Assembly (NCBI GenBank): GCA_018401465.1
Contig: JAGYKE010000004.1
Location: forward strand, 1,891,857-1,955,856
DNA from: Aestuariivita sp.
GTDB taxonomy: Bacteria; Pseudomonadota; Alphaproteobacteria; Rhodobacterales; Rhodobacteraceae
Direction: 5' to 3'
DNA length: 64,000 nt
This document shows, one piece after another, positions 1-64,000 of the stretch; within the stretch, counting starts at the first letter, position 1, and every line of letters begins with the position of its first letter. Made by a program: the position numbers and the translations under genes. Below the pieces are notes generated by a model. That model ran no database searches. It saw only the letters and a program-made list of their open reading frames with translations, and was not told the DNA's origin.

Positions 1-75
1 AGCACGCAGTTCGCCGATGTCATCACCGGACCGCTCGGCATCTATGGCAACTACGCCTTCGCGCATAAGCGCTGA
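1..75 (+). CDS. ABC transporter substrate-binding protein, 3' end (partial)
   Basis: Only the last 24 codons are in the window, read in frame 1 and ending at a TGA; the fragment finishes with GIYGNYAFAHKR. It lies 72 bp before a dipeptide-type permease gene on the same strand. By the usual order in such operons it should be the periplasmic solute-binding protein of the transporter encoded by the next three genes. The residues present are too few to assign a family or a substrate, so the call rests on position alone. Confidence 0.6.
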   Translation, partial: STQFADVITGPLGIYGNYAFAHKR

Positions 76-147
76 GGCCCGCCCCTCTCTCCCCGGCGGC
101 CACCAGCCGCCGGGGTATCCCTTTGTCGAACCGGAAAAGATCGCGCC

Positions 148-1131
148 ATGAAGAACGCCTCGATCGGGTCCTACATCCTGCGTCGGTTGTTGCAGACGGT
201 CCCGGTGATCCTCGGCGTCGTGATCGTCAACTTCCTGCTGCTGCAGCTCGCGCCGGGCGACCTTGCGACCGTGATCGCGGGCGAAGCCGGCGGCGCCACC
301 CCGGAATACATTGCCGAATTGCGCGCCCGCTTCGGACAGGATCAGCCGCTCTACGTGCAGCTGTTGAACTACATGGGCAACTTGCTGACCTTTGACCTCG
401 GCTATTCCTTCCGCCAGAGCGCACCTGTGCTCGACCTGCTGCTTGACCGGCTTGGGCCGACGCTGCTGCTGATGGGGGCGACGCTGGTGGTCTCTCTCAG
501 CCTCGGGATCGTGCTGGGGCTTCTGGCGGCGCTCTGGGTCAAGACCTGGAAGGATCACCTGATCTCGGTCACGGCCGTGCTTCTCTATGCCACGCCGCTC
601 TTCTGGGTGGGGCTGATGCTGGTGCTGATTTTCGCCGTCAAGCTCGATTGGTTCCCGACCTCGGGGATGGAAGATGTGGTCGCCTTTCACGAGGGCTGGG
701 ACCGTGTCTGGGACATCGCGCATCACATGGTTCTGCCCACGGTCACGCTCTCGGTGTTCTATCTGGCGCTTTATGCGCGGCTCATGCGCGCCTCGATGCT
801 GGAACAGCGCGGCCTCGACTATGTCACCACGGCCAAGGCCAAGGGCCTGACCGATGCGCAGATCACGCGGCGCCATGTGTTTCGCAACGCGCTTTTGCCG
901 GTGGTGACCATGGCAGGGGTGCAGACCGGATCGCTTCTGGGCGGCTCGGTGGTGGTGGAGGCGGTCTTTGCGTGGCCGGGGCTGGGGCAACTGGCTTATC
1001 AGTCGCTCTTCGCGCGCGACTACAACCTGCTTCTGGGCATCTTCTTTCTTTCCGCGATCCTTGTCGTGGTCGTGAACCTGCTGGTCGACATCCTCTACGT
1101 GATCCTCGATCCGCGCATCCGGCTGGGGTGA
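148..1131 (+). CDS. Dipeptide/oligopeptide-type ABC transporter permease (DppB-like)
   Basis: A 327-aa inner-membrane permease of the DppB/OppB family, which forms half of the transmembrane channel of a peptide-type importer. The N-terminus (SYILRRLLQTVPVILGVV) is the first membrane helix typical of the family, and about six hydrophobic segments follow. Near residues 230-260 is the cytoplasmic loop that contacts the ATPase. The C-terminus ends in the family-typical ILDPRIRLG. The DppC partner starts 4 bp after the stop. The substrate may be a peptide, nickel or a sugar derivative; the sequence does not decide. Confidence 0.92.
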   Translation: MKNASIGSYILRRLLQTVPVILGVVIVNFLLLQLAPGDLATVIAGEAGGATPEYIAELRARFGQDQPLYVQLLNYMGNLLTFDLGYSFRQSAPVLDLLLDRLGPTLLLMGATLVVSLSLGIVLGLLAALWVKTWKDHLISVTAVLLYATPLFWVGLMLVLIFAVKLDWFPTSGMEDVVAFHEGWDRVWDIAHHMVLPTVTLSVFYLALYARLMRASMLEQRGLDYVTTAKAKGLTDAQITRRHVFRNALLPVVTMAGVQTGSLLGGSVVVEAVFAWPGLGQLAYQSLFARDYNLLLGIFFLSAILVVVVNLLVDILYVILDPRIRLG

Positions 1132-1135
1132 CGGC

Positions 1136-1966
1136 ATGAAAAGCTTCAACGCACGCTTCTATGGCAATCCGCGCGTCTATCTGGGCCTGATCTGGCTGGC
1201 GGCGGTGGTGATCGTCGCGGTCTTCGCGGGCGTCTTCGCGCCACGTGATCCCTTCGCGATCGTCGGCCAACCGTTTTTGCCGCCGGGCTCCGAGGGCTTT
1301 CTTCTCGGCACGGACAGTCTTGGGCGCAACGTCATGGCCGGGCTCATCCACGGGGCGCGCACCACGCTGATGATTGCGGTCCTTTCTACCGTGGCGGCCG
1401 TCGCCTTCGGCACCGTGCTGGGCGCGCTCGCGGGCTATTACGGCGGCATCGTCGACGACATCCTGATGCGCCTGACCGAGTTCTTCCAGACGATCCCGTG
1501 GTTTCTCTTCGCCATCGTGCTGGTGGCGATCCTGTCGCCCTCGGCCATGAACCTTGTCATCGCCATCGCGGTGGTCAGCTGGCCGCCCATCGCGCGCGTG
1601 GTGCGCGCCGAGGTGATGGCCGTGAAGGCCCGGGAATTCGTGCAGGCGGCCGTGGTGGCCGGGCAGCGCGACATGGGCATCCTGTTTGGCCAGATCCTGC
1701 CCAACACGCTCTCGCCGCTGATCGTCACGGGCTCGCTGATGGTGGCGACCGCCATCCTGATCGAAAGTGCTTTGTCCTTTCTGGGGCTGGGCGCGCCGGG
1801 GCAGATGAGCTGGGGCTTCATGATCGGGGCTGGGCGGTCCTTCCTGCGCGATGCGTGGTGGCTGGTGACGGTGCCGGGTGTCGTCATCTTGCTGACCGTG
1901 CTGGCCATCAACCTGATCGGCGAAGGTCTGAACGACGCCCTGAACCCGAGGCTTGCGGACCTATGA
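1136..1966 (+). CDS. Dipeptide/oligopeptide-type ABC transporter permease (DppC-like)
   Basis: A 276-aa permease of the DppC/OppC family, the second half of the channel. It has the family-typical periplasmic entry motif LLGTDSLGRNV near residue 60, then membrane helices. The conserved ATPase-contact loop includes VKAREFVQAA, and the tail motif is GEGLNDALNPR. Its stop overlaps the next ATG as ATGA, so it is translationally coupled to the double ATPase gene. Tight spacing on both sides supports a single operon. Confidence 0.93.
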   Translation: MKSFNARFYGNPRVYLGLIWLAAVVIVAVFAGVFAPRDPFAIVGQPFLPPGSEGFLLGTDSLGRNVMAGLIHGARTTLMIAVLSTVAAVAFGTVLGALAGYYGGIVDDILMRLTEFFQTIPWFLFAIVLVAILSPSAMNLVIAIAVVSWPPIARVVRAEVMAVKAREFVQAAVVAGQRDMGILFGQILPNTLSPLIVTGSLMVATAILIESALSFLGLGAPGQMSWGFMIGAGRSFLRDAWWLVTVPGVVILLTVLAINLIGEGLNDALNPRLADL

Positions 1967-3591
1967 GTGATCCAGTTCTCGACATCCGCGACCTGCATGT
2001 GGCCCTGCCCGCATGGTCCGACCGCCGCCACGCGGTCAAGGGCGTCTCGCTGCAGGTCAACCCGCGTGAAATCCTGTGTATCGTGGGCGAAAGCGGCTCG
2101 GGCAAGTCGATCATGGGCAAGTCGATCATGGGTCTTCTGCCTGCGCCCCATGTCCATGCCGACCGGGGCCAGATCCTGTTCGAGGGGCGCGATCTGCTGA
2201 CCCTTGGGGCGGATCAGATGCGCGCCATCCGCGGCGGGCGCATCGCCATGATCTTTCAGGAGCCGATGACGGCGCTCAACCCGCTGATGCCCGTGGGCCG
2301 CCAGATCGACGAGGTGCTCGAGGTTCATACCGAGCTGGATGGCAGCGCGCGCACCGCCCGCGTCCGCGCGTTGATCGAGGATGTGCACCTTCCCGACCCC
2401 GACCGCATGATGCGCAGCTATCCGCACCAGCTGTCGGGCGGGCAACGCCAGCGCATCGTCATTGCCATGGCGCTGGCGCTGGAGCCCGCGTTGATCATTG
2501 CGGATGAACCCACGACTGCGCTGGACGTCACGACGCAGGCGCAGATCCTGCATCTGATCAAGGAGTTGCAACGCAAGCACGGCACGTCCGTCCTGTTCAT
2601 CACCCATGACTTCGGCGTCGTGGCCGAAATCGCCGACCGCGTCGCGGTGATGCGGCAGGGCGAGGTGGTGGAGGAAGGCCCGGCCGATGACGTGCTGGTG
2701 CGCCCGCAACACGCCTATACGCAGGCCCTTGTCGCGGCCGTGCCGGGCCTGAACCCGCGCGGGCGGCCGGCCGAGGTCGCGCCGCCGCTGCTGGAGATCC
2801 GCAATCTTGTCCGCACCTACCGCGCCTCCGGCGGTCTGTTCTCGCGCGGAGGGCGCGAGGTGAAGGCGGTGCAGTCGGTCAGCCTGTCGATCCCGAAGGG
2901 CTCGTCGCTGGCGCTTGTCGGCGAAAGTGGATCGGGCAAGACGACGATGGCCAAATGCGTGATCGGGCTGGAACGGCCCGACAGCGGCGATATCTTGCTT
3001 GATGGCCAACCCATGACGGGCATCAGCCGGGCGCAGATGCGGGCCTTTCGCCGCGACGTGCAGATGGTGTTCCAGGACCCGTTCGCCAGCCTCAACCCGC
3101 GCCAGAAGGTGGGTGAGATCATCGCCATGGGCCCGGTGATCTGGGGCACGCCGCGCCCGCAGGCGATGGCAGAGGCACGCGAGCTGTTGCATCTGGTGGG
3201 TCTGCAGCCCGAGGCCGCCGACCGCTATCCGCACGAATTCTCGGGCGGCCAACGCCAGCGCATCGGTATCGCCCGCGCGCTGGCGGTCAAGCCCAAGCTG
3301 GTGGTGGCGGACGAACCCGTCTCGGCGCTGGATGTCTCGGTGCAGAAGCAGGTGCTGGAACTGCTTGACGATCTGCGGCGGCAATTCGGCCTATCGATGC
3401 TGTTCATCACCCATGACCTGCGTGTGGCGGCCACTGTTTGCGAGGAAATTGCCATCCTGCAACGCGGCGTGATCGTGGAGCAGGGCTCCACCGCCGAGAT
3501 CTTCGCCAATCCGCAGCACGCCTATACGCGAAGCCTGCTGGATGCCGTGCCCGGGCGCGACTGGATCAGCGGTCTGCCTGCGGCAGAATAG
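1963..3591 (+). CDS. Fused double ATP-binding protein of a peptide-type ABC importer (DppD-DppF fusion)
   Basis: A 542-aa protein carrying two complete ABC ATPase domains in tandem, which replace the separate DppD and DppF subunits. Domain 1 has Walker A GESGSGKS, signature LSGGQRQRI and Walker B LIIADEPTTALD. Domain 2, from about residue 270, has GESGSGKTT, FSGGQRQRI and LVVADEPVSALD. Each domain ends with the oligopeptide-transporter C-terminal extension (PQHAYTQAL and PQHAYTRSL). The ATG at 1963 overlaps the permease stop, and the open frame upstream of it is a shadow. Such fusions are known in rhizobia and Rhodobacteraceae (GsiA/YejF-like). Confidence 0.94.
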   Translation: MSDPVLDIRDLHVALPAWSDRRHAVKGVSLQVNPREILCIVGESGSGKSIMGKSIMGLLPAPHVHADRGQILFEGRDLLTLGADQMRAIRGGRIAMIFQEPMTALNPLMPVGRQIDEVLEVHTELDGSARTARVRALIEDVHLPDPDRMMRSYPHQLSGGQRQRIVIAMALALEPALIIADEPTTALDVTTQAQILHLIKELQRKHGTSVLFITHDFGVVAEIADRVAVMRQGEVVEEGPADDVLVRPQHAYTQALVAAVPGLNPRGRPAEVAPPLLEIRNLVRTYRASGGLFSRGGREVKAVQSVSLSIPKGSSLALVGESGSGKTTMAKCVIGLERPDSGDILLDGQPMTGISRAQMRAFRRDVQMVFQDPFASLNPRQKVGEIIAMGPVIWGTPRPQAMAEARELLHLVGLQPEAADRYPHEFSGGQRQRIGIARALAVKPKLVVADEPVSALDVSVQKQVLELLDDLRRQFGLSMLFITHDLRVAATVCEEIAILQRGVIVEQGSTAEIFANPQHAYTRSLLDAVPGRDWISGLPAAE

Positions 3592-3786
3592 ACACTCTGC
3601 AAAAGCTTGGCCGCTTCTTGGACGGATCGTTGGGTTTTGTCCGCGAAATCCGGGCCTGGCCCTGTTGCACCGGACACGCGGACGGCAGAAATTCAGCCTG
3701 CGAGACAGGTTTTCCATTCTCCTCGATTGGACTGCGGATCGCGCGTCAGGGTCCGACAGGTTCTGCCGGGTTTGTCAAATCGCCAC

Positions 3787-4057
3787 TCAAACACCGCCGG
3801 TTGCCTGCTTCAGCTCGCGGTTCCCGCGTGCCGGGGCCTTCAGCTTCTCGGCCATCTTGGTCGTGGCACGGGCGAACCCGCCACGGTCCACCTCGGCCCT
3901 CTTGGCCGATGCGTTCCGTGTCCGCGGCGCACAGCCGATCTTCGAGGGCATCTACACGATCCGCCGATCAACGGCGCTCATGCTGCCCTTGCGTCTCCAG
4001 AACCCGGCGAAGGGCACGCGCGCTCTTCTGGGAAGGACGTGTCGCTCTTTTGCTCAT
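3787..4057 (-). pseudogene. Degraded IS3-family orfA (transposase helix-turn-helix subunit)
   Basis: Read leftward from an ATG at 4057, the frame gives MSKRATRPSQKSARALRRVL and then a stretch matching the start of an IS3 OrfA (a family segment like RAVRLVL..QG.H). It then breaks and resumes in another frame with MPSKIGCAPRT, AEVDRGG and MAEKLKAPARGNRELKQATG. The last is a damaged form of the IS3 leucine-zipper block KLKALERENRELRQANEIL. A frameshift, an in-frame TAG and an early stop in place of EILRKASAYF show that it is dead. The rest of the gap (3592-3786 and 4058-4183) shows nothing recognisable. Family recognised by eye only. Confidence 0.75.
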
Positions 4058-4183
4058 GATGCTCCATGCTGCCCATGATCTGGAGGAGCAGGGAAAACCG
4101 GCGCAGTTCAGATTCCGCCGGCTTGATGCAAAGACGTGCAGCGCGTGCGGTCTTGCTTGACGGACGGCTTCGCGTCACATCTG

Positions 4184-4746
4184 TCAATGACCGGTCAGGC
4201 CGAGATAGATGCGCCGCACATCGGGATCGTTCTCGAGATCCTTGCCTTTGCCTGATGACACAAGGCCCCCGTTCTCCAGCACATCGGCGAAATCGGCGAT
4301 CCGAAGGGTTCGCCGGAGGTCCTGTTCGGCGATGATGACCGTCAGCCCGGCATCGCGCAGGCGCGGTATGATGCGAAAGATGTCCTTGGAGATCGCCGGT
4401 CCGAGGCCCAGGGGCGGTTCGTCCAGCAACAGCACGCGGGGTCTGGCCATCAGTCCGCGCCCCAGCGCCAGCATCTGCTGTTCGCCACCCGACAATGTGC
4501 CGCCCGCCTGAGACCGCCTCTCGGCCAGTCGTGGAAACATCGCGTAGACTTGGGCCAACGTTTCGTCCCGCAAGCCTTGGGCGTGAGGCGTCATCGAACC
4601 CAGAATCAGGTTTTCGTGGACCGACAGATCCGGAAAGATCAGACGCCCTTCAAGACCTCGATATCCCCGTAGCCCGCGTGCAGGTCCCGGGTGACCTGCC
4701 ACGGGATGTTTCCTCCACCGCCGATCAGGGTCCGGTCCAAAACCAT
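4184..4746 (-). pseudogene. livF: Truncated branched-chain amino acid ABC ATPase (livF remnant)
   Basis: The 3' part is a clean LivF C-terminal half: EGRLIFPDLSVHENL, signature LSGGEQQMLALGRGLM, Walker B VLLLDEPPLGLGP and a normal end near YLGLTGH. Upstream, in a different frame, lies a LivF N-terminus (RDLHAGYGDIEVLKGV followed at once by TGA). The two pieces meet near 4637 with about 65 codons missing, and the missing part includes Walker A. The gene therefore cannot make a working ATPase. No other liv genes are nearby. It sits between an IS3 remnant and denD, consistent with deletion during rearrangement. Confidence 0.8.
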
Positions 4747-4996
4747 CCGGGCTCAGGTCGCGGCCGGATGAATGTTCAGGGACAGGTAACGCGAGATCAG
4801 ACAGCAGAAACCGAACGAGGCAGGTGTCCAGAGACAAAGGGGCACCTCAAACGCAGTTTCTCTGGCTGGTCACTCTTCAAGGCCAGTCACGCCGCGGCTG
4901 TTGTCTAGCGGCACGGTTGTTGCGCCGGGTAAGGGACAGCTGCGCTGTCTGTTTGGAGAGGCGATCGAAAAGGTCTGACAACGCCGAGGCTCTTGA

Positions 4997-5950
4997 TCAA
5001 AGTCCCTGCGCCAGATGCTGTTCCACGACTTCGGCGATGCCCTCGTCGCCCGTCAGGCCAAGTTTCGTCGCGCGGGTGGTGTCGAAACGTGACGGCCAGC
5101 TTGCCACGATGGCCTCGATCGCCGGGTCCGGGGTGTGCTTGACCAAATCGACGGCGGTCGCGCCACAACGGCGGCCAAGTTCGGCCAGCATCTCGCGCGG
5201 GGTCACGGTGATGCCGGGCAGGTTCACCGGCACGCCATCGGACAGCGCCGCGGGCGGCAGCGCGGCCAGCGCCGCGATATTGCGGATGACAGCATCGGGT
5301 GAGCTGATCCACAGCGGCAGGTCCGGATCCACCGGGCAATCGGCGGGCAGGCCCGCGATCGGCTCTCGCAAGATCGAACTGGCAAAGGAGGAGGCAGCCG
5401 CATTCGGTTTGCCCGGGCGGATCACGACCGTGGGCAAGCGCCCGGTGACACCGCGCACATAGCCTTTACGGCTGTAATCGGCGACCAGCATCTCGCCGAT
5501 GGCCTTTTGTGTGCCATAGCTTGATTGCGGGCGCAGCACCTGCGCGTCGGTCACGATTGCGGGGCAATCGCGCCCAAAGACGGCAAGCGAAGAAGAAAAG
5601 AAGAAGAAAGGTGCCGCACCACTGGCCCGACACGCGTCAAGCAACGCGCGGGTACCGTCGAGGTTCACCGCCATCCCGATGTCGAAATCACGCTCGGCTT
5701 GGCCAGACACCACGGCGGCGAGGTGGAAGACAGCACCCGTTTGCGCTGTGATCGTGCGCGCCAGCAGCGCAGGGTCGGTGACGCTGCCGATCTCGGAGAC
5801 AACCTTGGGCGAGCTGATCGGGCAGGGCGCCAAATCCACCGAGATGATGCGCGTGAAGCTCAGGCCGCCTGTCTGCCCTTGTGAACTCAGAAGCGCGCCG
5901 ATCAGCCGCGCGCCAAGAAATCCAGCGCCACCTGTGACGACAATATCCAT
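4997..5950 (-). CDS. denD: D-erythronate dehydrogenase (extended SDR family)
   Basis: A 317-aa NAD-dependent epimerase/dehydratase-fold enzyme. The Rossmann motif GGAGFLG is at residues 7-13, and the catalytic pair is in SSYGTQK (Tyr and Lys in YxxxK spacing). Sequence and neighbourhood fit DenD, which oxidises D-erythronate to 2-oxo-tetronate in the DUF1537-kinase pathways. The product would be isomerised by OtnI, phosphorylated by OtnK and decarboxylated by OtnC, all encoded on the other arm of this cluster. It is the last leftward gene, 129 bp after oiaX, so it probably shares the oiaK promoter. The exact substrate is inferred from context. Confidence 0.8.
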   Translation of the reverse strand: MDIVVTGGAGFLGARLIGALLSSQGQTGGLSFTRIISVDLAPCPISSPKVVSEIGSVTDPALLARTITAQTGAVFHLAAVVSGQAERDFDIGMAVNLDGTRALLDACRASGAAPFFFFSSSLAVFGRDCPAIVTDAQVLRPQSSYGTQKAIGEMLVADYSRKGYVRGVTGRLPTVVIRPGKPNAAASSFASSILREPIAGLPADCPVDPDLPLWISSPDAVIRNIAALAALPPAALSDGVPVNLPGITVTPREMLAELGRRCGATAVDLVKHTPDPAIEAIVASWPSRFDTTRATKLGLTGDEGIAEVVEQHLAQGL

Positions 5951-6079
5951 CGCTTACTCCTATGCGGTCGGGGCCGCTGGGTGATCTTGACCCATGGCGT
6001 CGGGCCGAAACAGGTTGTTGTCCATGAGGCGCGCGGGCGCAAGCCTTGCCAAGCGATTGATGCCGCCCCCGCTTTTTGT

Positions 6080-7375
6080 TCAGCGCAGCAATGCTGCGGG
6101 GTCGACCTTTGCAGGCGAAAAATGTGCAATCGCGCGGGAGAGTTCCGGCGCGTCGGCGGCCTTCTCGCTCAACGAGACCCCATCGCGCGCGGCTTCGGCC
6201 GCTTGTCGCATGGCCCGCACACCCGCCCCGACGCCATCGGGATGGCTCAACAGCCCGCCGCCCGCGCAGAAGATGAAATCATCATTGCCCAACAGCGTCC
6301 GTGTCGGCCCGACCTGCCAGACGGTTTGGCCCGAGGAAAACACAGGCATGGCCGTCATCGGGGGCGCGTCACCCACGCAGACCGGCGCCTGGACTGCGCG
6401 CGCGGATCGGGTGACTGATACATCGGGTTCGCTGAACTTGCTGGCCAAACCATTCACGTGAAGATGATCCGCCCCCGCCAATCGCCATAGCTTTTGCATC
6501 ACGGTGTAATCGATCCCGATATCAGGCGAGCGCGACAACAGCCCCCATCCAGCGCGGTGACCATGGATCGGCATGGTCGTATGGTTGCGGACCACACGCA
6601 GTGCCGGCAGGCCGATGGTCTTGAGGCAGACCATGGCGCAGCCTGCCTTATGGTCTTCCAACAGATCGAGGCTGCGCCGCATCTCGTCGATCTCGCCCGT
6701 GATGTTGCAGGCGTAAAGGACGCGCTTGCCGGTCCGCTCGGCGTGGTCGTTCAACACCGCCATCACCTGTGCCACGCGTTCCGACAAGGGGCAGTCGGGG
6801 CCATTGGCCTGCAGTTCGTCATCCTTGATGAAATCGATCCCGGCATCGGCAAGCTGTCGGACCAGATCGGCTGTCTCGAAGGGGGAAAGGCCGACGCTGG
6901 GCTTGATGATGGTGCCGATCACGGGGCCATCATGCCCGCCCATTGCCGCGCGTGTGCCGGGCGCGCCGAATTTCGGGCCGGGATGGGCATGGGCGAATTC
7001 GGCCGGCAGCGTCAGATCGACCAAGCGCACCGCCGACATTTCGGCCAGCTCAAACAGATTTCCTGCAATGGTGGCCATGAGCGTGGGCAAAGACGTTCCA
7101 AAGTTGCCGATCGGCCAACTGATCGTGACAAGGCCACGTTCATAGACCGGGCCGCTGTCGCGCGATGAGAGCGCGGGCTTGTCCGATGTTCCGGTGATCT
7201 CGATGGCTTCGATCCGCGCGGCGGAGCGCTCGCGCAGGGCGTCCGTCTCGCTGGCCAGACGCACGAATGTGCCCGTGGATTGTTCACCAGCCAGCACGGC
7301 GGCAGCATGGGCCACACCCTTGTGCGATTGGATATCATAGATCGCCGTGACACGGGGGGTGGTCGTCGGGCTCAT
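6080..7375 (-). CDS. oiaX: RuBisCO-like protein, predicted 3-oxo-isoapionate-4-phosphate decarboxylase
   Basis: A 431-aa RuBisCO large-chain homologue, slightly shorter than true RbcL. It keeps the active-site Lys in GTIIKPSVGL (K158) and the metal-site block GIDFIKDDE, where K184 (carbamylated in RuBisCO), D186 and E187 bind Mg. It also has a HGHRAGWG block, a Lys in the loop-6 region (ASKFSEPD) and the phosphate-binding C-terminal GGGLLSHPDGVGAG. Next to a DUF1537 kinase and an ApnO homologue it fits OiaX, which decarboxylates 3-oxo-isoapionate 4-phosphate to L-erythrulose 1-phosphate. The transcarboxylase/hydrolase subgroup (XiaX) is an alternative that sequence reading alone cannot exclude. 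It overlaps oiaK by 4 bp. Confidence 0.8.
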   Translation of the reverse strand: MSPTTTPRVTAIYDIQSHKGVAHAAAVLAGEQSTGTFVRLASETDALRERSAARIEAIEITGTSDKPALSSRDSGPVYERGLVTISWPIGNFGTSLPTLMATIAGNLFELAEMSAVRLVDLTLPAEFAHAHPGPKFGAPGTRAAMGGHDGPVIGTIIKPSVGLSPFETADLVRQLADAGIDFIKDDELQANGPDCPLSERVAQVMAVLNDHAERTGKRVLYACNITGEIDEMRRSLDLLEDHKAGCAMVCLKTIGLPALRVVRNHTTMPIHGHRAGWGLLSRSPDIGIDYTVMQKLWRLAGADHLHVNGLASKFSEPDVSVTRSARAVQAPVCVGDAPPMTAMPVFSSGQTVWQVGPTRTLLGNDDFIFCAGGGLLSHPDGVGAGVRAMRQAAEAARDGVSLSEKAADAPELSRAIAHFSPAKVDPAALLR

Positions 7376-8748
7376 CGCGGGCCTCCTCCATTTCTGATCC
7401 AGCCGAAATAATCGCGGCTTCCCATCTGGCCGCCTTTCAGCGCCAGTTCCTGCCCATCCATCGCGCCGCTGGCATGCGCCCGAAAGATCGCGGCCCCGGG
7501 GATGGTGGGGGCAAGCGCCGAGAGCGCGTAGATGCCAAGCTGGCGTGTCGCATGACCGGAGGTATCGCCGCCCGATACAACGGCGCGTGCGGGGCCAAAC
7601 TCGGCCAGAAGATCGCGCAACATGCGACCCAGCGCCTCGCCCACGCGCTCATTGGCAAGATGGGGGTCCGTGCCGCTTGTCTCGCAGGCAATGCGGAAGC
7701 GTGCGACGCCGGGGTCGTCTGGTCCTGCCGCCGTATGGATCAGCGGATCGCGCCCGCGCGACAGGCTGCTGCGGGCGGCATGTGTCACCCGCGCGATCTC
7801 GGCCAAGAGCGCCGCCTCGCCGCCACAGGCGGCGCTGGCGTCGAATGCGAGTGTATCAAAGCCGTTCTCGGCGGCCCAAGCGATCTGTCCAGCCGTCACC
7901 GGAGAGACGGACCCGGACACGATGATCGTGGCCTTTGCCCGCCCGATTCCCTGCGGTGCAGGGTGATGTGCCAAGGCCCCGCGCTCTTGCCAATGGCGGA
8001 TCAGCGCGTACTCCACCCCTTGCGAGCCCACGACAAAGGGGTTTTCCTCGCGCGCGTCCCAGATCAGGCGCCCGGCCTGCGCCTCGCTGGCCGCATCGAC
8101 GGCATCCAGCGTGACGATCTGGATGCGTCCGTCCTGTACCGTTCCCATCGCGGTCCCGCGCAGGTCGGCCTGCGCCAGATCTTCAAGCGTGATGCAGGCC
8201 GTCTCCAGCCGATCCGATTGCAGTGCGATATGCCGCGCCACATCGGATTCCGACATGGGCGTGACGGGATGGCGTGCCATGACCGGATGCCGGTCGAGGC
8301 GAAACACACCCTCCTCCAGCCCTGCAAACAGATGGCCGAAGCATTGATAGCGCCGCATCTGTGGGGCTGCGATCAAGACCGGCACGCGGGTTGCGCCGCA
8401 AAGCTGTGCCCCGATCTCGGTGGCCCGCCCGATCGAGCCGACATGGGGCGCGGAGTCGAGCGTGGAACAGGTCTTGTAATGGAGAATCTGTGGACCCAGC
8501 GCGCGCAAGGCCGCGAAAGCGCCGGGCAATTCGCGGTCCATCCAGTCCGGGGATTGCGCCCGCGCGGTCGAGGCGATGCCGACGCCACGCAGATCTGGAA
8601 ACCGCGCCAATTGCGCGGGTGTCGGCGGTGCGAGGAACAGGACAGAGGCAAGGCCTGCAAAGCTCAGGACTTCCATCACCGCCGCAGCCCCGGTGAAATC
8701 ATCGCCGTACCATCCGATCAGAACACCCTTGGGCAGGGACGTATCCAT
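7372..8748 (-). CDS. oiaK: Four-carbon acid sugar kinase family (DUF1537), predicted 3-oxo-isoapionate kinase
   Basis: A 458-aa DUF1537 kinase. The N-terminal sugar-binding motif is GWYGDDFTGAAAV, and the C-terminal nucleotide-binding domain has GSVSPVTAGQ and VSGGDTSGHATRQLG. I chose the ATG at 8748 because GGGGGAGAAGG precedes it; an in-frame ATG ten codons upstream lacks such a site. Coupled to oiaX by an ATGA overlap and divergent from apnO, it should phosphorylate 3-oxo-isoapionate at O4. It is only distantly similar to the second DUF1537 gene (otnK), so the two kinases probably serve different substrates. Confidence 0.82.
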   Translation of the reverse strand: MDTSLPKGVLIGWYGDDFTGAAAVMEVLSFAGLASVLFLAPPTPAQLARFPDLRGVGIASTARAQSPDWMDRELPGAFAALRALGPQILHYKTCSTLDSAPHVGSIGRATEIGAQLCGATRVPVLIAAPQMRRYQCFGHLFAGLEEGVFRLDRHPVMARHPVTPMSESDVARHIALQSDRLETACITLEDLAQADLRGTAMGTVQDGRIQIVTLDAVDAASEAQAGRLIWDAREENPFVVGSQGVEYALIRHWQERGALAHHPAPQGIGRAKATIIVSGSVSPVTAGQIAWAAENGFDTLAFDASAACGGEAALLAEIARVTHAARSSLSRGRDPLIHTAAGPDDPGVARFRIACETSGTDPHLANERVGEALGRMLRDLLAEFGPARAVVSGGDTSGHATRQLGIYALSALAPTIPGAAIFRAHASGAMDGQELALKGGQMGSRDYFGWIRNGGGPR

Positions 8749-8796
8749 TCGGTCCTTCTCCCCCTCGGACGCCCTCAATCGGTTTCGCTTGACGCC

Positions 8797-8832
8797 CTGA
8801 TATGATTAAATCATCATCATACCAGTTGTCAA
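8797..8832. promoter_or_regulatory. Inverted-repeat operator and leftward -35 in the oiaK/apnO divergent promoter
   Basis: Arms CTGATATGAT (8797-8806) and ATCATACCAG (8816-8825) are inverted repeats matching at 9 of 10 positions across a 9-bp spacer. An inner ATGATT-A-AATCAT repeat lies at 8802-8814. A perfect leftward TTGACA (8832-8827) abuts the right arm. This arrangement suits binding of a dimeric repressor, most simply the FadR-type regulator encoded two genes downstream, over the oiaK promoter. Which regulator binds is inferred. Confidence 0.65.
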
Positions 8833-8873
8833 ATTGGACCGCTGCAAACGCCGTCAAAGCAAAGGAACATCGT

Positions 8874-9704
8874 GTGATCAAACTTGCCCTCTTTGGGGCC
8901 GGCGGCAAGATGGGCATGCGACTGGGCGCCAATCTTGCGAAATCGGACGAATTCGAAACCTTGCGGGTCGAGATCTCGCCCGAGGGGCAGGCCCGCGTGA
9001 AAGCCGCCTTCGGCACGGATTGTGTCACCGCAGATGCCGCATTGGCCGAAGCGCGGGTTGTGGTTCTGGCCGTGCCTGACACCCATATCGGCACTGTGAC
9101 CAAGGCGATCATCGACAAGGTCCAGCCCGGTGCGATGGTTGTCTGCCTCGATGCCGCAGCGCCCTATGCGGGCCATTTGCCGGTGCGCAACGACATCACC
9201 TATTTCGTGACCCATCCCTGCCACCCGCCCATTTTCAACGATGAAACGGACATGGCGGCCAAGCGCGACCACTTCGGCGGGATCGCCGCAAAGCAGGGTG
9301 TGGTGAACGCCTTGGTGCAAGGCCCCGAAGAGGATTACGCGCTGGGCGAAAAGGTCGCGAAAGCGATCTATGCGCCGGTCGTGCGCTCGCACCGCGTCAC
9401 GCTCGAAGGTATGGCGCTGCTGGAGCCGGGTCTTTCGGAAACCGTCGTCGCCTCGCTTTTGGTCGTCATGCGCGAAGCGATGGACGAAGTCGTCGCGCGT
9501 GGCGTGCCCCATGCGGCTGCACGTGATTTCCTGCTTGGCCACATGAACATTCTGGCGGCCGTGATCTTCAAGGAGGTGGACGGCGTCTTTTCGGATGCGG
9601 CCAACAAGGCGATCGAATTCGGCAAGCCCGTCTTGATGCGAGATGACTGGAAACGGGTGTTCGAAATCGACGAGATCCGTGCAAGTATCGCGCGCATTAC
9701 CTGA
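8874..9704 (+). CDS. apnO: NAD-dependent oxidoreductase, predicted D-apionate oxidoisomerase
   Basis: A 276-aa protein starting IKLALFGAGGKMGMRLG, a Rossmann GxGGxMG motif, followed by a C-terminal helical domain of the 'phosphogluconate dehydrogenase-like C-terminal' type. I chose the GTG at 8874 because AAAGGA stands 7 nt before it. The in-frame ATG at 8802 would put the operator inside the gene and has no binding site. In characterised D-apionate clusters an enzyme of this type, ApnO, converts D-apionate to 3-oxo-isoapionate and is encoded with OiaK and OiaX, as here. Assignment is by family and neighbourhood. Confidence 0.75.
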   Translation: MIKLALFGAGGKMGMRLGANLAKSDEFETLRVEISPEGQARVKAAFGTDCVTADAALAEARVVVLAVPDTHIGTVTKAIIDKVQPGAMVVCLDAAAPYAGHLPVRNDITYFVTHPCHPPIFNDETDMAAKRDHFGGIAAKQGVVNALVQGPEEDYALGEKVAKAIYAPVVRSHRVTLEGMALLEPGLSETVVASLLVVMREAMDEVVARGVPHAAARDFLLGHMNILAAVIFKEVDGVFSDAANKAIEFGKPVLMRDDWKRVFEIDEIRASIARIT

Positions 9705-9736
9705 CGAACGGAGTCAGGACGGCAGGGGGGCCGCAG

Positions 9737-10576
9737 ATGCAAGACGACGCAGACACGCAGCGTGCCTATGCCTTTGCGCAAGGTCTTGAGGCCGGTTCCG
9801 ACGACGCGATCGTGCGCCACAAGCTGTCCGATCAAGTGTTCGAAAGACTCTGGCACATGATCGAGACGGGCGAGCTTTCCCCCGGCGACATGCTCCCCTC
9901 GGAGCGTGCCTTGATGGATCGCTTCAAGGTCGGTCGCCCGGCTGTGCGCGAAGCGCTGCAAAGCATGGCGAACAAGGGTGTTATCTCGATCAATCATGGG
10001 GAACGCAGTCGCGTCAATCAGGTCACGGCCGGCATGGCGATGCACCAGATCGATGATATCGCGAAGTTGCTGCTGCTGCGTGACCCGTCGGCGCTGGAGC
10101 ATCTCAAGCAGTTGCGCAAGATGCTGGAACTGGGAACCATCCGTCTGGCATCGGAGCGCTGCACCGCGCAGGATGCGGCAGATCTTCGCTCCATCGTGGC
10201 CGATCAGCGCGGCAAGCTGGCCCAGGATGCGGCCTTCATCAAGGCCGACATCGCCTTTCACGTACGCATTGCCGCGATCTCGGGAAATCCGCTGATCCAG
10301 ACCGTGATCCAAGCCATGCTTGGCTGGCTGTTCGACCATTACAAACCCATGCTGCACTGGTCTGGCCGGGAACAGACCACGATGCGCGAACACGACCATT
10401 TGGTGGATCTTCTGGAAGCACATGATGCCGATGGTGCCGAGGCGATGATGCTGGCCCATCTCAACCGCTCCGATCCCCTTTACGATGCGACGCTGGTCAA
10501 GGGCGAAAGAACCCGTGCAGACCCGCGCGACAGGGCTGCCGCAACGCAGCCTGCAAAGAAAAGACCAATCCAATGA
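9737..10576 (+). CDS. GntR/FadR-family transcriptional regulator
   Basis: A 279-aa regulator with an N-terminal winged helix (LSDQVFERLWHMIETGEL, then PSERALMDRFKVGRPAVREA) and a C-terminal all-helical FCD ligand domain with the metal-ligand context IKADIAFHVRIAAISGNP. FCD regulators often bind sugar acids. Encoded between apnO and the TRAP transporter, it is the best candidate to control both divergent arms through the inverted repeat at 8797-8825. It overlaps an upstream in-frame ATG of dctP but not the start I prefer. A basic tail of about 20 residues is unremarkable. Confidence 0.9.
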   Translation: MQDDADTQRAYAFAQGLEAGSDDAIVRHKLSDQVFERLWHMIETGELSPGDMLPSERALMDRFKVGRPAVREALQSMANKGVISINHGERSRVNQVTAGMAMHQIDDIAKLLLLRDPSALEHLKQLRKMLELGTIRLASERCTAQDAADLRSIVADQRGKLAQDAAFIKADIAFHVRIAAISGNPLIQTVIQAMLGWLFDHYKPMLHWSGREQTTMREHDHLVDLLEAHDADGAEAMMLAHLNRSDPLYDATLVKGERTRADPRDRAAATQPAKKRPIQ

Positions 10577-10596
10577 CCAACAGATGGAGGAGACTG

Positions 10597-11565
10597 ATGA
10601 AACACTGGATTTTGGGCGGCGTTGCCGCATTTGCGTTGGCTGGTGGCGCTCAGGCGCAGCAGCAACTGGTGGTTGGCCATGCGACACCGCCCACATCGCA
10701 TTATGGCGTCGGCGCAGATGCGTTCATCGCGACGCTGACGGAGCTGTCGAATGGTGCCTTCACGGGCGTGCAGGCACCCGCCGGACAATTGGGCGGTGAG
10801 CGCGACATGATCGAGGGGCTGCAGATCGGCTCGATCGATCTGGTGATCACCTCGACCGGGCCTTTGGGCAATTTCGTACCCGAGGTTCTGGCACTCGACC
10901 TGCCGTTCTTGTTCCGCGACTATGCCCATGCGCGCAGCGTGCTGGATGGTGAGATCGGGCAGGAAATGCTTGCCGCCATCGACAAGAACAACCTTGTCGG
11001 TCTGGCTTGGTCCGAAAACGGCTTTCGCCATGTGACCAATTCTCAGCGCCCCGTTACGAAGCCTGCCGATCTCGACGGGCTCAAGCTGCGCACGATGGAG
11101 AACGCGGTGCATATGGCCGCTTTCCAGGGGATGGGCGCTTCCCCCACGCCGATGGCTTTCCCCGAGGTGTTCGGCGCGCTGCAGCAAGGTGTCGTGGACG
11201 GTCAGGAGAATCCGATCACCGTCATCACAGCCTCGAAGTTCTGGGAAGTGCAGGGCTATGTCTCGCTGACAGGCCATGTCTATTCCCCCGCCGTGGTGCT
11301 CGCCTCGCCGGCACTCTACGACGGTCTGACCGATGAGCAGAAAGGTTGGTTCCGTCAGGCGGCGGCTGCATCCGCGGCCGCGACCCGCGCCGAGGTTGAC
11401 CGGCTGGAAGCCGAGGGTGTGGCCCTGATGCGCCAGAACGGTATGGAGGTCATCACCGAGATCGACCGCGCACCCTTCCAAGCGCTGGCGGCCGAAGCTG
11501 CATGGCCGGTCTATACCGACCGCTTCGGCAGCGCGATGATCGACCGCATCCTCGCGGTGCAGTGA
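10597..11565 (+). CDS. dctP: TRAP transporter substrate-binding protein (DctP family)
   Basis: A 322-aa periplasmic solute receptor with signal peptide MKHWILGGVAAFALAGGAQA and cleavage before QQ. I chose the ATG at 10597, which has GGAGGAG 4 nt upstream; the ATG at 10573 would give a charged extension before the signal. The DctP ligand-binding region is visible around residues 140-170 (SENGFRHVTNSQRPV, then LKLRTMENAVH), including the Arg that usually pairs with the ligand carboxylate. As first gene of dctPQM in this cluster it should capture the acid sugar: apionate, erythronate or threonate. Confidence 0.93.
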   Translation: MKHWILGGVAAFALAGGAQAQQQLVVGHATPPTSHYGVGADAFIATLTELSNGAFTGVQAPAGQLGGERDMIEGLQIGSIDLVITSTGPLGNFVPEVLALDLPFLFRDYAHARSVLDGEIGQEMLAAIDKNNLVGLAWSENGFRHVTNSQRPVTKPADLDGLKLRTMENAVHMAAFQGMGASPTPMAFPEVFGALQQGVVDGQENPITVITASKFWEVQGYVSLTGHVYSPAVVLASPALYDGLTDEQKGWFRQAAAASAAATRAEVDRLEAEGVALMRQNGMEVITEIDRAPFQALAAEAAWPVYTDRFGSAMIDRILAVQ

Positions 11566-11588
11566 TCCGCATTAATTGAAAATGATCC

Positions 11589-11610
11589 GGTCGGCCTATC
11601 TTGGCCGGCC
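11589..11610 (+). other. Stem-loop between dctP and dctQ
   Basis: GGTCGGCC and GGCCGGCC form an 8-bp stem with one G-T wobble and a six-base TATCTT loop, in the short gap between dctP and dctQ. No run of T follows, so it is not a classic terminator. In transporter operons such a hairpin often protects the upstream mRNA, or attenuates the membrane genes so that the binding protein is made in excess. That role is inferred. Confidence 0.6.
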
Positions 11611-11638
11611 GCTTCCATTTTGCGCCCCGGGAGGGAGA

Positions 11639-12157
11639 ATGACCCAGTTCTTGCGCTTCGAGGCGTTGATGACCCGCATCGCTCTATGGGCGGCGATCGT
11701 CTTCTTGCTGATCGCGGTCGCGCTTGCGATCTTTCAGGTGACGACCCGCTTCGCTTTTGGCAGTCCCTCCACCTGGTCCGAGGTCATTACCCGCTCTGCC
11801 ATGATTTGGTCGGTGTTCCTTGGTGTCGCCCCTGCCTTTCGCGAAGGCACGATGATCGCGCTTGAATTCATCCAGACATCGCTGCCCCGCAAGCTTGGGC
11901 TCGGGCTTTATGGCGTGGCCATGATCTTGACGCTGGTGTTTTTTGGCATCCTGTTCTGGCAGGGCGTGTTGATGACCGAACGTGTCTCGGGTCAGACCTT
12001 GGCGGCGCTTCAGATCTCTATCGCGTGGGTGTATGCCGCGCTTCCCGTCGGCTCGGTTTTCATCATGATCGCCGTTTTGGGTTGCATGATCCGCGCCGCG
12101 CGCGGTGACTGGCCGCGCCCCGAAGACGATGAGCCGCACCGCATCGGGGTACAATAA
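11639..12157 (+). CDS. dctQ: TRAP transporter small permease (DctQ family)
   Basis: A 172-aa membrane protein with four predicted helices and the DctQ-typical block TRFAFGSPSTWSEVITR near residues 40-56. I chose the ATG at 11639 because GGGAGGGAGA directly precedes it; the open frame upstream runs through the dctP-dctQ hairpin. Its TAA overlaps the dctM ATG by one base. It pairs with DctM to form the sodium-driven transport unit. Confidence 0.92.
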   Translation: MTQFLRFEALMTRIALWAAIVFLLIAVALAIFQVTTRFAFGSPSTWSEVITRSAMIWSVFLGVAPAFREGTMIALEFIQTSLPRKLGLGLYGVAMILTLVFFGILFWQGVLMTERVSGQTLAALQISIAWVYAALPVGSVFIMIAVLGCMIRAARGDWPRPEDDEPHRIGVQ

Positions 12158-13440
12158 TGAACACCGCTCTTGCCCTGTCGCTGGGCATCTTCTTCCTGAT
12201 CGGGGTTCCCGTGGCCGTGGCCATCGGGCTCGCGTCGGTGATCGGGATTGAGGCCAGTGGCCGCCTGCCGATGCTGTTGGTCGCGCAGCGCATGTTCACC
12301 GGTATCGACAGCTTTCCACTGATGGCCATTCCGCTGTTCATCCTGGCGGGCAACCTGATGTCGGTGGGCGGCATCTCGCAGCGCTTGGTCGATCTGGCCA
12401 AATCCATCGTGGGCGGTGTGCAAGGCGGCTTGGCGGCCACCTGCGTGCTGACCTGCATGATGTTCGCGAGCGTTTCCGGCTCCTCTGTGGCCACCACCTT
12501 TGCCATCGGCGCGATCTTGATCCCCGCCATGGTCAAGCATGGCTACCCCAAGCCCATGGCGGCATCGGTGCAGGCGTCCTCGGCCGAACTGGGTGTGCTG
12601 ATCCCGCCATCGATCCCGCTGATCCTCTATGGTGTGGCGACCGATACCTCCATCGGCAAGCTGTTTCTGGCAGGTATCGGGCCGGGTGTTCTGGTCGCAG
12701 GCGCGCTGATGGCGCTGGTGCTGATCTTGTGCCGTGTGCGCGGAATCGGTGCGCAGGATGGGCTGGACCGTCCGCGCATCGGACCGGCTTTTCTGGCCGC
12801 CATGCCCGCGCTGATGGTACCGGTCGTCATTCTGGGCGGGATCTATGCCGGCATCTTTACCCCGACCGAGGCCAGCGCCGTCGCCGTCGCCGTGGCGCTG
12901 CTCGTCGGTATGGTGTTTTACCGTGAGCTGAAATTCCACCACCTGCCCGAGGTGTTGAAAAAGACCGTCTTGGCCACCTCGGCCATCATGATCATCATCT
13001 CGGCTGCGGCGCTGTTTTCCTTCCTCGTCGCGCGCTCGGGTCTGCCCAACGATATCGCGGCATATATCCGTGACGTCATCGAAACGCAGTTCATGTTCTT
13101 GCTCGTAGTGAACCTTCTGCTGCTTGTGGTGGGCATGTTCATCGAGACTTCGGCTGCCATTTTGGTGCTGGCCCCGATCTTGGGCCCAATCGCCATCGCT
13201 TACGGCGTCGATCCGGTGCATTTCGGGCTGATCATGGTGCTCAATCTTGCACTTGGGATGATCACCCCGCCCTTGGGCGTCAACCTGTTTGCCGCCTGCG
13301 CTGTTGCGCGCATTCCCGTCGAACGGATCATTCCGCAGCTCTTGTGGTTCGTGCTGACTGTGTTTGCAGCCCTGATGATTGTGACATACGTGCCGGCGGT
13401 ATCGCTTTGGCCAATGCAACTCATCATGGGGATCAGATGA
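12157..13440 (+). CDS. dctM: TRAP transporter large permease (DctM family)
   Basis: A 427-aa polytopic protein with about twelve hydrophobic segments. Typical DctM motifs are PLFILAGNLMSVGG near residue 65, SASSVATTFAIG-like (here SGSSVATTFAIG), LIPPSIPLILYG, and MITPPLGVNLFAACAVA near the end. It carries out ion-coupled import of the sugar acid delivered by DctP. Its stop overlaps the start of ltnD as ATGA, which ties the transporter to the catabolic genes. Confidence 0.94.
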   Translation: MNTALALSLGIFFLIGVPVAVAIGLASVIGIEASGRLPMLLVAQRMFTGIDSFPLMAIPLFILAGNLMSVGGISQRLVDLAKSIVGGVQGGLAATCVLTCMMFASVSGSSVATTFAIGAILIPAMVKHGYPKPMAASVQASSAELGVLIPPSIPLILYGVATDTSIGKLFLAGIGPGVLVAGALMALVLILCRVRGIGAQDGLDRPRIGPAFLAAMPALMVPVVILGGIYAGIFTPTEASAVAVAVALLVGMVFYRELKFHHLPEVLKKTVLATSAIMIIISAAALFSFLVARSGLPNDIAAYIRDVIETQFMFLLVVNLLLLVVGMFIETSAAILVLAPILGPIAIAYGVDPVHFGLIMVLNLALGMITPPLGVNLFAACAVARIPVERIIPQLLWFVLTVFAALMIVTYVPAVSLWPMQLIMGIR

Positions 13441-14324
13441 CGATTGTGTGTTTCGCGGGGCTGGGCTCCATGGGATTGGGAATGGCGCTGTCGTGCCTGC
13501 GGGCGGGGCATGAGGTGCACGGCTATGACCCAGCGCCCGAGCGGGTCGCGTTCTTGGTCGAGGCTGGCGGTCATGAGCTTGGGCCCGAAAGCCCTGCGGC
13601 GGAGATCGCGGTCTCGGTCGTGCTCAATGCCGAGCAGACACGTGCAGCCCTTTTCGGGCCCGAGGGGCTGGCCACGCGGCTGGTGCCCGGCGGTGTCTTG
13701 ATCAGCTGCGCCACTGTCGCCCCGGCCTTCGCCCGCGAGATGGAAGCCGAGGCCCACGCCAAAGGCCTGCACTATCTCGATGCGCCCATCTCGGGCGGAT
13801 CTGTCAAGGCGGCGGCGGGCAAGCTGTCGATCATGGCTTCTGGCAGCGCGGATGCCTTTGCCACCGCGCTGCCCGCGCTGGATGCGATGGCCGCGACGGT
13901 CTTCGAGCTGGGCGATCAGGCAGGCGCAGGTTCGGCCATGAAAGCGGTCAACCAGATGCTTGCCGGTGTGCATATCGCCGCGATGGCCGAGGCGATGACC
14001 TTTGGCATGACCCAAGGCATCACGCCCGACAGCTTTCTGCGCGTCATCAGCCAATGCGCCGGCACAAGCTGGATGCTTGAAAACCGCGCGCCCCATATCG
14101 TGGCGGGCGATTACACCCCCCATAGTCAGGTCAATATCTGGTCCAAGGATTTGGGTATCGTTCTGGAGATCGCCAGCGATGCGGACTTTGCCGCACCGAT
14201 CACGGCGGCGGCGATGGCGCAATATCTTGCCGCTGCAGACATGGGCCTTGGTCGTGAAGATGATGCCGCCGTGGCAAAGGTCTATGCCCGCGCTGCGGGT
14301 CTGACGCTGCCCGGAGAAGCGTGA
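13437..14324 (+). CDS. ltnD: L-threonate dehydrogenase (beta-hydroxyacid dehydrogenase family)
   Basis: A 295-aa dehydrogenase with Rossmann motif GLGSMGLGM at residues 7-15, substrate motif DAPISGGSVKAAAG near 115-128, and the catalytic-Lys motif AGSAMKAVNQML near 165. It matches LtnD, which oxidises L-threonate to 2-oxo-tetronate. The ATG at 13437 overlaps the dctM stop, and its own stop overlaps the otnK start. OtnI, OtnK and OtnC, the enzymes that process the product, are encoded next in line. Related 3-hydroxyisobutyrate-type enzymes share these motifs, so the substrate rests on context. Confidence 0.85.
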   Translation: MTIVCFAGLGSMGLGMALSCLRAGHEVHGYDPAPERVAFLVEAGGHELGPESPAAEIAVSVVLNAEQTRAALFGPEGLATRLVPGGVLISCATVAPAFAREMEAEAHAKGLHYLDAPISGGSVKAAAGKLSIMASGSADAFATALPALDAMAATVFELGDQAGAGSAMKAVNQMLAGVHIAAMAEAMTFGMTQGITPDSFLRVISQCAGTSWMLENRAPHIVAGDYTPHSQVNIWSKDLGIVLEIASDADFAAPITAAAMAQYLAAADMGLGREDDAAVAKVYARAAGLTLPGEA

Positions 14325-15562
14325 TGCGTCTTGGCTGTATCGGCGATGATTTCACCGGTTCGAGCGATCTGGCAAATACGCTGGCCAAGGGCGGTATGCG
14401 GGTGGTGCAGTATTGCGGCATCCCCGAGCTCCCGGCCGCGCCCGATGTCGATGCCGGGGTGGTCGCGCTCAAGACCCGATCGACTGCGCCGGCCGATGCG
14501 GTGGCCCAATCCTTGGCCGCGCTGGAATGGCTCTGTGCGCAGGGCTGCGAGCAGATCTTCTTCAAGTATTGCTCGACCTTCGACAGCACGCCCGAGGGCA
14601 ATATCGGCCCTGTCATTGATGCGCTGGCCGCGGTGCTGGATGCGTATCAGGTGATCGTCTGCCCCGCCTTTCCCGGCGCCGGGCGGTCGATCTATCAGGG
14701 GCATCTTTTCGTAATGGACCGCCTGCTGAACGAAAGCGGCATGCAGAACCATCCACTGACACCCATGGTTGATGCCGATATCCGCCGCTGGTTGGCACCC
14801 CAGACGCGCCATACGGTCGGCCATGTGGCCGCGATGGATGTGTTCGCCGGTCCAGAGCAGATCGCGCAGGCGCTGGCAGACCAGCATGCGGCGGGTCATC
14901 GCCTGATCGTGGTGGACGCGATCCGCGATGCCGATCTGATGGCCATCGGGGCGGCTGCGCGCAGCCTTCCGCTCATCACCGGCGGATCGGGGGTGGCGCT
15001 GGGCCTGCCTGCGAATTTCGGCTGCACGCCCGCGCCTGTGGCGTGGCAGGGCCAACCGGGCCGCGCCGCCATCCTGTCGGGGTCCTGTTCCACGGCGACC
15101 CGTGCACAGGTCGCCCATCACGCCGCCCGGAACCCCGCGCGCGAGGTCGTGGCCGCCGATGTGATCGAAGGGCGGCTTGACGCCGCCGAGATCGCCGGTT
15201 GGCTCTTGGCCCAGGATGGGCTGCCCTTGGCCTATAGCTCGGCCGACCCGGCCGAGGTTGCGCGCGTGCAAGACCGCTTTGGCCGCGAGGCCGCCGCCAC
15301 CGCCATCGAGGGGCTCTTTGCCGAGGTGGCCCGCCGGCTTGTGGCGGGCGGTGTCACGCGGCTGATCACGGCGGGCGGCGAAACCTCGGGCGCGGTGGTC
15401 GAAGGCTTGGGGCTGAGCGCGCTTGCAATCGGTCCCGAGATCGACCCCGGCGTGCCCGCGCTGCGGGTGCGACCCGATCTGGTGGTTGCGCTGAAATCGG
15501 GTAACTTCGGCGCAAAGGATTTCTTTGAGAAAGCCGATCGCGTGCTGAAAGCCACCCCATGA
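14324..15562 (+). CDS. otnK: 3-oxo-tetronate kinase (four-carbon acid sugar kinase, DUF1537)
   Basis: A 412-aa DUF1537 kinase with GCIGDDFTGSSDLAN at the N-terminus and ITAGGETSGAVVEGL in the C-terminal nucleotide domain. OtnK phosphorylates 3-oxo-tetronate at O4. I chose the ATG at 14324, which overlaps the ltnD stop as TGATG and follows GGAGAAGC; a GTG one codon earlier is possible. It is translationally coupled to otnC through an ATGA overlap. It is the second DUF1537 kinase in the cluster and differs clearly from oiaK. Confidence 0.9.
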   Translation: MRLGCIGDDFTGSSDLANTLAKGGMRVVQYCGIPELPAAPDVDAGVVALKTRSTAPADAVAQSLAALEWLCAQGCEQIFFKYCSTFDSTPEGNIGPVIDALAAVLDAYQVIVCPAFPGAGRSIYQGHLFVMDRLLNESGMQNHPLTPMVDADIRRWLAPQTRHTVGHVAAMDVFAGPEQIAQALADQHAAGHRLIVVDAIRDADLMAIGAAARSLPLITGGSGVALGLPANFGCTPAPVAWQGQPGRAAILSGSCSTATRAQVAHHAARNPAREVVAADVIEGRLDAAEIAGWLLAQDGLPLAYSSADPAEVARVQDRFGREAAATAIEGLFAEVARRLVAGGVTRLITAGGETSGAVVEGLGLSALAIGPEIDPGVPALRVRPDLVVALKSGNFGAKDFFEKADRVLKATP

Positions 15563-16206
15563 CCGAGACCCGCTTGCGCGAACAGATCTGTGATCTGGCC
15601 CGGTCGCTGTTTGACCGGGGGCTGACCCATGGCAGCACCGGCAATATCTCGTCCCGGACTGAGGATGGTGGGCTTCTGGTCTCGCCCACGGGCACCAGTT
15701 TCGGGCGGCTTGATCCCGCGCGGCTCAGCCGGTTCGACGCCGCTGGCCGATTGATCGGGGGCGATCCGCCGACCAAGGAAATGGCCCTTCACAGCGCCTT
15801 TTACGACACACGCAGTACGGCGGGTGCTGTGGTGCATCTGCATTCTTGTCATTCTGTCGCGCTGTCGATGATGCCTGATGTGGATCCCGAGGATTTCCTG
15901 CCGCCGCTCACGCCCTATGCCATCATGAAGCTGGGGCGGGTGAAGCTTTTGCCCTTTTTCCTGCCGGGCGATCCGGCGATGGGCGCGGCGGTGCGGGGCC
16001 TTGCAGGCAAGCGCAGTGCCGTGATGCTGGCCAATCACGGCCCGGTCGTGGCGGGCAAAGATGTCGAGGCCGCTTGCACCGCAATCGAGGAACTCGAGGC
16101 CACCGCGCGGCTGGCGCTGATCTTGCGCGGCACCGATGCGCGCATGCTGAACGCAGAGCAGCTGCGCGCAGTCGTCACCACCTTTGATGTAGAGTGGGAT
16201 GGATGA
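15559..16206 (+). CDS. otnC: 3-oxo-tetronate 4-phosphate decarboxylase (class II aldolase family)
   Basis: A 215-aa class II aldolase/adducin-fold enzyme. The substrate-phosphate motif is STGNISSR near 25-32, SPTG is at about 40, the catalytic Glu lies in PTKEMALH, and zinc-binding His residues are in HLHSCHS. OtnC decarboxylates 3-oxo-tetronate 4-phosphate to dihydroxyacetone phosphate and CO2, feeding central metabolism. It overlaps both neighbours by 4 bp. L-fuculose-phosphate-type aldolases share the fold, but the operon with otnK and otnI supports this call. Confidence 0.9.
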   Translation: MTETRLREQICDLARSLFDRGLTHGSTGNISSRTEDGGLLVSPTGTSFGRLDPARLSRFDAAGRLIGGDPPTKEMALHSAFYDTRSTAGAVVHLHSCHSVALSMMPDVDPEDFLPPLTPYAIMKLGRVKLLPFFLPGDPAMGAAVRGLAGKRSAVMLANHGPVVAGKDVEAACTAIEELEATARLALILRGTDARMLNAEQLRAVVTTFDVEWDG

Positions 16207-16967
16207 CGCGGTTTTCGGCCAATCTCGGCTTTCTGTGGACCGATCGCGCGCTTCCCGATGCGATCCGTGCGGCCCATGCCGCAGGCTTCGACGCGGTCGA
16301 GTGCCATTGGCCCTATGACATCGCCTCAGGCGCTGTCGCGGCGGCCTTGGCCGAGACGGGCTTGCCGATGCTGGGGCTCAACACCCGGCGCGGCGATGTG
16401 GCTGCGGGCGAGAATGGGCTGGCGGCCCTTCCCGGCCGGGTGGATGAAGCGCGCGCCGCCATCGATGAGGCGCTGGATTACGCTGCGGCCATCGGCGCGG
16501 GGGCCGTCCATGTGATGGCGGGCAAGTCCGAGGGCGCAGACGCGCGGGCGGTTTTTGTAGCGAACCTGCACTATGCCTGCGCGCGGGCGGCAAAGGGGGG
16601 GCGGATCATCCTGATCGAGCCACTCAACCCGTTCGATGCGCCGGGCTATTTTCTGAACACCACCACGCAGGCCGCCGATCTGATCACCGAGATCGCGGCG
16701 CCCAATCTCAAGCTGATGTTTGATTGTTACCATGTGGGCCGCACCGAAGGCGATGTGATCGCACGGCTGGGCGCGCTGCGGCCCATCATCGGCCATATCC
16801 AATTTGCCGCCGTTCCGGATCGGGGCGCACCTGACCACGGTGATTTGGATTACGCGGTCGTCTTTGCGGAACTGGCGCGCATGGGCTGGGTGCAGCCCCT
16901 TGGTGCCGAATACCGGCCCACCGGCGCGACCGAGGCAAGCCTTGGCTGGATGTCGCGCCTGCGGTGA
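16203..16967 (+). CDS. otnI: 2-oxo-tetronate isomerase (hydroxypyruvate isomerase-like TIM barrel)
   Basis: A 254-aa xylose-isomerase-like TIM barrel of the Hyi family. Metal-site residues are seen in LIEPLNP (Glu), FDCYHVGR (Asp and His), GHIQ (His) and the late GAEYRP (Glu). OtnI interconverts 2-oxo- and 3-oxo-tetronate, joining the DenD and LtnD products to OtnK. I chose the ATG at 16203 (ATGA overlap with otnC); a GTG three codons upstream is weaker. It is the last gene of the rightward operon, and a possible terminator follows. Confidence 0.88.
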   Translation: MTRFSANLGFLWTDRALPDAIRAAHAAGFDAVECHWPYDIASGAVAAALAETGLPMLGLNTRRGDVAAGENGLAALPGRVDEARAAIDEALDYAAAIGAGAVHVMAGKSEGADARAVFVANLHYACARAAKGGRIILIEPLNPFDAPGYFLNTTTQAADLITEIAAPNLKLMFDCYHVGRTEGDVIARLGALRPIIGHIQFAAVPDRGAPDHGDLDYAVVFAELARMGWVQPLGAEYRPTGATEASLGWMSRLR

Positions 16968-17034
16968 TGCGCCGTTCTGGACGGGCCGACTGTTCGCGGC
17001 CCTTTGATGACGCGCGAACTTGGCGCATCCTTTT
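16966..17034 (+). terminator. Nested stem-loops after otnI, probable operon terminator
   Basis: An inner hairpin pairs GGGCCG (16983-16988) with CGGCCC (16997-17002) and is followed by TTT. An outer 8-bp pair, GATGCGCC (16966-16973) with GGCGCATC (17022-17029), encloses it and is followed by CTTTT. Either could end transcription of the catabolic operon. The T runs are short, so termination strength is uncertain. Confidence 0.5.
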
Positions 17035-17106
17035 GATCGTTCAAAAAGATTGTTGATTGCCACTGGGAGCTGATCCGATCTTGGGCGAAATTGTCATCGG
17101 GAACTG

Positions 17107-17460
17107 ACCCATGGTGGCGTAAGCCGACGGACCGCTTCGACGTGCATTAGACCAGAGCTCCCGGTTCACGAGCCGCGAATGGCATATGTTTCTGCGTTGG
17201 CACGCCCTCGGGCCCAGCATGAGCCGGCGCGGGAACTGCCAAGACAATGCTGCTGCAGAAAGCTTCTGGCGGCTGCCGAAGCGGGAGAGGATCAGACGCC
17301 GAACATGTCAAACCCCCGACAACGCGGGTCGAGACGCGTTGGAATACGATGAGCTTGTCCAGATCTCAAAGCGCAAGCGTACCAACACCGGCATGCTGCC
17401 GCCCGCCGACTTCGAAACCAGACAGCAGAAACTGAAATGTGTCTGGCAGCCTAGGGGCAC
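17107..17460 (+). pseudogene. Degraded IS3-family orfB (DDE transposase) C-terminal fragment
   Basis: Three-frame reading gives PWWRKPTDRFDVH, then a stop and frameshift, then SSRFTSREW, SMSRRGNCQDNAAAESFW and KRERIRRRT, ending in DFETRQQKLK. These are the conserved blocks around the last catalytic Glu of IS3 OrfB (usual form SMSRRGNCxDNAxAESFF). A stop codon, frame breaks and the missing N-terminal two thirds show it is dead. It resembles the same IS3 subgroup as the orfA fragment near 3.9 kb. The remainder of 17035-17479 shows nothing else. Confidence 0.78.
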
Positions 17461-17479
17461 TTCAGACCCTGTTTCGGTT

Positions 17480-18220
17480 CTAGATCACTGCATCGAGGTC
17501 AACGCGCTGCGTTGCGCTCGCCACGACGTCCAGCCAAAGTTTATCAATCTGGTCGAGCACAACTGGATCAAATTGATGCGCGACGTTCCAATATCGACCT
17601 GACTTGACCATGTAACCGGCTCTTGCTTCTGCGCGCAGGGCGCGTTCGATGAGAGTGCTGCGAAAACAGATCGGATGAGTCGAGCCCAGTTGAGTGTGCT
17701 GCGTCCGTGGAAACAGGAGGCGGCTCGACGGTGCATCCGAAAGGTTCACCATTGCGCAGCCTGATTGGGACGCCACTGCCAGAAGCCTTGCTGACTTTGC
17801 TTCAAGCGAGCGAAGCGTAATGTCGTCACGCAGTGGATCGGCAGTACCTGTGCCATAAAAATGTGTCGAGCCGGTCCGCGGGTAGACCATGTCACACCCG
17901 ATCATGGCAATCACGCGAGGTTTGAGCGCCCCAAGCGCCCAATAGGCTGCGGTGAAGGCCATCGTGCCACCCGCATAAACGAATCCACCGAATTCGTTCT
18001 GAACGGGAACATAGTCGCTGGCGCAAATGACTTGCTGTTCCGATCGGACGAAATCTGGACGTCGGCCGATGGGGAAGTCTTCGGGATGGATGAGATAGTC
18101 CCAATCGGTGCGAACTTGCCATGCGTTGTTGATGGCAACGATGCAGTGATCCGGGTTGCGGTTCCAGCCTCTGGCCTGCAGCACACCGGGTCCTGATCCG
18201 AGAATTATGACAATATCCAC
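17480..18220 (-). CDS. Hypothetical protein, possibly MptE-like/DUF115-related
   Basis: About 246 aa. The N-terminus (VDIVIILGSGPG) looks like a nucleotide- or sugar-binding beta strand and Gly loop. It is followed by CIVAINNAWQV, TDWDYLIHPEDFP, YAGGTMAFTAAYWALG and VIAMIGCDMVYP. That order resembles MptE-like or sialyltransferase-like proteins that bind a nucleotide and place a modification, but I cannot assign it. The GTG at 18220 follows AGAGAGGG; an earlier GTG at 18238 is possible. Codon use is less GC-biased than in the neighbours, and it lies between two IS remnants, so it may have been acquired. Confidence 0.6.
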   Translation of the reverse strand: MDIVIILGSGPGVLQARGWNRNPDHCIVAINNAWQVRTDWDYLIHPEDFPIGRRPDFVRSEQQVICASDYVPVQNEFGGFVYAGGTMAFTAAYWALGALKPRVIAMIGCDMVYPRTGSTHFYGTGTADPLRDDITLRSLEAKSARLLAVASQSGCAMVNLSDAPSSRLLFPRTQHTQLGSTHPICFRSTLIERALRAEARAGYMVKSGRYWNVAHQFDPVVLDQIDKLWLDVVASATQRVDLDAVI

Positions 18221-19020
18221 AGTTCGACCCTCTCTCACTGAAGCCTTTCAGCAGGCAGGCAGGTAGGGCCAAGGGGCAGCCGGAACAACAAGAAAGAGCT
18301 CTGAGGATCTCTTCAATCGAAATTCACCGCGTTCTGGAGAAGGGGATGGACGTCGTCGCCCTGCGGCTCGAGCAGATCGTTCCCCATGCGCGCAACCCGC
18401 GGCGCTGAGCAGCTTCCTGAAAATTAGACAGTGAAGGCAGCCACGATCTGACGTCTGCTGGTCTCCTGGAGCGAGATCACACCGTACCGGTTGATGGGCC
18501 ATTTCAGTCGGGGCACTCCACCCGCGCTACACTTGCCAGCCCAAGGTGTCGGCTGTCCGGACCAGAATTCGTCGGCCACATCCAAACACCGGTCTTCTCA
18601 TGCGGCGACCGCATCAGGTCTTCAACAATCCCGGGTGCTGTTTGGCCGCCCTGCTCAAAATTGTCGGCCGCACCCTCAAAGAGGGCCTATTTCACGGGTG
18701 GATCATTGTCGGATGCATGGCCGTATTCGATGGCCAGGTCCGACACCGTGCGCGCGCTCTTCACGGCCTCCAGCGCCACACGTGCTCCAAGACGTGACAC
18801 AGGCTTCCTCCGTTTCTGGATGACGGGATTTCCTTGTTCCTGACGACCACCAGACGTCAGATCACAACTTCTGTCACAGTCCGAGTATCCGGGAGAAGCT
18901 CACAAACTCCGTGGTCTTCCTGTCTTTCCACGGTGTGGGGTGGCAGGCTAAAGGCCGTGTGCGTATGGTGCCCAAAGCGGGCACGTTCCGGCAGGGGGCG
19001 CACCCGAGGGAGATCGTTGA
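18221..19020. other. Gene-poor stretch with decayed fragments
   Basis: No intact gene is seen. At 18301-18408 (+) an open piece ends MDVVALRLEQIVPHARNPRR and stop. This recalls the start of a ParB-like domain, but it has no convincing beginning. Around 18430-18580 the minus strand reads PRLKWPINRYGVISLQETSR without a clear start; I do not recognise it. The 18636-18822 part is an IS3 orfA remnant, listed separately. The last 200 bp before dusA should hold its promoter, but I see no strong one. Confidence 0.5.
18636..18822 (-). pseudogene. Second-type IS3-family orfA remnant
   Basis: Leftward reading gives KRRKPVSRLGARVALEAVK, SARTVSDLAIEYG, then a TAG, then ALFEGAADNFEQGG. This follows the OrfA pattern ARVALEAxKxxxTVxELAxEYGVHPxQIHQWKxxLLEGA of IS3 elements. 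The TAG replaces the Lys/Gln codon before ALFEGA, and neither a proper start nor orfB follows. The subgroup differs from that of the fragments near 3.9 and 17.3 kb, so at least two different IS elements have decayed here. Confidence 0.72.
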
Positions 19021-20031
19021 ATGCCCATGAACATAGCCGCGAGGGCCGCGCGCCTGTCCGTGGCCCCCATGATGGATTGGACCGATCGCCATTGCCGTGT
19101 CCTGCACCGCAGGCTCAGCGGGCAGACGCTGCTGTACACCGAGATGGTGACATCGGCTGCGCTGATCCGGGGGGGCGCGCTGCATCTGCTGGATCACAGC
19201 GCGGAAGAACATCCCGTCGCGCTCCAGCTTGGCGGGTCGGACCCGGCCGAACTGGCCTTCGCCGCGCGGCTGGGGGAACGGGCTGGTTTCTGCGAGATCA
19301 ATCTCAATGTCGGCTGCCCCTCCGACCGCGTGCAGTCGGGCTCTTTCGGGGCGGTGCTGATGGAACGGCCCGCGCTTGTCGCCGAGTGCGTGCGCGCGAT
19401 GCGCGACGCGGTCGATGTGGACGTCACGGTGAAATGCCGCATCGGCGTCGATGATCAGGACCCGGATCATGTGCTGCCCGAATTCCTCGCGCAGATCGTC
19501 GCGGCGGGGTGCGAACGGGTCACCATCCATGCCCGCAAGGCCTGGCTCAAGGGCCTGAGCCCGAAGGAGAACCGCGAGGTGCCGCCGCTCGATTATGCGC
19601 TTGTCCACCGGATGAAGGAGCTGTTCTCGAACCTGCACATCTCGGTCAACGGCGGGATCACCAGCCTCGATCAGGCGGTCGCTTTCCTCGACGGGGGGCT
19701 GGACGGCGTGATGATCGGGCGCGCGGCCTACCAGACGCCGGCCGACATCCTCTGTGCCGCCGACCGGCGCATCTTCGGCGCGGACGAGGACAGCGACCCC
19801 TTCGACGCCGTGCGCGGCATGCTGCCCTATATCGAGGCGCATCTGACCGCGGGCGGGCGTCTGCACCAGATCACGCGGCACATGCTGGGTCTGTTCGCCG
19901 GGCGGCCCGGGGCGCGGGCGTGGCGGCAGACGCTGTCGGTGGGCGCGGCACACCCAGGGGCGGGACCCGAACTGGTCGACGCGGCACTGGCGGCGGTGGA
20001 GCAGGCGGGCGACGCGGCACGGGCGGGGTAG
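19021..20031 (+). CDS. dusA: tRNA-dihydrouridine(20/20a) synthase
   Basis: A 336-aa FMN-dependent enzyme that reduces uridine to dihydrouridine in the D-loop of tRNA. It starts with the family motif LSVAPMMDWTDRHCRVLHR. The active-site Cys lies in NLNVGCPSDRVQSGSFG near residue 100, and KCRIGVDDQD follows. FMN-binding residues are in HARKAWLKGLSPKENR and SVNGGI, then VMIGRAAYQTP. The length and DusA-specific KAWLKGLSPKENR favour DusA over DusB. It marks the return to conserved chromosome after the IS-rich stretch. Confidence 0.95.
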   Translation: MPMNIAARAARLSVAPMMDWTDRHCRVLHRRLSGQTLLYTEMVTSAALIRGGALHLLDHSAEEHPVALQLGGSDPAELAFAARLGERAGFCEINLNVGCPSDRVQSGSFGAVLMERPALVAECVRAMRDAVDVDVTVKCRIGVDDQDPDHVLPEFLAQIVAAGCERVTIHARKAWLKGLSPKENREVPPLDYALVHRMKELFSNLHISVNGGITSLDQAVAFLDGGLDGVMIGRAAYQTPADILCAADRRIFGADEDSDPFDAVRGMLPYIEAHLTAGGRLHQITRHMLGLFAGRPGARAWRQTLSVGAAHPGAGPELVDAALAAVEQAGDAARAG

Positions 20032-20035
20032 GGTG

Positions 20036-20860
20036 ATGACCGATCCGGGACTTCTGGTGCAGATGCTGGCGCTTCTGCTGGTGGCGGGTGCGGTCGCGGG
20101 GCTGCTGGCCGGGCTTCTGGGCGTGGGCGGGGGCATTGTCCTTGTCATGGCGTTCTTCCACGTGTTCGAGACGCTGGGCTTCACCGGGCCGCAGCTGATG
20201 CAGGTCTGTCTTGCCACATCGCTCGCCACCATCATCGTCACCTCGGCGCGCTCGGTCATGGCGCACAACCGCACCGGCGCGGTCGACTGGGCGATCCTGC
20301 GGGGCTGGGCGCCGGGTATCGTCGTGGGTGCGGCGCTGGGCGTTCTGGTGGCGGCGAGCCTGCGGTCCCAGACGCTGCAGCTTCTCTTCGCGGCGCTCGG
20401 CATTGTGGTCGGGCTTTACATGGCGTTCGGGCGTCCCGACTGGCGGCTGGGGCAGGACATGCCCCGCGGTCTGCGCCGCGTGGTCATCGGCCCGGTGATC
20501 GGGCTGCTGTCGGTCCTGATGGGGATCGGGGGCGGCAGTTTCGGCGTGCCGCTGATGACGCTGCATGGCCGCCCGATCCATCAGGCAGTGGCGACGGCGG
20601 CGGGCTTCGGCATGCTGATCGCGGTGCCGTCGGTGATCGGGTTCCTGTTCCTCACGGTCGATCCCGCGACACGCCCGCCCTATACGTTCGGCGCGGTGAA
20701 CCTGCCCGCCTTCGCGATCATCATCGCGATGACGCTGCTGACGGCGCCCTTGGGCGCGCGGCTAGCGCATCGGATGAACCCCAAGCCCCTGCGCCGGGTC
20801 TTCGCGGTCTTCCTGATCGTCGTCGCACTCAACATGCTGCGCAAGGCGCTGGGGTGGTAG
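20036..20860 (+). CDS. TauE/SafE family membrane transporter
   Basis: A 274-aa integral membrane protein with about eight hydrophobic segments and two related halves, each with a Gly-rich loop: GLLGVGGGIVLV near residue 35 and LMGIGGGSFGVPLM near 160. This is the signature of the TauE/SafE (sulfite exporter) family, which moves sulfite, sulfoacetate or other organic anions. The ATG at 20036 follows the dusA stop after 4 bp; a GTG one codon before is an alternative. The substrate cannot be read from the sequence. Confidence 0.88.
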   Translation: MTDPGLLVQMLALLLVAGAVAGLLAGLLGVGGGIVLVMAFFHVFETLGFTGPQLMQVCLATSLATIIVTSARSVMAHNRTGAVDWAILRGWAPGIVVGAALGVLVAASLRSQTLQLLFAALGIVVGLYMAFGRPDWRLGQDMPRGLRRVVIGPVIGLLSVLMGIGGGSFGVPLMTLHGRPIHQAVATAAGFGMLIAVPSVIGFLFLTVDPATRPPYTFGAVNLPAFAIIIAMTLLTAPLGARLAHRMNPKPLRRVFAVFLIVVALNMLRKALGW

Positions 20861-21615
20861 CGGGGCTCGCGCAGCGCGGCTGGGTGCGGTTTTCCTCCGA
20901 TCCACGCCTGCGCGACTGGGCGCGCGCGGCATCGCTGCGGGCAGAGGCGGCGCTTGCCGACCCCGCCCTTGCCCACTGGCACCAATGCGAAGGCACCTGG
21001 TTCGTCGGCGTCGATGCGCTGGACAACGACGCGCGGGGCGACGTGGGTGGCGTGCCGCTGGCGGGGGCTGCGATCGACGCGCTGGCGCCCCTGCCGGCCC
21101 TGCACCGCGCCCAGCTCTCGGCCATCTTTCCCGGCTATCCGCGCCCGCGCCGGGGCGAGGGCGACGCCGCCTTCCGCTATCGCCGCGACCGCGACGCGGC
21201 GCATGTGGACGGTCTTCTGCCCGAAGGCGACGCGCGCCGCCGCCATCTGCGCGAACCCCATGCCTGGATCCTCGGTCTGCCCTTGACCGACACGGCCCCC
21301 GACGCCGCGCCGCTCGTGGTGTGGGAGGGTAGCCACCACCTGATGCGCGCGGCCTTCGCCCGCGCCTTCGCCGGCACCGATCCGGAAGGATGGGGAGAGG
21401 TGGACGTCACCGACGCCTATCAGGCCGCACGGCGCGAGGTCTTCGCCACCTGCCGTCGCGTCGCCGTCCATGCCCGTCCGGGCGAGGCCTATGTGATCCA
21501 CCGGCTCGCGCTGCACGGCGTGGCACCTTGGGCCGCGGCGCAAGGGCCGCCGCGCATCATCGCCTATTTCCGGCCGGAACTAGCGCGGATCGCCGACTGG
21601 CTGGCGCCGGATTAA
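20854..21615 (+). CDS. Putative 2-oxoglutarate/Fe(II)-dependent oxygenase-like protein
   Basis: A 253-aa protein. AAHVDGLLP supplies an HxD iron-ligand pair near residue 111. A distal His is in HRLALHGVAPW, and an Arg follows in PPRIIAYFRPE at the spacing expected for 2OG binding. The arrangement is that of the PhyH (phytanoyl-CoA dioxygenase)-like fold. The middle part, HAWILGLPLTD and WEGSHHLMRAAF, also fits. The GTG start overlaps the end of the TauE/SafE gene, so the two are probably cotranscribed. No substrate can be given. Confidence 0.72.
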   Translation: MVAGLAQRGWVRFSSDPRLRDWARAASLRAEAALADPALAHWHQCEGTWFVGVDALDNDARGDVGGVPLAGAAIDALAPLPALHRAQLSAIFPGYPRPRRGEGDAAFRYRRDRDAAHVDGLLPEGDARRRHLREPHAWILGLPLTDTAPDAAPLVVWEGSHHLMRAAFARAFAGTDPEGWGEVDVTDAYQAARREVFATCRRVAVHARPGEAYVIHRLALHGVAPWAAAQGPPRIIAYFRPELARIADWLAPD

Positions 21616-21845
21616 CCCTGCCCGAGCCGCGCGGCACGCCCGCCGCGGCGCTTCTGCAGGCGCGGGGCGCGCGACGGCAGTTCGGCCATGACCGCGGCGC
21701 GGTCCTCGGAAGACATGCGCGACCAGCGGGTGATTTCGTCGATCGTGCGCAGGCAACCGGTGCAGAGCCGTTCGGCAGGATGCACGACGCAGATCTTCAC
21801 GCAGGGCGATTCGATCTCGCGGCGTTCCCAGACGTCGTCCTTCAT
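21612..21845 (-). CDS. DUF1289 family protein
   Basis: A 77-aa protein with the DUF1289 Cys pattern: SPCVKICVV near residue 14, then LCTGCLRTIDEITRW. The four Cys probably bind a metal or iron-sulfur cluster. The rest is basic (KRRGGRAAR), so nucleic-acid contact is possible. Function unknown. Its ATG overlaps the ruvX stop as ATGA, so it is the last gene of the ccmI-ruvX operon. Its end meets the oxygenase-like gene tail to tail with a 4-bp overlap. Confidence 0.88.
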   Translation of the reverse strand: MKDDVWERREIESPCVKICVVHPAERLCTGCLRTIDEITRWSRMSSEDRAAVMAELPSRAPRLQKRRGGRAARLGQG

Positions 21846-22324
21846 GGGCTGTCCTGCCTTGCCAAATGGCGCATCCGGTCAAGCGCCCCCTGGAGGATAT
21901 AGCCCGCCGCGACGTGGTCGATCACCTCTTTGCGACGCTTGCGGGTCGTATCCGCCTCGAGCAGTGCCTTTTCTGCCGCAACCGTGCTCAGTCTTTCATC
22001 CCAGAAGCCGATGACAAGGTCGGCCAGACGGTCGAGATTGCGTGCGAAGGCGCGGGTCGACTGGCAGCGCGGGCCTTCGCTGCCGTCCATGTTGCGCGGC
22101 AGGCCCAGAATCACGCCGCGCGCCGCGCGCCCCTCGACCAGACGCAGAAGCTCGGCCGCATCCGCGGTGAACTTCGTCCGCCGGATCGTGGTGAGGGGCG
22201 TGGCCACCGACCAGAGCCGGTCTGACACCGCAACGCCGATGGTCTTTTCCCCCAGATCAAGCCCAAGTATCGCCGTGCCCGGGTGCAGCGCCTCGTGGAA
22301 CCCGGCGATGTCGTCGGTGATCAC
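21842..22324 (-). CDS. ruvX: Holliday junction resolvase-like/pre-16S rRNA nuclease YqgF
   Basis: A 160-aa RNase H-fold nuclease of the YqgF/RuvX family, needed for 5' processing of 16S rRNA in E. coli. Motifs are AILGLDLGEKTIGVAVSD near residue 18 (first catalytic Asp), VILGLPRNMDGSEG near 75, and WDERLSTVAAEKAL with HVAAGYILQ near the end. I chose the GTG at 22324 because it overlaps the ccmI stop as GTGA; the open frame before it is inside ccmI. Confidence 0.92.
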   Translation of the reverse strand: MITDDIAGFHEALHPGTAILGLDLGEKTIGVAVSDRLWSVATPLTTIRRTKFTADAAELLRLVEGRAARGVILGLPRNMDGSEGPRCQSTRAFARNLDRLADLVIGFWDERLSTVAAEKALLEADTTRKRRKEVIDHVAAGYILQGALDRMRHLARQDSP

Positions 22325-23556
22325 GGGATCAGTCCGCCCTGACGCGCGCCGTCGCGGATCGTCTCGATGGCGGCCGCATCGTCCGCGAAGACCTCGAGCG
22401 CGTTGTTGTAGACCGCGATCGCCTGCGCCTGATCGCCCAGCACATTGAGCGACCCGATCAGCCGCCCCCATTCCTCGGGCGTTCCGCCTTCGGTCGCCAG
22501 CCGGTCCGACAGGCGCACCACCATGCCTCGGATCATCTCCATCCGGTCTTCCGCCGACATGTCCTCGGCGGCGGCGATATCGTCGGCGCTGGGGCCGGGG
22601 GCGGGCGCGTCTTCGGCGGGGGGCAGGGTGAAGTTGATCTCGCCCGCGCGCGCGGCCATGTCCTCGATCTGCAGGCGGATGGGTGCGATCCAGGGGGCGT
22701 CGGCGGGCCCGTCGCTCAGCAGCCGCTGCCAGATGGCGAAGGCCTGATCGGGGCGGCCGACCTGCGACAGCATCAGCCCGGAGTAATACAGTGCCGGTCC
22801 ATTGCGCGGTTCGCGTTCGAGCGCGGCGGCCAGCGCGCTCTCGGCCTCGGGGCTGACATAGCCGCCCGCGGCAAGGATCAGCATGTCGGCGTAATCGGTA
22901 AAGTCCTTCGCGGTGGCACCCGGGCCCTTGAGCTCGAGCACGCGCCCTTGCGCTTCGTAGGCCGCGCGGAAGTTGCCGAGCGCGGCCTCGTTGCGCGCCA
23001 GAAGTTCGTGCCCGCGCAGATCGCCCGGCCGCGTCGTGACGGTCTCGCGCAGACGCTCCATCAGCGTGACGAAATCAGGCGGGACATCCGCGCGCGGCAT
23101 GGAGGGGGGCAGCGTTGCCTCGGCCGCCTGCTGCGACGGGCGGTTGCGGCGTGCCTCTTCGGCCATGGCTAGCCGGTCGGTCAGCGCAAGGTCGCCATAG
23201 CCGGGCTGGCCGAGCTGCGTGTAGAACCAGAAACTGCCGCCGATCATCACCAAACCCGTAACCACTGCCGCGGCCAGCGCGCCGGGCGCGCGGCGCGCCT
23301 CGTCGCCCGTGACGCGCTCCAGTTCCGCGCCGGCGGCCAGAATGCGGCGCGACACCTCGGCGCGCAGGCGTTCGGCGTCCTCGGCCCCGATGGTGCCGCG
23401 GGCGAGGTCGCGGTCGATTTCCTTCAGTTGGTCGCGGTAGACGCGCAGGTCGAATTCGGCGGCGGGGTCCGCACCCGCACGGACGCGGATGAGGGCAAGG
23501 CCGATGAGAAGGGCGCTGAGCAAGGCCAGCGCTGCGGTGATGATCCAGAAACTCAT
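22321..23556 (-). CDS. ccmI: Cytochrome c maturation protein CcmI
   Basis: A 411-aa apocytochrome c chaperone. It begins MSFWIITAALALLSALLIGL, a first membrane helix, and a second helix is near residues 95-115 (ALAAAVVTGLVMIGGSFWFY). Between them is the conserved EFDLRVYRDQLKEIDRDLARGTI segment. The periplasmic C-terminal half carries TPR-like helices (HELLARNEAALGNFRAAYEA and RNGPALYYSGLMLSQ). It presents apocytochrome to the CcmFH ligase. I chose the ATG at 23556, the usual MSFW start; an ATG three codons earlier is possible. The other ccm genes are 26 kb away. Confidence 0.9.
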   Translation of the reverse strand: MSFWIITAALALLSALLIGLALIRVRAGADPAAEFDLRVYRDQLKEIDRDLARGTIGAEDAERLRAEVSRRILAAGAELERVTGDEARRAPGALAAAVVTGLVMIGGSFWFYTQLGQPGYGDLALTDRLAMAEEARRNRPSQQAAEATLPPSMPRADVPPDFVTLMERLRETVTTRPGDLRGHELLARNEAALGNFRAAYEAQGRVLELKGPGATAKDFTDYADMLILAAGGYVSPEAESALAAALEREPRNGPALYYSGLMLSQVGRPDQAFAIWQRLLSDGPADAPWIAPIRLQIEDMAARAGEINFTLPPAEDAPAPGPSADDIAAAEDMSAEDRMEMIRGMVVRLSDRLATEGGTPEEWGRLIGSLNVLGDQAQAIAVYNNALEVFADDAAAIETIRDGARQGGLIP

Positions 23557-23618
23557 GGCACCCATCTATAATCGCCACCTGCCGGAAAAAAGAGGCAAAT
23601 CCTCCGGTCGGCCTTCAT

Positions 23619-23642
23619 GTCGCAACCGCGCGATATTGCGAC
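23619..23642. promoter_or_regulatory. Inverted repeat upstream of soxB
   Basis: GTCGCAA (23619-23625) and TTGCGAC (23636-23642) are perfect inverted 7-bp arms with a 10-bp spacer, so their centres are about 17 bp apart, roughly 1.6 helix turns. They lie between the divergent ccmI and soxB genes, 73 bp before soxB. A dimeric regulator, activator or repressor, of sarcosine oxidase is the natural guess. No regulator gene is adjacent. Confidence 0.55.
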
Positions 23643-23714
23643 GGTTCAAAGCGTGGGCCAGTGTGCCATCCGGTCCATTCAGGGCCAGCAACGCACAGCA
23701 CCGGATTCGTGCCC

Positions 23715-24959
23715 ATGAAACGCTATTCCGCCTTTGCCATCGCCCGCGAGGCGCTGCGCCACCACAGCGGCTGGGACCGGGCCTGGGCCAGCCCCGAGCC
23801 GAAGAAGAAATACGACGCCATCATCATCGGCGCGGGCGGGCACGGGCTGGCGACGGCCTATTACCTTGGGAAGAACCATGGCATCCGCAACGTGGCGATC
23901 CTGGAAAAGGGCTGGCTCGGCGGCGGCAACACTGGGCGGAACACGACGATCATCCGCTCGAACTACCTGCAGGACCCGTCGGCGGCGATCTATGAGAAGT
24001 CGCGCAGTCTTTACGAAGACCTCAGCCAGGACCTGAACTACAACGTCATGTTCAGCCCGCGCGGCGTGATGATGCTGGCGCAGACCCAGCACGAGATCCG
24101 CGGCTACAAGCGCACCGCGCATGCCAATGCGCTGCAGGGCGTGGCGACCGAATTCATCGGCCCCGAAAAGGTGAAGGAGCTGTGCCCCATCATCAACATC
24201 GACGGGCCGCGTTATCCGGTGCTCGGCGCGCTCTGGCAGCCGCGCGGCGGCACGGCGCGGCACGACGCGGTCGCCTGGGGCTATGCGCGGGCGTGCTCGG
24301 ACATGGGGATGCACGTCATCCAGAAATGCGAAGTCACAGGTATCCGGCGCGACGGCGGCAAGGTCGTCGGTGTGGACACCACCCGGGGCGCCATCGACTG
24401 CGACAAGCTGGGCATCGTCGTGGCGGGCCATTCCGGCGTTCTGGCCGACATGGCGGGCTTCCGGTTGCCGGTGGAATCGCTTTGCCTGCAGGCGCTTGTG
24501 TCGGAACCGATCAAGCCCTGCATGGACGTGGTCGTCATGGCCAACACCGTGCACGGCTACATGAGCCAGTCCGACAAGGGCGAGATGGTGATCGGCGGCG
24601 GCACCGACGGGTTCAACAACTATACCCAGCGCGGGTCCTTCCACCATATCGAGGAAACCGTGCGCGCGCTGATCGAGACTTTCCCGATGATCTCGCGGCT
24701 CAAGATGCTGCGGCAATGGGGCGGGATCGTGGACATGACGGGCGACCGGTCGCCCATCTTGTCGAAGACGCCGGTCGAGGGCATCTTCCTCAACTGCGGC
24801 TGGGGCACCGGCGGGTTCAAGGCGATCCCCGGGTCGGGCTGGGGCTTTGCCGAACTGATGGCGACGGGTCATTCGGCGCTGTGCGCCGAATTCTCGCTCG
24901 ACCGCTTCCGCGCGGGCCGCTTCATCGACGAAAGCGTCGCGGCCGGGGTGGCGCATTGA
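23715..24959 (+). CDS. soxB: Sarcosine oxidase subunit beta
   Basis: A 414-aa FAD-dependent subunit of the four-subunit sarcosine oxidase, which demethylates sarcosine to glycine with tetrahydrofolate and O2. It starts MKRYSAFAIAREALRHHSGW, typical of SoxB. The dinucleotide motif GAGGHG is at 39-44. An ARHD context (His near 183) is the likely covalent FMN site. Near the C-terminus GTGGFKAIPGSG closes the FAD domain. I chose the ATG at 23715 because the 18 residues before it are not SoxB-like. It is first of soxB-D-A-G. Confidence 0.94.
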   Translation: MKRYSAFAIAREALRHHSGWDRAWASPEPKKKYDAIIIGAGGHGLATAYYLGKNHGIRNVAILEKGWLGGGNTGRNTTIIRSNYLQDPSAAIYEKSRSLYEDLSQDLNYNVMFSPRGVMMLAQTQHEIRGYKRTAHANALQGVATEFIGPEKVKELCPIINIDGPRYPVLGALWQPRGGTARHDAVAWGYARACSDMGMHVIQKCEVTGIRRDGGKVVGVDTTRGAIDCDKLGIVVAGHSGVLADMAGFRLPVESLCLQALVSEPIKPCMDVVVMANTVHGYMSQSDKGEMVIGGGTDGFNNYTQRGSFHHIEETVRALIETFPMISRLKMLRQWGGIVDMTGDRSPILSKTPVEGIFLNCGWGTGGFKAIPGSGWGFAELMATGHSALCAEFSLDRFRAGRFIDESVAAGVAH

Positions 24960-25000
24960 TGGCGATTTACCGCAGAAAAATCAGACCGGGCGCCCTATGC

Positions 25001-25183
25001 TCAGTCGCGGGACTTGCGGGCCTTGTTCGTGGCTTCGGCCCCGAAGAACATCACGTCGGACACGTCGATATAGGTGCCGTTCGCCTTGCGCCGCGCTACC
25101 GCACGCCGTTCCAGCCAGAACATCACCAGCACGCCGAGGCACAGCGCCCCGAAGACCAGCATCGCCGCCGTTTCCCGTTCCAT
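25001..25183 (-). CDS. Small membrane protein antisense within the sox operon
   Basis: A 60-aa open frame with an N-terminal membrane helix (AAMLVFGALCLGVLVMFWL), then a basic segment (ERRAVARRKANG) and a soluble tail, TYIDVSDVMFFGAE. The composition looks like a real small membrane protein. It runs opposite to soxB and soxD in the 320-bp gap between them, which a shadow frame of a coding gene could not explain. A perfect palindrome lies 12 bp upstream of its ATG. Function unknown. Confidence 0.65.
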   Translation of the reverse strand: MERETAAMLVFGALCLGVLVMFWLERRAVARRKANGTYIDVSDVMFFGAEATNKARKSRD

Positions 25184-25195
25184 GTCAATCGCCCT

Positions 25196-25215
25196 CTGTC
25201 AGAAATTTCTGACAG
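25196..25215. promoter_or_regulatory. Perfect 20-bp palindrome between the antisense ORF and soxD
   Basis: CTGTCAGAAA is followed at once by its exact reverse complement. The site sits between two divergent starts, the small membrane protein leftward and soxD rightward (66 bp away), a typical operator position. It is AT-richer than its surroundings and has no T run, so it is not a terminator. The binding protein is unknown. Confidence 0.6.
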
Positions 25216-25281
25216 TCTAGACCCTTTTGCCGCCGCGCGCCACGATTCCCTGCGCGCGGCCCCGCCTGCCGGAGCCCTGCC

Positions 25282-25611
25282 ATGCTGATCCTTCAATGCC
25301 CCTGTTGCGGCGTCATGGCCGACGAGACGGAACTCGCCGCCGGTGGCGAGGCGCACCTCAAACGCTTCGGCCCGGGGTCGAGCGATGACGACTTCGAATC
25401 CTATCTCTTCAACCGGGTGAACCCCAAGGGCGTGCATTTCGAACGATGGCGCCACGCATATGGCTGCGGCAAGTGGTTCCACGCCGCGCGCTGCACCGCC
25501 ACGCTCGAGGTGTTCGGCACCTATTCCGCACAGGTCACCGAACCGCCGCAGGAGATCCGCGACAAGATCAGCGCCAGACGCCCCGGCTGGCGCTGGAGGG
25601 AGTTCGGCTGA
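25282..25611 (+). CDS. soxD: Sarcosine oxidase subunit delta
   Basis: A 109-aa zinc-binding subunit. The Cys residues of LQCPCCGVMAD at residues 4-14, a His and the later CGKWFHAARCTAT form the expected metal site. FNRVNPKGVHFERWRHAYGC is the conserved delta core. It is a structural subunit of the alpha-beta-gamma-delta complex. The gap after it contains a copy of the dispersed hairpin repeat, and soxA follows after 61 bp. Confidence 0.95.
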   Translation: MLILQCPCCGVMADETELAAGGEAHLKRFGPGSSDDDFESYLFNRVNPKGVHFERWRHAYGCGKWFHAARCTATLEVFGTYSAQVTEPPQEIRDKISARRPGWRWREFG

Positions 25612-25613
25612 TG

Positions 25614-25665
25614 CTTCTTCTCGTCCCCAATACGCATATTCCGACGCCCGCCCCGGGCGCAGAGG
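25614..25665 (+). repeat. Dispersed intergenic repeat, copy A (soxD-soxA gap)
   Basis: A core CTTCTTCTCGTCCCCAATAC is followed by a small hairpin (CGCCCG/CGGGCG with a CCC loop, 25645-25659) and CAGAGG. The same order of core, GC hairpin and CAGAGG occurs at 52734-52791, and the core occurs inverted at 44212-44234. Here the trailing AGAGG stands 7 nt before the soxA ATG and probably serves as its ribosome-binding site. Confidence 0.65.
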
Positions 25666-25672
25666 TCCGCAC

Positions 25673-28600
25673 ATGAGCACCCGCCTGACCGGCTTTGGCC
25701 GCCTGATCGACCGCTCCAAACCGCTCCGCTTCACCTTCGACGGCAAGTGGATGCGCGGCCATCCGGGCGACACGCTTGCCTCGGCGCTGCTGGCCAATGA
25801 CCAGATGCTGGTGGGCCGGTCGTTCAAGTATCACCGCCCCCGCGGCATCGTCGCGAGCGGGGCGGAAGAACCCAACGCGTTGGTCAATCTCGGGAAAGGC
25901 GGCCGGTTCGAACCCAACCAGCGCGCCACCACGACCGAACTTTTCGAAGGCCTGCGGGCGGAAAGCCAGAACCGCTGGCCAAGCCTCGATTTCGACATCG
26001 GGTCGGTGAACACCTACCTCGCACGCTTCCTGCCCGCGGGCTTCTACTACAAGATGTTCATCCACCCGCGCCCCTTCTGGAAGCACGTCTACGAACCCTT
26101 CATCCGGCAATCCGCAGGGCTTGGCCGCGCGCCGAAGGATCGCGATGGCGACACCTACGAACACTTCCACACCCATGCGGATGTGCTGGTGATCGGCGGC
26201 GGCGTCGCGGGCCTGCAGGCGGCGAAGGCGGCGGCGGATACCGGCGCGCGCGTGTTCGTGCTGGAACAGACGGCCCATTGGGGCGGCCGTGCCCCGGTCG
26301 ACGCGCGCGACGAAGACCGGATCGCGGGGCAGGGGGCCGCGGACTGGGTCGCGGCCACGGTCGCCGAACTCGAGGCCATGCCCAACGTCACCCTGCGCCT
26401 GCGCTGCATGGGGGCGGGCGTCTATGACCACGGCTATGTTCTGGCCTATGAACGGCTGCGCGACCACGCGCCTGACGCGACGGGCCCGCGCCATCGCCTC
26501 TGGCGGATCCGGGCCAAGCAGATCATCAGCGCCACGGGGGCCATCGAACGCCCGCTCTCCTTCGCGGGCAACGACATTCCCGGCGTCATGCTGGCCTCGG
26601 CCGTGCGCGATTATGTCGTGAACTATGCCGTGTCGCCCGGCGACCGCACGGTGATCGCCACCAACAACGACGACGCCTATCTGACCGCCATCGTGCTGAA
26701 GAAGGCGGGCCTGGATGTGCCGCGCATCGTCGATGCGCGCGCGCAAGGCGGCGGCGCGCTGATGGAAGCGGCCAAGGCGCTTGGCATCCGCGTCGACACG
26801 GGCCGCGCCATCGCCAAGGTCAAGGGCGGCAAGCGCGTGACCAAGGTGCAGATCTGCGCGCAGGCCGGCGAAGGCGGCGTACTGGACGAGATCGCCTGCG
26901 ACGCGGTCGCCATGTCGGGCGGCTGGTCGCCGGTGGTGCATCTGTGGTCCCATTGCGGCGGCAAGCTGTTCTGGGACGACGCGCAGGCGATGTTCCGCCC
27001 CGACGCCGCCCATCCGCCCACGGGCGCGGACGGGCAGGGTTTCGTCACCTGCGCGGGCGCGGCCAGCGGCGCGCTGGACATGGCCCACGTGCTGGAAGAC
27101 GCCCATGCAGCGGGCCTTGCCGCGGGCAAGGCGGCAGGCGGCAAGGCCAAGCGCACCAAGGCGCCCGAGACGACGGCCCGCGCCGATGCACCCATCGAAC
27201 CCGTCTGGCTCATGCCGCAGGGCGCGAAGGTCGAATTGCGCACCAAGACCTGGCTCGATTTCCAGAACGACGTGAAGGTGTCCGACGTCCAGCTGGCGGC
27301 GCAGGAAGGCTTTGAATCTGTCGAACACGCCAAGCGATACACCACGCTCGGCATGGCGACGGATCAGGGAAAGCTGAGCAATATCAACGGGCTTGCAATC
27401 CTTTCGGATGCATTGGGCCAACCGATCCCGCAGACCGGCACCACCACTTTCCGCCCGCCCTATACGCCCATCTCCATGGGCGCCATCGGGGGCGAGGCGC
27501 GGGGCGTCGTGTTCCAGCCCATCCGGCGCACGCCGATCCATGGCTGGCACGAGGCGCATGGTGCCGATTGGGAACCGGTCGGCCAGTGGCGGCGGCCCTA
27601 TGCCTTCCCGCGCAAGGGCGAAAGCGTCCATGACGCGGTGATGCGCGAGGTGAAGAACACCCGTGAAGCCCTTGGTCTGCTTGATGCATCCACGCTGGGC
27701 AAGCTGATCGTGAAGGGGCCGGATGCGGGGAAATTCCTCGACATGCTCTACACCAACATGATGTCGACGCTGCCCGTTGGCAAATGCCGGTATGGCCTGA
27801 TGTGCACCGAGAATGGCTTTCTCACCGATGACGGCGTGGTCGCGCGCATCGATGAGGATACGTTCCTGTGCCACACCACCACCGGCGGGGCCGACCGCAT
27901 CCATGCGCATATGGAGGAATGGCTCCAGACCGAATGGTGGGACTGGAAGGTCTATGTCGCCAACGTGACCGAACAGTTCGCGCAGGTCGCCGTCGTCGGC
28001 CCGAACGCGCGCAAGGTGCTGGAAAAGCTGGGCGGCATGGACGTCAGAGCCGAGGCGCTGCCCTTCATGGCCTGGGCCGACGGGCGCATCGGCGACTTCG
28101 ACGCGCGGGTCTACCGCATCTCGTTCTCGGGTGAACTCAGCTACGAGATCGCGGTGCGGGCAAGCCAGGGCCTCGCCTTCTGGGAGGCACTGATGGAGGC
28201 AGGCGCGGAATTCGGCGCCATGCCTTACGGCACCGAGGCGCTGCACATCATGCGGGCCGAGAAGGGCTTCATCATGATCGGGGATGAAACCGACGGCACG
28301 GTGATCCCGCAGGATCTGGGCCTTGACTGGGCGATCTCTAAGAAGAAGGCCGACTATATCGGCAAGCGCGGGCAGGAACGTGCCCACATGACCGACCCGG
28401 GCCGCTGGAAGCTGGTCGGGCTGGAAACCGTCGATGGCTCGGTCCTGCCGGACGGGGCCTATGCGGTGGGCGAGGGGCTGAACGCCAACGGTCAGCGCGT
28501 CACCATCGGGCGCGTGACGTCCACCTATTTCTCGCCCACTTTGGGGCGGGGCATCGCCATGGGCCTTGTCAAACACGGACCCGACCGCATGGGCGAAGTG

Positions 28601-28693
28601 ATCGACTTCCCCGGCACCGACGGCAAGACCTACCGCGCCAAGATCGTGGACCCTGTCTTCCACGACAAGGAAGGAGCAAAGCAGAATGTCTGA
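25673..28693 (+). CDS. soxA: Sarcosine oxidase subunit alpha
   Basis: A 1006-aa multidomain subunit. The N-terminal part resembles a 2Fe-2S ferredoxin-like domain seen in related enzymes (KPLRFTFDGKWMRGHPGDTL). A NAD-binding Rossmann domain has VIGGGVAGLQAA near residue 175, and the middle part has AEGGVL-type and ATGAIERPLSF motifs. The C-terminal 400 residues are a GcvT-like folate-binding domain (LGLLDASTLGKLIVKGPDA, then GTEALHIMRAEKGFIMIG). I chose the ATG at 25673; the longer open frame overlaps soxD. It overlaps soxG by 8 bp. Confidence 0.95.
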   Translation: MSTRLTGFGRLIDRSKPLRFTFDGKWMRGHPGDTLASALLANDQMLVGRSFKYHRPRGIVASGAEEPNALVNLGKGGRFEPNQRATTTELFEGLRAESQNRWPSLDFDIGSVNTYLARFLPAGFYYKMFIHPRPFWKHVYEPFIRQSAGLGRAPKDRDGDTYEHFHTHADVLVIGGGVAGLQAAKAAADTGARVFVLEQTAHWGGRAPVDARDEDRIAGQGAADWVAATVAELEAMPNVTLRLRCMGAGVYDHGYVLAYERLRDHAPDATGPRHRLWRIRAKQIISATGAIERPLSFAGNDIPGVMLASAVRDYVVNYAVSPGDRTVIATNNDDAYLTAIVLKKAGLDVPRIVDARAQGGGALMEAAKALGIRVDTGRAIAKVKGGKRVTKVQICAQAGEGGVLDEIACDAVAMSGGWSPVVHLWSHCGGKLFWDDAQAMFRPDAAHPPTGADGQGFVTCAGAASGALDMAHVLEDAHAAGLAAGKAAGGKAKRTKAPETTARADAPIEPVWLMPQGAKVELRTKTWLDFQNDVKVSDVQLAAQEGFESVEHAKRYTTLGMATDQGKLSNINGLAILSDALGQPIPQTGTTTFRPPYTPISMGAIGGEARGVVFQPIRRTPIHGWHEAHGADWEPVGQWRRPYAFPRKGESVHDAVMREVKNTREALGLLDASTLGKLIVKGPDAGKFLDMLYTNMMSTLPVGKCRYGLMCTENGFLTDDGVVARIDEDTFLCHTTTGGADRIHAHMEEWLQTEWWDWKVYVANVTEQFAQVAVVGPNARKVLEKLGGMDVRAEALPFMAWADGRIGDFDARVYRISFSGELSYEIAVRASQGLAFWEALMEAGAEFGAMPYGTEALHIMRAEKGFIMIGDETDGTVIPQDLGLDWAISKKKADYIGKRGQERAHMTDPGRWKLVGLETVDGSVLPDGAYAVGEGLNANGQRVTIGRVTSTYFSPTLGRGIAMGLVKHGPDRMGEVIDFPGTDGKTYRAKIVDPVFHDKEGAKQNV

Positions 28694-29252
28694 TCCCGTA
28701 TCGGCCCTGAACCGCGCGGCCTTCACCGGCATCGCCCAGATCGCGGAAACTGGCCTGCAGGGCATGATCACGCTGCGCGGGGATCTCGCTTCGGCAGTCG
28801 TGATCAAGGCCGCGACGGCAGCCGCCGGCACCGACATGCCCGCCCGGGGCGAGGCGAAGATCAAGGGCGAGCATGGCCTGTGCTGGATGTCGCCGGACGA
28901 AGTGCTCGTCCTTTGCCCTCATGCCGAAGTTGCGATGACCATCGCAGCGATGGAACAGGTGCTGGCCGGGGAACACGCGCTCGTCGTCAACGTGTCGGAC
29001 GCGCGGGCAGTCTTCCGCGTCTCGGGTCCTCTTGCGCGCGAGGTTCTATCAAAGCTCGCCCCGGTGGACCTTGCCCCGCAGGCGTTCCGGCCCGGAATGA
29101 TGCGCCGCACGAAACTCGCTCAGGTGCCTGCCGCCTTCTGGATGGAGGACGACCGCACCTTCCGGATCGTCTGTTTCCGGTCGGTCGCGCAATATGTGTT
29201 CGATCTTCTCAAGGTCTCGGCGCAGGAGGGTTCGGAGGTGGGGGTCTTCTGA
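28686..29252 (+). CDS. soxG: Sarcosine oxidase subunit gamma
   Basis: A 188-aa subunit of the sarcosine oxidase complex, related to the GcvT C-terminal fold. Typical segments are LQGMITLRGDL, GLCWMSPDEVLVLCP, VNVSDARAVFRVSGPLAREV and RTFRIVCFRSVAQYVFDLL. It starts inside the end of soxA and is the last gene of the operon. sodB lies 79 bp further on; since the oxidase reaction makes hydrogen peroxide, the neighbourhood is reasonable but not proof of co-regulation. Confidence 0.93.
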   Translation: MSDPVSALNRAAFTGIAQIAETGLQGMITLRGDLASAVVIKAATAAAGTDMPARGEAKIKGEHGLCWMSPDEVLVLCPHAEVAMTIAAMEQVLAGEHALVVNVSDARAVFRVSGPLAREVLSKLAPVDLAPQAFRPGMMRRTKLAQVPAAFWMEDDRTFRIVCFRSVAQYVFDLLKVSAQEGSEVGVF

Positions 29253-29331
29253 TGCCCGCCCTTGACCTTCCCAAGGCACCGCCGCATTTAAAGACCCAGT
29301 CACGACCTCAACAATAAGCGGGGGGCCCAAA

Positions 29332-29931
29332 ATGGCTTTCGAACTTCCTGACCTTCCCTATGCCCACGACGCGCTTGCCTCGAAGGGCATGTCGAAGGAA
29401 ACGCTCGAATACCACCACGACCTGCATCACAAGGCCTATGTCGACAACGGCAACAAGCTGATCGCGGGGACCGAGTGGGAAACCAAGACGATGGAAGAGA
29501 TCATCGTCGGCACCTACAACAAGACAGCCGTGGCGCAGAACGGCATCTTCAACAACATCAGCCAGCTCTGGAACCACAACCAGTTCTGGGAAATGATGAC
29601 CCCGGGCGCGAGCGCGATGCCGGGCGAACTGGAAAAGGCGCTGACCGAAAGCTTCGGGTCGGTCCAGAAGTTCAAGGACGACTTCGCCGCCGCCGGTGCG
29701 GGCCAGTTCGGTTCGGGCTGGTGCTGGCTGGTCAAGGACGCCGACGGCAGCCTCAAGGTCACCAAGACCGAGAACGGCGTGAACCCGCTCTGTTTTGGCC
29801 AGACGGCCCTTCTGGGTTGCGATGTGTGGGAACATTCCTACTACATCGACTTCCGCAACAAGCGGCCCGCTTACCTGTCGAACTTCCTCGATACGCTGGT
29901 GAACTGGGAAAACGTCGCAAGCCGCATGTGA
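29332..29931 (+). CDS. sodB: Superoxide dismutase, Fe/Mn family
   Basis: A 199-aa cytosolic dismutase. Metal ligands are visible: a His in YHHDLHHKAYV near residue 27, a His in NISQLWNHNQFW near 79, Asp in LGCDVWEHSYY and the nearby His. FGSGWCWLV and the overall pattern favour the iron form. There is no signal peptide. A strong terminator follows after 26 bp, so the gene ends its transcript. Confidence 0.95.
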   Translation: MAFELPDLPYAHDALASKGMSKETLEYHHDLHHKAYVDNGNKLIAGTEWETKTMEEIIVGTYNKTAVAQNGIFNNISQLWNHNQFWEMMTPGASAMPGELEKALTESFGSVQKFKDDFAAAGAGQFGSGWCWLVKDADGSLKVTKTENGVNPLCFGQTALLGCDVWEHSYYIDFRNKRPAYLSNFLDTLVNWENVASRM

Positions 29932-29957
29932 CCGGTCGCGACGTCCTGACGGCAAAG

Positions 29958-29982
29958 GCCCGCGCCATGGCGCGGGCTTCTT
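29958..29982 (+). terminator. Rho-independent terminator of sodB
   Basis: GCCCGCGCC and GGCGCGGGC form a perfect 9-bp stem with an AT loop, followed by TTCTT. It sits 26 bp after the sodB stop and before the tail of the leftward LOG gene, so it may serve both directions. Confidence 0.85.
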
Positions 29983-30004
29983 CATTCCGGCGACAGGCGC
30001 GTCC

Positions 30005-30553
30005 CTACATTTGCGCGGCAAGGGTTCCGACAGCATCCTCGACCGTAGGCACCACCGTGATCAGCGCGCGCAGCGATGCATCGGCGAAGCCCTGCGCGAT
30101 GACATGGTCGATCAGCGTCAGAAGGGGGTCCCAGTAGCCTTCGGTGTTCAGAAGCAGGATCGGCTTGTCGTGCAGGCCCAGCTGCGCCCAGGTGAGCACT
30201 TCGAAGAATTCGTCGAGCGACCCCGCGCCCCCCGGCAGCACGACGACCGCATGGGCGTTCATGAACATGACCTTCTTGCGTTCATGCATCGTTTCGGTGA
30301 CGACATAGGCCGTCAGGTCCGCCTTGCCGACCTCGCGCCGCACGAGGTGTTCAGGGATCACCCCGAACGTGTCGCCGCCCGCTCCTTGCGCCGCGCGCGC
30401 CACGATCCCCATCAGGCCCACATCCCCCGCGCCATAGACCAGCTGCCAGCCTGCCCGCGCGATGGCGGTGCCAAGCGCCTCGGCGGCCTGCGCATAGGCC
30501 GGGATTGCGCCGCTGCGCGATCCGCAATACACACAGACGGATTTGGCGGCCAT
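30005..30553 (-). CDS. LOG family protein (TIGR00730, cytokinin riboside 5'-monophosphate phosphoribohydrolase type)
   Basis: A 182-aa Rossmann-like protein. It has VCVYCGSRSGAIPAYAQAA at the start, LVYGAGDVGLMGIVA near residue 40, MHERKKVMF near 90 and the active-site motif PGGAGSLDEFFEVLTW near 107, where the usual form is PGGxGTxxE. LOG enzymes cleave nucleoside monophosphates to the base and ribose 5-phosphate. In bacteria the physiological substrate is often unclear. It is convergent with sodB. Confidence 0.92.
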   Translation of the reverse strand: MAAKSVCVYCGSRSGAIPAYAQAAEALGTAIARAGWQLVYGAGDVGLMGIVARAAQGAGGDTFGVIPEHLVRREVGKADLTAYVVTETMHERKKVMFMNAHAVVVLPGGAGSLDEFFEVLTWAQLGLHDKPILLLNTEGYWDPLLTLIDHVIAQGFADASLRALITVVPTVEDAVGTLAAQM

Positions 30554-30651
30554 AGGGCGTCCTTTCGGGGTTGGGGCAACGACTTTCGACCCTGATAGCC
30601 TGACGGGGCGGGTCGCTCAACCATCAGGGTTCGGTGGCGGGAAGGACAAAA

Positions 30652-32304
30652 ATGTCAGCGAAGCAGGGTTTCTTGGGCCTGTCTCCGGCGGGCGGCATCG
30701 CCGCGCTGGGTGCCGTTGCGGCGGTGATCGCGGGCGTGTTCTACGCCACCGGCACGCTCGGCCCCCGGGGCGTGGCCCCGGCTCCGCAGGACGCGGCCCT
30801 GCCACAGGCCGTGGCCCCGGCGACCCCGGCCCCCCAACTCGTGGCCGAAGCCCCCGTCGCGACACCCGTCACGACACCCGTCGCCGAGGCGCAGACCGAA
30901 GCGCCCGCCACGGAAACGACCGCCGCCGCGCCGACCGAAGAGGCACCGCGCGAGACCCCGGTCGAACAGGCAGCCGTCCCGGCACCGACCGGGGCGCCCG
31001 TGGCTGAAACGCAGACCGAAGCGCCCGTCGCGGACACCACCGCCGCGCCGACCGACGAGACGCAGGCCGAAGCGCCCGTTGTGGACACCGCCGCCGCGCC
31101 GACCGACGAGACGCAGGCCGAAACCCCGGCCGCGCAACCTGCCGCCGAAGCATCGGTCGAAGAAAAAACCGCCGAGGCCGTGCCTGCCGCCGCTCCGAAA
31201 GAGACCGCCGCCCTGTCACGACCCGAACCCGCAGCGGCGGATCCCTTGCCGCAGGTCGATGCCGCCCCGTTGCCCGCGCCCCGCTTCGACGTGGTGCGCG
31301 CCGCGCCGGACGGTATGACCGTCGTCGCCGGGCAAAGCGCGCCGGGCAGCACGGTGACCGTGCTGCTCGACGGGTCCGATCTCGACACTGTGACCGCCGA
31401 TGCGGGGGGCGAATTCGTCGCGATCCTTTCCCTGACGCCCAGCACCCTTGCGCGGGTGCTGACGCTCCGCGCCACGCAGGATGACCGGACGGCTCTGTCG
31501 GTGGAGGACATCATCCTCGCGCCCGCGCCGGTGACTGTGGCCGAGGCCGCGCCTCACCCGAAGGACAGCCCTGCTCAAACCGTCACCGCCGAGGCGGCAG
31601 CGGAAGAACCCGCCCAGAGCACGGTCGAGACCCCCGTGGCCGAGGCCCCCAAGACAGAGGCAACCACCGCAGAGGCCGCCACTGCAGAAGCAATCGCCGC
31701 CCCCGCCGCCGACGCCGCACCCGAATCCGAAACCACTCCTGCAGCCCCTGCCGCCATCGCCGTCCTGCGCGCCGACGCGCAGGGCGTGGAACTTCTGCAA
31801 CCCGCCACCCCCGCGCCGGATGCTCCGCCTGCACAGATCATGCTCGACACGATCGGCTATGGCGCTGACGGTGCGGTCCTTCTGTCGGGCCGCGCGGCCG
31901 CGAGCGCCGCGATCCGCGTCTATCTCGACAACCGCTCCGTGGCCGATCTGGCCGCAGCCGAGGACGGGCGCTGGCGCGCCGCTCTGGCGGATGTGACACC
32001 GGGGATATATACTTTGCGTCTCGATGCGCTGGACGCGGACGGGGCGGTGAGCTCGCGGCTCGAAACCCCGTTTCAGCGCGAGGCGCCCGAAGCGCTTGCC
32101 GCTGCAGAAGCCGCCGCCGCCGCGGTGCCCCCCGCGCTGCCCGTCCGGCAGCTGACAGTGCAGGCGGGCGACACGCTCTGGGCGATCTCGCGCGAGCGCT
32201 ACGGGGACGGCATGCTTTTCGTGCGCGTCTTCGAGGCCAACCGCGACGCGATCCGGGATCCCGACCTGATCTATCCCGGTCAGGTCTTCACCTTACCGGA
32301 CTGA
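30652..32304 (+). CDS. Membrane-anchored Ala/Pro/Thr/Glu-rich protein with C-terminal LysM domain
   Basis: 550 aa. A short N-terminus precedes one membrane helix (GIAALGAVAAVIAGVFYATG, about 12-31). About 170 residues of low-complexity Ala/Pro/Thr/Glu sequence follow, with a 17-residue repeat. Then come two Ig-like segments around VVAGQSAPGSTVTVLLDG and GRAAASAAIRVYLDN. The last 50 residues are a LysM domain (QAGDTLWAISRERYGDG to YPGQVFTLPD). The topology suggests an inner-membrane anchor with a flexible linker crossing the periplasm to bind peptidoglycan. I chose the ATG at 30652, which has GGGAAGGA upstream. Confidence 0.88.
   Translation: MSAKQGFLGLSPAGGIAALGAVAAVIAGVFYATGTLGPRGVAPAPQDAALPQAVAPATPAPQLVAEAPVATPVTTPVAEAQTEAPATETTAAAPTEEAPRETPVEQAAVPAPTGAPVAETQTEAPVADTTAAPTDETQAEAPVVDTAAAPTDETQAETPAAQPAAEASVEEKTAEAVPAAAPKETAALSRPEPAAADPLPQVDAAPLPAPRFDVVRAAPDGMTVVAGQSAPGSTVTVLLDGSDLDTVTADAGGEFVAILSLTPSTLARVLTLRATQDDRTALSVEDIILAPAPVTVAEAAPHPKDSPAQTVTAEAAAEEPAQSTVETPVAEAPKTEATTAEAATAEAIAAPAADAAPESETTPAAPAAIAVLRADAQGVELLQPATPAPDAPPAQIMLDTIGYGADGAVLLSGRAAASAAIRVYLDNRSVADLAAAEDGRWRAALADVTPGIYTLRLDALDADGAVSSRLETPFQREAPEALAAAEAAAAAVPPALPVRQLTVQAGDTLWAISRERYGDGMLFVRVFEANRDAIRDPDLIYPGQVFTLPD
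31041..31143 (+). repeat. 51-bp tandem coding repeat in the LysM protein linker
   Basis: Two near-identical 51-bp units encode AAPTDETQAEAPVVDTA and AAPTDETQAETPAAQ. Weaker copies of TEAP and TETTAAAP lie just upstream. The conserved DNA core suggests recent duplication, so the linker length may vary between strains. Confidence 0.7.
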
Positions 32305-32317
32305 AATCAGGACCAAC

Positions 32318-34114
32318 ATGACCGACACCATTGCGCAGGACGAACGCCGCTCCGGCTGGCGCACGATCCGCAAGGTTGCACCCTATCTCTGGCCGCCGGG
32401 CGAGACTGGCGTGAAGGTGCGTGTGCTGGCTGCGATCGGCTTTCTGCTGCTCTCCAAGATCGTCGCGGTCGGTATTCCCGTAATCTACAAGTATGCGGTC
32501 GATGCGCTGTCGGGCGAAGGGGTGCCCGATCTCGTGCTGGGGGCGGTCGGCCTGACGGTGGCCTATGGCATGGCCCGGCTGCTGAATGTGGGCTTCCAGC
32601 AGCTTCGCGACGCGGCCTTCGCCGCCGTGGGCCAGCGCGCGCTGCGCGCGCTCGCCATCGAGACTTTCCGGCACATCCATCGGCTGTCCATGCGCTATCA
32701 CATCACGCGCAAGACCGGCGGGCTGTCGCGCATCATCGAACGCGGCGTGAAGGGCGTCGATTTCCTGCTGCGCTTCCTGCTGTTCTCGATCGGGCCGCTG
32801 GTGCTCGAACTGCTGATGATCGCGGTGATCCTGACGGTGCTCTTCGATGCGTGGTATCTCTTGATCGTCGTTGTCACCATCGCACTCTACGTCTGGTTCA
32901 CCTTCGCGGTCACCGAATGGCGTGTGAAGCTGCGCCGCGAGATGAACGAACAGGACACCGACGCCAACCAGAAGGCGATCGACAGCCTCCTGAACTTCGA
33001 GACGGTCAAGTATTTCGGTGCGGAGGAACGCGAGGCGCAACGCTATGACCGTGCTATGGAGGCCTATGCGCGCGCCTCGCTCAAGACCGCCTATTCGCTG
33101 GCCTTCCTGAACTTCGGCCAGTCCTTCCTGATCACCGGCGGGCTGATCGGGGTCATGGTGCTGGCCGCGATCGGGGTGCAGGAGGGGCGGCTGACCGTGG
33201 GCGATTTCGTCATGGTCAACGCCTACATGATCCAGATCACCATCCCGCTCAATTTCCTTGGCACCGTCTATCGTGAAATCCGCCAGAGCCTTGTCGACAT
33301 GGGCGAGATGTTCGACCTTCTGGAACAACCCGCCGAGGTTTCGGACAAGCCGGGTGCGCAGCCGCTCCGGGTGACGGGCGGGCGCGTCGCGCTGGAAGAT
33401 GTGCGTTTCGGCTATGACGCCGCGCGCAAGATCCTCAAAGGTGTCGATCTTGTCGCCGAACCGGGCCAGACGGTCGCCATAGTCGGTGCCACCGGGTCGG
33501 GCAAATCCACCATCGGGCGGCTCCTGTTCCGCTTCTACGACGTGACCGGTGGGCGGCTGACCATCGACGGCCAGGACATCCGCGACGTCACCCAGGAAAG
33601 CCTGCATGCCGCCATCGGCGTCGTGCCGCAGGACACGGTGCTGTTCAACGACACGATCCGCTACAACATCGCCTATGGCCGCGCCGGCGCGACCGAGGAA
33701 GAAATTTTCGCCGCCGCCCGCGCCGCGCAGATCCACGACTTCATCCTCTCGCTGCCCGAAGGCTATGAAACCGCGGTGGGGGAACGGGGCCTGAAACTGT
33801 CGGGGGGCGAAAAGCAGCGCGTCGGCATCGCCCGCACGCTGCTCAAGGACCCGCCCATCTTGCTGCTCGACGAGGCGACGAGCGCGCTCGACAGCGACAC
33901 CGAGGCCGAGATCAAGGAGGCGCTGGCCCGCGCCGGTCAGGGCCGCACCGTGCTCACCATCGCGCACCGGCTCTCCACCATCGCCGAGGCGGACCTGATC
34001 GTCGTGCTCGAGGCGGGCGAGGTGGTGGAGCGCGGCACCCATGACCAGCTTCTGGCACGACACGGCCGCTATGCGCAGCTCTGGAACCGCCAGCAATCGG
34101 ACGAGGCCGCCTGA
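32318..34114 (+). CDS. ABC exporter of the Atm1/ABCB7 type
   Basis: A 598-aa half-transporter. Six membrane helices occupy the first 320 residues, with the Atm1-like segment NFETVKYFGAEEREAQRYD and TLGQ/NFGQSFLITGG in the membrane domain. The nucleotide-binding domain has Walker A GATGSGKST near residue 392, signature LSGGEKQRVGIARTLL and Walker B ILLLDEATSALD. Bacterial Atm1 homologues export glutathione-related or metal-glutathione compounds. It lies 13 bp after the LysM gene, so the two may be cotranscribed. Confidence 0.92.
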   Translation: MTDTIAQDERRSGWRTIRKVAPYLWPPGETGVKVRVLAAIGFLLLSKIVAVGIPVIYKYAVDALSGEGVPDLVLGAVGLTVAYGMARLLNVGFQQLRDAAFAAVGQRALRALAIETFRHIHRLSMRYHITRKTGGLSRIIERGVKGVDFLLRFLLFSIGPLVLELLMIAVILTVLFDAWYLLIVVVTIALYVWFTFAVTEWRVKLRREMNEQDTDANQKAIDSLLNFETVKYFGAEEREAQRYDRAMEAYARASLKTAYSLAFLNFGQSFLITGGLIGVMVLAAIGVQEGRLTVGDFVMVNAYMIQITIPLNFLGTVYREIRQSLVDMGEMFDLLEQPAEVSDKPGAQPLRVTGGRVALEDVRFGYDAARKILKGVDLVAEPGQTVAIVGATGSGKSTIGRLLFRFYDVTGGRLTIDGQDIRDVTQESLHAAIGVVPQDTVLFNDTIRYNIAYGRAGATEEEIFAAARAAQIHDFILSLPEGYETAVGERGLKLSGGEKQRVGIARTLLKDPPILLLDEATSALDSDTEAEIKEALARAGQGRTVLTIAHRLSTIAEADLIVVLEAGEVVERGTHDQLLARHGRYAQLWNRQQSDEAA

Positions 34115-34192
34115 GACCGGCGGCCCGGGGCAACGTTCATTGTTCGCCATTGGTTCAAGAACAATGGACGATGCCCCCCCGCACCGCTCAGA

Positions 34193-37100
34193 TCATTCCG
34201 CCGCCTTGAGCGGGGCAGAGACCGGCATGACCGGGGCGCTGTCAGGGACGTCTTCCCAAATGATCTCGGGCGCCTTCACAGCGCGGGCGGCGCGCTGCAG
34301 CGCCCAGTCCTGTGCCGCGCGGCTGGCCCGGCCGAACGACAGACGCGCCAGTGCCCGGGCGAGCCAGAGCGCATAGGTCGTCACCCAGATGCGCAGCGCC
34401 AGAAGCGACGGTGTCACCACCAGCGTCAGCACCGTCGCCACGCCCAGCCCGAAGACCACGGCGGTGGCCAGCTGCTTCCACCACAGCGCGGTGGGGCTGT
34501 CGATCGAATAGCCGCCGTTGATGAAATCGAGGCTGAGCCCGAACATCATCGGCGCAAGGCCCGCCATGGTGGTGATCGTGGTCAGAAGGACAGGGCGGAT
34601 GCGTGCCTCGGCCGTGCGCGTGATCGCCTCGATCCGGGGCATGTAGCGGGCGTATTCCTGATAGGTGTCGATCAGCACGATGTTGTTGTTCACTACGATC
34701 CCCGCCAACGCGACGATCCCCGTGCCCGTCATGATGATCGAGAAGGGCTGGTTCATCACCATCATCCCGATCAGCACGCCCGTGGTGGACAGGATCACCG
34801 CCAGAAGGACCAGCACCGCGTTGTAGAAGCTGTTGAACTGCGCCAGCAGGATAATGAACATCAACCCCAGAGCGCCCGCGAAGGCCTGCATGAGGAAGGC
34901 GCCCGATTCTTCCTGTTCCTCCTGATCGCCGGTCCATTCCCAGCTGATCGAGGCGGGCAGGGGGTCGGTCGCCAGCCACTCGCTCAACACAGCGATGCGT
35001 TCGTTGGGGTTGACCGGCACGGCGCGGACCCCGCCCGCGTCGACCGCGGCGGCAAGGTCGGTGCTGCCGACCCCGTCCTCGAACAGGCTCACCCGGTATC
35101 CGGTCTCGCTGCCCGGCAGGCGGAGGAGTCCGGCCTCCCCGGCCTGTGCCGCATCGACGCCGCGCGCGATGGCCAGAGGCCGTTCGTCCGCGCCCTGGCC
35201 GGTGACCAACTTGACAAGGCCCGTCGCCACGTCGGCCTTCACGTCATAGTAGCGCTGCTGGTTCACGCGGTTGATCTCGGCCAGCTTGGCCACCGGTTCG
35301 CGGCTGATGAAGTTCGACAACGGCACCAGCCCGTCGCGGGTGCGCACCTTCAGCGTGTCGAGGGTCGACAGGACGCGGTCTTCCTCGGGCAGGCGGACGC
35401 GGATCTCGATCTCTTCGTCGCTGGTGTCCACACGCATCGTGTCCAGCAAGATGCCGCGCGTGACCAGCTGTACCATCGCGCCCACGGTCGCCACGTCGGC
35501 GCCGTAGCGGCCCGCCTGTTCCACATCGACGTTGATCTGCCAGTCGATGCCCGGAAGGGGCAGCGTGTCCTCGACAAGGATCAGCCCCGGCGTCGCGTCG
35601 AAGACCGCGCGCGCGGAGGCGGCGGCGGCGCGCAGGTCGTCCCAGCTGTCGCCCTTGAGGCGCAGATGCACCGGCTTGCCCTGTCCCGGGCCCTGTTCCA
35701 GCGCCAGCACCTCGGCCTCGAAGCCCGGCAGTTTCGCCAACTCTTCGCCCAGTTCGGCGATCACCCGGTCGCCGTCGAAGGCATAGGCGACCACCTCCCG
35801 TTCGAGCAGACCGAAGAACCACGTTTCGGTCTGGGTTGGCCGGTCTTCCCAGGGGATGATCTCGAACTGGACCTGACCGATCGTGTCCTTGGGCTGCGTC
35901 GTGCCGGGGCCCGCCGTGTCCAGCCCGCCTTCGCCCGCGAAGGCGAAGACGTTGATGACGGCGGGGTGGGCCATCACGATCTCTTCGGCCTGGCGCACCA
36001 TGTCGTCAGCCTCGGCGAGCGAGAAGTTGCCGCGCGCACGGACATAGACCGTGGCCTGTTCCGGTTCGCTTTCCACGAAGAATTCGACGCCGCGGTTGTT
36101 CTGGCCGTAAACCGCGAAGACGGTGACGACCGCGAAGGCCACGGCGGCCAGCGTCACCACCGGCATGACCGGGTTGCCCGCGATCGCATGGATGACCCAG
36201 CCGAAGGGCGTGCGGTGGTATCCGGCGCGGATGCGGCGGGCCGGGCGTTCGATGCGCGCGGCGTCGAGCGTGATCGACGCCGCGAAGGCGCCCGCGATGA
36301 AGACCGCCGCGCCGAAGAGTTCCGCCGCCAGCAGCGGCACGCCATCGGGCAGGAGGTAGGCCGGGTTCAGCACCTGCATCGCGCCGAGGAACATGGAATA
36401 GAGCGCGACAGGCACCAGCGCCGCGCGCAGCCACCACGGCGTGGTGGCGCGCAATCCGTCGGCGGCACGGCCGAAGGTCCGGCTCATCCGGCCCGATACG
36501 CCGCCCATCACCGGCAGATAGATCAGCGCCACCACGAGAGATGCCGACAGCACGAAGATCAGCGTCACCGGCAGCATGCCCATGAATTCGCCCGGAACCC
36601 CGGGCCAGAACAGCATCGGCAGGAAGGCGCAGAGTGTCGTCGCGGTCGACGACACCACCGGCCAGAACATGCGCTGCGCGGCCTCGACATAGGCGTGCAT
36701 CGGGCCCGAGCCTTCCTTGATGCGCTTGTCGGCGTATTCCACCACGACGATCGCACCATCGACCAGCATGCCGACGGCCAGGATCAGCCCGAACATCACG
36801 ATGTTCGAGATCGTCACCCCCATCACCGCGAGGAAGGCAAAGCACAGCAGGAACGAGGTCGGAATCGCGAAACCCACCAGCAGCGCCGCCCGGCTACCCA
36901 GCGAGGCCAGCACGACGATCATCACCAGCGCCACGGCGGTCAGGACCGACCCTTCCAGCTGGCTCACCATCGAGCCCACGATGCGGCTTTGGTCATTGGA
37001 CGTGCCGACCAGCACCGCGGCCTGCAGTTCCTCGGGCCAGTCGGTCTGGGCCGCGGCGACCGTTTCGCGCACCAGCGCCGCGGTGTCGATCAGGTTGAAG

Positions 37101-37963
37101 CCCTTGCGCTTGACCACTTGCAGTGCGAACGTCGGCTCGCTGTTGAACCGGGCGGTGCCTTTGCGGTCTTCGAAGGTGAAGCGGATCTCGGCCAGATCTC
37201 CCAGCGTCACGACGCGGTCGCCGTTGATCTTGACCGGCAGGGAATAGACATCGCGAGGGTCGTCGAAGGACGACGGGATCTTGACCGCGAAGGCGCCGCC
37301 GGGGGTTTCCACCTCGCCCGCGGCGACCAGCAGGTTGTTGTTCTGCACCACGTTGATGAGTTCGGTCGCGGTGACGTTGTAGGATTCGAGCCGCAGCGGA
37401 TCGATAATCACCTCGAGCATCTCTTCACGGTTGCCCGCGATGCCGGCCTCAAGCACGGCGTCGAGACCTTCGAGATCGTCCTGAAGGTCCTTCGCGATGC
37501 GCGCCATCGTCCGTTCGGGCACCTGGCCCGTCAGGTTGACGATGATGATCGGGAATTCCGAGAAGTTGATCTCGGAAATCGAATATTGTTCAGCGCTGTC
37601 GGGGAAGTCGGCCTGTGCTGCGTTCATCGCATCGCGCACATCGGCCATGATCGCGGTCTTGTCCCAGCCGAACTCGAATTCCAGCACGACGCCCGCATAG
37701 CCCTCGGCGGCGGTCGAGGTCATCTTTTCCAGCCCGTCGAGATCGGCCAGTTCCGTCTCCATCGGCTTGACCAGCAGGCTTTCGCTGTCTTCGGCCGAAA
37801 TGCCCGGGAACTGCACCGACACGAACAGCGCGGGGATCTCGATATCCGGCTCGCCCTCTTTCGGAAGGCTGACATAGGCATAGCCGCCCACGACAAGCGA
37901 CAGCGCGATGAAGGCAAGAATCATCCGCGCCCGGTCGGCCGCCCACTGGACGACGCCGGTCAC
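34193..37963 (-). CDS. RND family efflux pump, inner-membrane permease
   Basis: 1256 aa, longer than the usual 1030-1050. The ACR_tran signature starts at once with LPKEGEPDIEIPALFVSVQF. Near residue 395 the proton-relay helix reads GMLVDGAIVVVEY, keeping the first Asp, while the second Asp of the common VDD is Gly. Two extra hydrophobic segments (VPVALYSMFLGAMQVL and ELFGAAVFIAGAFAAS) lie between the usual TM6 and TM7 and account for much of the extra length. The GTG at 37963 overlaps the adaptor stop as GTGA; the open frame beyond it is a shadow. No TolC partner is nearby. The substrate is unknown. Confidence 0.92.
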   Translation of the reverse strand: MTGVVQWAADRARMILAFIALSLVVGGYAYVSLPKEGEPDIEIPALFVSVQFPGISAEDSESLLVKPMETELADLDGLEKMTSTAAEGYAGVVLEFEFGWDKTAIMADVRDAMNAAQADFPDSAEQYSISEINFSEFPIIIVNLTGQVPERTMARIAKDLQDDLEGLDAVLEAGIAGNREEMLEVIIDPLRLESYNVTATELINVVQNNNLLVAAGEVETPGGAFAVKIPSSFDDPRDVYSLPVKINGDRVVTLGDLAEIRFTFEDRKGTARFNSEPTFALQVVKRKGFNLIDTAALVRETVAAAQTDWPEELQAAVLVGTSNDQSRIVGSMVSQLEGSVLTAVALVMIVVLASLGSRAALLVGFAIPTSFLLCFAFLAVMGVTISNIVMFGLILAVGMLVDGAIVVVEYADKRIKEGSGPMHAYVEAAQRMFWPVVSSTATTLCAFLPMLFWPGVPGEFMGMLPVTLIFVLSASLVVALIYLPVMGGVSGRMSRTFGRAADGLRATTPWWLRAALVPVALYSMFLGAMQVLNPAYLLPDGVPLLAAELFGAAVFIAGAFAASITLDAARIERPARRIRAGYHRTPFGWVIHAIAGNPVMPVVTLAAVAFAVVTVFAVYGQNNRGVEFFVESEPEQATVYVRARGNFSLAEADDMVRQAEEIVMAHPAVINVFAFAGEGGLDTAGPGTTQPKDTIGQVQFEIIPWEDRPTQTETWFFGLLEREVVAYAFDGDRVIAELGEELAKLPGFEAEVLALEQGPGQGKPVHLRLKGDSWDDLRAAAASARAVFDATPGLILVEDTLPLPGIDWQINVDVEQAGRYGADVATVGAMVQLVTRGILLDTMRVDTSDEEIEIRVRLPEEDRVLSTLDTLKVRTRDGLVPLSNFISREPVAKLAEINRVNQQRYYDVKADVATGLVKLVTGQGADERPLAIARGVDAAQAGEAGLLRLPGSETGYRVSLFEDGVGSTDLAAAVDAGGVRAVPVNPNERIAVLSEWLATDPLPASISWEWTGDQEEQEESGAFLMQAFAGALGLMFIILLAQFNSFYNAVLVLLAVILSTTGVLIGMMVMNQPFSIIMTGTGIVALAGIVVNNNIVLIDTYQEYARYMPRIEAITRTAEARIRPVLLTTITTMAGLAPMMFGLSLDFINGGYSIDSPTALWWKQLATAVVFGLGVATVLTLVVTPSLLALRIWVTTYALWLARALARLSFGRASRAAQDWALQRAARAVKAPEIIWEDVPDSAPVMPVSAPLKAAE

Positions 37964-39234
37964 TTGGCGACCTCGCGGTAGGTGACGGCGACGCGTACGC
38001 CTTCGGTCACGAAATCCTGACCCATGACGATCACGTCGGCCTCTTCCGGCAGGCCGCCCAGCCAGACGCCATCGACCGTGTCGCGCAGGATGGTGACGGG
38101 GACGAAGCCGACAAGACCGTCTGTCTTCACCACGCGCACGCCCAGCCGCCCGAGATTGTCGAGCGTCAGCGCCGAGGCAGGCAGAAGATGCGAAATGCGG
38201 CCTTCGGCACCGATCAGGATTTCGGCGGTCTGGCCGTCGCGGATCGAGAAATCGGGGTTGGCGACCTCGATCTCGGTGCGGAAGGTGCGCGTCGTCTCGT
38301 CGGCCGAGCGCGACAGGAAGGTCACACGGCCCACGATCTCGCGCCCCGAGATCAGCCTTGCACCGGCCGGCGCACCGACTTCGATGCGGTCGACATCGGT
38401 TTCGGGCACGAAGCCCACCACCTTGATCGGGTCGAGCCGCATCACCGTGGCACAAAGGCTGCCCTGCTGCATGAAGCTGCCAAGCTCGGCGGTGTCGGTT
38501 TCCAGAACTCCCGCGAAGGGGGCGGTGATGGTCAGACGGTCGATCTCGGTCTGGGCGGCGACGATCGCGGATTCGGCCGCCTGAATGCCCGACCGGGCCG
38601 ACGCAATGCCGCGCCGCGCCGATTCGAGGCCCGAGCGCGCCGCCTGCACGCCCGCCTCGGCAGAGCGCACCCCGGCCAGCGTCGTCGCCACGCGGGTGGT
38701 GGATGCGAAGCCGCCTTCGCTCAGCTGGCGGGCGGCGTTGTCGTTGATCTCGGCCTCGTCCAGCCGCGCCTCGGCCTCGATCACGCGGGCCTCGGCCTCG
38801 GCCTTGGCGGCTTCGGCGGCGGGCAGGCTCGCCTGCGCTTCGGCCAGTCGCGCCTGTGCCTCGGCGAGGGCGGTCGGCCGCGTCCCGGGATCGAGACGGC
38901 ACAGAACCTCTCCCTTCTCGACGAAAAGGCCCTTGGGCAGCGGTTCCGATACCACCACGGCCGAGGTTTCCGACCGAACCTCGACCTCGGCGTCGGCTTC
39001 GGTCTGGCCGCGCAGAATCACCGCCGTGTCGATTTCGCGGGCGCGCGATGTCTGCACCACGACGCCCACCGCATCGGCGGGCGCGTCCGGAACGGCCTGC
39101 GGCGCGGCGCTCTGAGGCGCGGCCGCGCCCGCGTGTTCGTCCCGCGCGAAGGCGACAAGCTCGTCGCGCTCGAAAACGAGGAAGTACAAAAATCCCACCA
39201 CCAGAACCGCGGTGATCATCGGGACGATACGCAT
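37960..39234 (-). CDS. RND efflux periplasmic adaptor (membrane fusion protein)
   Basis: A 424-aa HlyD/AcrA-type adaptor. It has an N-terminal membrane anchor (MITAVLVVGFLYFLVF), then a lipoyl half-motif (LPKGLFVEKGEVLCRLD). A long Ala/Glu-rich coiled-coil hairpin spans about residues 125-240. The second lipoyl half (ITAPFAGVLETDTAELGSFM) and beta-barrel domains follow. It links the downstream RND pump to an outer-membrane channel encoded elsewhere. The promoter region upstream has a TATAAT and a TetR-like operator. Confidence 0.92.
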   Translation of the reverse strand: MRIVPMITAVLVVGFLYFLVFERDELVAFARDEHAGAAAPQSAAPQAVPDAPADAVGVVVQTSRAREIDTAVILRGQTEADAEVEVRSETSAVVVSEPLPKGLFVEKGEVLCRLDPGTRPTALAEAQARLAEAQASLPAAEAAKAEAEARVIEAEARLDEAEINDNAARQLSEGGFASTTRVATTLAGVRSAEAGVQAARSGLESARRGIASARSGIQAAESAIVAAQTEIDRLTITAPFAGVLETDTAELGSFMQQGSLCATVMRLDPIKVVGFVPETDVDRIEVGAPAGARLISGREIVGRVTFLSRSADETTRTFRTEIEVANPDFSIRDGQTAEILIGAEGRISHLLPASALTLDNLGRLGVRVVKTDGLVGFVPVTILRDTVDGVWLGGLPEEADVIVMGQDFVTEGVRVAVTYREVAK

Positions 39235-39297
39235 ACGAGGCCTTCCCTGCTCTGGTCTGATCCGCGGCGCGGACGGTACAGCATCACTCGCGCGGTG

Positions 39298-39331
39298 ATT
39301 ATAGACCCGCCGACTGAACCGACCAGTTCAG
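39298..39331 (-). promoter_or_regulatory. Leftward promoter with TetR-like operator for the RND operon
   Basis: On the minus strand a perfect TATAAT (39303-39298) lies 64 bp before the adaptor ATG. CTGAAC and GTTCAG (39314-39319 and 39326-39331) are inverted arms around CGACCA and cover the -35 area. The core resembles the TGAACCGACCAGTTCA-type sites bound by TetR regulators of efflux pumps. No tetR gene is in the window, so the repressor is either distant or lost. Confidence 0.65.
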
Positions 39332-39467
39332 AATTAGGTCTTTGCGCTGCCGACTTCAAGACACCCCGCTCCGGCGACGGCGGCAAGGCTTGGCTTGCCC
39401 CGCGCCGCGCGGTAAGGAAGACGGCAAACGCAGTCCGCCCGCCGTGGGGCAGCCGGAAAGGTCAGGC

Positions 39468-40139
39468 ATGAGCAATACCGACAGCTTCATCGACGAGGTG
39501 ACCGAAGAGGTCCGCCGCGACCGGCTTTTCGGACTGCTGCGCCGCTATGGCTGGATCGCGGTCGTCGTGATCCTCGGCATCGTGGGCGGCACTGCCTGGC
39601 GCGAATGGTCCAATGCGCAGGCCCAGGCGCAGGCCCAGGCCGCGGGCGACGCGCTCGTTGCGGCGATGGAAGGGCCGGGTACGCCTGCGCGCATCGACGC
39701 GCTGCGCGCGATCGATCCCGCCTCGCCCGGTGCAGGTACCGTGCGCGATTTCCTGCTGGCGGCGGAACTGGCCGCGGATGGCCGCGCGGGCGAAGCGGCA
39801 TCGCTTCTCGACGCCATCGCGGTCACCCCCGATCTGCCTGAAATCTACCGCCAGATCGCGGCCTTCAAGGCGCTCAGCCTGACCGCGTCCGACCGCGACC
39901 CTGCCGATCTGCGCACCGCGTTCGAGGCGCTGGCCGAACCCGGCCTGCCGCTGCGCCTTCTGGCGCAGGAACAGCTTGCACTGCTCGACATCCGTGCCGG
40001 TGACACCGAGGCGGCCATCGCGCGCCTGCAGGCGATCCTGATCGACGCCGAAGTGACCTCGGACTTGCAACAACGCGCCGGGCAGGCGATTGTTGCATTG
40101 GGCGGCACGCCAGAGGCCGCGGCCGGGTCCGGCGGATGA
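39468..40139 (+). CDS. TPR-like membrane-anchored protein (YfgM-type)
   Basis: 223 aa with a short cytoplasmic N-terminus (SFIDEVTEEVRRDRLFGLLR), a single membrane helix (YGWIAVVVILGIVGGTAW, about 25-42) and a periplasmic helical-repeat domain with Ala-rich helix pairs. It precedes bamB with an ATGA overlap, a pairing also seen for E. coli YfgM and BamB, which act with SecYEG chaperones and outer-membrane assembly. I chose the ATG at 39468 after GGAAAGG; the open frame upstream is not protein-like. Confidence 0.88.
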   Translation: MSNTDSFIDEVTEEVRRDRLFGLLRRYGWIAVVVILGIVGGTAWREWSNAQAQAQAQAAGDALVAAMEGPGTPARIDALRAIDPASPGAGTVRDFLLAAELAADGRAGEAASLLDAIAVTPDLPEIYRQIAAFKALSLTASDRDPADLRTAFEALAEPGLPLRLLAQEQLALLDIRAGDTEAAIARLQAILIDAEVTSDLQQRAGQAIVALGGTPEAAAGSGG

Positions 40140-40186
40140 CGCGGGCAAAGGCGACGCCACAGCGAATGAAGGACAGGCCCGGGCAG

Positions 40187-41518
40187 ATGCGTGCAGTGAC
40201 CAATAGACAAACCGCCCGTTTCTGGGCAGCAGGCCTCGCTCTTCTGGCGCTCGGCGCCTGCGGCGAAGATGAATTGATCCTGCCCGGCGAACGCGAGAAC
40301 ATCCTTCCCGCTGCCTTCGTCGCGCCGGAACCGGCCGAACCCGAAGGCAGCCGAGCGATCCGTCTGGCTACTGAGATCGCGAATGCCGAATGGCCGCAGG
40401 CCTTCGGCACGCCGTCGGTGCGCGTGGCGCATCCGGCGCTCCGCGCCGATCCGCAGTTGGCCTTCACCGTCAATATCGGTGCGGGTGACAGCCGCCAGCA
40501 GCGCATCACCGCCGATCCGGTGGTGGGGGGCGGACGCATCTACACTCTTGACGCCTCCGCCCGCGTGACCGCGGTGACCCCCGAAGGCGCGACCCTCTGG
40601 GCACAGGACATCCGCCCGGAGCGCGACCGTGACGGCGATGCCACCGGCGGCGGCATGGCCTATGACAGCGGTGCGCTTTACGTCTCGCTCGGCTTCGGCG
40701 AGGTGGCGAAACTCGATGCCGCCACTGGGCAGGTGATCTGGCGCCAGCAGCTGGACGCGACGGGCAGCGGCAGCCCCACGGTTTCGGGCGGACTTCTCTA
40801 TCTGGTTGCGGGTGACGATACCGGCTGGGCGTTGCGCGCCGATACCGGGCGGATCGCATGGCAGATTTCGGCGACACCCTCGCCCGCCAATATCCTCGGC
40901 GCGCCCGCGCCGGTGGTGGCCGATGGTCTGGCCGTCTTCGCCTTCGGATCGGGTGAGCTGATCTCGACCTTTCAGCAAGGCGGTCTGAGACGTTGGAATG
41001 CTTCGGTCGCGGGGCAGCGCACGGGCCGCGCCGCGTCGCGCTATTCCGACGTTACGGGTGCGCCGGTCGTGGTCGGTGACGTACTTTATGCGGGCAACCA
41101 TTCCGGGCGGCTCGTTGCTTTTTCCATGGGCAATGGCGAACGGCTCTGGACCGCGCGCGAGGGCGCGCTCAGCCCGGTCTGGCCTGCAGGCGACAGCATC
41201 TTCGCGGTGAGCGACCGCAACGAACTGATCCGCTTCGACGCCGCGACGGGGATGCCCATCTGGCGCGTGGAACTGCCGGGCTTCGTGCGCGACAAGCCGC
41301 GCCGCCGGGCCGAGATCTTCGCCCATCACGGCCCCGTGCTCGCAGGAGGACGTCTTGTGGTGGTGTCAAATGACGGGCTCATGCGCTCCTTCTCGCCCGA
41401 GAACGGCGCGCTGCTCTCGACGGTCGAGGTGCCGGGCGGCGCGACCACCGGCCCGGTCGTTGCAGGTGGCACGCTTTATGTCGTCAATACCCGTGGTCAG
41501 CTTCTGGCTTTCCGTTAA
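40187..41518 (+). CDS. bamB: Outer membrane assembly lipoprotein BamB-like (PQQ-type beta-propeller)
   Basis: 443 aa from the preferred ATG. The signal peptide ends in a lipobox, LLALGAC, with Cys 25 as the lipidation site. Repeated beta-propeller blades follow (YTLDASARVTAVTPEGATLW, KLDAATGQVIWRQQLD, FSMGNGERLWTAREG, RFDAATGMPIWRVELPG), the PQQ-like repeats of BamB. Upstream in-frame ATGs at 40136 (overlapping the TPR gene stop) and 40166 would put the Cys at 42 or 32, which is long. It assists the BAM complex. Confidence 0.88.
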   Translation: MRAVTNRQTARFWAAGLALLALGACGEDELILPGERENILPAAFVAPEPAEPEGSRAIRLATEIANAEWPQAFGTPSVRVAHPALRADPQLAFTVNIGAGDSRQQRITADPVVGGGRIYTLDASARVTAVTPEGATLWAQDIRPERDRDGDATGGGMAYDSGALYVSLGFGEVAKLDAATGQVIWRQQLDATGSGSPTVSGGLLYLVAGDDTGWALRADTGRIAWQISATPSPANILGAPAPVVADGLAVFAFGSGELISTFQQGGLRRWNASVAGQRTGRAASRYSDVTGAPVVVGDVLYAGNHSGRLVAFSMGNGERLWTAREGALSPVWPAGDSIFAVSDRNELIRFDAATGMPIWRVELPGFVRDKPRRRAEIFAHHGPVLAGGRLVVVSNDGLMRSFSPENGALLSTVEVPGGATTGPVVAGGTLYVVNTRGQLLAFR

Positions 41519-41571
41519 GCCCGCGATAGGCTAGACCGCCCGCCTGACCAACGCGGAAGCCGTGAACGCAC

Positions 41572-43056
41572 ATGTCCTTTACCCTCGCCATCGTGGGGCG
41601 GCCCAATGTGGGCAAGTCGACCCTGTTCAACCGCCTCGTCGGCAAGAGGCTGGCGCTGGTCGATGACCAGCCCGGCGTGACGCGCGACTTGCGCGAAGGC
41701 GCCGCGCGGCTGGGCGACCTCAAGTTCACTGTGATCGACACCGCCGGTCTGGAAGAGGCCACCGACGAAAGCCTGCAGGGCCGCATGCGGCGGCTGACTG
41801 AACGGGCCGTAGACATGGCCGATGTCTGCTTCTTCGTCATCGACGCGCGCATGGGCATCACCCCTGCGGACGAATTCTTTGCCGAAATCCTGCGCCGCCG
41901 CGCCGCGCGCGTGATCCTTGTGGCCAACAAGGCCGAGGGCCGCGCGGGCGAGTCCGGCGTGATTGAATCCTATTCTCTGGGTCTTGGCGAACCGGTGCGT
42001 CTGTCCGCCGAACATGGCGAAGGTCTGAGCGATCTCTACGAGGTGCTCCGCCCGATCGGCGATGCCTTCAACGAACGCGCCGCGCGCGAGGATGTCGAAA
42101 CAGCCCCCGACACCGATGTCGACCTGCCCGAGGATGACGGCAGCGACGACAGCTACACCCCGTCCGAGATCCGCATGCCGACCCTTGCCCGCCCGCTGCA
42201 GGTGGCGGTGGTGGGTCGACCCAACGCGGGCAAATCCACGTTGATCAACCGCATTCTGGGCGAGGATCGCCTGCTCACCGGCCCCGAGGCAGGGATCACC
42301 CGCGATGCAATCTCGATTCCTGTCAGCTGGGACGGCGTGCCCATGCGCATCTTTGACACCGCCGGCATGCGCAAGCGCGCCAAGGTGCAGGAAAAGCTCG
42401 AGAAACTGTCGGTCTCGGACGGCTTGCGCGCCGTGCGCTTCGCCGAGGTGGTGGTCGTCCTGCTCGACGCCGCCATTCCGTTCGAAACGCAGGACCTGCG
42501 CATCGCGGACCTTGCCGAACGCGAAGGCCGCGCGGTGGTGGTCGCCGTGAACAAGTGGGACCTCGAAGACGACAAGCAAGACAAGCTGCGCGCCCTGCGC
42601 GCGGCCTTCGAGAAGCTGTTGCCGCAACTGAGGGGCGCGCCGCTGGTCACCGTGTCGGCGACCACGGGCAAGGGGCTCGACCGGCTGCACGCGGCGATCG
42701 TGCAGGCCTACCGCGTCTGGAACGCGCGGGTGTCGACCGCGCGGCTGAACCGCTGGCTGGCGGCCATGATCGCCCAGCATCCGCCCCCCGCGCCGCAGGG
42801 CCGCCGGATCAAGCTGCGCTACATGACGCAGGCCAAGACCCGTCCGCCGGGATTTGTCGTCATGTGCAACCAGCCCGACAAGCTGCCCGAGGCCTATGTG
42901 CGCTATCTCGTAAACGGGCTGAGGACGGACTTCGACATGCCCGGCACGCCGATCCGGCTGACCCTGCGCGGGCAGGGCGACAGCAATCCCTTCAAGGGCC
43001 GTCGCAGCCGCAATGCAGGGGCGCTGAAGAAACATCTCGGCCCGCGCCGGGACTGA
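41572..43056 (+). CDS. der: Ribosome biogenesis GTPase Der (EngA)
   Basis: A 494-aa double GTPase. The first G domain has [14 protein letters not shown] at residues 8-21, DTAG and NKAE. The second has [14 protein letters not shown] near 211, DTAG and NKWD. A C-terminal KH-like domain follows ([20 protein letters not shown]). The acidic linker [20 protein letters not shown] separates the two G domains. Der is needed for 50S subunit maturation. The position after bamB is the common proteobacterial order. Confidence 0.97.
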
Positions 43057-43124
43057 GGCTTGCGTCCCTCACCCTGACCGGGAAAGCGACTGAATTCTTT
43101 GTCAGAATCTTGTGCCGTGCCGTG

Positions 43125-43130
43125 TATAAT
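43125..43130 (+). promoter_or_regulatory. -10 element of the desaturase promoter
   Basis: A perfect TATAAT lies 52 bp before the desaturase ATG. A TTGTCA upstream stands 20 bp away, longer than the ideal 17, so the -35 assignment is weak. A short GCCCC/GGGGC hairpin follows in the leader. Confidence 0.45.
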
Positions 43131-43181
43131 CCTATGTCGTGAGCAAAGCCCCGGGCGCGGGGCGGAAGAACGGGGGATGAC

Positions 43182-44168
43182 ATGAACTTGCGGGATTTCA
43201 CGCGCAAGTATTGCGAAAAGGACAACCGCATCGCGGCGGCAAGCTACTTTGGCACCTTCGCGGTCTATTTCGGTTCGCTCTGGCTGGCGATCGCCTTCCG
43301 CGATGCTTGGGCGATGATGATCCCGGCAGGCATCGTGCATGCCTTCGCCTCGGTCCGGCTCTATGTGCTCCAGCACGATACCGGGCATCTGTCGCTGTTC
43401 GAGACGCGCACCCAGAACACCTGGGCAGGCATCGCGCTGTCGCCCTTCACCTTCGCGCCCTATGAGGTGATGAAGCAGAACCACAACCTGCATCACGCCG
43501 GCGCCGGCAATCTCGACCATCGCGAGACGGGCGAAATCCACACCATGACGCTCCGCGAATGGGAAGCGGCGGATTTCGCGACGCGCCTGCGCTACCGGCT
43601 TTACCGCAATCCCTTCATCCTGATCCCGCTCGGGGCGCTGTTTACCTATTTCATCCGATACCGTTGGCCCAAGAACACCACCCGCTTCGGCGTGGCTGCG
43701 GTTCTGGCGCATAACGCGATGGTGATTGCCTGGGTGGGCATGCTTTGGCTGATCGCGGGCTGGCCGGGGCTGGCGGTCTATGTCTCTTTTGCGTTTCTGG
43801 GCGGCATGATCGGCGTCTTCCTCGTCTATCTGCAGCACAATTTCGAAGACACCTACTGGGACCGTCGCCCGCATCTCGACCCGCAACTGGCCGCGCTGCA
43901 GGGGGCGTCCACGCTTGATTTCGGGCACTGGTTCGACATCGCGGTCGCCAACATCACCTGCCACGACCTGCACCACTTCAACGCCAACATCCCCAGCTAC
44001 CGGCTGCGGCAGGCGCGCTATGCCCTGCCCGAAGAGGTGGCGCCCCGCCGCATCGGGTTCATCGAGGCGGTGCGGTCGCTGAACCTGAAACTCTGGGACG
44101 AGGATGCCCAGCGGCTGGTGCCCTTCCCGAAGGAACCGGCGCGGCGCATGGAAGGAGCGAAGGCGTAG
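43182..44168 (+). CDS. Membrane fatty acid desaturase
   Basis: A 328-aa di-iron membrane desaturase. The three His boxes are present: HDTGH near residue 65, HNLHH near 104 with a preceding KQN, and HDLHHF near 266; an extra LQHNFED lies before the third. Four membrane helices pair around the boxes. It introduces a double bond into acyl chains, and the regiospecificity is not predictable here. It has its own putative promoter and is followed directly by a hairpin. Confidence 0.9.
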   Translation: MNLRDFTRKYCEKDNRIAAASYFGTFAVYFGSLWLAIAFRDAWAMMIPAGIVHAFASVRLYVLQHDTGHLSLFETRTQNTWAGIALSPFTFAPYEVMKQNHNLHHAGAGNLDHRETGEIHTMTLREWEAADFATRLRYRLYRNPFILIPLGALFTYFIRYRWPKNTTRFGVAAVLAHNAMVIAWVGMLWLIAGWPGLAVYVSFAFLGGMIGVFLVYLQHNFEDTYWDRRPHLDPQLAALQGASTLDFGHWFDIAVANITCHDLHHFNANIPSYRLRQARYALPEEVAPRRIGFIEAVRSLNLKLWDEDAQRLVPFPKEPARRMEGAKA

Positions 44169-44234
44169 GGGGGCTTTGCCCCCCTCGGCCCTGACGGGCC
44201 TCACCCCCCCAGGATATTTGGGGCGAGAGGAAGA
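44168..44234. repeat. Terminator-like hairpins and dispersed repeat, copy B
   Basis: GGGGGGC-TTT-GCCCCCC (44168-44184) and GGCCC-TGAC-GGGCC (44187-44200) are two perfect hairpins directly after the desaturase stop. On the minus strand TCTTCCTCTCGCCCCAAATA (44234-44215) matches the core of the dispersed repeat seen at 25614 and 52733. The block lies between convergent genes and probably ends transcription from both sides. Confidence 0.7.
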
Positions 44235-44260
44235 CAGGGGCGCAGACAGGGGCGTGGTGC

Positions 44261-44989
44261 TCAGGCGCGCGGGATGGTCATCGCGCGGATGGCGAGAAGG
44301 CCGATGACCGCGGCGCCTGCAAGTGCCAGGATCGCGACCAGAAGCTGCGCCTGGCCGAGGTTGTTGACCGCCACGGCGACCAGCGCCCAGACCACGGCGA
44401 TCCCGTATTCCGGCACGCCTTCCAGCGCGACCTGAACCACGCAGGCCAGCACGGTCGCCACCAGAAGGCACAGGATCGCTGCCTGTACCTCGCCCATCAC
44501 GCCCCAGCCCGCCAGCACCAGCCCCACTGCCACGCAGGACGCGGCCGACAGCCACCCGGCATAAAGCCCGATGGGTGCCCGTGCCCACCAGCGGTCGAGC
44601 AGCGGCGCCGCGAACAGCGCCCGCAGCGCCGGGATCAGCATCGCCCAGATCAGCACGGCGGCGGCAAAGGCCGAGAGCTTCGCCACCGGCAGCCAGCTGG
44701 CCCCCACCGCAAGGCTGAGCGCGAGCCAGGGCCGCATTTCGGCCCAGTCGGGCGCGGTCGCGCGGGCGAACAGGCCATAGAGAGCCGAGGCGATGAGACC
44801 CACGTAGATCAGTGCCCAGATCGCGAAGGCATAACCCGCGGGCTGGACGGGCGGGTCATCCTGCGGAACCGGGAACTGGTCGGGGGCGAAGCCGCCAAAA
44901 TCGGGCACGATGAAGGAGGACGCCCCGAAGGCCAGCGCCGCCAGCGCCACCGCGACGGCCCAGAGGCGCAAGCGCGCCTCGGCGCTCAT
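44261..44989 (-). CDS. TspO/MBR-related integral membrane protein
   Basis: 242 aa, mostly hydrophobic, with about seven helices. The segment [23 protein letters not shown] near residue 50 resembles the TspO motif around PxWxFxxxW. The remainder, with Trp residues in [17 protein letters not shown], is consistent with a TspO-like tryptophan-rich protein. Function is uncertain; TspO proteins bind porphyrins. Its ATG lies just inside the serS end, overlapping as ATGA, so it is cotranscribed after serS. Confidence 0.7.
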
Positions 44990-46278
44990 GCCAGCGTGCC
45001 TTCGGCGGTCAGGCGCGTGCGGCCCCCCAGATAGGGGTGCAGCGCGGCGGGCAGGGTCACCGAGCCGTCCGCCTCCTGCCCGTTCTCCAGCACCGCGATC
45101 AGGCAGCGCCCGACGGCCAGGCCCGATCCGTTCAGCGTATGCAGGAATTCGGGCTTGCCGCCGCCCGCGGGGCGGAAGCGCGCATTCATCCGCCGTGCCT
45201 GGAAATCGCCGCAGGTGGAAACCGAGGAGATCTCGCGATAGGTGTTCTGCCCGGGCAGCCAGGCTTCGATGTCATAGGTGCGGCGCGCGCCGAAGCCCAT
45301 GTCGCCGGTGCAGAGCACCATCGTGCGATAGGGGATGCCGAGTTTTTCGAGGATGCCCTCGGCGCAGCGCAGCATGCGCTTCTGTTCGGCGTCGCTGTCT
45401 TCCGGTTTCGTGATCGACACCATTTCGACCTTCTCGAACTGGTGCTGGCGCAGCATGCCCGCCGTGTCGCGCCCGGCACTTCCCGCCTCGGACCGGAAGC
45501 ACAGCGAATGTGCGGTATAGCGGCGGGGCAGGGTGGCGTCGTCGACGATCTCGCCCGCGACGATGTTGGTCAGGCTCACCTCGGACGTCGGGATCAGCCA
45601 CCAGCCATTCGTCGTCTCGTAGCTGTCCTCGCCGAACTTCGGCAGCTGGCCTGTGCCGAACATCGTCTCGGGGCGCACCAGCACGGGGCCGTTGACTTCG
45701 GTCAGCCCGTTCTCGGTTGTGTGGGTATCGAGCATGAACTGCGTCAGCGCCCGGTGCAGCCGCGCGACCGCACCCGACATCACGACAAAGCGCGCGCCCG
45801 AGAGTTTCGCCGCCGTTTCGAAATCCATCGACGGGGCGACGCCCGCGATTTCGTAATGCTCCTTCGGGGCGAAGTCGAAGGCGCGGGGCGTGCCCCAGCG
45901 GTTGATCTCGACATTGCCGGCCTCGTCCGCGCCGTCGGGGACGTCGTCGTAAGGCAGGTTCGGGATGCGCGAGAGGGCATCGGCCAGTCGGTCGTCGAGA
46001 ACCTTCGCCTCGGCCTGCATCGCGGCGATCTCGTCCTTCTTGGCGGCGACAAGGGCGCGCAGGCGCTCAAACTCTGCCTCGTCGCCACGGGCCTTGGCCG
46101 CGCCCACCTCTCTCGAGGCGCGGTTCTGGTCGGCCTGCGCGGTCTCGGCCGCCGTGATCCGGGCACGCCGCGCCTCGTCGAGGGCGAGGATCTCCGCAGA
46201 CACCGGATTGGCCCCGCGCCGGGCCAGCGCGGCATCGAAGGCGGCCGGGTTGTCGCGGATGGCGCGGATGTCGTGCAT
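44986..46278 (-). CDS. serS: Serine--tRNA ligase
   Basis: A 430-aa class II aminoacyl-tRNA synthetase. The N-terminal half is the tRNA-binding coiled coil (about residues 30-100). Catalytic motifs are [17 protein letters not shown] near 230, [17 protein letters not shown] with HQFEKVEM near 260-285, and the late [17 protein letters not shown] near 390. It charges tRNA-Ser and tRNA-Sec with serine. It is divergent from yajC across a 253-bp gap that holds GC-rich inverted bits but no clear promoter to me. Confidence 0.97.
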
Positions 46279-46531
46279 GGGTCTGGTCCTGCGGTGCGAG
46301 TCGTCTGGAGGACGGTTATGCCGCAGATGGGGGGCGGGGGGTAGCCCCCGGGGATGCGGTCAGCGGGCATACACGCGTCTGCACGCCCTGTGCACAGCGT
46401 GGCATACGCGCCGTGCGTACCCGTTTCCGGCCAGCATCGCGCCTTGCACCTTCGCGCCCCAGCGCATAAGTTCCGCCGAAATTTGGCATCCGGCGCGGCC
46501 GGGCCGCGGACCCATCAAGAAGGACACTCCC

Positions 46532-46819
46532 ATGGACGGTGGCAGCGCATTCGCCCAGTTTCTTCCGCTTATCCTGATCTTCCTGATCATGTATTTCCTG
46601 CTGATCCGGCCCCAGCAGAAGAAGGTCAAGGAACATCAGGCCATGGTCGCGGCGCTGCGCCGGGGCGACCAGATCGTCACGCAGGGCGGGCTGATCGGCA
46701 AGGTGACCAAGGTCAAGGACGATGGCGAGATCGAGGTCGAAGTGGCTGAAAACGTCCGCGTCCGTGTAATCCGCAACACCGTCGCCCAAGTGATCAGCAA
46801 GACCGAACCTGCGGCGTAA
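46532..46819 (+). CDS. yajC: Preprotein translocase subunit YajC
   Basis: 95 aa. One N-terminal membrane helix contains the YajC motif FLPLILIFLIMYFLLIRPQQ, followed by KKVKEHQAM, RRGDQIVTQGGLIGKV and a short beta domain. It associates with SecDF. The ATG at 46532 follows AGAAGGACACTCCC; the longer open frame upstream is antisense to serS. It leads the yajC-secD-secF set. Confidence 0.95.
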   Translation: MDGGSAFAQFLPLILIFLIMYFLLIRPQQKKVKEHQAMVAALRRGDQIVTQGGLIGKVTKVKDDGEIEVEVAENVRVRVIRNTVAQVISKTEPAA

Positions 46820-46864
46820 GCCCTTCATCCATCTGACGAAACGGCCGGCGGGGCGGGCACTTTC

Positions 46865-48526
46865 ATGCTGCAGATCGCGATATGGAAACGGGTGGCCATC
46901 TGGGGGCTTTGTGCCCTTGGGTTGCTGCTGTCGATGCCCAACGCCTTCTATACCACGGTCGAGCGGCACAATGACGCGCTGGCCGAGATCGGGCGCGGCG
47001 GCGAGACGCCGGAACTGGCCGCAGACGTGGCCGCCTGGCCGTCTTTCCTGCCGTCGGGTCTGGTCAATCTGGGGCTTGATCTGCGGGGCGGCGCGCATCT
47101 TCTGGCCGAAGTGCAGGTCGGGGATGTCTATGCCGCGCGCATGGCCGCAACGTGGCCCGAAATCCGCGACGCCCTGCGCCCGGAACGCGACGTGGTCGGC
47201 ACGATCCGTCTGCAGGAGGGTGCGCGCGACGAGCTCCGCATCCGCATCGGCAACCCCGAGGGCATGGCCCGCGCGATCGAGGTCGTGCGTGCGCTCGCCC
47301 GCCCGATCCAGACCGTCACCGGCATCGGCGCCTCTGATCTTGCCGTGCGGGGCGAGGGCGATCTGCTCATCGTCACGCTGAGCGAGGAGGAGCGTCAGGC
47401 CTCCGACGACCGCACCGTGCAGCAATCGCTCGAAATCATCCGTCGCCGGATCGATGAGGTGGGCACCCGCGAACCCACGATCCAGCGGCAGGGCACTGAC
47501 CGTATCCTCATTCAGGTGCCGGGCATCGGAAGCGCCACGGAACTGAAGGCCATCATCGGGACCACCGCGCAGCTGACCTTCCACCCGGTCGTCAGCCGCA
47601 CCACCGACGCATCGGCGAGCGCGGGCGTGGGCAACATCCTCGTGCCGTCCATCGATGAGCCGGGGGTTCTCTACGTGCTCGAAGCCGCCCCTGTGGTCAC
47701 CGGCGAGGAACTGGTCGATGCGCAGCCGAGCTTCGACCAGAACGGGCGCCCGGCGGTCAATTTCCGCTTCAACCCGACCGGGGCGCGCAAGTTCGGCGAC
47801 TACACGGCGGAAAACATCGGCAATCCCTTTGCCATCGTGCTCGACAGCGAGGTGATCAGTGCGCCGGTCATCCAGTCGCATATCCCCGGCGGGTCGGGCA
47901 TCATCACCGGCCGCTTCTCGGTCGAGGAATCGACGAACCTTGCCGTGCTGCTTCGGGCGGGCGCGCTGCCTGCGGGGCTTGAATTCCTGGAAGAACGCAC
48001 CATCGGCCCGGAACTGGGGCAGGACAGCATCGAGGCCGGTCGCATCGCGACGCTGGTCGCCTTCGTGGCCGTGCTGACCTTCATGCTGCTGGCCTATGGC
48101 CTGTTCGGGTTGTTCGCCAACATCGCGCTGATGCTGAACATTGCCCTTCTCTTCGGGGTGCTCAGCCTCATCGGCGGCACGCTGACCCTGCCCGGGATCG
48201 CGGGGATCGTGCTGACGGTCGGCATGGCGGTCGATGCGAACGTGCTGATCTTCGAGCGCATCCGCGAGGAACTCAAATCCGCGAAGGGCCCGGCGCGCGC
48301 CATCGAACTGGGCTACGAGAAGGCGCTGAGCGCGATCCTCGACGCCAACATCACCACCTTCATCACGGCGACGATCCTTTATGCCATGGGGTCGGGCCCG
48401 GTGCGGGGGTTCGCCATCACGCTGGGGCTTGGCATCCTGACTTCGGTCTTCACCGCGATCTTCGTGACGCGCCTGTTGGTCGTGATCTGGTTCGAACGCC
48501 GCCGCCCCAAGACGATCGAGGTCTGA
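46865..48526 (+). CDS. secD: Protein translocase subunit SecD
   Basis: A 553-aa inner-membrane protein. There is a first helix near residues 10-25, a large periplasmic domain with the signature LGLDLRGGAHLLAEV near 60 and RIDEVGTREPTIQRQG near 190, and then five C-terminal helices with GIVLTVGMAVDANVLIFERI. With SecF it uses the proton gradient to pull exported proteins out of SecYEG. It ends 1 bp before the secF ATG. Confidence 0.97.
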   Translation: MLQIAIWKRVAIWGLCALGLLLSMPNAFYTTVERHNDALAEIGRGGETPELAADVAAWPSFLPSGLVNLGLDLRGGAHLLAEVQVGDVYAARMAATWPEIRDALRPERDVVGTIRLQEGARDELRIRIGNPEGMARAIEVVRALARPIQTVTGIGASDLAVRGEGDLLIVTLSEEERQASDDRTVQQSLEIIRRRIDEVGTREPTIQRQGTDRILIQVPGIGSATELKAIIGTTAQLTFHPVVSRTTDASASAGVGNILVPSIDEPGVLYVLEAAPVVTGEELVDAQPSFDQNGRPAVNFRFNPTGARKFGDYTAENIGNPFAIVLDSEVISAPVIQSHIPGGSGIITGRFSVEESTNLAVLLRAGALPAGLEFLEERTIGPELGQDSIEAGRIATLVAFVAVLTFMLLAYGLFGLFANIALMLNIALLFGVLSLIGGTLTLPGIAGIVLTVGMAVDANVLIFERIREELKSAKGPARAIELGYEKALSAILDANITTFITATILYAMGSGPVRGFAITLGLGILTSVFTAIFVTRLLVVIWFERRRPKTIEV

Positions 48527-48527
48527 G

Positions 48528-49496
48528 ATGCGCCTGAAACTCATCGCCGACGGGACGACCTTCGATTTCTTCAAGCGCTGGAAAGTGTGGTTCGGCATCT
48601 CGGCCGTCATGATGGTGATCGCCTTCGTCAGTTTCCTGCTGCAGGGGCTGAATTATGGCATCGACTTCAAGGGCGGCACGACGATCCGCACCGAAAGCGC
48701 GCTTGCGATCGACGTGGGTGTCTACCGCGCGGCGATCGATCCGCTGGGCCTGGGCGACGTGACGATCACCGAGGTGTTCGACCCCACTTTCGGGGCCGAC
48801 CAGAACGTCGCCATGATCCGCATCCAGGCGCAGGACGGTGCCGAGGCGGCATCGCCTGCGGTCATCGAATCCGTCCGCGCCGCCCTGCAGGCGGTGGTGC
48901 CCGATATCCAGTTCGTCTCGGTCGAAAGCGTGGGGCCCAAGGTGTCGGGCGAACTGATCCAGACCGCGATCATCGCGGTCGTGCTCGCCATCGTGGCGGT
49001 GCTGATCTACATCTGGATGCGGTTCGAATGGCAGTTTGCGGTGGGTGCTGTCGTTGCGCTGATTCATGACGTGATCCTGACCATCGGCATCTTTTCCGAA
49101 CTGCAGATCCGCTTCGATCTGGCCATCATCGCGGCCCTTCTGACGATCGTGGGCTATTCGCTGAACGACACCGTGGTCGTCTTCGACCGGGTGCGCGAGA
49201 ACCTGCGCAAGTACAAGCAGAAGCCGCTGGCCGAAGTGCTGAACCTGTCGATCAACGAAACCATGAGCCGGACGCTGATGACCTCGGTCACTACGCTGAT
49301 CGCGCTTCTGGCGCTTTTCGCGCTGGGCGGCGACGTGATCCGGGGCTTTGTCTTCGCGATGATCTGGGGCGTGATCGTGGGCACCTATTCGTCGATCTTC
49401 GTCGCCTCGGCGATCTTGCTGTATCTGGGCGTCAAGCGGGACTGGTCGAAACCCACCGACACGACGGGCAACCAGTTCGCCAATGTGGATGCCTGA
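48528..49496 (+). CDS. secF: Protein translocase subunit SecF
   Basis: A 322-aa partner of SecD, with a first helix, a small periplasmic domain (LNYGIDFKGGTTIRTE near residue 40, VGPKVSGELIQTAI near 130) and five further helices. The conserved YSLNDTVVVFDRVRENLR near 210 and MSRTLMTSVTTL are present. Start and end fit the family. The operon continues into the Mth938-domain gene. Confidence 0.97.
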   Translation: MRLKLIADGTTFDFFKRWKVWFGISAVMMVIAFVSFLLQGLNYGIDFKGGTTIRTESALAIDVGVYRAAIDPLGLGDVTITEVFDPTFGADQNVAMIRIQAQDGAEAASPAVIESVRAALQAVVPDIQFVSVESVGPKVSGELIQTAIIAVVLAIVAVLIYIWMRFEWQFAVGAVVALIHDVILTIGIFSELQIRFDLAIIAALLTIVGYSLNDTVVVFDRVRENLRKYKQKPLAEVLNLSINETMSRTLMTSVTTLIALLALFALGGDVIRGFVFAMIWGVIVGTYSSIFVASAILLYLGVKRDWSKPTDTTGNQFANVDA

Positions 49497-49514
49497 CCGG
49501 AAGGGGGCTGGCCC

Positions 49515-49868
49515 ATGCGTCTGAACAAGGTCGTCTTCACCGATGCCGAACCGATCGACGGCTATGGGCCGGGTTTCTTCCGGATCGGGGGCAAGGTGCA
49601 CGAAGGTCCCGTCCTGACCGGACCCAAGGGCACGTCGCCCTGGGCCGGCTATGACGACGCCGAACCGCTGGCCGCGCTGGCGGGCGAAATCGACGTGATC
49701 TTCATCGGGACAGGGGCCGAGATCGCGCATATCCCCGCTGCCCTGCGCGCGCGGCTCGAAGGGCTTGGTCTCGGGGTCGAGACGATGAATTCGCCTGCTG
49801 CCGCGCGGACCTACAACGTGCTTCTGTCCGAAGGGCGCCGGGTCGCCCTGGCTCTCATCCCGGTCTGA
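49515..49868 (+). CDS. Mth938-like domain protein (DUF498)
   Basis: A 117-aa protein with the Mth938/NDUFAF3-like pattern: IDGYGPGFFRIGG near residue 15, TGPKGTSPWAGYD, VIFIGTGAEIAHIPAALRARLE and TYNVLLSEGRRVALALIPV. Homologues occur after secF in many alphaproteobacteria. The mitochondrial relative helps assemble complex I. Its bacterial role is unclear. Confidence 0.88.
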   Translation: MRLNKVVFTDAEPIDGYGPGFFRIGGKVHEGPVLTGPKGTSPWAGYDDAEPLAALAGEIDVIFIGTGAEIAHIPAALRARLEGLGLGVETMNSPAAARTYNVLLSEGRRVALALIPV

Positions 49869-49916
49869 GGCGATTTGGCCATGTCGCGGCCGCCTGTGAT
49901 GGGGTAATCCGATTAC

Positions 49917-50531
49917 ATGAGCCTGATCGCCGAAGATCTGAGTGTGGCGCGCGGCGGCGTGCCGATCCTGCAGGGGCTGTCCTTCACGCTCGGCGACGGA
50001 CAGGCGCTGATCCTGCGGGGGCCGAACGGGATCGGCAAGACGACGCTTCTGCGCACGCTGGCGGGGCTGCAGCCGCCCCTGTCGGGCCGGATCACCGGCG
50101 CCGAAGACCGGATCGCCTATGCCGCCCATGCCGACGGGATCAAGCCCACGCTGAGCGTCCGCGAGAACCTGACCTTCTGGGCGCGCGTCTTCTGCGCAGT
50201 CGGGATCGACGCGGCGATCGAGGCCTATGCGCTGGGCCCGCTCGCGGCGCGGCCCGCGGGGGCGCTGTCGGCGGGGCAGAAGCGGCGGCTTGGGCTTGCA
50301 CGGATGCTGGTGACGGGGAGGCCGGTCTGGGCGATGGACGAACCGACCGTGTCGCTCGACCGGGATGCGGTCGCGATGTTCGCAGACGCGGTGCGCGCGC
50401 ATCTGGCGGCGGGCGGCAGCGCGCTGATTGCCACGCATATCGACCTCGGGCTTGACGCGCAGGTGCTGGAGCTTGGCCCCTTCCGCGCCGCGCCGGAAGC
50501 GGTCGATGCGTTTGAGGACGCCTTCGCATGA
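49917..50531 (+). CDS. ccmA: Heme exporter ATP-binding protein CcmA
   Basis: A 204-aa ABC ATPase of the CcmABCD complex, which releases holo-CcmE loaded with heme. It has Walker [17 protein letters not shown] near residue 38, signature [15 protein letters not shown] near 120 (Ala in place of the usual Gly of LSGGQ, as is common in CcmA), and Walker [14 protein letters not shown]. It overlaps ccmB by 4 bp. Confidence 0.95.
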
Positions 50532-51184
50532 TCGCGCTTCTGAAACGCGACATGGCGCTGGCGATCCGCGCGGGCGGCGGCTTCGGGCTGGGGCTGGCCT
50601 TCTTTCTGATCGTCGCGGTGCTGGTGCCCTTCGGCGTGGGGCCGGACCCCGCGCTTCTGTCGCGGATTGCGCCGGGCATCCTGTGGGTCGGCGCGCTTCT
50701 GGCCTGCCTCCTGTCGCTTGACCGGATGCTGGCGCTGGATTGGGAGGATGGCTCGCTCGACCTGCTGGCGACGGCACCCCTGCCGCTCGAAGGGGTGGTG
50801 AGCGTCAAGGCGCTGGCGCACTGGATCACGACGGGCCTGCCGCTGGTGCTGGCCGCGCCGGTGTTGGGGGTACTTCTGAACCTGCCCGTGCCGGGGTATC
50901 TGTGGCTGGTCCTGTCGCTGGCGCTGGGCACGCCCGCGCTGTCGGTGATCGGGGCCTTCGGCGCCGCGCTGACCGTGGGGCTGAAACGCGGCGGGCTACT
51001 TCTGTCGCTGCTGGTGCTGCCGCTTTACATGCCCACGCTCATCTTCGGGGCCGAGGTTGCCCGGCGCGGGGCGGAAGGTCTGGACGTCGCCACGCCGCTG
51101 CTGATGCTGGCAGGGATCACGGCGGGGTCGGTGGCCCTTCTGCCCTTTGCCAGCGCCGCTGTCCTGCGCGTCAATCTGCGCTAG
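50528..51184 (+). CDS. ccmB: Heme exporter protein CcmB
   Basis: 218 aa with six hydrophobic segments and the family-typical starts [20 protein letters not shown] and [18 protein letters not shown] near residue 55. It is the membrane partner of CcmA. Spacing to ccmC is 45 bp, in line with the conserved ccmABCDG order. Confidence 0.95.
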
Positions 51185-51229
51185 CGGATGTGAATTGAGA
51201 CTGGCGGAAAGAGAGACTAGATATCGGCC

Positions 51230-51961
51230 ATGACATTTTGGGAATTCGCAAATCCGAAGAAGTTTCTCGCCTGGTCGGAACGGGCGCTGCCCTTTCTCTG
51301 GGTCGCGGCAGCGTTGTGCCTTGTCGTCGGGCTGGTCTGGGGCTTCTTCTTCACGCCGGACGATTTCCGGCAGGGATCGACCGTCAAGATCATCTACCTG
51401 CATGTGCCGTCCGCGATGATGGCGATCAACATCTGGGTGATGATGCTGGTCACTTCGCTGATCTGGATCGTGCGGCGCCATCACGTGAGCGCCCTTGCCG
51501 CCCGCGCCGCGGCACCCGTGGGCATTGCGATGACGCTCATCGCTCTGGTCACCGGGGCGATCTGGGGTCAGCCCATGTGGGGCACCTGGTGGGCGTGGGA
51601 CCCGCGGCTGACCTCGTTCCTGATCCTGTTCCTGTTTTACCTCGGCTATGTCGCGCTGTGGGAGGCGATCGACAATCCCGACACGGCGGCCGATTTGACC
51701 AGCGTGCTCTGCCTTGTGGGATCGGTCTTTGCGGTGCTCAGCCGCTATGCGGTCAACTTCTGGAATCAGGGCCTGCATCAGGGCGCGACGCTGTCCCTCG
51801 ACAAGGAAGAGAACATTGCCGATGTCTTCTACTTCCCGCTTCTGGTCTGCATCGCGGGCTTCGTGCTTCTGTTCGTGGCTCTGGTGCTCTACCGCACGGG
51901 AACCGAAATCCGCGCGCGGCGGCTCAAGGCGCTGATGGCGCGGCAGAGGGTACAGGCATGA
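51230..51961 (+). CDS. ccmC: Heme exporter protein CcmC
   Basis: 243 aa with six membrane helices. The tryptophan-rich heme-handling motif reads WGQPMWGTWWAWDPRLTS near residue 115, and flanking His residues (YLHVPSA near 62 and NQGLHQGATLS near 185) are in the expected periplasmic loops. CcmC passes heme to CcmE. Its stop overlaps ccmD. Confidence 0.96.
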   Translation: MTFWEFANPKKFLAWSERALPFLWVAAALCLVVGLVWGFFFTPDDFRQGSTVKIIYLHVPSAMMAINIWVMMLVTSLIWIVRRHHVSALAARAAAPVGIAMTLIALVTGAIWGQPMWGTWWAWDPRLTSFLILFLFYLGYVALWEAIDNPDTAADLTSVLCLVGSVFAVLSRYAVNFWNQGLHQGATLSLDKEENIADVFYFPLLVCIAGFVLLFVALVLYRTGTEIRARRLKALMARQRVQA

Positions 51962-52116
51962 TGCCCGATCTTGGAAAATATGCAGATGCCGTGCTGTCGG
52001 CCTATGGGGTGTCGATCCTGCTGCTGGTGGGGATCGTGGTGCTGACGCTGATCCGCGGCCGCCGCATCCGCGCCGAAATGAACGCGGTCGACCGCAAGGG
52101 GCGCAGCGATGGCTAA
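51958..52116 (+). CDS. ccmD: Heme exporter protein CcmD
   Basis: 52 aa with one membrane helix (YGVSILLLVGIVVLTLI) and a basic cytoplasmic tail (RGRRIRAEM). It starts MMPDLGKYADAVLSAYG, a usual CcmD form. It overlaps ccmC by 4 bp (ATGA) and ccmG by 8 bp. CcmD holds CcmC and CcmE together for heme release. Confidence 0.93.
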   Translation: MMPDLGKYADAVLSAYGVSILLLVGIVVLTLIRGRRIRAEMNAVDRKGRSDG

Positions 52117-52645
52117 GGTGTCGCCCCTGATGATCGCGCCGCCCGCGATCTTCCTGGCTTTCATAATCTTCGCAGGCGTCGGCATGTTCCGGAAAGACCG
52201 TGATGAATTGCCATCGACCCTTGTAGGAAGAGAAGCACCGGCTGTTTTGCCGATCCAGTTAGCGGATCTGGAGACATTCGATAATTCTGATCTGAAGGTC
52301 GAGGGCCTAAAGCTGGTGAATTTCTGGGCGAGTTGGTGTGCACCGTGCCGGGTTGAACATCCAAATCTGGTTGAGCTATCGAAGGAGCTTCCGATATACG
52401 GTATCAATCGTGATTTGACCGACGCAGATGCGATCAAGTTTCTAGATGAATTGGGCGACCCTTATGTTGGTATCTTGTTTGATCAGAACAATCGCCAGTC
52501 TCTGGAGTGGGGTGTGTACGGTTTGCCTGAAACCTTCTTGATTGGCTCGGATGGTATTGTACTTGAGCGGATAGCTGGCCCCTTAACGGAGCGAGTAATA
52601 GCCGAAAGGCTCCGCCCGGCGATGGAGCGCGCGAAAGCCGATTGA
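52109..52645 (+). CDS. ccmG: Thiol:disulfide interchange protein CcmG/DsbE
   Basis: A 178-aa membrane-anchored thioredoxin-like protein that keeps apocytochrome c Cys reduced. The N-terminal helix is residues 5-25; the active site is FWASWCAPC with W76, and the CcmG tail GVYGLPETFLI near 138 carries the cis-Pro. About 52195-52605 is clearly AT-richer than its surroundings and uses codons such as TTA, ATA, AAT and GAT that neighbouring genes avoid. The first 85 bp and the end look normal. The mosaic suggests replacement by recombination from a lower-GC relative. Confidence 0.95.
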   Translation: MAKVSPLMIAPPAIFLAFIIFAGVGMFRKDRDELPSTLVGREAPAVLPIQLADLETFDNSDLKVEGLKLVNFWASWCAPCRVEHPNLVELSKELPIYGINRDLTDADAIKFLDELGDPYVGILFDQNNRQSLEWGVYGLPETFLIGSDGIVLERIAGPLTERVIAERLRPAMERAKAD

Positions 52646-52690
52646 GCGCTCGTGCCGCCCGCACGCTTTTTCAGCGCGGCTGCGCGTCGA

Positions 52691-52791
52691 TTGCGTATTC
52701 CTGTCGAGAAGAAACCGGGACCGCGCCTTGGTCTTCTTCTCGTTCCAAATACGCAAACGGCGCGCCGGGTTTCCCGGGCGCGCCGCAGAGG
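52691..52791. repeat. Double stem-loop between convergent ccmG and acnA, dispersed repeat copy C
   Basis: Arms TTGCGTATT (52691-52699) and CGAGAAGAA (52705-52713) pair with TTCTTCTCG (52734-52742) and AATACGCAA (52748-52756), with a 5-nt internal mismatch on each side. A second hairpin pairs GGCGCGCCGGG (52759-52769) with CCCGGGCGCGCC (52773-52784) around TTT and is followed by GCAGAGG. The right part matches copy A near 25.6 kb. It probably ends both transcripts, though there is no T run. Confidence 0.7.
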
Positions 52792-52803
52792 CTTAGGAGC
52801 GGA

Positions 52804-55578
<2,775 letters not shown>

Positions 55579-55676
55579 GTGGCTCCTCCTGAGAACCTTG
55601 AAGAAGGCGGGTCGCTGGCGCGTATCTGCCGCGTTCGCGGCGGCCTTTCAACCTGAAACGCGGGGGGTGCGGCAAT

Positions 55677-55698
55677 TTTGTATACCATAGTATGCAAA
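55677..55698. promoter_or_regulatory. Inverted repeat in the acnA/DUF1223 divergent region
   Basis: TTTGTATAC (55677-55685) and GTATGCAAA (55690-55698) are inverted arms matching at 8 of 9 positions around CATA. The site stands about 100 bp before the acnA ATG and 85 bp before the DUF1223 start, in a local AT-rich patch that could also hold -10 sequences. The binding factor is unknown. It does not resemble the iron-box forms I know. Confidence 0.5.
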
Positions 55699-55782
55699 GC
55701 CGGCGCCTCCGCATCGTGCCCGCTCCCTCGCTAAACCTTGATTGGTTATTTCAATCCTCTGCGCCTAGGTCAGGGAAACCCG

Positions 55783-56508
55783 ATGACCTCAGTCCTACAG
55801 GCCCTCATGACACGTCTTCTGGCCCTTGTCTCATCCGTCTGGATCGCGCTGGCCCTGCCTGTGTCGGCGCAGAACGCGCCCGTTGTGGTGGAGCTGTTCA
55901 CTTCGCAGGGTTGTTCGTCCTGTCCGCCGGCTGACGAATTGCTCCACGCGCTGTCGAAGCGGCCCGATGTCATCGCGCTGGCCCTGCATGTGGATTACTG
56001 GGACTATATCGGCTGGAAGGATGTCTTCGCCCGGCCCGAGCATACCGAACGGCAGAAGGCCTATGCGACGCGAAGCGGGCTCAAGTCCGTCTATACACCC
56101 CAGATCATCGTAAACGGGCTGGACGATGTGATGGGCGCGCGGGGCATGGAACTGGCCAACGCCATCGCGCGCCATGCCGCCCAGCCTGCCCGCGCGGTGC
56201 TTGCAGTCGAACGCAGCGGGGGCGAGCTGAAGATCGCGGCGCGGATGCTGATTCCCGCGGGTGATGCGCCGATGGTGGTGCAACTTGTGCGCTATACCCC
56301 CGAGCGCGAAATCCACATCACCCGGGGCGAGAACGAAGGGCGCCATATGGTCTATGCCAATGTGGTCGAGGGGTGGACGATCCTTGGCGAATGGACCGGG
56401 CGCGAGCCGTTCGAGCTGACCGTGCCCGTCGAGGGCAGCCACCCGGGCGCGGTGCTGATCCAGTATGCGGATCAGGGGGCGATCATCGCTGCTGCGCGGC
56501 TCGACTGA
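55783..56508 (+). CDS. DUF1223 family thioredoxin-like secreted protein
   Basis: 241 aa from the chosen ATG. A signal peptide ends near ALALPVSAQ. The DUF1223 core begins VVVELFTSQGCSSCPPADE, a CxxC redox motif, with VDYWDYIGWKDVF near 70 and YTPQIIVNG near 105. Cellular role unknown. I chose the ATG at 55783 after GGGAAACCC; an ATG at 55807 would also leave a signal peptide. Confidence 0.9.
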   Translation: MTSVLQALMTRLLALVSSVWIALALPVSAQNAPVVVELFTSQGCSSCPPADELLHALSKRPDVIALALHVDYWDYIGWKDVFARPEHTERQKAYATRSGLKSVYTPQIIVNGLDDVMGARGMELANAIARHAAQPARAVLAVERSGGELKIAARMLIPAGDAPMVVQLVRYTPEREIHITRGENEGRHMVYANVVEGWTILGEWTGREPFELTVPVEGSHPGAVLIQYADQGAIIAAARLD

Positions 56509-56514
56509 CCCCGC

Positions 56515-57429
56515 TCAGCCATCGGGGTGGCCCATCCCGTACCACGCTTTCCAGCGCCGGTGAATCCAGAACCACTGCCCCATGTGGCGGCGCACCATCG
56601 CCTCCAGATCGTCGTTGACGGCCTGTGTCATGGTGCGGGCATCGCTGTGCGGGATCGGTGCATTCAGATGGATGGTGAAATCGACGCCGTTTGCGTCGCG
56701 GATGGAGTGGGCGGGGATCAGGTCGGCCCCGTATTTGAGCGCCAGTTCCGCCGCGACAAGCGACGTGGTGCAGGGCTGGCCGAAAAACGTCAGTTCCTCG
56801 CCGCCATGGACGTGAACGTCCATCAGGATGGCGACATTGCCGCCGCCGCGCAGGTGCTTGACGAGTTCCATCATGCCCCGGCGGCCCTGCTCGAAAAGCG
56901 GTGTGCCGTTGGTCTCCATCGCGCGGACGTAGTGCACGTTGAAATAGGGGTTGGCCATCCGCCGGTAGAGCGAGCCCATCTGGAACCCGCGGGGCAAGAG
57001 GTTGGCGCGGATGGCATCGTAATTGCCCAGATGACCGGCCACCAGAATGACGGGCCGCCCGTCGGCGCGCGCAGCCTCGAGTGCGGCGAGCCCGGGGCCC
57101 TGCGGCGGATGCGCATTGGCGTGTGTCTGGAACGGTTTGCCCGAATAGATCTCGATCAGGGTGCGGCCGGCATTGTCGGCCACTTCGCGGCAGAGGCGGT
57201 GCACCTCGTCCCCGGACAGGTCGGGGCGGCTGAGGGCGAGATTGCGGCGGATGCGGCGGTCAAAGCCCGCCAGCGGCGCGATCACGCGGCTAACGATCCG
57301 GCCCATCAGGCGCACCCGCATCCTGTAGGGCAACAGCATCATCGCCCCGATCAGGCCCCGTGCCACGAGATTGGATACGAAGAACCCGGCCTTTGAGGTC
57401 AGCGACAGATCTGAGGGCTGGCGGGGCAT
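56515..57429 (-). CDS. LpxL-like lysophospholipid/lipid A acyltransferase
   Basis: A 304-aa inner-membrane acyltransferase of the HtrB/LpxL family. An N-terminal hydrophobic segment (VARGLIGAMMLLPYRMRVR) is followed by LSGDEVHRLCREVADNAGRT. The catalytic motif is GHLGNYDAIR (His and Asp in HxxxxD form) near residue 133, and the later motif is GGGNVAILMDVHVHGG. It transfers a secondary acyl chain to lipid A or acylates a phospholipid. It follows the EamA gene by 3 bp. Confidence 0.88.
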   Translation of the reverse strand: MPRQPSDLSLTSKAGFFVSNLVARGLIGAMMLLPYRMRVRLMGRIVSRVIAPLAGFDRRIRRNLALSRPDLSGDEVHRLCREVADNAGRTLIEIYSGKPFQTHANAHPPQGPGLAALEAARADGRPVILVAGHLGNYDAIRANLLPRGFQMGSLYRRMANPYFNVHYVRAMETNGTPLFEQGRRGMMELVKHLRGGGNVAILMDVHVHGGEELTFFGQPCTTSLVAAELALKYGADLIPAHSIRDANGVDFTIHLNAPIPHSDARTMTQAVNDDLEAMVRRHMGQWFWIHRRWKAWYGMGHPDG

Positions 57430-57432
57430 GTG

Positions 57433-58323
57433 TCAGGCGTGTCTGCGGGCGCGTGCGGCGGCTGTTTCGCGATGCCAAACATAAAGGCCCGCGGTCGCGA
57501 TCACAACCATGCCGAGGATCGACATGGCATCGGGCCACTCCGCGAAGAAGAGGATGCCCCAGAGCGTCGCGAAGACCAGACCGCTGTAGGAATAGGGCGC
57601 GAGCATCGCCGCCTCGCCCGCGCTCAGTGCTCGGATGAGCAGAAGCTGCCCCAACGTACCGGTTCCCGCCAGCGCCGCGATCAGCAGCCAGTCTGCGGGC
57701 GCGGGCGGCGTCCAGGCAAACGGCACCGCCAGCGACAAGAGCACCGTCCCCACAAGCCCGGTGTAGAAGAGCGATGTCCATGGGCTTTCCGACCGGCCGA
57801 CCCGGCGCGTCAGGAGCGCATAGCAGGAATAGCAGATCGCCGCGGCCAGCGGGCTGAGCGCGGCTGGCGTGAAGATCTCGCTGCCCGGGCGGATCACGAT
57901 CCACGCGCCCCCCAGCGCCGCGAGGATGGCCAGCACCCGGCGCAGGCCGACGCGTTCGCCCAGAAAGAGCACCGCGCCCAGCGTGATGAACACGGGGTTC
58001 GTCGCCATGAGCGCGGCGGCCGAGGTCAGCGGAATCGTGCTGAGACCGATGAAGAAGAAGGCCGTTGCACCCATAAGCGACAGCGATCGCAGGAACTGAA
58101 GCAGCGGGTATTCCGTGCGCGCAACACTGCGCAGATGCGGCAGCACGAGAAGGAGGACGAGCAGCATCTGGCCCGCATAGCGCGCCCAAAGCGTCGGCAG
58201 CACCCCGATGCGCGGAGCCAGTGCCTTCACGGTGACGTCCATCAGCGAAAACGTCAGGATCGCGAGGATCATCAGGGCGATGGCCCGGCGCGGATCGGCT
58301 GCGCCCGTGGGTGTCGGTATCAT
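57433..58323 (-). CDS. DMT superfamily permease (EamA family)
   Basis: 296 aa with ten hydrophobic segments in two EamA repeats; each repeat begins in a typical way (LMILAILTFSLMDVTVKALA near 15 and ALSPLAAAICYSCYALLTRR near 155). It exports or imports small metabolites of unknown identity. It leads a two-gene leftward operon with the acyltransferase. Confidence 0.88.
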   Translation of the reverse strand: MIPTPTGAADPRRAIALMILAILTFSLMDVTVKALAPRIGVLPTLWARYAGQMLLVLLLVLPHLRSVARTEYPLLQFLRSLSLMGATAFFFIGLSTIPLTSAAALMATNPVFITLGAVLFLGERVGLRRVLAILAALGGAWIVIRPGSEIFTPAALSPLAAAICYSCYALLTRRVGRSESPWTSLFYTGLVGTVLLSLAVPFAWTPPAPADWLLIAALAGTGTLGQLLLIRALSAGEAAMLAPYSYSGLVFATLWGILFFAEWPDAMSILGMVVIATAGLYVWHRETAAARARRHA

Positions 58324-58395
58324 CGGCGGGCCGGGGCGGAGCGGGCAGGGGGTGGGGTCATGCCCCGTGATGACCCGAACGCGCGGCCTTGTCCA

Positions 58396-59499
58396 TCACT
58401 TGCTGGTCGGGGCGGCGGCGGTCGGTTCGGGATAGCCGAGCACGATGTCGCCCCGCGCCTCGAGCCTGCGGGTTGCATCGATGACGGCGATAAGCGCCTC
58501 TTCCCCTTCGGTATCGGAGGGTGGCGCGCGTTCGGCAATTTCTTCGCGCAGGGCATCGGACAGCCGTGCGGAGATGCCAGACAGCAAGAATTCGGCCGTG
58601 CCAGCATAGTCCGCGTGGCGCTGTGCGAATGCAAGCGCGGTGACCGTCACGCCCTGATCCACGTCGCGCAGGATGCGCGCGACATCGCGCACCGATACGC
58701 GTTCCGGGATATGCGCGAAGGTGAACAATGCCCTGCGCACTGCGGTCGCGAAATCGGCATCCTGCTGGTCGAGCCCTTCGAGAAGATCGTCCCGCGTGGC
58801 CGAGGGCGAGCGGTTGAGGATTTCGCCGACCCGGTCGGATGGCGTGGCGGCGAAGGCACGCGGCGCGCGCGTGTCAAGCCGCGTGGCCAACGACAGGCCA
58901 ATCCGGTCGACCGCGTCGGGCGTAACCGAACCGGTCAGGGACACCGCGTAGGTGATGCGCCGCGCCAGCGACCCCGGCAACCGGCCCAGCAGCGCCGCCG
59001 CCTTCGCTGTGTCGAGCTTGGCCAGCATCACCGCCGCAACCTCGGTGCTTTCGGTTTCCGCGATCGAGACGAGATCGGGCAGGTCGGCCCGCCGCAGCCG
59101 GTCCCAGGGATCTCCCGCGGCACGCACCCCGTTTTCGCGGCGCAGGCGCGCCGCGGTCGGCGCGCTGATCTTGCCGTCGAGCATGGTCAGGGCCCCCGCC
59201 ATGCCGCGCGGGAAGGACAGGCCCACAGCGTCGAGTTCGTCGGCAAATTCGGTGACCACCTGCGTCAGCGTCTCGCGGTCGATCAGGCCCATGCGCCCCA
59301 TTTGTGCGGTCAGTGCCGCCTGCAGCTCCTCGGGGAGGTCCTCGATCGGGATGTCGGCGCCTGCGGTAAGCAGAAGCCGCACGATCACCGCGGCCTTGGC
59401 GCGGCGGCCCAGCGTCGGGCGCGGCGCAGCCTGTATCGCCTGACCCGCCTGACCGCGCGGGATGGCAGGAAGAGAAGGTCCGTTGGCGGCTCGGCTCAT
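58396..59499 (-). CDS. fliG: FliG-like flagellar motor switch protein
   Basis: 367 aa aligning along the whole length with FliG. The N-terminal domain is GRRAKAAVIVRLLLTAGAD to LTQVVTEFADEL. The middle domain has AAVMLAKLDTAKAAALLGRL with SLARRITYAVSL. The C-terminal domain has FTFAHIPERVSVRDVARILR. FliG transmits torque from MotA to the rotor. No other flagellar gene is in the window, and the sequence is divergent: the usual EHPQ-type segment reads TESTE. I chose the ATG at 59499, MSRAANGPSLP. Confidence 0.82.
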   Translation of the reverse strand: MSRAANGPSLPAIPRGQAGQAIQAAPRPTLGRRAKAAVIVRLLLTAGADIPIEDLPEELQAALTAQMGRMGLIDRETLTQVVTEFADELDAVGLSFPRGMAGALTMLDGKISAPTAARLRRENGVRAAGDPWDRLRRADLPDLVSIAETESTEVAAVMLAKLDTAKAAALLGRLPGSLARRITYAVSLTGSVTPDAVDRIGLSLATRLDTRAPRAFAATPSDRVGEILNRSPSATRDDLLEGLDQQDADFATAVRRALFTFAHIPERVSVRDVARILRDVDQGVTVTALAFAQRHADYAGTAEFLLSGISARLSDALREEIAERAPPSDTEGEEALIAVIDATRRLEARGDIVLGYPEPTAAAPTSK

Positions 59500-59567
59500 G
59501 GTCTGCACCCTAGACGACGTTGCGCGTTGCGCGTCATCTAAGAGTGCAGAGGTGAAGAAACCGTCAA

Positions 59568-60104
59568 TCAGTAATCCGAGGTCTGCCCCGTCGCGATCGC
59601 CTGTACCAAGGCCGTTTCGGGCCACGTCCCCGCACCGCCCCGGGCGCGGATCTCGCGCAACTGCCCGCGCGCGTCGGTCATGCGTCCGGCCTCGACATGG
59701 GCAAGGCCCAAATAGGACCGTGCCAGCAGGTTGTCCGGGTTCCGGACCAGTGCGCGGTCGTAATAGTCAAGCGCCAGATCCATCCGGCCCAGCCGCCGGT
59801 GGGTGAAGCCCCAATAGGTCAGGACGAAGTCGTCGGCCTGATCGGGCATCGCGCTCAGCACGCCCTGCGCATCGGCGTTCCGGCCCGCATAAGCCAGTTC
59901 GCGCACGGCCTCCTTCAGGATCTGCGGGTCAAGCTGTGATTTCTGCGGATCGACACAGGTCTTGGTCTTTTTGTCCCAGACCTGCACGCCCTTGCATTCC
60001 TGCGTGGTCGGGGTGGGCACGGGTGCCGTGGGTTCTTCGGTTTCGGTTCCGACAGCCAGCGCTAGCGAAGGGGCCAGGGCGACCAAAAGGGCTGCGATGC
60101 GCAT
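59568..60104 (-). CDS. Secreted TPR protein with a CxGxxVWDxxTxTCV motif
   Basis: 178 aa. Signal peptide MRIAALLVALAPSLALA, then a short Thr/Pro spacer, then the motif ECKGVQVWDKKTKTCVDP (about 36-53), then TPR-like helices (YWGFTHRRLGRMDLALDYYD and SYLGLAHVEAGRMTDARGQL). Periplasmic; function unknown. I chose the ATG at 60104, where the signal begins. The same Cys motif occurs in the 51-aa protein encoded just upstream. Confidence 0.82.
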   Translation of the reverse strand: MRIAALLVALAPSLALAVGTETEEPTAPVPTPTTQECKGVQVWDKKTKTCVDPQKSQLDPQILKEAVRELAYAGRNADAQGVLSAMPDQADDFVLTYWGFTHRRLGRMDLALDYYDRALVRNPDNLLARSYLGLAHVEAGRMTDARGQLREIRARGGAGTWPETALVQAIATGQTSDY

Positions 60105-60157
60105 GCCTGTGCTCCGTCCTTTGGATGTTTCGGTGCAACCTAGGGCCGCAATGTAAC

Positions 60158-60182
60158 AAGGCGACCCCTTCGGGATCGCCTT
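60158..60182 (-). terminator. Leftward terminator after the 51-aa secreted peptide gene
   Basis: On the minus strand AAGGCGATCCC pairs with GGGGTCGCCTT (one wobble) around GAA and is followed by GTTAC. The stem is strong but the T run is weak. It separates the small gene from the TPR gene. Confidence 0.6.
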
Positions 60183-60216
60183 GACCGATGTGCGAGGTCG
60201 TCTTGGGATCTGCGCG

Positions 60217-60372
60217 TCAGCTGGAAATCTGAGCGACGCAGGTCTGCGACTGGGCATCCCAGACCGTGCCTTCGGTGCAGGACATCGCCTGATGGCTCTT
60301 GTCCGAGCACATGGCGAAGGCCGACAGGGGTGCGGCAGCAAGGGTTGCGGCCACCAGAAGGGTCTTCATCAT
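60217..60372 (-). CDS. Small secreted cysteine-containing peptide (51 aa)
   Basis: It starts MMKTLLVAATLAAAPLSAFA, a clear signal peptide, leaving a mature peptide of about 31 residues with three Cys. The mature part contains SCTEGTVWDAQSQTCV, nearly the same motif as in the neighbouring TPR protein. GGAGG stands 9-13 bases before the first ATG. A possible promoter (TTGAGT, 16 bp, TAACCT on the minus strand) lies upstream. Function unknown. Confidence 0.75.
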   Translation of the reverse strand: MMKTLLVAATLAAAPLSAFAMCSDKSHQAMSCTEGTVWDAQSQTCVAQISS

Positions 60373-60461
60373 CTAAAGGTCCTCCGTTGCGAACAGATCA
60401 AGGTTAGCGCGGTTTCCCGAAAACTCAAAACCCCAATGCATCTTTTGTTTGAGATTGCACC

Positions 60462-61766
60462 TCAGCTGCCGAAGACACGGGCAAAGATCGTGTCGACATG
60501 CTTTGTGTGATAGCCGAGGTCGAACTTCTCCTCGATCTCGGCGGGGCTGAGGGCGGCGGTCACGTCGGGGTCGGCCAGCAGCTCTTCCCGGAAATCCTTC
60601 CCCTGTTCCCAGACCTTCATGGCGTTGCGCTGGACAAGCGTATAGGCGTCCTCGCGGCTGACGCCGGCCTGCGTCAGGGCCAGAAGCACGCGCTGGCTCA
60701 TCACGAGACCGCGGAACTTGTTCATGTTGGCGAGCATGTTGTCGGGGTAGACCACCAGCTTGTCGATCACAGTCGTCAGGCGCGCCAGTGCGAAGTCGAG
60801 CGTCACGGTCGCGTCGGGGCCGATGTTACGTTCCACCGACGAATGCGAAATGTCGCGTTCGTGCCAGAGCGCCACGTTTTCGAGCGCGGGGATCACCATG
60901 CCCCGCACCAGCCGTGCGAGGCCCGTGAGGTTTTCGGTCAGGACCGGATTGCGCTTGTGGGGCATCGCCGACGAGCCCTTCTGACCCTTGGAGAAGAATT
61001 CCTCGGCCTCGAGCACTTCGGTGCGCTGCATGTGGCGGATTTCGGTGGCGATGTTCTCGACCGAACTGGCGACGACGCCCAGCGTAGCGAAGAAGGCCGC
61101 GTGGCGGTCGCGGGGGATCACCTGGGTGCTGATCGGTTCCGGTGTCAGGCTCAGCATCTTGCAGACATGCTCTTCCACCCGCGGGTCGATATTGGCGAAG
61201 GTGCCGACGGCACCCGAAAGCGCGCCGGTGGCGATCTCGGCGCGTGCGGTCTTGAGGCGCGCAAGGTTGCGGTCCATCTCGGCGTAGAAGCGGGCGAAGG
61301 TCAGGCCCATGGTCGTCGGTTCGGCATGGATGCCGTGGCTGCGCCCGATGCGCAGCGTCATGCGGTGTTCCATCGCGCGCCGCTTCAGCGCGGCAAGCAG
61401 CCCTTCGACATCGGCGATCAGGATGTCTGCGGCCCGCGTCAGCTGGATGTTGAAACAGGTGTCGAGAACGTCGGACGATGTCATCCCCTGATGGACGAAG
61501 CGCGCCTCGTCCGCGCCCACGATCTCGGCCAGATGCGTCAGGAAGGCGATGACGTCATGCTTGGTCACGGCTTCGATCTCGTCGATGCGGGCGACGTCGA
61601 AGTCCACGTCGCGGGCCTTCCAGACGGCTTCGGCGTTCGCCTTCGGGATGACGCCCAGATCGGCCATCGCGTCGCAGGCATGGGCCTCGATCTCGAACCA
61701 GATGCGGAACTTGGTTTCGGGGCTCCAGATCGCGACCATGTCGGGGCGGGAATAGCGGGGGATCAT
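60462..61766 (-). CDS. purB: Adenylosuccinate lyase
   Basis: A 434-aa fumarase/aspartase superfamily enzyme acting twice in purine synthesis. It starts MIPRYSRPDMVAIWSPE. His residues are in GRSHGIHAEPTTMG near 143, and the signature loop is KGSSAMPHKRNP near 262, which carries the catalytic Ser. HDVIAFLTHLAE and HQGMTSSDVLDTCFN are also typical. Single gene with its own leader. Confidence 0.97.
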   Translation of the reverse strand: MIPRYSRPDMVAIWSPETKFRIWFEIEAHACDAMADLGVIPKANAEAVWKARDVDFDVARIDEIEAVTKHDVIAFLTHLAEIVGADEARFVHQGMTSSDVLDTCFNIQLTRAADILIADVEGLLAALKRRAMEHRMTLRIGRSHGIHAEPTTMGLTFARFYAEMDRNLARLKTARAEIATGALSGAVGTFANIDPRVEEHVCKMLSLTPEPISTQVIPRDRHAAFFATLGVVASSVENIATEIRHMQRTEVLEAEEFFSKGQKGSSAMPHKRNPVLTENLTGLARLVRGMVIPALENVALWHERDISHSSVERNIGPDATVTLDFALARLTTVIDKLVVYPDNMLANMNKFRGLVMSQRVLLALTQAGVSREDAYTLVQRNAMKVWEQGKDFREELLADPDVTAALSPAEIEEKFDLGYHTKHVDTIFARVFGS

Positions 61767-61836
61767 GGGCGGAGCCTTTCGGTGCTGGTCATGCGGTGCG
61801 TCGGCTCATAGACTTTGACCCCGGGTACGGCAAGGC

Positions 61837-62247
61837 ATGGGGTGCGCAAGCGTGCGGGTTCTGGCGGATTTCGAAGGGTGCTGGCAGCTGTCGCGGCGCA
61901 TCCTGCATGCCGACGGGCCGGTCGCGACGCTTGAGGGCCGCGCGATCTGGACGCGCGCGGGTGCGTCGCTGATCCAGAGCGAGGAGGGCGAATTGCGCAT
62001 GCCGGGCCTTGCCCCCCTGCGCGCGACACGGACCTATCGCTGGGACGAAGGGCTGGACGTGCATTTCGAGGACGGGCGCTTCTTCCACCGCGTGCCCGCG
62101 GCGGGCGGCGGCACGCGGCACGACTGCGATCCCGACACCTATGACGTGACCTATGATTTCACCGACTGGCCCGTCTTTACCGTCGCATGGGACGTGCGGG
62201 GCCCGCGCAAGGCCTATCACATGGTCTCGCGTTACACGCGGATCTAG
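61837..62247 (+). CDS. DUF6314 family protein
   Basis: 136 aa with the pattern of a small beta-barrel family found in Rhodobacteraceae and actinobacteria: LADFEGCWQLSRRILH near residue 8, GRAIWTRAG, TRTYRWDEGLDVHFEDGRFFH, and YDVTYDFTDWPVFTVAWDVRGP with YHMVSRY at the end. Function unknown. It ends on a TAG whose CTAG is shared with the convergent DUF6455 gene. Confidence 0.82.
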   Translation: MGCASVRVLADFEGCWQLSRRILHADGPVATLEGRAIWTRAGASLIQSEEGELRMPGLAPLRATRTYRWDEGLDVHFEDGRFFHRVPAAGGGTRHDCDPDTYDVTYDFTDWPVFTVAWDVRGPRKAYHMVSRYTRI

Positions 62248-62489
62248 AACCCCAGCGCAGCGCTGTTACGGCAATAGGAGGGCGGCTGGTCGAGATGATC
62301 GTTCTCGGCCTGCAGATGGCGGCAGCCGTCCTGATCGGTGCAGCCCGCACAGCGATAGACCATCGCCGCGAAGGCACGCGCGCCGCTTTCGGGATTGGCG
62401 AGGATGCCGGCCGAGAGATCGGTTCCGGTCCGATCCGCCATGCCCGAGACGAGATCGGCGCTGTCGGCGAGGGATTTGAAAAGGCCCAT
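62244..62489 (-). CDS. DUF6455 family protein
   Basis: 81 aa with a Cys pattern (YRCAGCTDQDGCRHL and YCRN) that could bind a metal. The N-terminal part MGLFKSLADSADLVSGMAD is helical. I chose the ATG at 62489; 44 further in-frame residues upstream are not typical of the family. It is convergent with DUF6314 and overlaps its stop. Function unknown. Confidence 0.8.
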   Translation of the reverse strand: MGLFKSLADSADLVSGMADRTGTDLSAGILANPESGARAFAAMVYRCAGCTDQDGCRHLQAENDHLDQPPSYCRNSAALGF

Positions 62490-62652
62490 TGGAAGATCCG
62501 CCCTGATTTTGTTGCGTCCAGCAACCATTAGCGCGCGGAAGGCCCTGTGCGCCTTGACCTGGTTCAAGCGCGCGGGCCGCGCAGTTTCCGCTTGCGGCCC
62601 GGTCGCCCCCGCGCCATTCACATGGGCAGTTCACGTTCGAGGAGATCATATC

Positions 62653-63249
62653 ATGACGAACCCCAACGGCCTTGTTCTGACCGAGGCGTTCGGTCCCCGC
62701 GACGGCGCGGCGCTGCGCCTCAAGCAGGCGGCGCTGGTCATCGGCGGCATCCTGATGCTGGCGGTCGCCGCCAAGATCAAGGTGCCGATGTGGCCCGTGC
62801 CCGTTACCATGGGCACTTTCGCGGTCCTGGCGATCGGCGCGGCCTATGGCGCGCGGCTTGGGCTGACGACGATCCTCGGTTACATGCTGGTCGGTGCGCT
62901 GGGCTTCGACGTCTTCGCCGGGTCTTCGGCCGAGCAATACGGGATCACCTACATGATGGGCGGCACCGGCGGCTATCTGGTGGGCTATGTCATGGCCACC
63001 GTGGCGCTGGGCTGGCTGGCACGGCGCGGCTGGGACCGGTCGGTCCTGTGGATGGCGGCGGCGATGCTGGTGGGCAACGCGCTGATCTATGCGCCGGGGC
63101 TTTACTGGCTGGGCGCGCTTTACGGCTGGGACAAGCCGATCCTGGACTGGGGGCTGACGCCCTTCCTTGTCGGCGACGCGCTGAAGCTCGCCCTCGCGGC
63201 GCTCCTTCTGCCCGCGCTGTGGAAGCTTGTGGGCAACGCCCGCGGCTGA
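62653..63249 (+). CDS. bioY: Biotin transporter BioY (ECF S component)
   Basis: 198 aa with six hydrophobic segments. BioY features are KIKVPMWPVPVTMGTFAVL near residue 42, GLTTILGYMLVGALGFDVFA, the GGTGGYLVGYVMA motif near 108, and FLVGDALKLALAALLLPALW at the end. It binds biotin and works alone or with the EcfT/EcfA energising module encoded elsewhere. The GAGGAGA before the ATG is a good binding site. A terminator follows. Confidence 0.94.
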   Translation: MTNPNGLVLTEAFGPRDGAALRLKQAALVIGGILMLAVAAKIKVPMWPVPVTMGTFAVLAIGAAYGARLGLTTILGYMLVGALGFDVFAGSSAEQYGITYMMGGTGGYLVGYVMATVALGWLARRGWDRSVLWMAAAMLVGNALIYAPGLYWLGALYGWDKPILDWGLTPFLVGDALKLALAALLLPALWKLVGNARG

Positions 63250-63271
63250 GCCTTTCGCCGCAACGACAGAC

Positions 63272-63306
63272 AGGCCCGGATACCCCGCGCGGTGTCCGGG
63301 CCTTTT
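63272..63306 (+). terminator. Rho-independent terminator of bioY
   Basis: GGCCCGGA and TCCGGGCC pair, with further inner pairing (ACC/GGT) around a GC loop, followed by TTTT. It lies 23 bp after the bioY stop and before the convergent OsmC-fusion gene. Confidence 0.85.
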
Positions 63307-63310
63307 CCGT

Positions 63311-64000
63311 TCAGTCGAGTTCGGTACTCACCTGTGCGCCGCGGTCCAGCGTGCGATGGACCGGGCAGCGGTCGGCGATTTCGCGCAGGCGCGCGCGCTG
63401 GTCGGGGGCAAGCGGGCCGTCCAGACGGATGCGGCGGCTGAACCGGTCGATCCGGCCTTCGGCCGACGGATCGGCGTCCTGGGCATGGACCTTGTCGTGG
63501 CTCACATCGACGCGGATGCCGGTCAGCTGCCGGCCCTTGCGCCGCGCATACATCCGGATCGTCATCGAGGTGCAAGCACCCAGCCCCGCCGCGATCAGCC
63601 CATAGGGTGACAGGCCGCGGTTGGTGCCGCCATAGGCCTTGGGTTCGTCGGCGAGGATGTGATGATCGGGGCCGGACTGGATGTCCTGCAAAAAGCCGCC
63701 CGCATCCGCCTCGGTCACGCGCACGATGCCTTCGGGTGCGCCGGGCGGCGGGGCAGGGGGCGTGAGCGGCACATAGCGCCCGACCCAGGTGGCAATGACA
63801 TCGGCGGCGTATTCGGCATCTTCGGCGCGCGAGATCAGGTGATCGGCGTCATCGAGCGTGACAAAGCTTTTCGGGTGGCGTGCGGCGGCGAAGATCCGGG
63901 CCGCGTTGTCGATCCCCACGACCGCGTCGCGGGGCGCGTGCAGGACAAGAAGGGCCGCGTTCAGCGCCGGGATCGCATCCGTCAGCGCACCGGTGGCCAC
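63311..64000 (-). CDS. Bifunctional alpha/beta-hydrolase - OsmC family protein (partial)
   Basis: The gene runs off the right edge, so the N-terminal part is missing; 229 residues are visible. The first 90 are the end of an alpha/beta hydrolase with LLVLHAPRDAVVGIDNA (Asp loop) and LDDADHLISR (catalytic His). The remainder is an OsmC/Ohr domain with GGTNRGLSPYGLIAAGLGACTSM (redox Cys) and DRCPVHRTL (second Cys). Such fusions are common in proteobacteria and are linked to organic peroxide or thiol stress. Confidence 0.9.
   Translation of the reverse strand: MATGALTDAIPALNAALLVLHAPRDAVVGIDNAARIFAAARHPKSFVTLDDADHLISRAEDAEYAADVIATWVGRYVPLTPPAPPPGAPEGIVRVTEADAGGFLQDIQSGPDHHILADEPKAYGGTNRGLSPYGLIAAGLGACTSMTIRMYARRKGRQLTGIRVDVSHDKVHAQDADPSAEGRIDRFSRRIRLDGPLAPDQRARLREIADRCPVHRTLDRGAQVSTELD

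Follow-up and report, generated by a model that had tools for sequence, protein, structure and literature searches.

The peritrophin-A domain (Pfam CBM_14, PF01607) is a chitin-binding domain of animals defined by six cysteines in three disulfide bonds, and work on tachycitin is said to have identified the half of the domain with cysteines 4 and 5 (C4-C5) as the chitin-contacting, hevein-like part. The available portions of two papers that treat tachycitin (PMC2920538, PMC4993390) do not state a hevein likeness of this hairpin. Exported TPR proteins, recognised by Pfam models such as TPR_16 and TPR_2 among others, form helical repeats, and secreted proteins may be encoded together with ECF sigma factors. 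Genes co-transcribed with ECF sigmas often encode their regulators, and the example SMc01418 of S. meliloti, upstream of rpoE1 (ECF26), is described as a lipoprotein-15 repeat protein, as far as the accessible text of that source goes (PMC3511301).

In this study, we compare with these systems a locus of Aestuariivita sp., located in a stretch of 64,000 nucleotides (hereafter the window), in which two adjacent genes encode exported proteins that share one small hairpin. Judged by its sequence, the hairpin corresponds to the one between Cys 4 and Cys 5 in peritrophin-A (CBM14), and it is present once in a short free peptide and once at the N-terminus of a TPR protein.

Results

Organization of the locus

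The gene order in the window is purB (adenylosuccinate lyase, 60462..61766), a gene for a 51-aa exported peptide (60217..60372), a gene for a 178-aa exported TPR protein (59568..60104, with its ATG at 60104 and its stop at 59568) and fliG (flagellar motor switch protein, identified by Pfam, 58396..59625), all on the minus strand, purB and fliG being the conserved upstream and downstream neighbours. The listed fliG frame overlaps the TPR gene, thus the true fliG start is probably further in, and the longer frame of the TPR gene, up to 60341, is a mere frame extension. While fliG lies near purB, the other typed neighbours in the window are non-flagellar (EamA transporter, DUF6314, BioY). A GGAG-type stretch, read from the sequence, precedes the ATG of both the peptide gene and the TPR gene, and scans around the two genes detected no Rfam family, sigma-70 promoter or terminator.

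The free peptide consists of a signal peptide followed by three cysteines (22, 32 and 45), the last two of which delimit a C32-x12-C45 hairpin containing WD (60232..60282, minus strand; residues 31-47, SCTEGTVWDAQSQTCVA; core match C3:1952094-1952135). The TPR protein runs from its signal peptide through a Pro/Thr-rich linker to a C37-x12-C50 hairpin with WD (59952..59999, minus strand; residues 36-51, ECKGVQVWDKKTKTCV; core match C3:1951811-1951852), and then to the TPR helices and a C-terminal helix; both signal peptides were read by eye. Several TPR cut-offs of Pfam were passed by the TPR protein (TPR_16 with 35.2 bits, above 32.7, and also TPR_2, TPR_1, TPR_14 and TPR_19). No NCBIfam model reached its cut-off for either window protein, the best one for the TPR protein being PRK11447 with 19 bits against a cut-off of 858. 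Like exported TPR proteins, it has a helical repeat and a model that matches TPR folds, but it differs from them by the hairpin with a Cys pair at its N-terminus and by staying below the NCBIfam cut-offs.

AlphaFold2, run with three sequences, modelled the TPR protein with a mean pLDDT of 86; residues 31-60, next to the first TPR helix, were at 91-95, and the predicted hairpin strands (42-44 and 49-51) fall in blocks of this pLDDT. The peptide model is of low confidence (pLDDT 61), with its hairpin (36-39/44-47) at about 80. In structure searches, the matches listed for the TPR model were TPR-type folds, with Z up to 15.6, and several of the structural alignments start at residue 26-32 and so include the hairpin inside the helical repeat. 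Foldseek with the low-confidence peptide model returned only generic hairpins, the best at E 3.0, and no chitin-binding protein or fold was found among the matches listed for the peptide and TPR models.

Conservation of the shared hairpin

The initial annotation had reported one motif in both adjacent exported proteins, and this was confirmed, as C-x5-W-D-x5-C stands behind the signal peptide in each (CTEGTVWDAQSQTC in the peptide, CKGVQVWDKKTKTC in the TPR protein). In the notation used there, the C...WD...C frame is indeed common to both, while the C-x-G part was slightly off since the Gly lies one residue apart, at C+2 in the window's TPR protein (CKGVQVWD) and at C+3 in the window's peptide (CTEGTVWD). 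As DNA, C-x5-W-D-x5-C occurs four times in the 3.74-Mb genome, against two occurrences in a reversed control, and two of the four are these genes, 241 bases apart.

The loop between the two cysteines is 12 residues long in all 111 free peptides and in 111 of the 115 TPR proteins. Among those with this loop, the aromatic residue (W, Y or F) is kept in 108/111 peptides and 107/111 TPR proteins, with Leu in its place in 3/111 free peptides; Asp is kept in 107/111 and 104/111, respectively, and Gly at C+3 in 110/111 peptides versus 83/111 TPR proteins. The mature free peptide has three cysteines in 110/111 cases and the mature TPR protein two in 113/115. The four exceptions to the loop length among the TPR frames are L242, L249 and L250, with a longer loop, and L247, which lacks the first Cys.

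The N-termini of L242, L249 and L250 are elongated and resemble two hairpins in tandem (WDPEIKKYV ... VWDADIKKCV in L242), in which the inner two cysteines have been lost and the outer two retained. A local expansion of the module is seen in L171 (genome G100, 5514-6231), where purB and the TPR gene are separated by three consecutive genes for small exported hairpin proteins, of which one has just two cysteines. In the free peptides, a His lies between the first and second Cys in 77/109, and Met occurs within the four residues preceding Cys 2 in 58/109; with the His, this make-up could bind metal.

Absence of the motif from homologues of either protein, named in the initial annotation as the finding that would speak against it, was looked for and did not occur, and the profile search proposed there also came out in favour of the motif. 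A hairpin-only profile built from the free peptides matched 53/115 TPR frames and 106/111 peptide frames at E<0.01, with zero matches in other frames among 18,403. With a mature-only profile, 73/115 TPR frames were matched, and hhalign of the peptide profile against the TPR-protein profile gave 97.6% and E 4e-12, signal-peptide columns included. The window's own TPR hairpin scores weakly, with 12.0 bits (E 0.14) against the hairpin-only profile and 12.5 bits (E 0.087) against the longer mature-peptide profile, thus for this genome taken by itself the case is carried by the motif together with its relatives. Chance resemblance was rejected on the genome-wide motif count, the conservation in homologues and the clean profile background, and a likeness stemming from signal peptides alone was rejected for the group since the hairpin-only and mature-only profiles still match. 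The profile comparison supports the original suggestion of a single mini-domain, whose two cysteines are conserved and which exists both as a free peptide and in fusion with TPRs.

Relationship to the CBM14 domain

While the initial annotation could not match the module to a named family, the hairpin partly matches Pfam CBM_14, the free peptide scoring 29.4 bits, above the gathering cut-off of 22.1, and the TPR protein 13.7 bits, below it. The match of the peptide covers positions 16-47 of the 53 in the profile, short of a full-length domain, and its cysteines are those which we take to be Cys 3, 4 and 5 in CBM_14 numbering, with Cys 1, 2 and 6 missing. At E<=0.1, CBM_14 matched 24/24 peptide homologues tested (P0002 and 23 hand-picked peptides) and, weakly, 10/15 TPR homologues (15 of 20 frames, L037, L041, L042, L043 and L046 being omitted), against 0/10 shuffled peptide controls, five of them with Cys in place. 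CBM_14 matches at E<=0.001 occur in 40/295 family genomes, and of 30 of these loci 28 show the short form and L002 the full six-Cys domain, with none shown for L012. The L002 frame, from another Rhodobacteraceae genome (G039, 1213-1650), is 146 aa long and its six-Cys, full CBM14-type domain scores 52 bits, the highest of the CBM_14 matches in these genomes.

The hairpin resembles CBM_14 in how Cys 3, 4 and 5 follow one another and are spaced, and in the Gly, aromatic residue and Asp of the C4-C5 loop, but it lacks Cys 1, 2 and 6 as well as the beginning of the domain, with three cysteines in the peptides and two in the TPR proteins instead of six, and the hairpin proteins are bacterial. Since only half of the domain and three of its six cysteines are present, we refer to a CBM14-like hairpin or half domain and not to a full member, and for the same reason chitin binding cannot be assumed. 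Against the PDB, the peptide profile matched over its Cys region 8in3 (25 kDa polyphenol-binding protein, E 2.9e-5) and 7bwe (chitin binding beak protein 3, E 0.013). The very best PDB rows of this profile were WD-repeat proteins, which were judged to be chance 'VWD..T..C' repeats.

Distribution and gene order in Rhodobacteraceae

In a sample of 295 Rhodobacteraceae genomes, some of them incomplete, the TPR family was found in 122 at E<=1e-10 and its strong kind in 114, weak TPR matches lacking the N-terminus being excluded from the genome count. The peptide profile matched 207 genomes at E<=0.01, TPR N-termini included, and 163 at best E<=1e-9. Both genes are present in 86 genomes, the TPR gene only in 28, the peptide only in 77 and neither in 104. 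Five of the 28 TPR-only genomes, which have no peptide at E<=1e-9, carry a weaker peptide-like match (G100, G108, G120, G283 and G294). The odds ratio of 4.1 (p 2.5e-8, not corrected for kinship), together with the numbers of genomes with one gene alone, indicates association but no dependence of the peptide and the TPR gene. The partnership of the two proteins proposed in the initial annotation was not shown, with 28/114 TPR genomes and 77/163 peptide genomes having one alone.

Regions were fetched around 115 TPR genes, some of them ending at short contigs, and around the peptides of 25 of the 77 TPR-less genomes. The peptide is present on the same strand in 81/115 TPR regions, with no strand flip recorded, and the median gap between peptide match and TPR match is 112 bases (66 pairs). 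The order of the window, purB-peptide-TPR-fliG, is found in 54 of the 115 TPR regions, alongside purB-TPR-peptide-fliG (13), purB-TPR-fliG (10), purB-peptide-TPR (5), purB-peptide-peptide-TPR-fliG (4), purB-TPR (4), peptide-TPR-fliG (3), TPR-fliG (2), TPR-peptide (1), TPR-peptide-fliG (1) and TPR alone (18). The position of the peptide upstream or downstream of the TPR gene changed at least four times on the purB tree, and peptide-only regions have purB in 21/25 and fliG in 23/25. Hairpin identity between a peptide and its own TPR neighbour is 43.2% versus 42.3% with those of other genomes (77 regions, permutation p 0.11), which gives no sign that the peptide gene and the TPR gene arose by a recent duplication or have undergone gene conversion. 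Five lone TPR loci (L166, L201, L219, L257 and L259), away from purB, fliG and ECF genes, have neighbours in common.

Plasmid homologues and ECF loci

Among the matches listed in 285 other genomes of the class, the N-terminal hairpin of the TPR protein was covered only in G333 and G380, and the free peptide was absent, the three non-family matches being parts of frames with 457, 781 and 5413 residues. The plasmid records that were matched came from Pantoea, Rhizobium, Shinella, Klebsiella, Microvirga and others, whereas the free peptide gave no tblastn match on plasmids at E 0.01. Eight plasmid loci were examined, from 54 and 52 matched records (45 Pantoea, one of these read), and the hairpin is present in all eight. 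In seven of them, with the free peptide absent, ECF sigma and anti-sigma matches lie downstream of the hairpin-TPR gene, the ECF matches of L322 and L324 being partial and the anti-sigma label being mainly record annotation, with family scores below cut-off; Pfam sigma-70 domains were checked for L317 and L319. This cassette of hairpin-TPR protein, ECF sigma and anti-sigma (L317-L320 and L322-L324) occurs in Alpha- and Gammaproteobacteria. In L324 (2923-3402), on a plasmid of Pseudomonas silvicola, the TPR gene is split in two frames, with the hairpin apart from the repeats. The same ECF/anti-sigma neighbours stand beside the TPR gene of the class genome G333, which is not independent since its TPR row and that of plasmid locus L323 are the same.

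Among the 18 lone TPR loci of Rhodobacteraceae away from purB and fliG, four have an ECF sigma beside them, three of these an anti-sigma too, and ECF/anti-sigma matches were found in 0/97 TPR regions having purB, fliG or the peptide nearby. At the window locus the TPR gene does not lie beside such a pair, and an uncontrolled search with the anti-sigma of L212 gave no match in the window's genome. The plasmid homologues, directly upstream of ECF sigma and anti-sigma genes, are like the secreted proteins encoded with ECF sigmas, such as SMc01418, but an ECF gene is missing next to the window copy. That SMc01418 is the counterpart of the TPR protein in S. meliloti was rejected on its lipoprotein-15 identity, as given in the accessible part of PMC3511301.

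In the TPR tree, built by a quick method with a midpoint root, with many weak forks and with L307, L308 and L324 left out, the 97 purB/fliG/peptide-linked TPRs and 8 rows from elsewhere form one 105-row group (SH-aLRT 83), and 11/11 ECF-linked rows lie outside it. This grouping, the plasmid hairpin-TPR genes beside an ECF pair without a free peptide, and the finding of the free peptide only in Rhodobacteraceae suggest that the hairpin-TPR fusion probably predates the free peptide, an order that depends on the rooting given the midpoint root and the weak forks.

Discussion

The explanation that we prefer, tentative but quite possibly correct, is that the hairpin is a minimal envelope-facing binding module, perhaps for GlcNAc glycans, which occurs both mounted on a TPR scaffold and as a free peptide. 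Both proteins would be exported to the envelope with the same module, a 14-residue beta-hairpin closed by one bond predicted for the Cys pair, in which the positions of Gly, an aromatic residue and Asp hardly vary, and this hairpin may bind a GlcNAc-containing envelope polymer, either peptidoglycan or a surface glycan. Such a polymer is favoured because it joins the CBM14 likeness, the kept aromatic residue and the export signals. In the TPR protein, the hairpin might fix or position a scaffold of TPRs to which other proteins are recruited, and the TPR part may have a regulatory role in the ECF cassettes. In the free peptide the hairpin would act alone, and its further cysteine, probably unpaired, and the His located ahead of Cys 2 point tentatively to dimers, mixed disulfides or metal. 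The hairpin-TPR protein, probably the earlier of the two, would have been tied to an ECF sigma/anti-sigma pair, and in Rhodobacteraceae its gene would have come to sit between purB and fliG alongside the free peptide, which is perhaps a partial duplicate of the N-terminus of the TPR gene.

The confidently modelled residues next to the first TPR helix, and the structural alignments that take the hairpin into the helical repeat, would also suit a hairpin with the structural role of capping the TPR solenoid at its N-terminus and with no ligand of its own, the peptide having kept the fold for an unrelated use. We consider such a cap unlikely, although worth serious attention, since the same residues are conserved in the free peptide, which has no solenoid, and some homologues (L318) have an extra linker between the hairpin and the TPRs. 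Rather more doubtful is that the free peptide serves the TPR protein as a dedicated partner, be it ligand, inhibitor or chaperone. Their same-strand neighbourhood in most TPR regions and their association across genomes fit a partnership, but either gene is often found without the other, peptide-only regions mostly keep purB and fliG, and own peptide/TPR pairs show no co-variation.

A hairpin-TPR protein acting in the periplasm as a regulator of the ECF sigma/anti-sigma pair, in envelope or thiol stress sensing, with the Rhodobacteraceae copies acting on a distant or lost pair, would account for the neighbours at 7/8 plasmid loci and for the ECF sigma at four Rhodobacteraceae loci, and it agrees with the regulatory role that co-transcribed genes often have, in the accessible text of PMC3511301. 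To this role we assign a small but appreciable likelihood, as the purB/fliG/peptide-linked TPR regions lack ECF and anti-sigma matches throughout, the L212 anti-sigma went without a match in the window's genome in the uncontrolled search, the anti-sigma label itself comes mainly from record annotation, and SMc01418 is described in the same partial source as a different, lipoprotein-15 protein. That the peptide and the TPR protein are flagellar accessory proteins is suggested by the adjoining fliG, present in 87/115 TPR regions, and by the greater frequency of the peptide in FliG-bearing genomes (153/249 vs 10/46; for the TPR gene 102/249 vs 12/46, p 0.07), and is nevertheless highly improbable. 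Scored by FliG match alone (E<=1e-10), neither gene is confined to flagellar genomes, as the same 10/46 and 12/46 without a match still keep them; three FliG-less loci (L198, L246 and L251) have both genes beside purB, and flagellar neighbours are not annotated at plasmid loci L317, L319 and L320. Since the two genes can persist beside purB in genomes without a FliG match, the neighbourhood of fliG looks positional. MotK of Cereibacter, which in the available text of PMC10954123 is a large protein of the periplasm that serves motility and contains a TPR-like region, was rejected as a candidate for the TPR protein.

If the hairpin is a binding module for GlcNAc glycans, a further step, which we think improbable, would be that the glycan-reading hairpin on the TPR protein signals the condition of a GlcNAc polymer, either peptidoglycan or capsule, to the ECF anti-sigma in the ancestral cassette, and that in Rhodobacteraceae the three-Cys peptide, copied from the N-terminal hairpin of the TPR protein, serves as a decoy or as a modulator linked through thiols. 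Were this true, half a peritrophin domain would be tied to bacterial envelope signalling.

Among the titles and passages listed in a literature search, none described the peptide/TPR pair. The two proteins represent genuine, conserved families that no NCBIfam model fits, and we regard the pair as a variation on known parts rather than a system of a new type. Of the 295 Rhodobacteraceae genomes, at least 163 carry the free peptide and 114 the hairpin-TPR protein, usually at the same chromosomal site. The ECF-linked plasmid cassettes, many of them from plant-associated bacteria, offer a direct route to reporter tests of function. If the hairpin does bind GlcNAc polymers, it would be a very small module of this type and would show which half of the peritrophin domain suffices.
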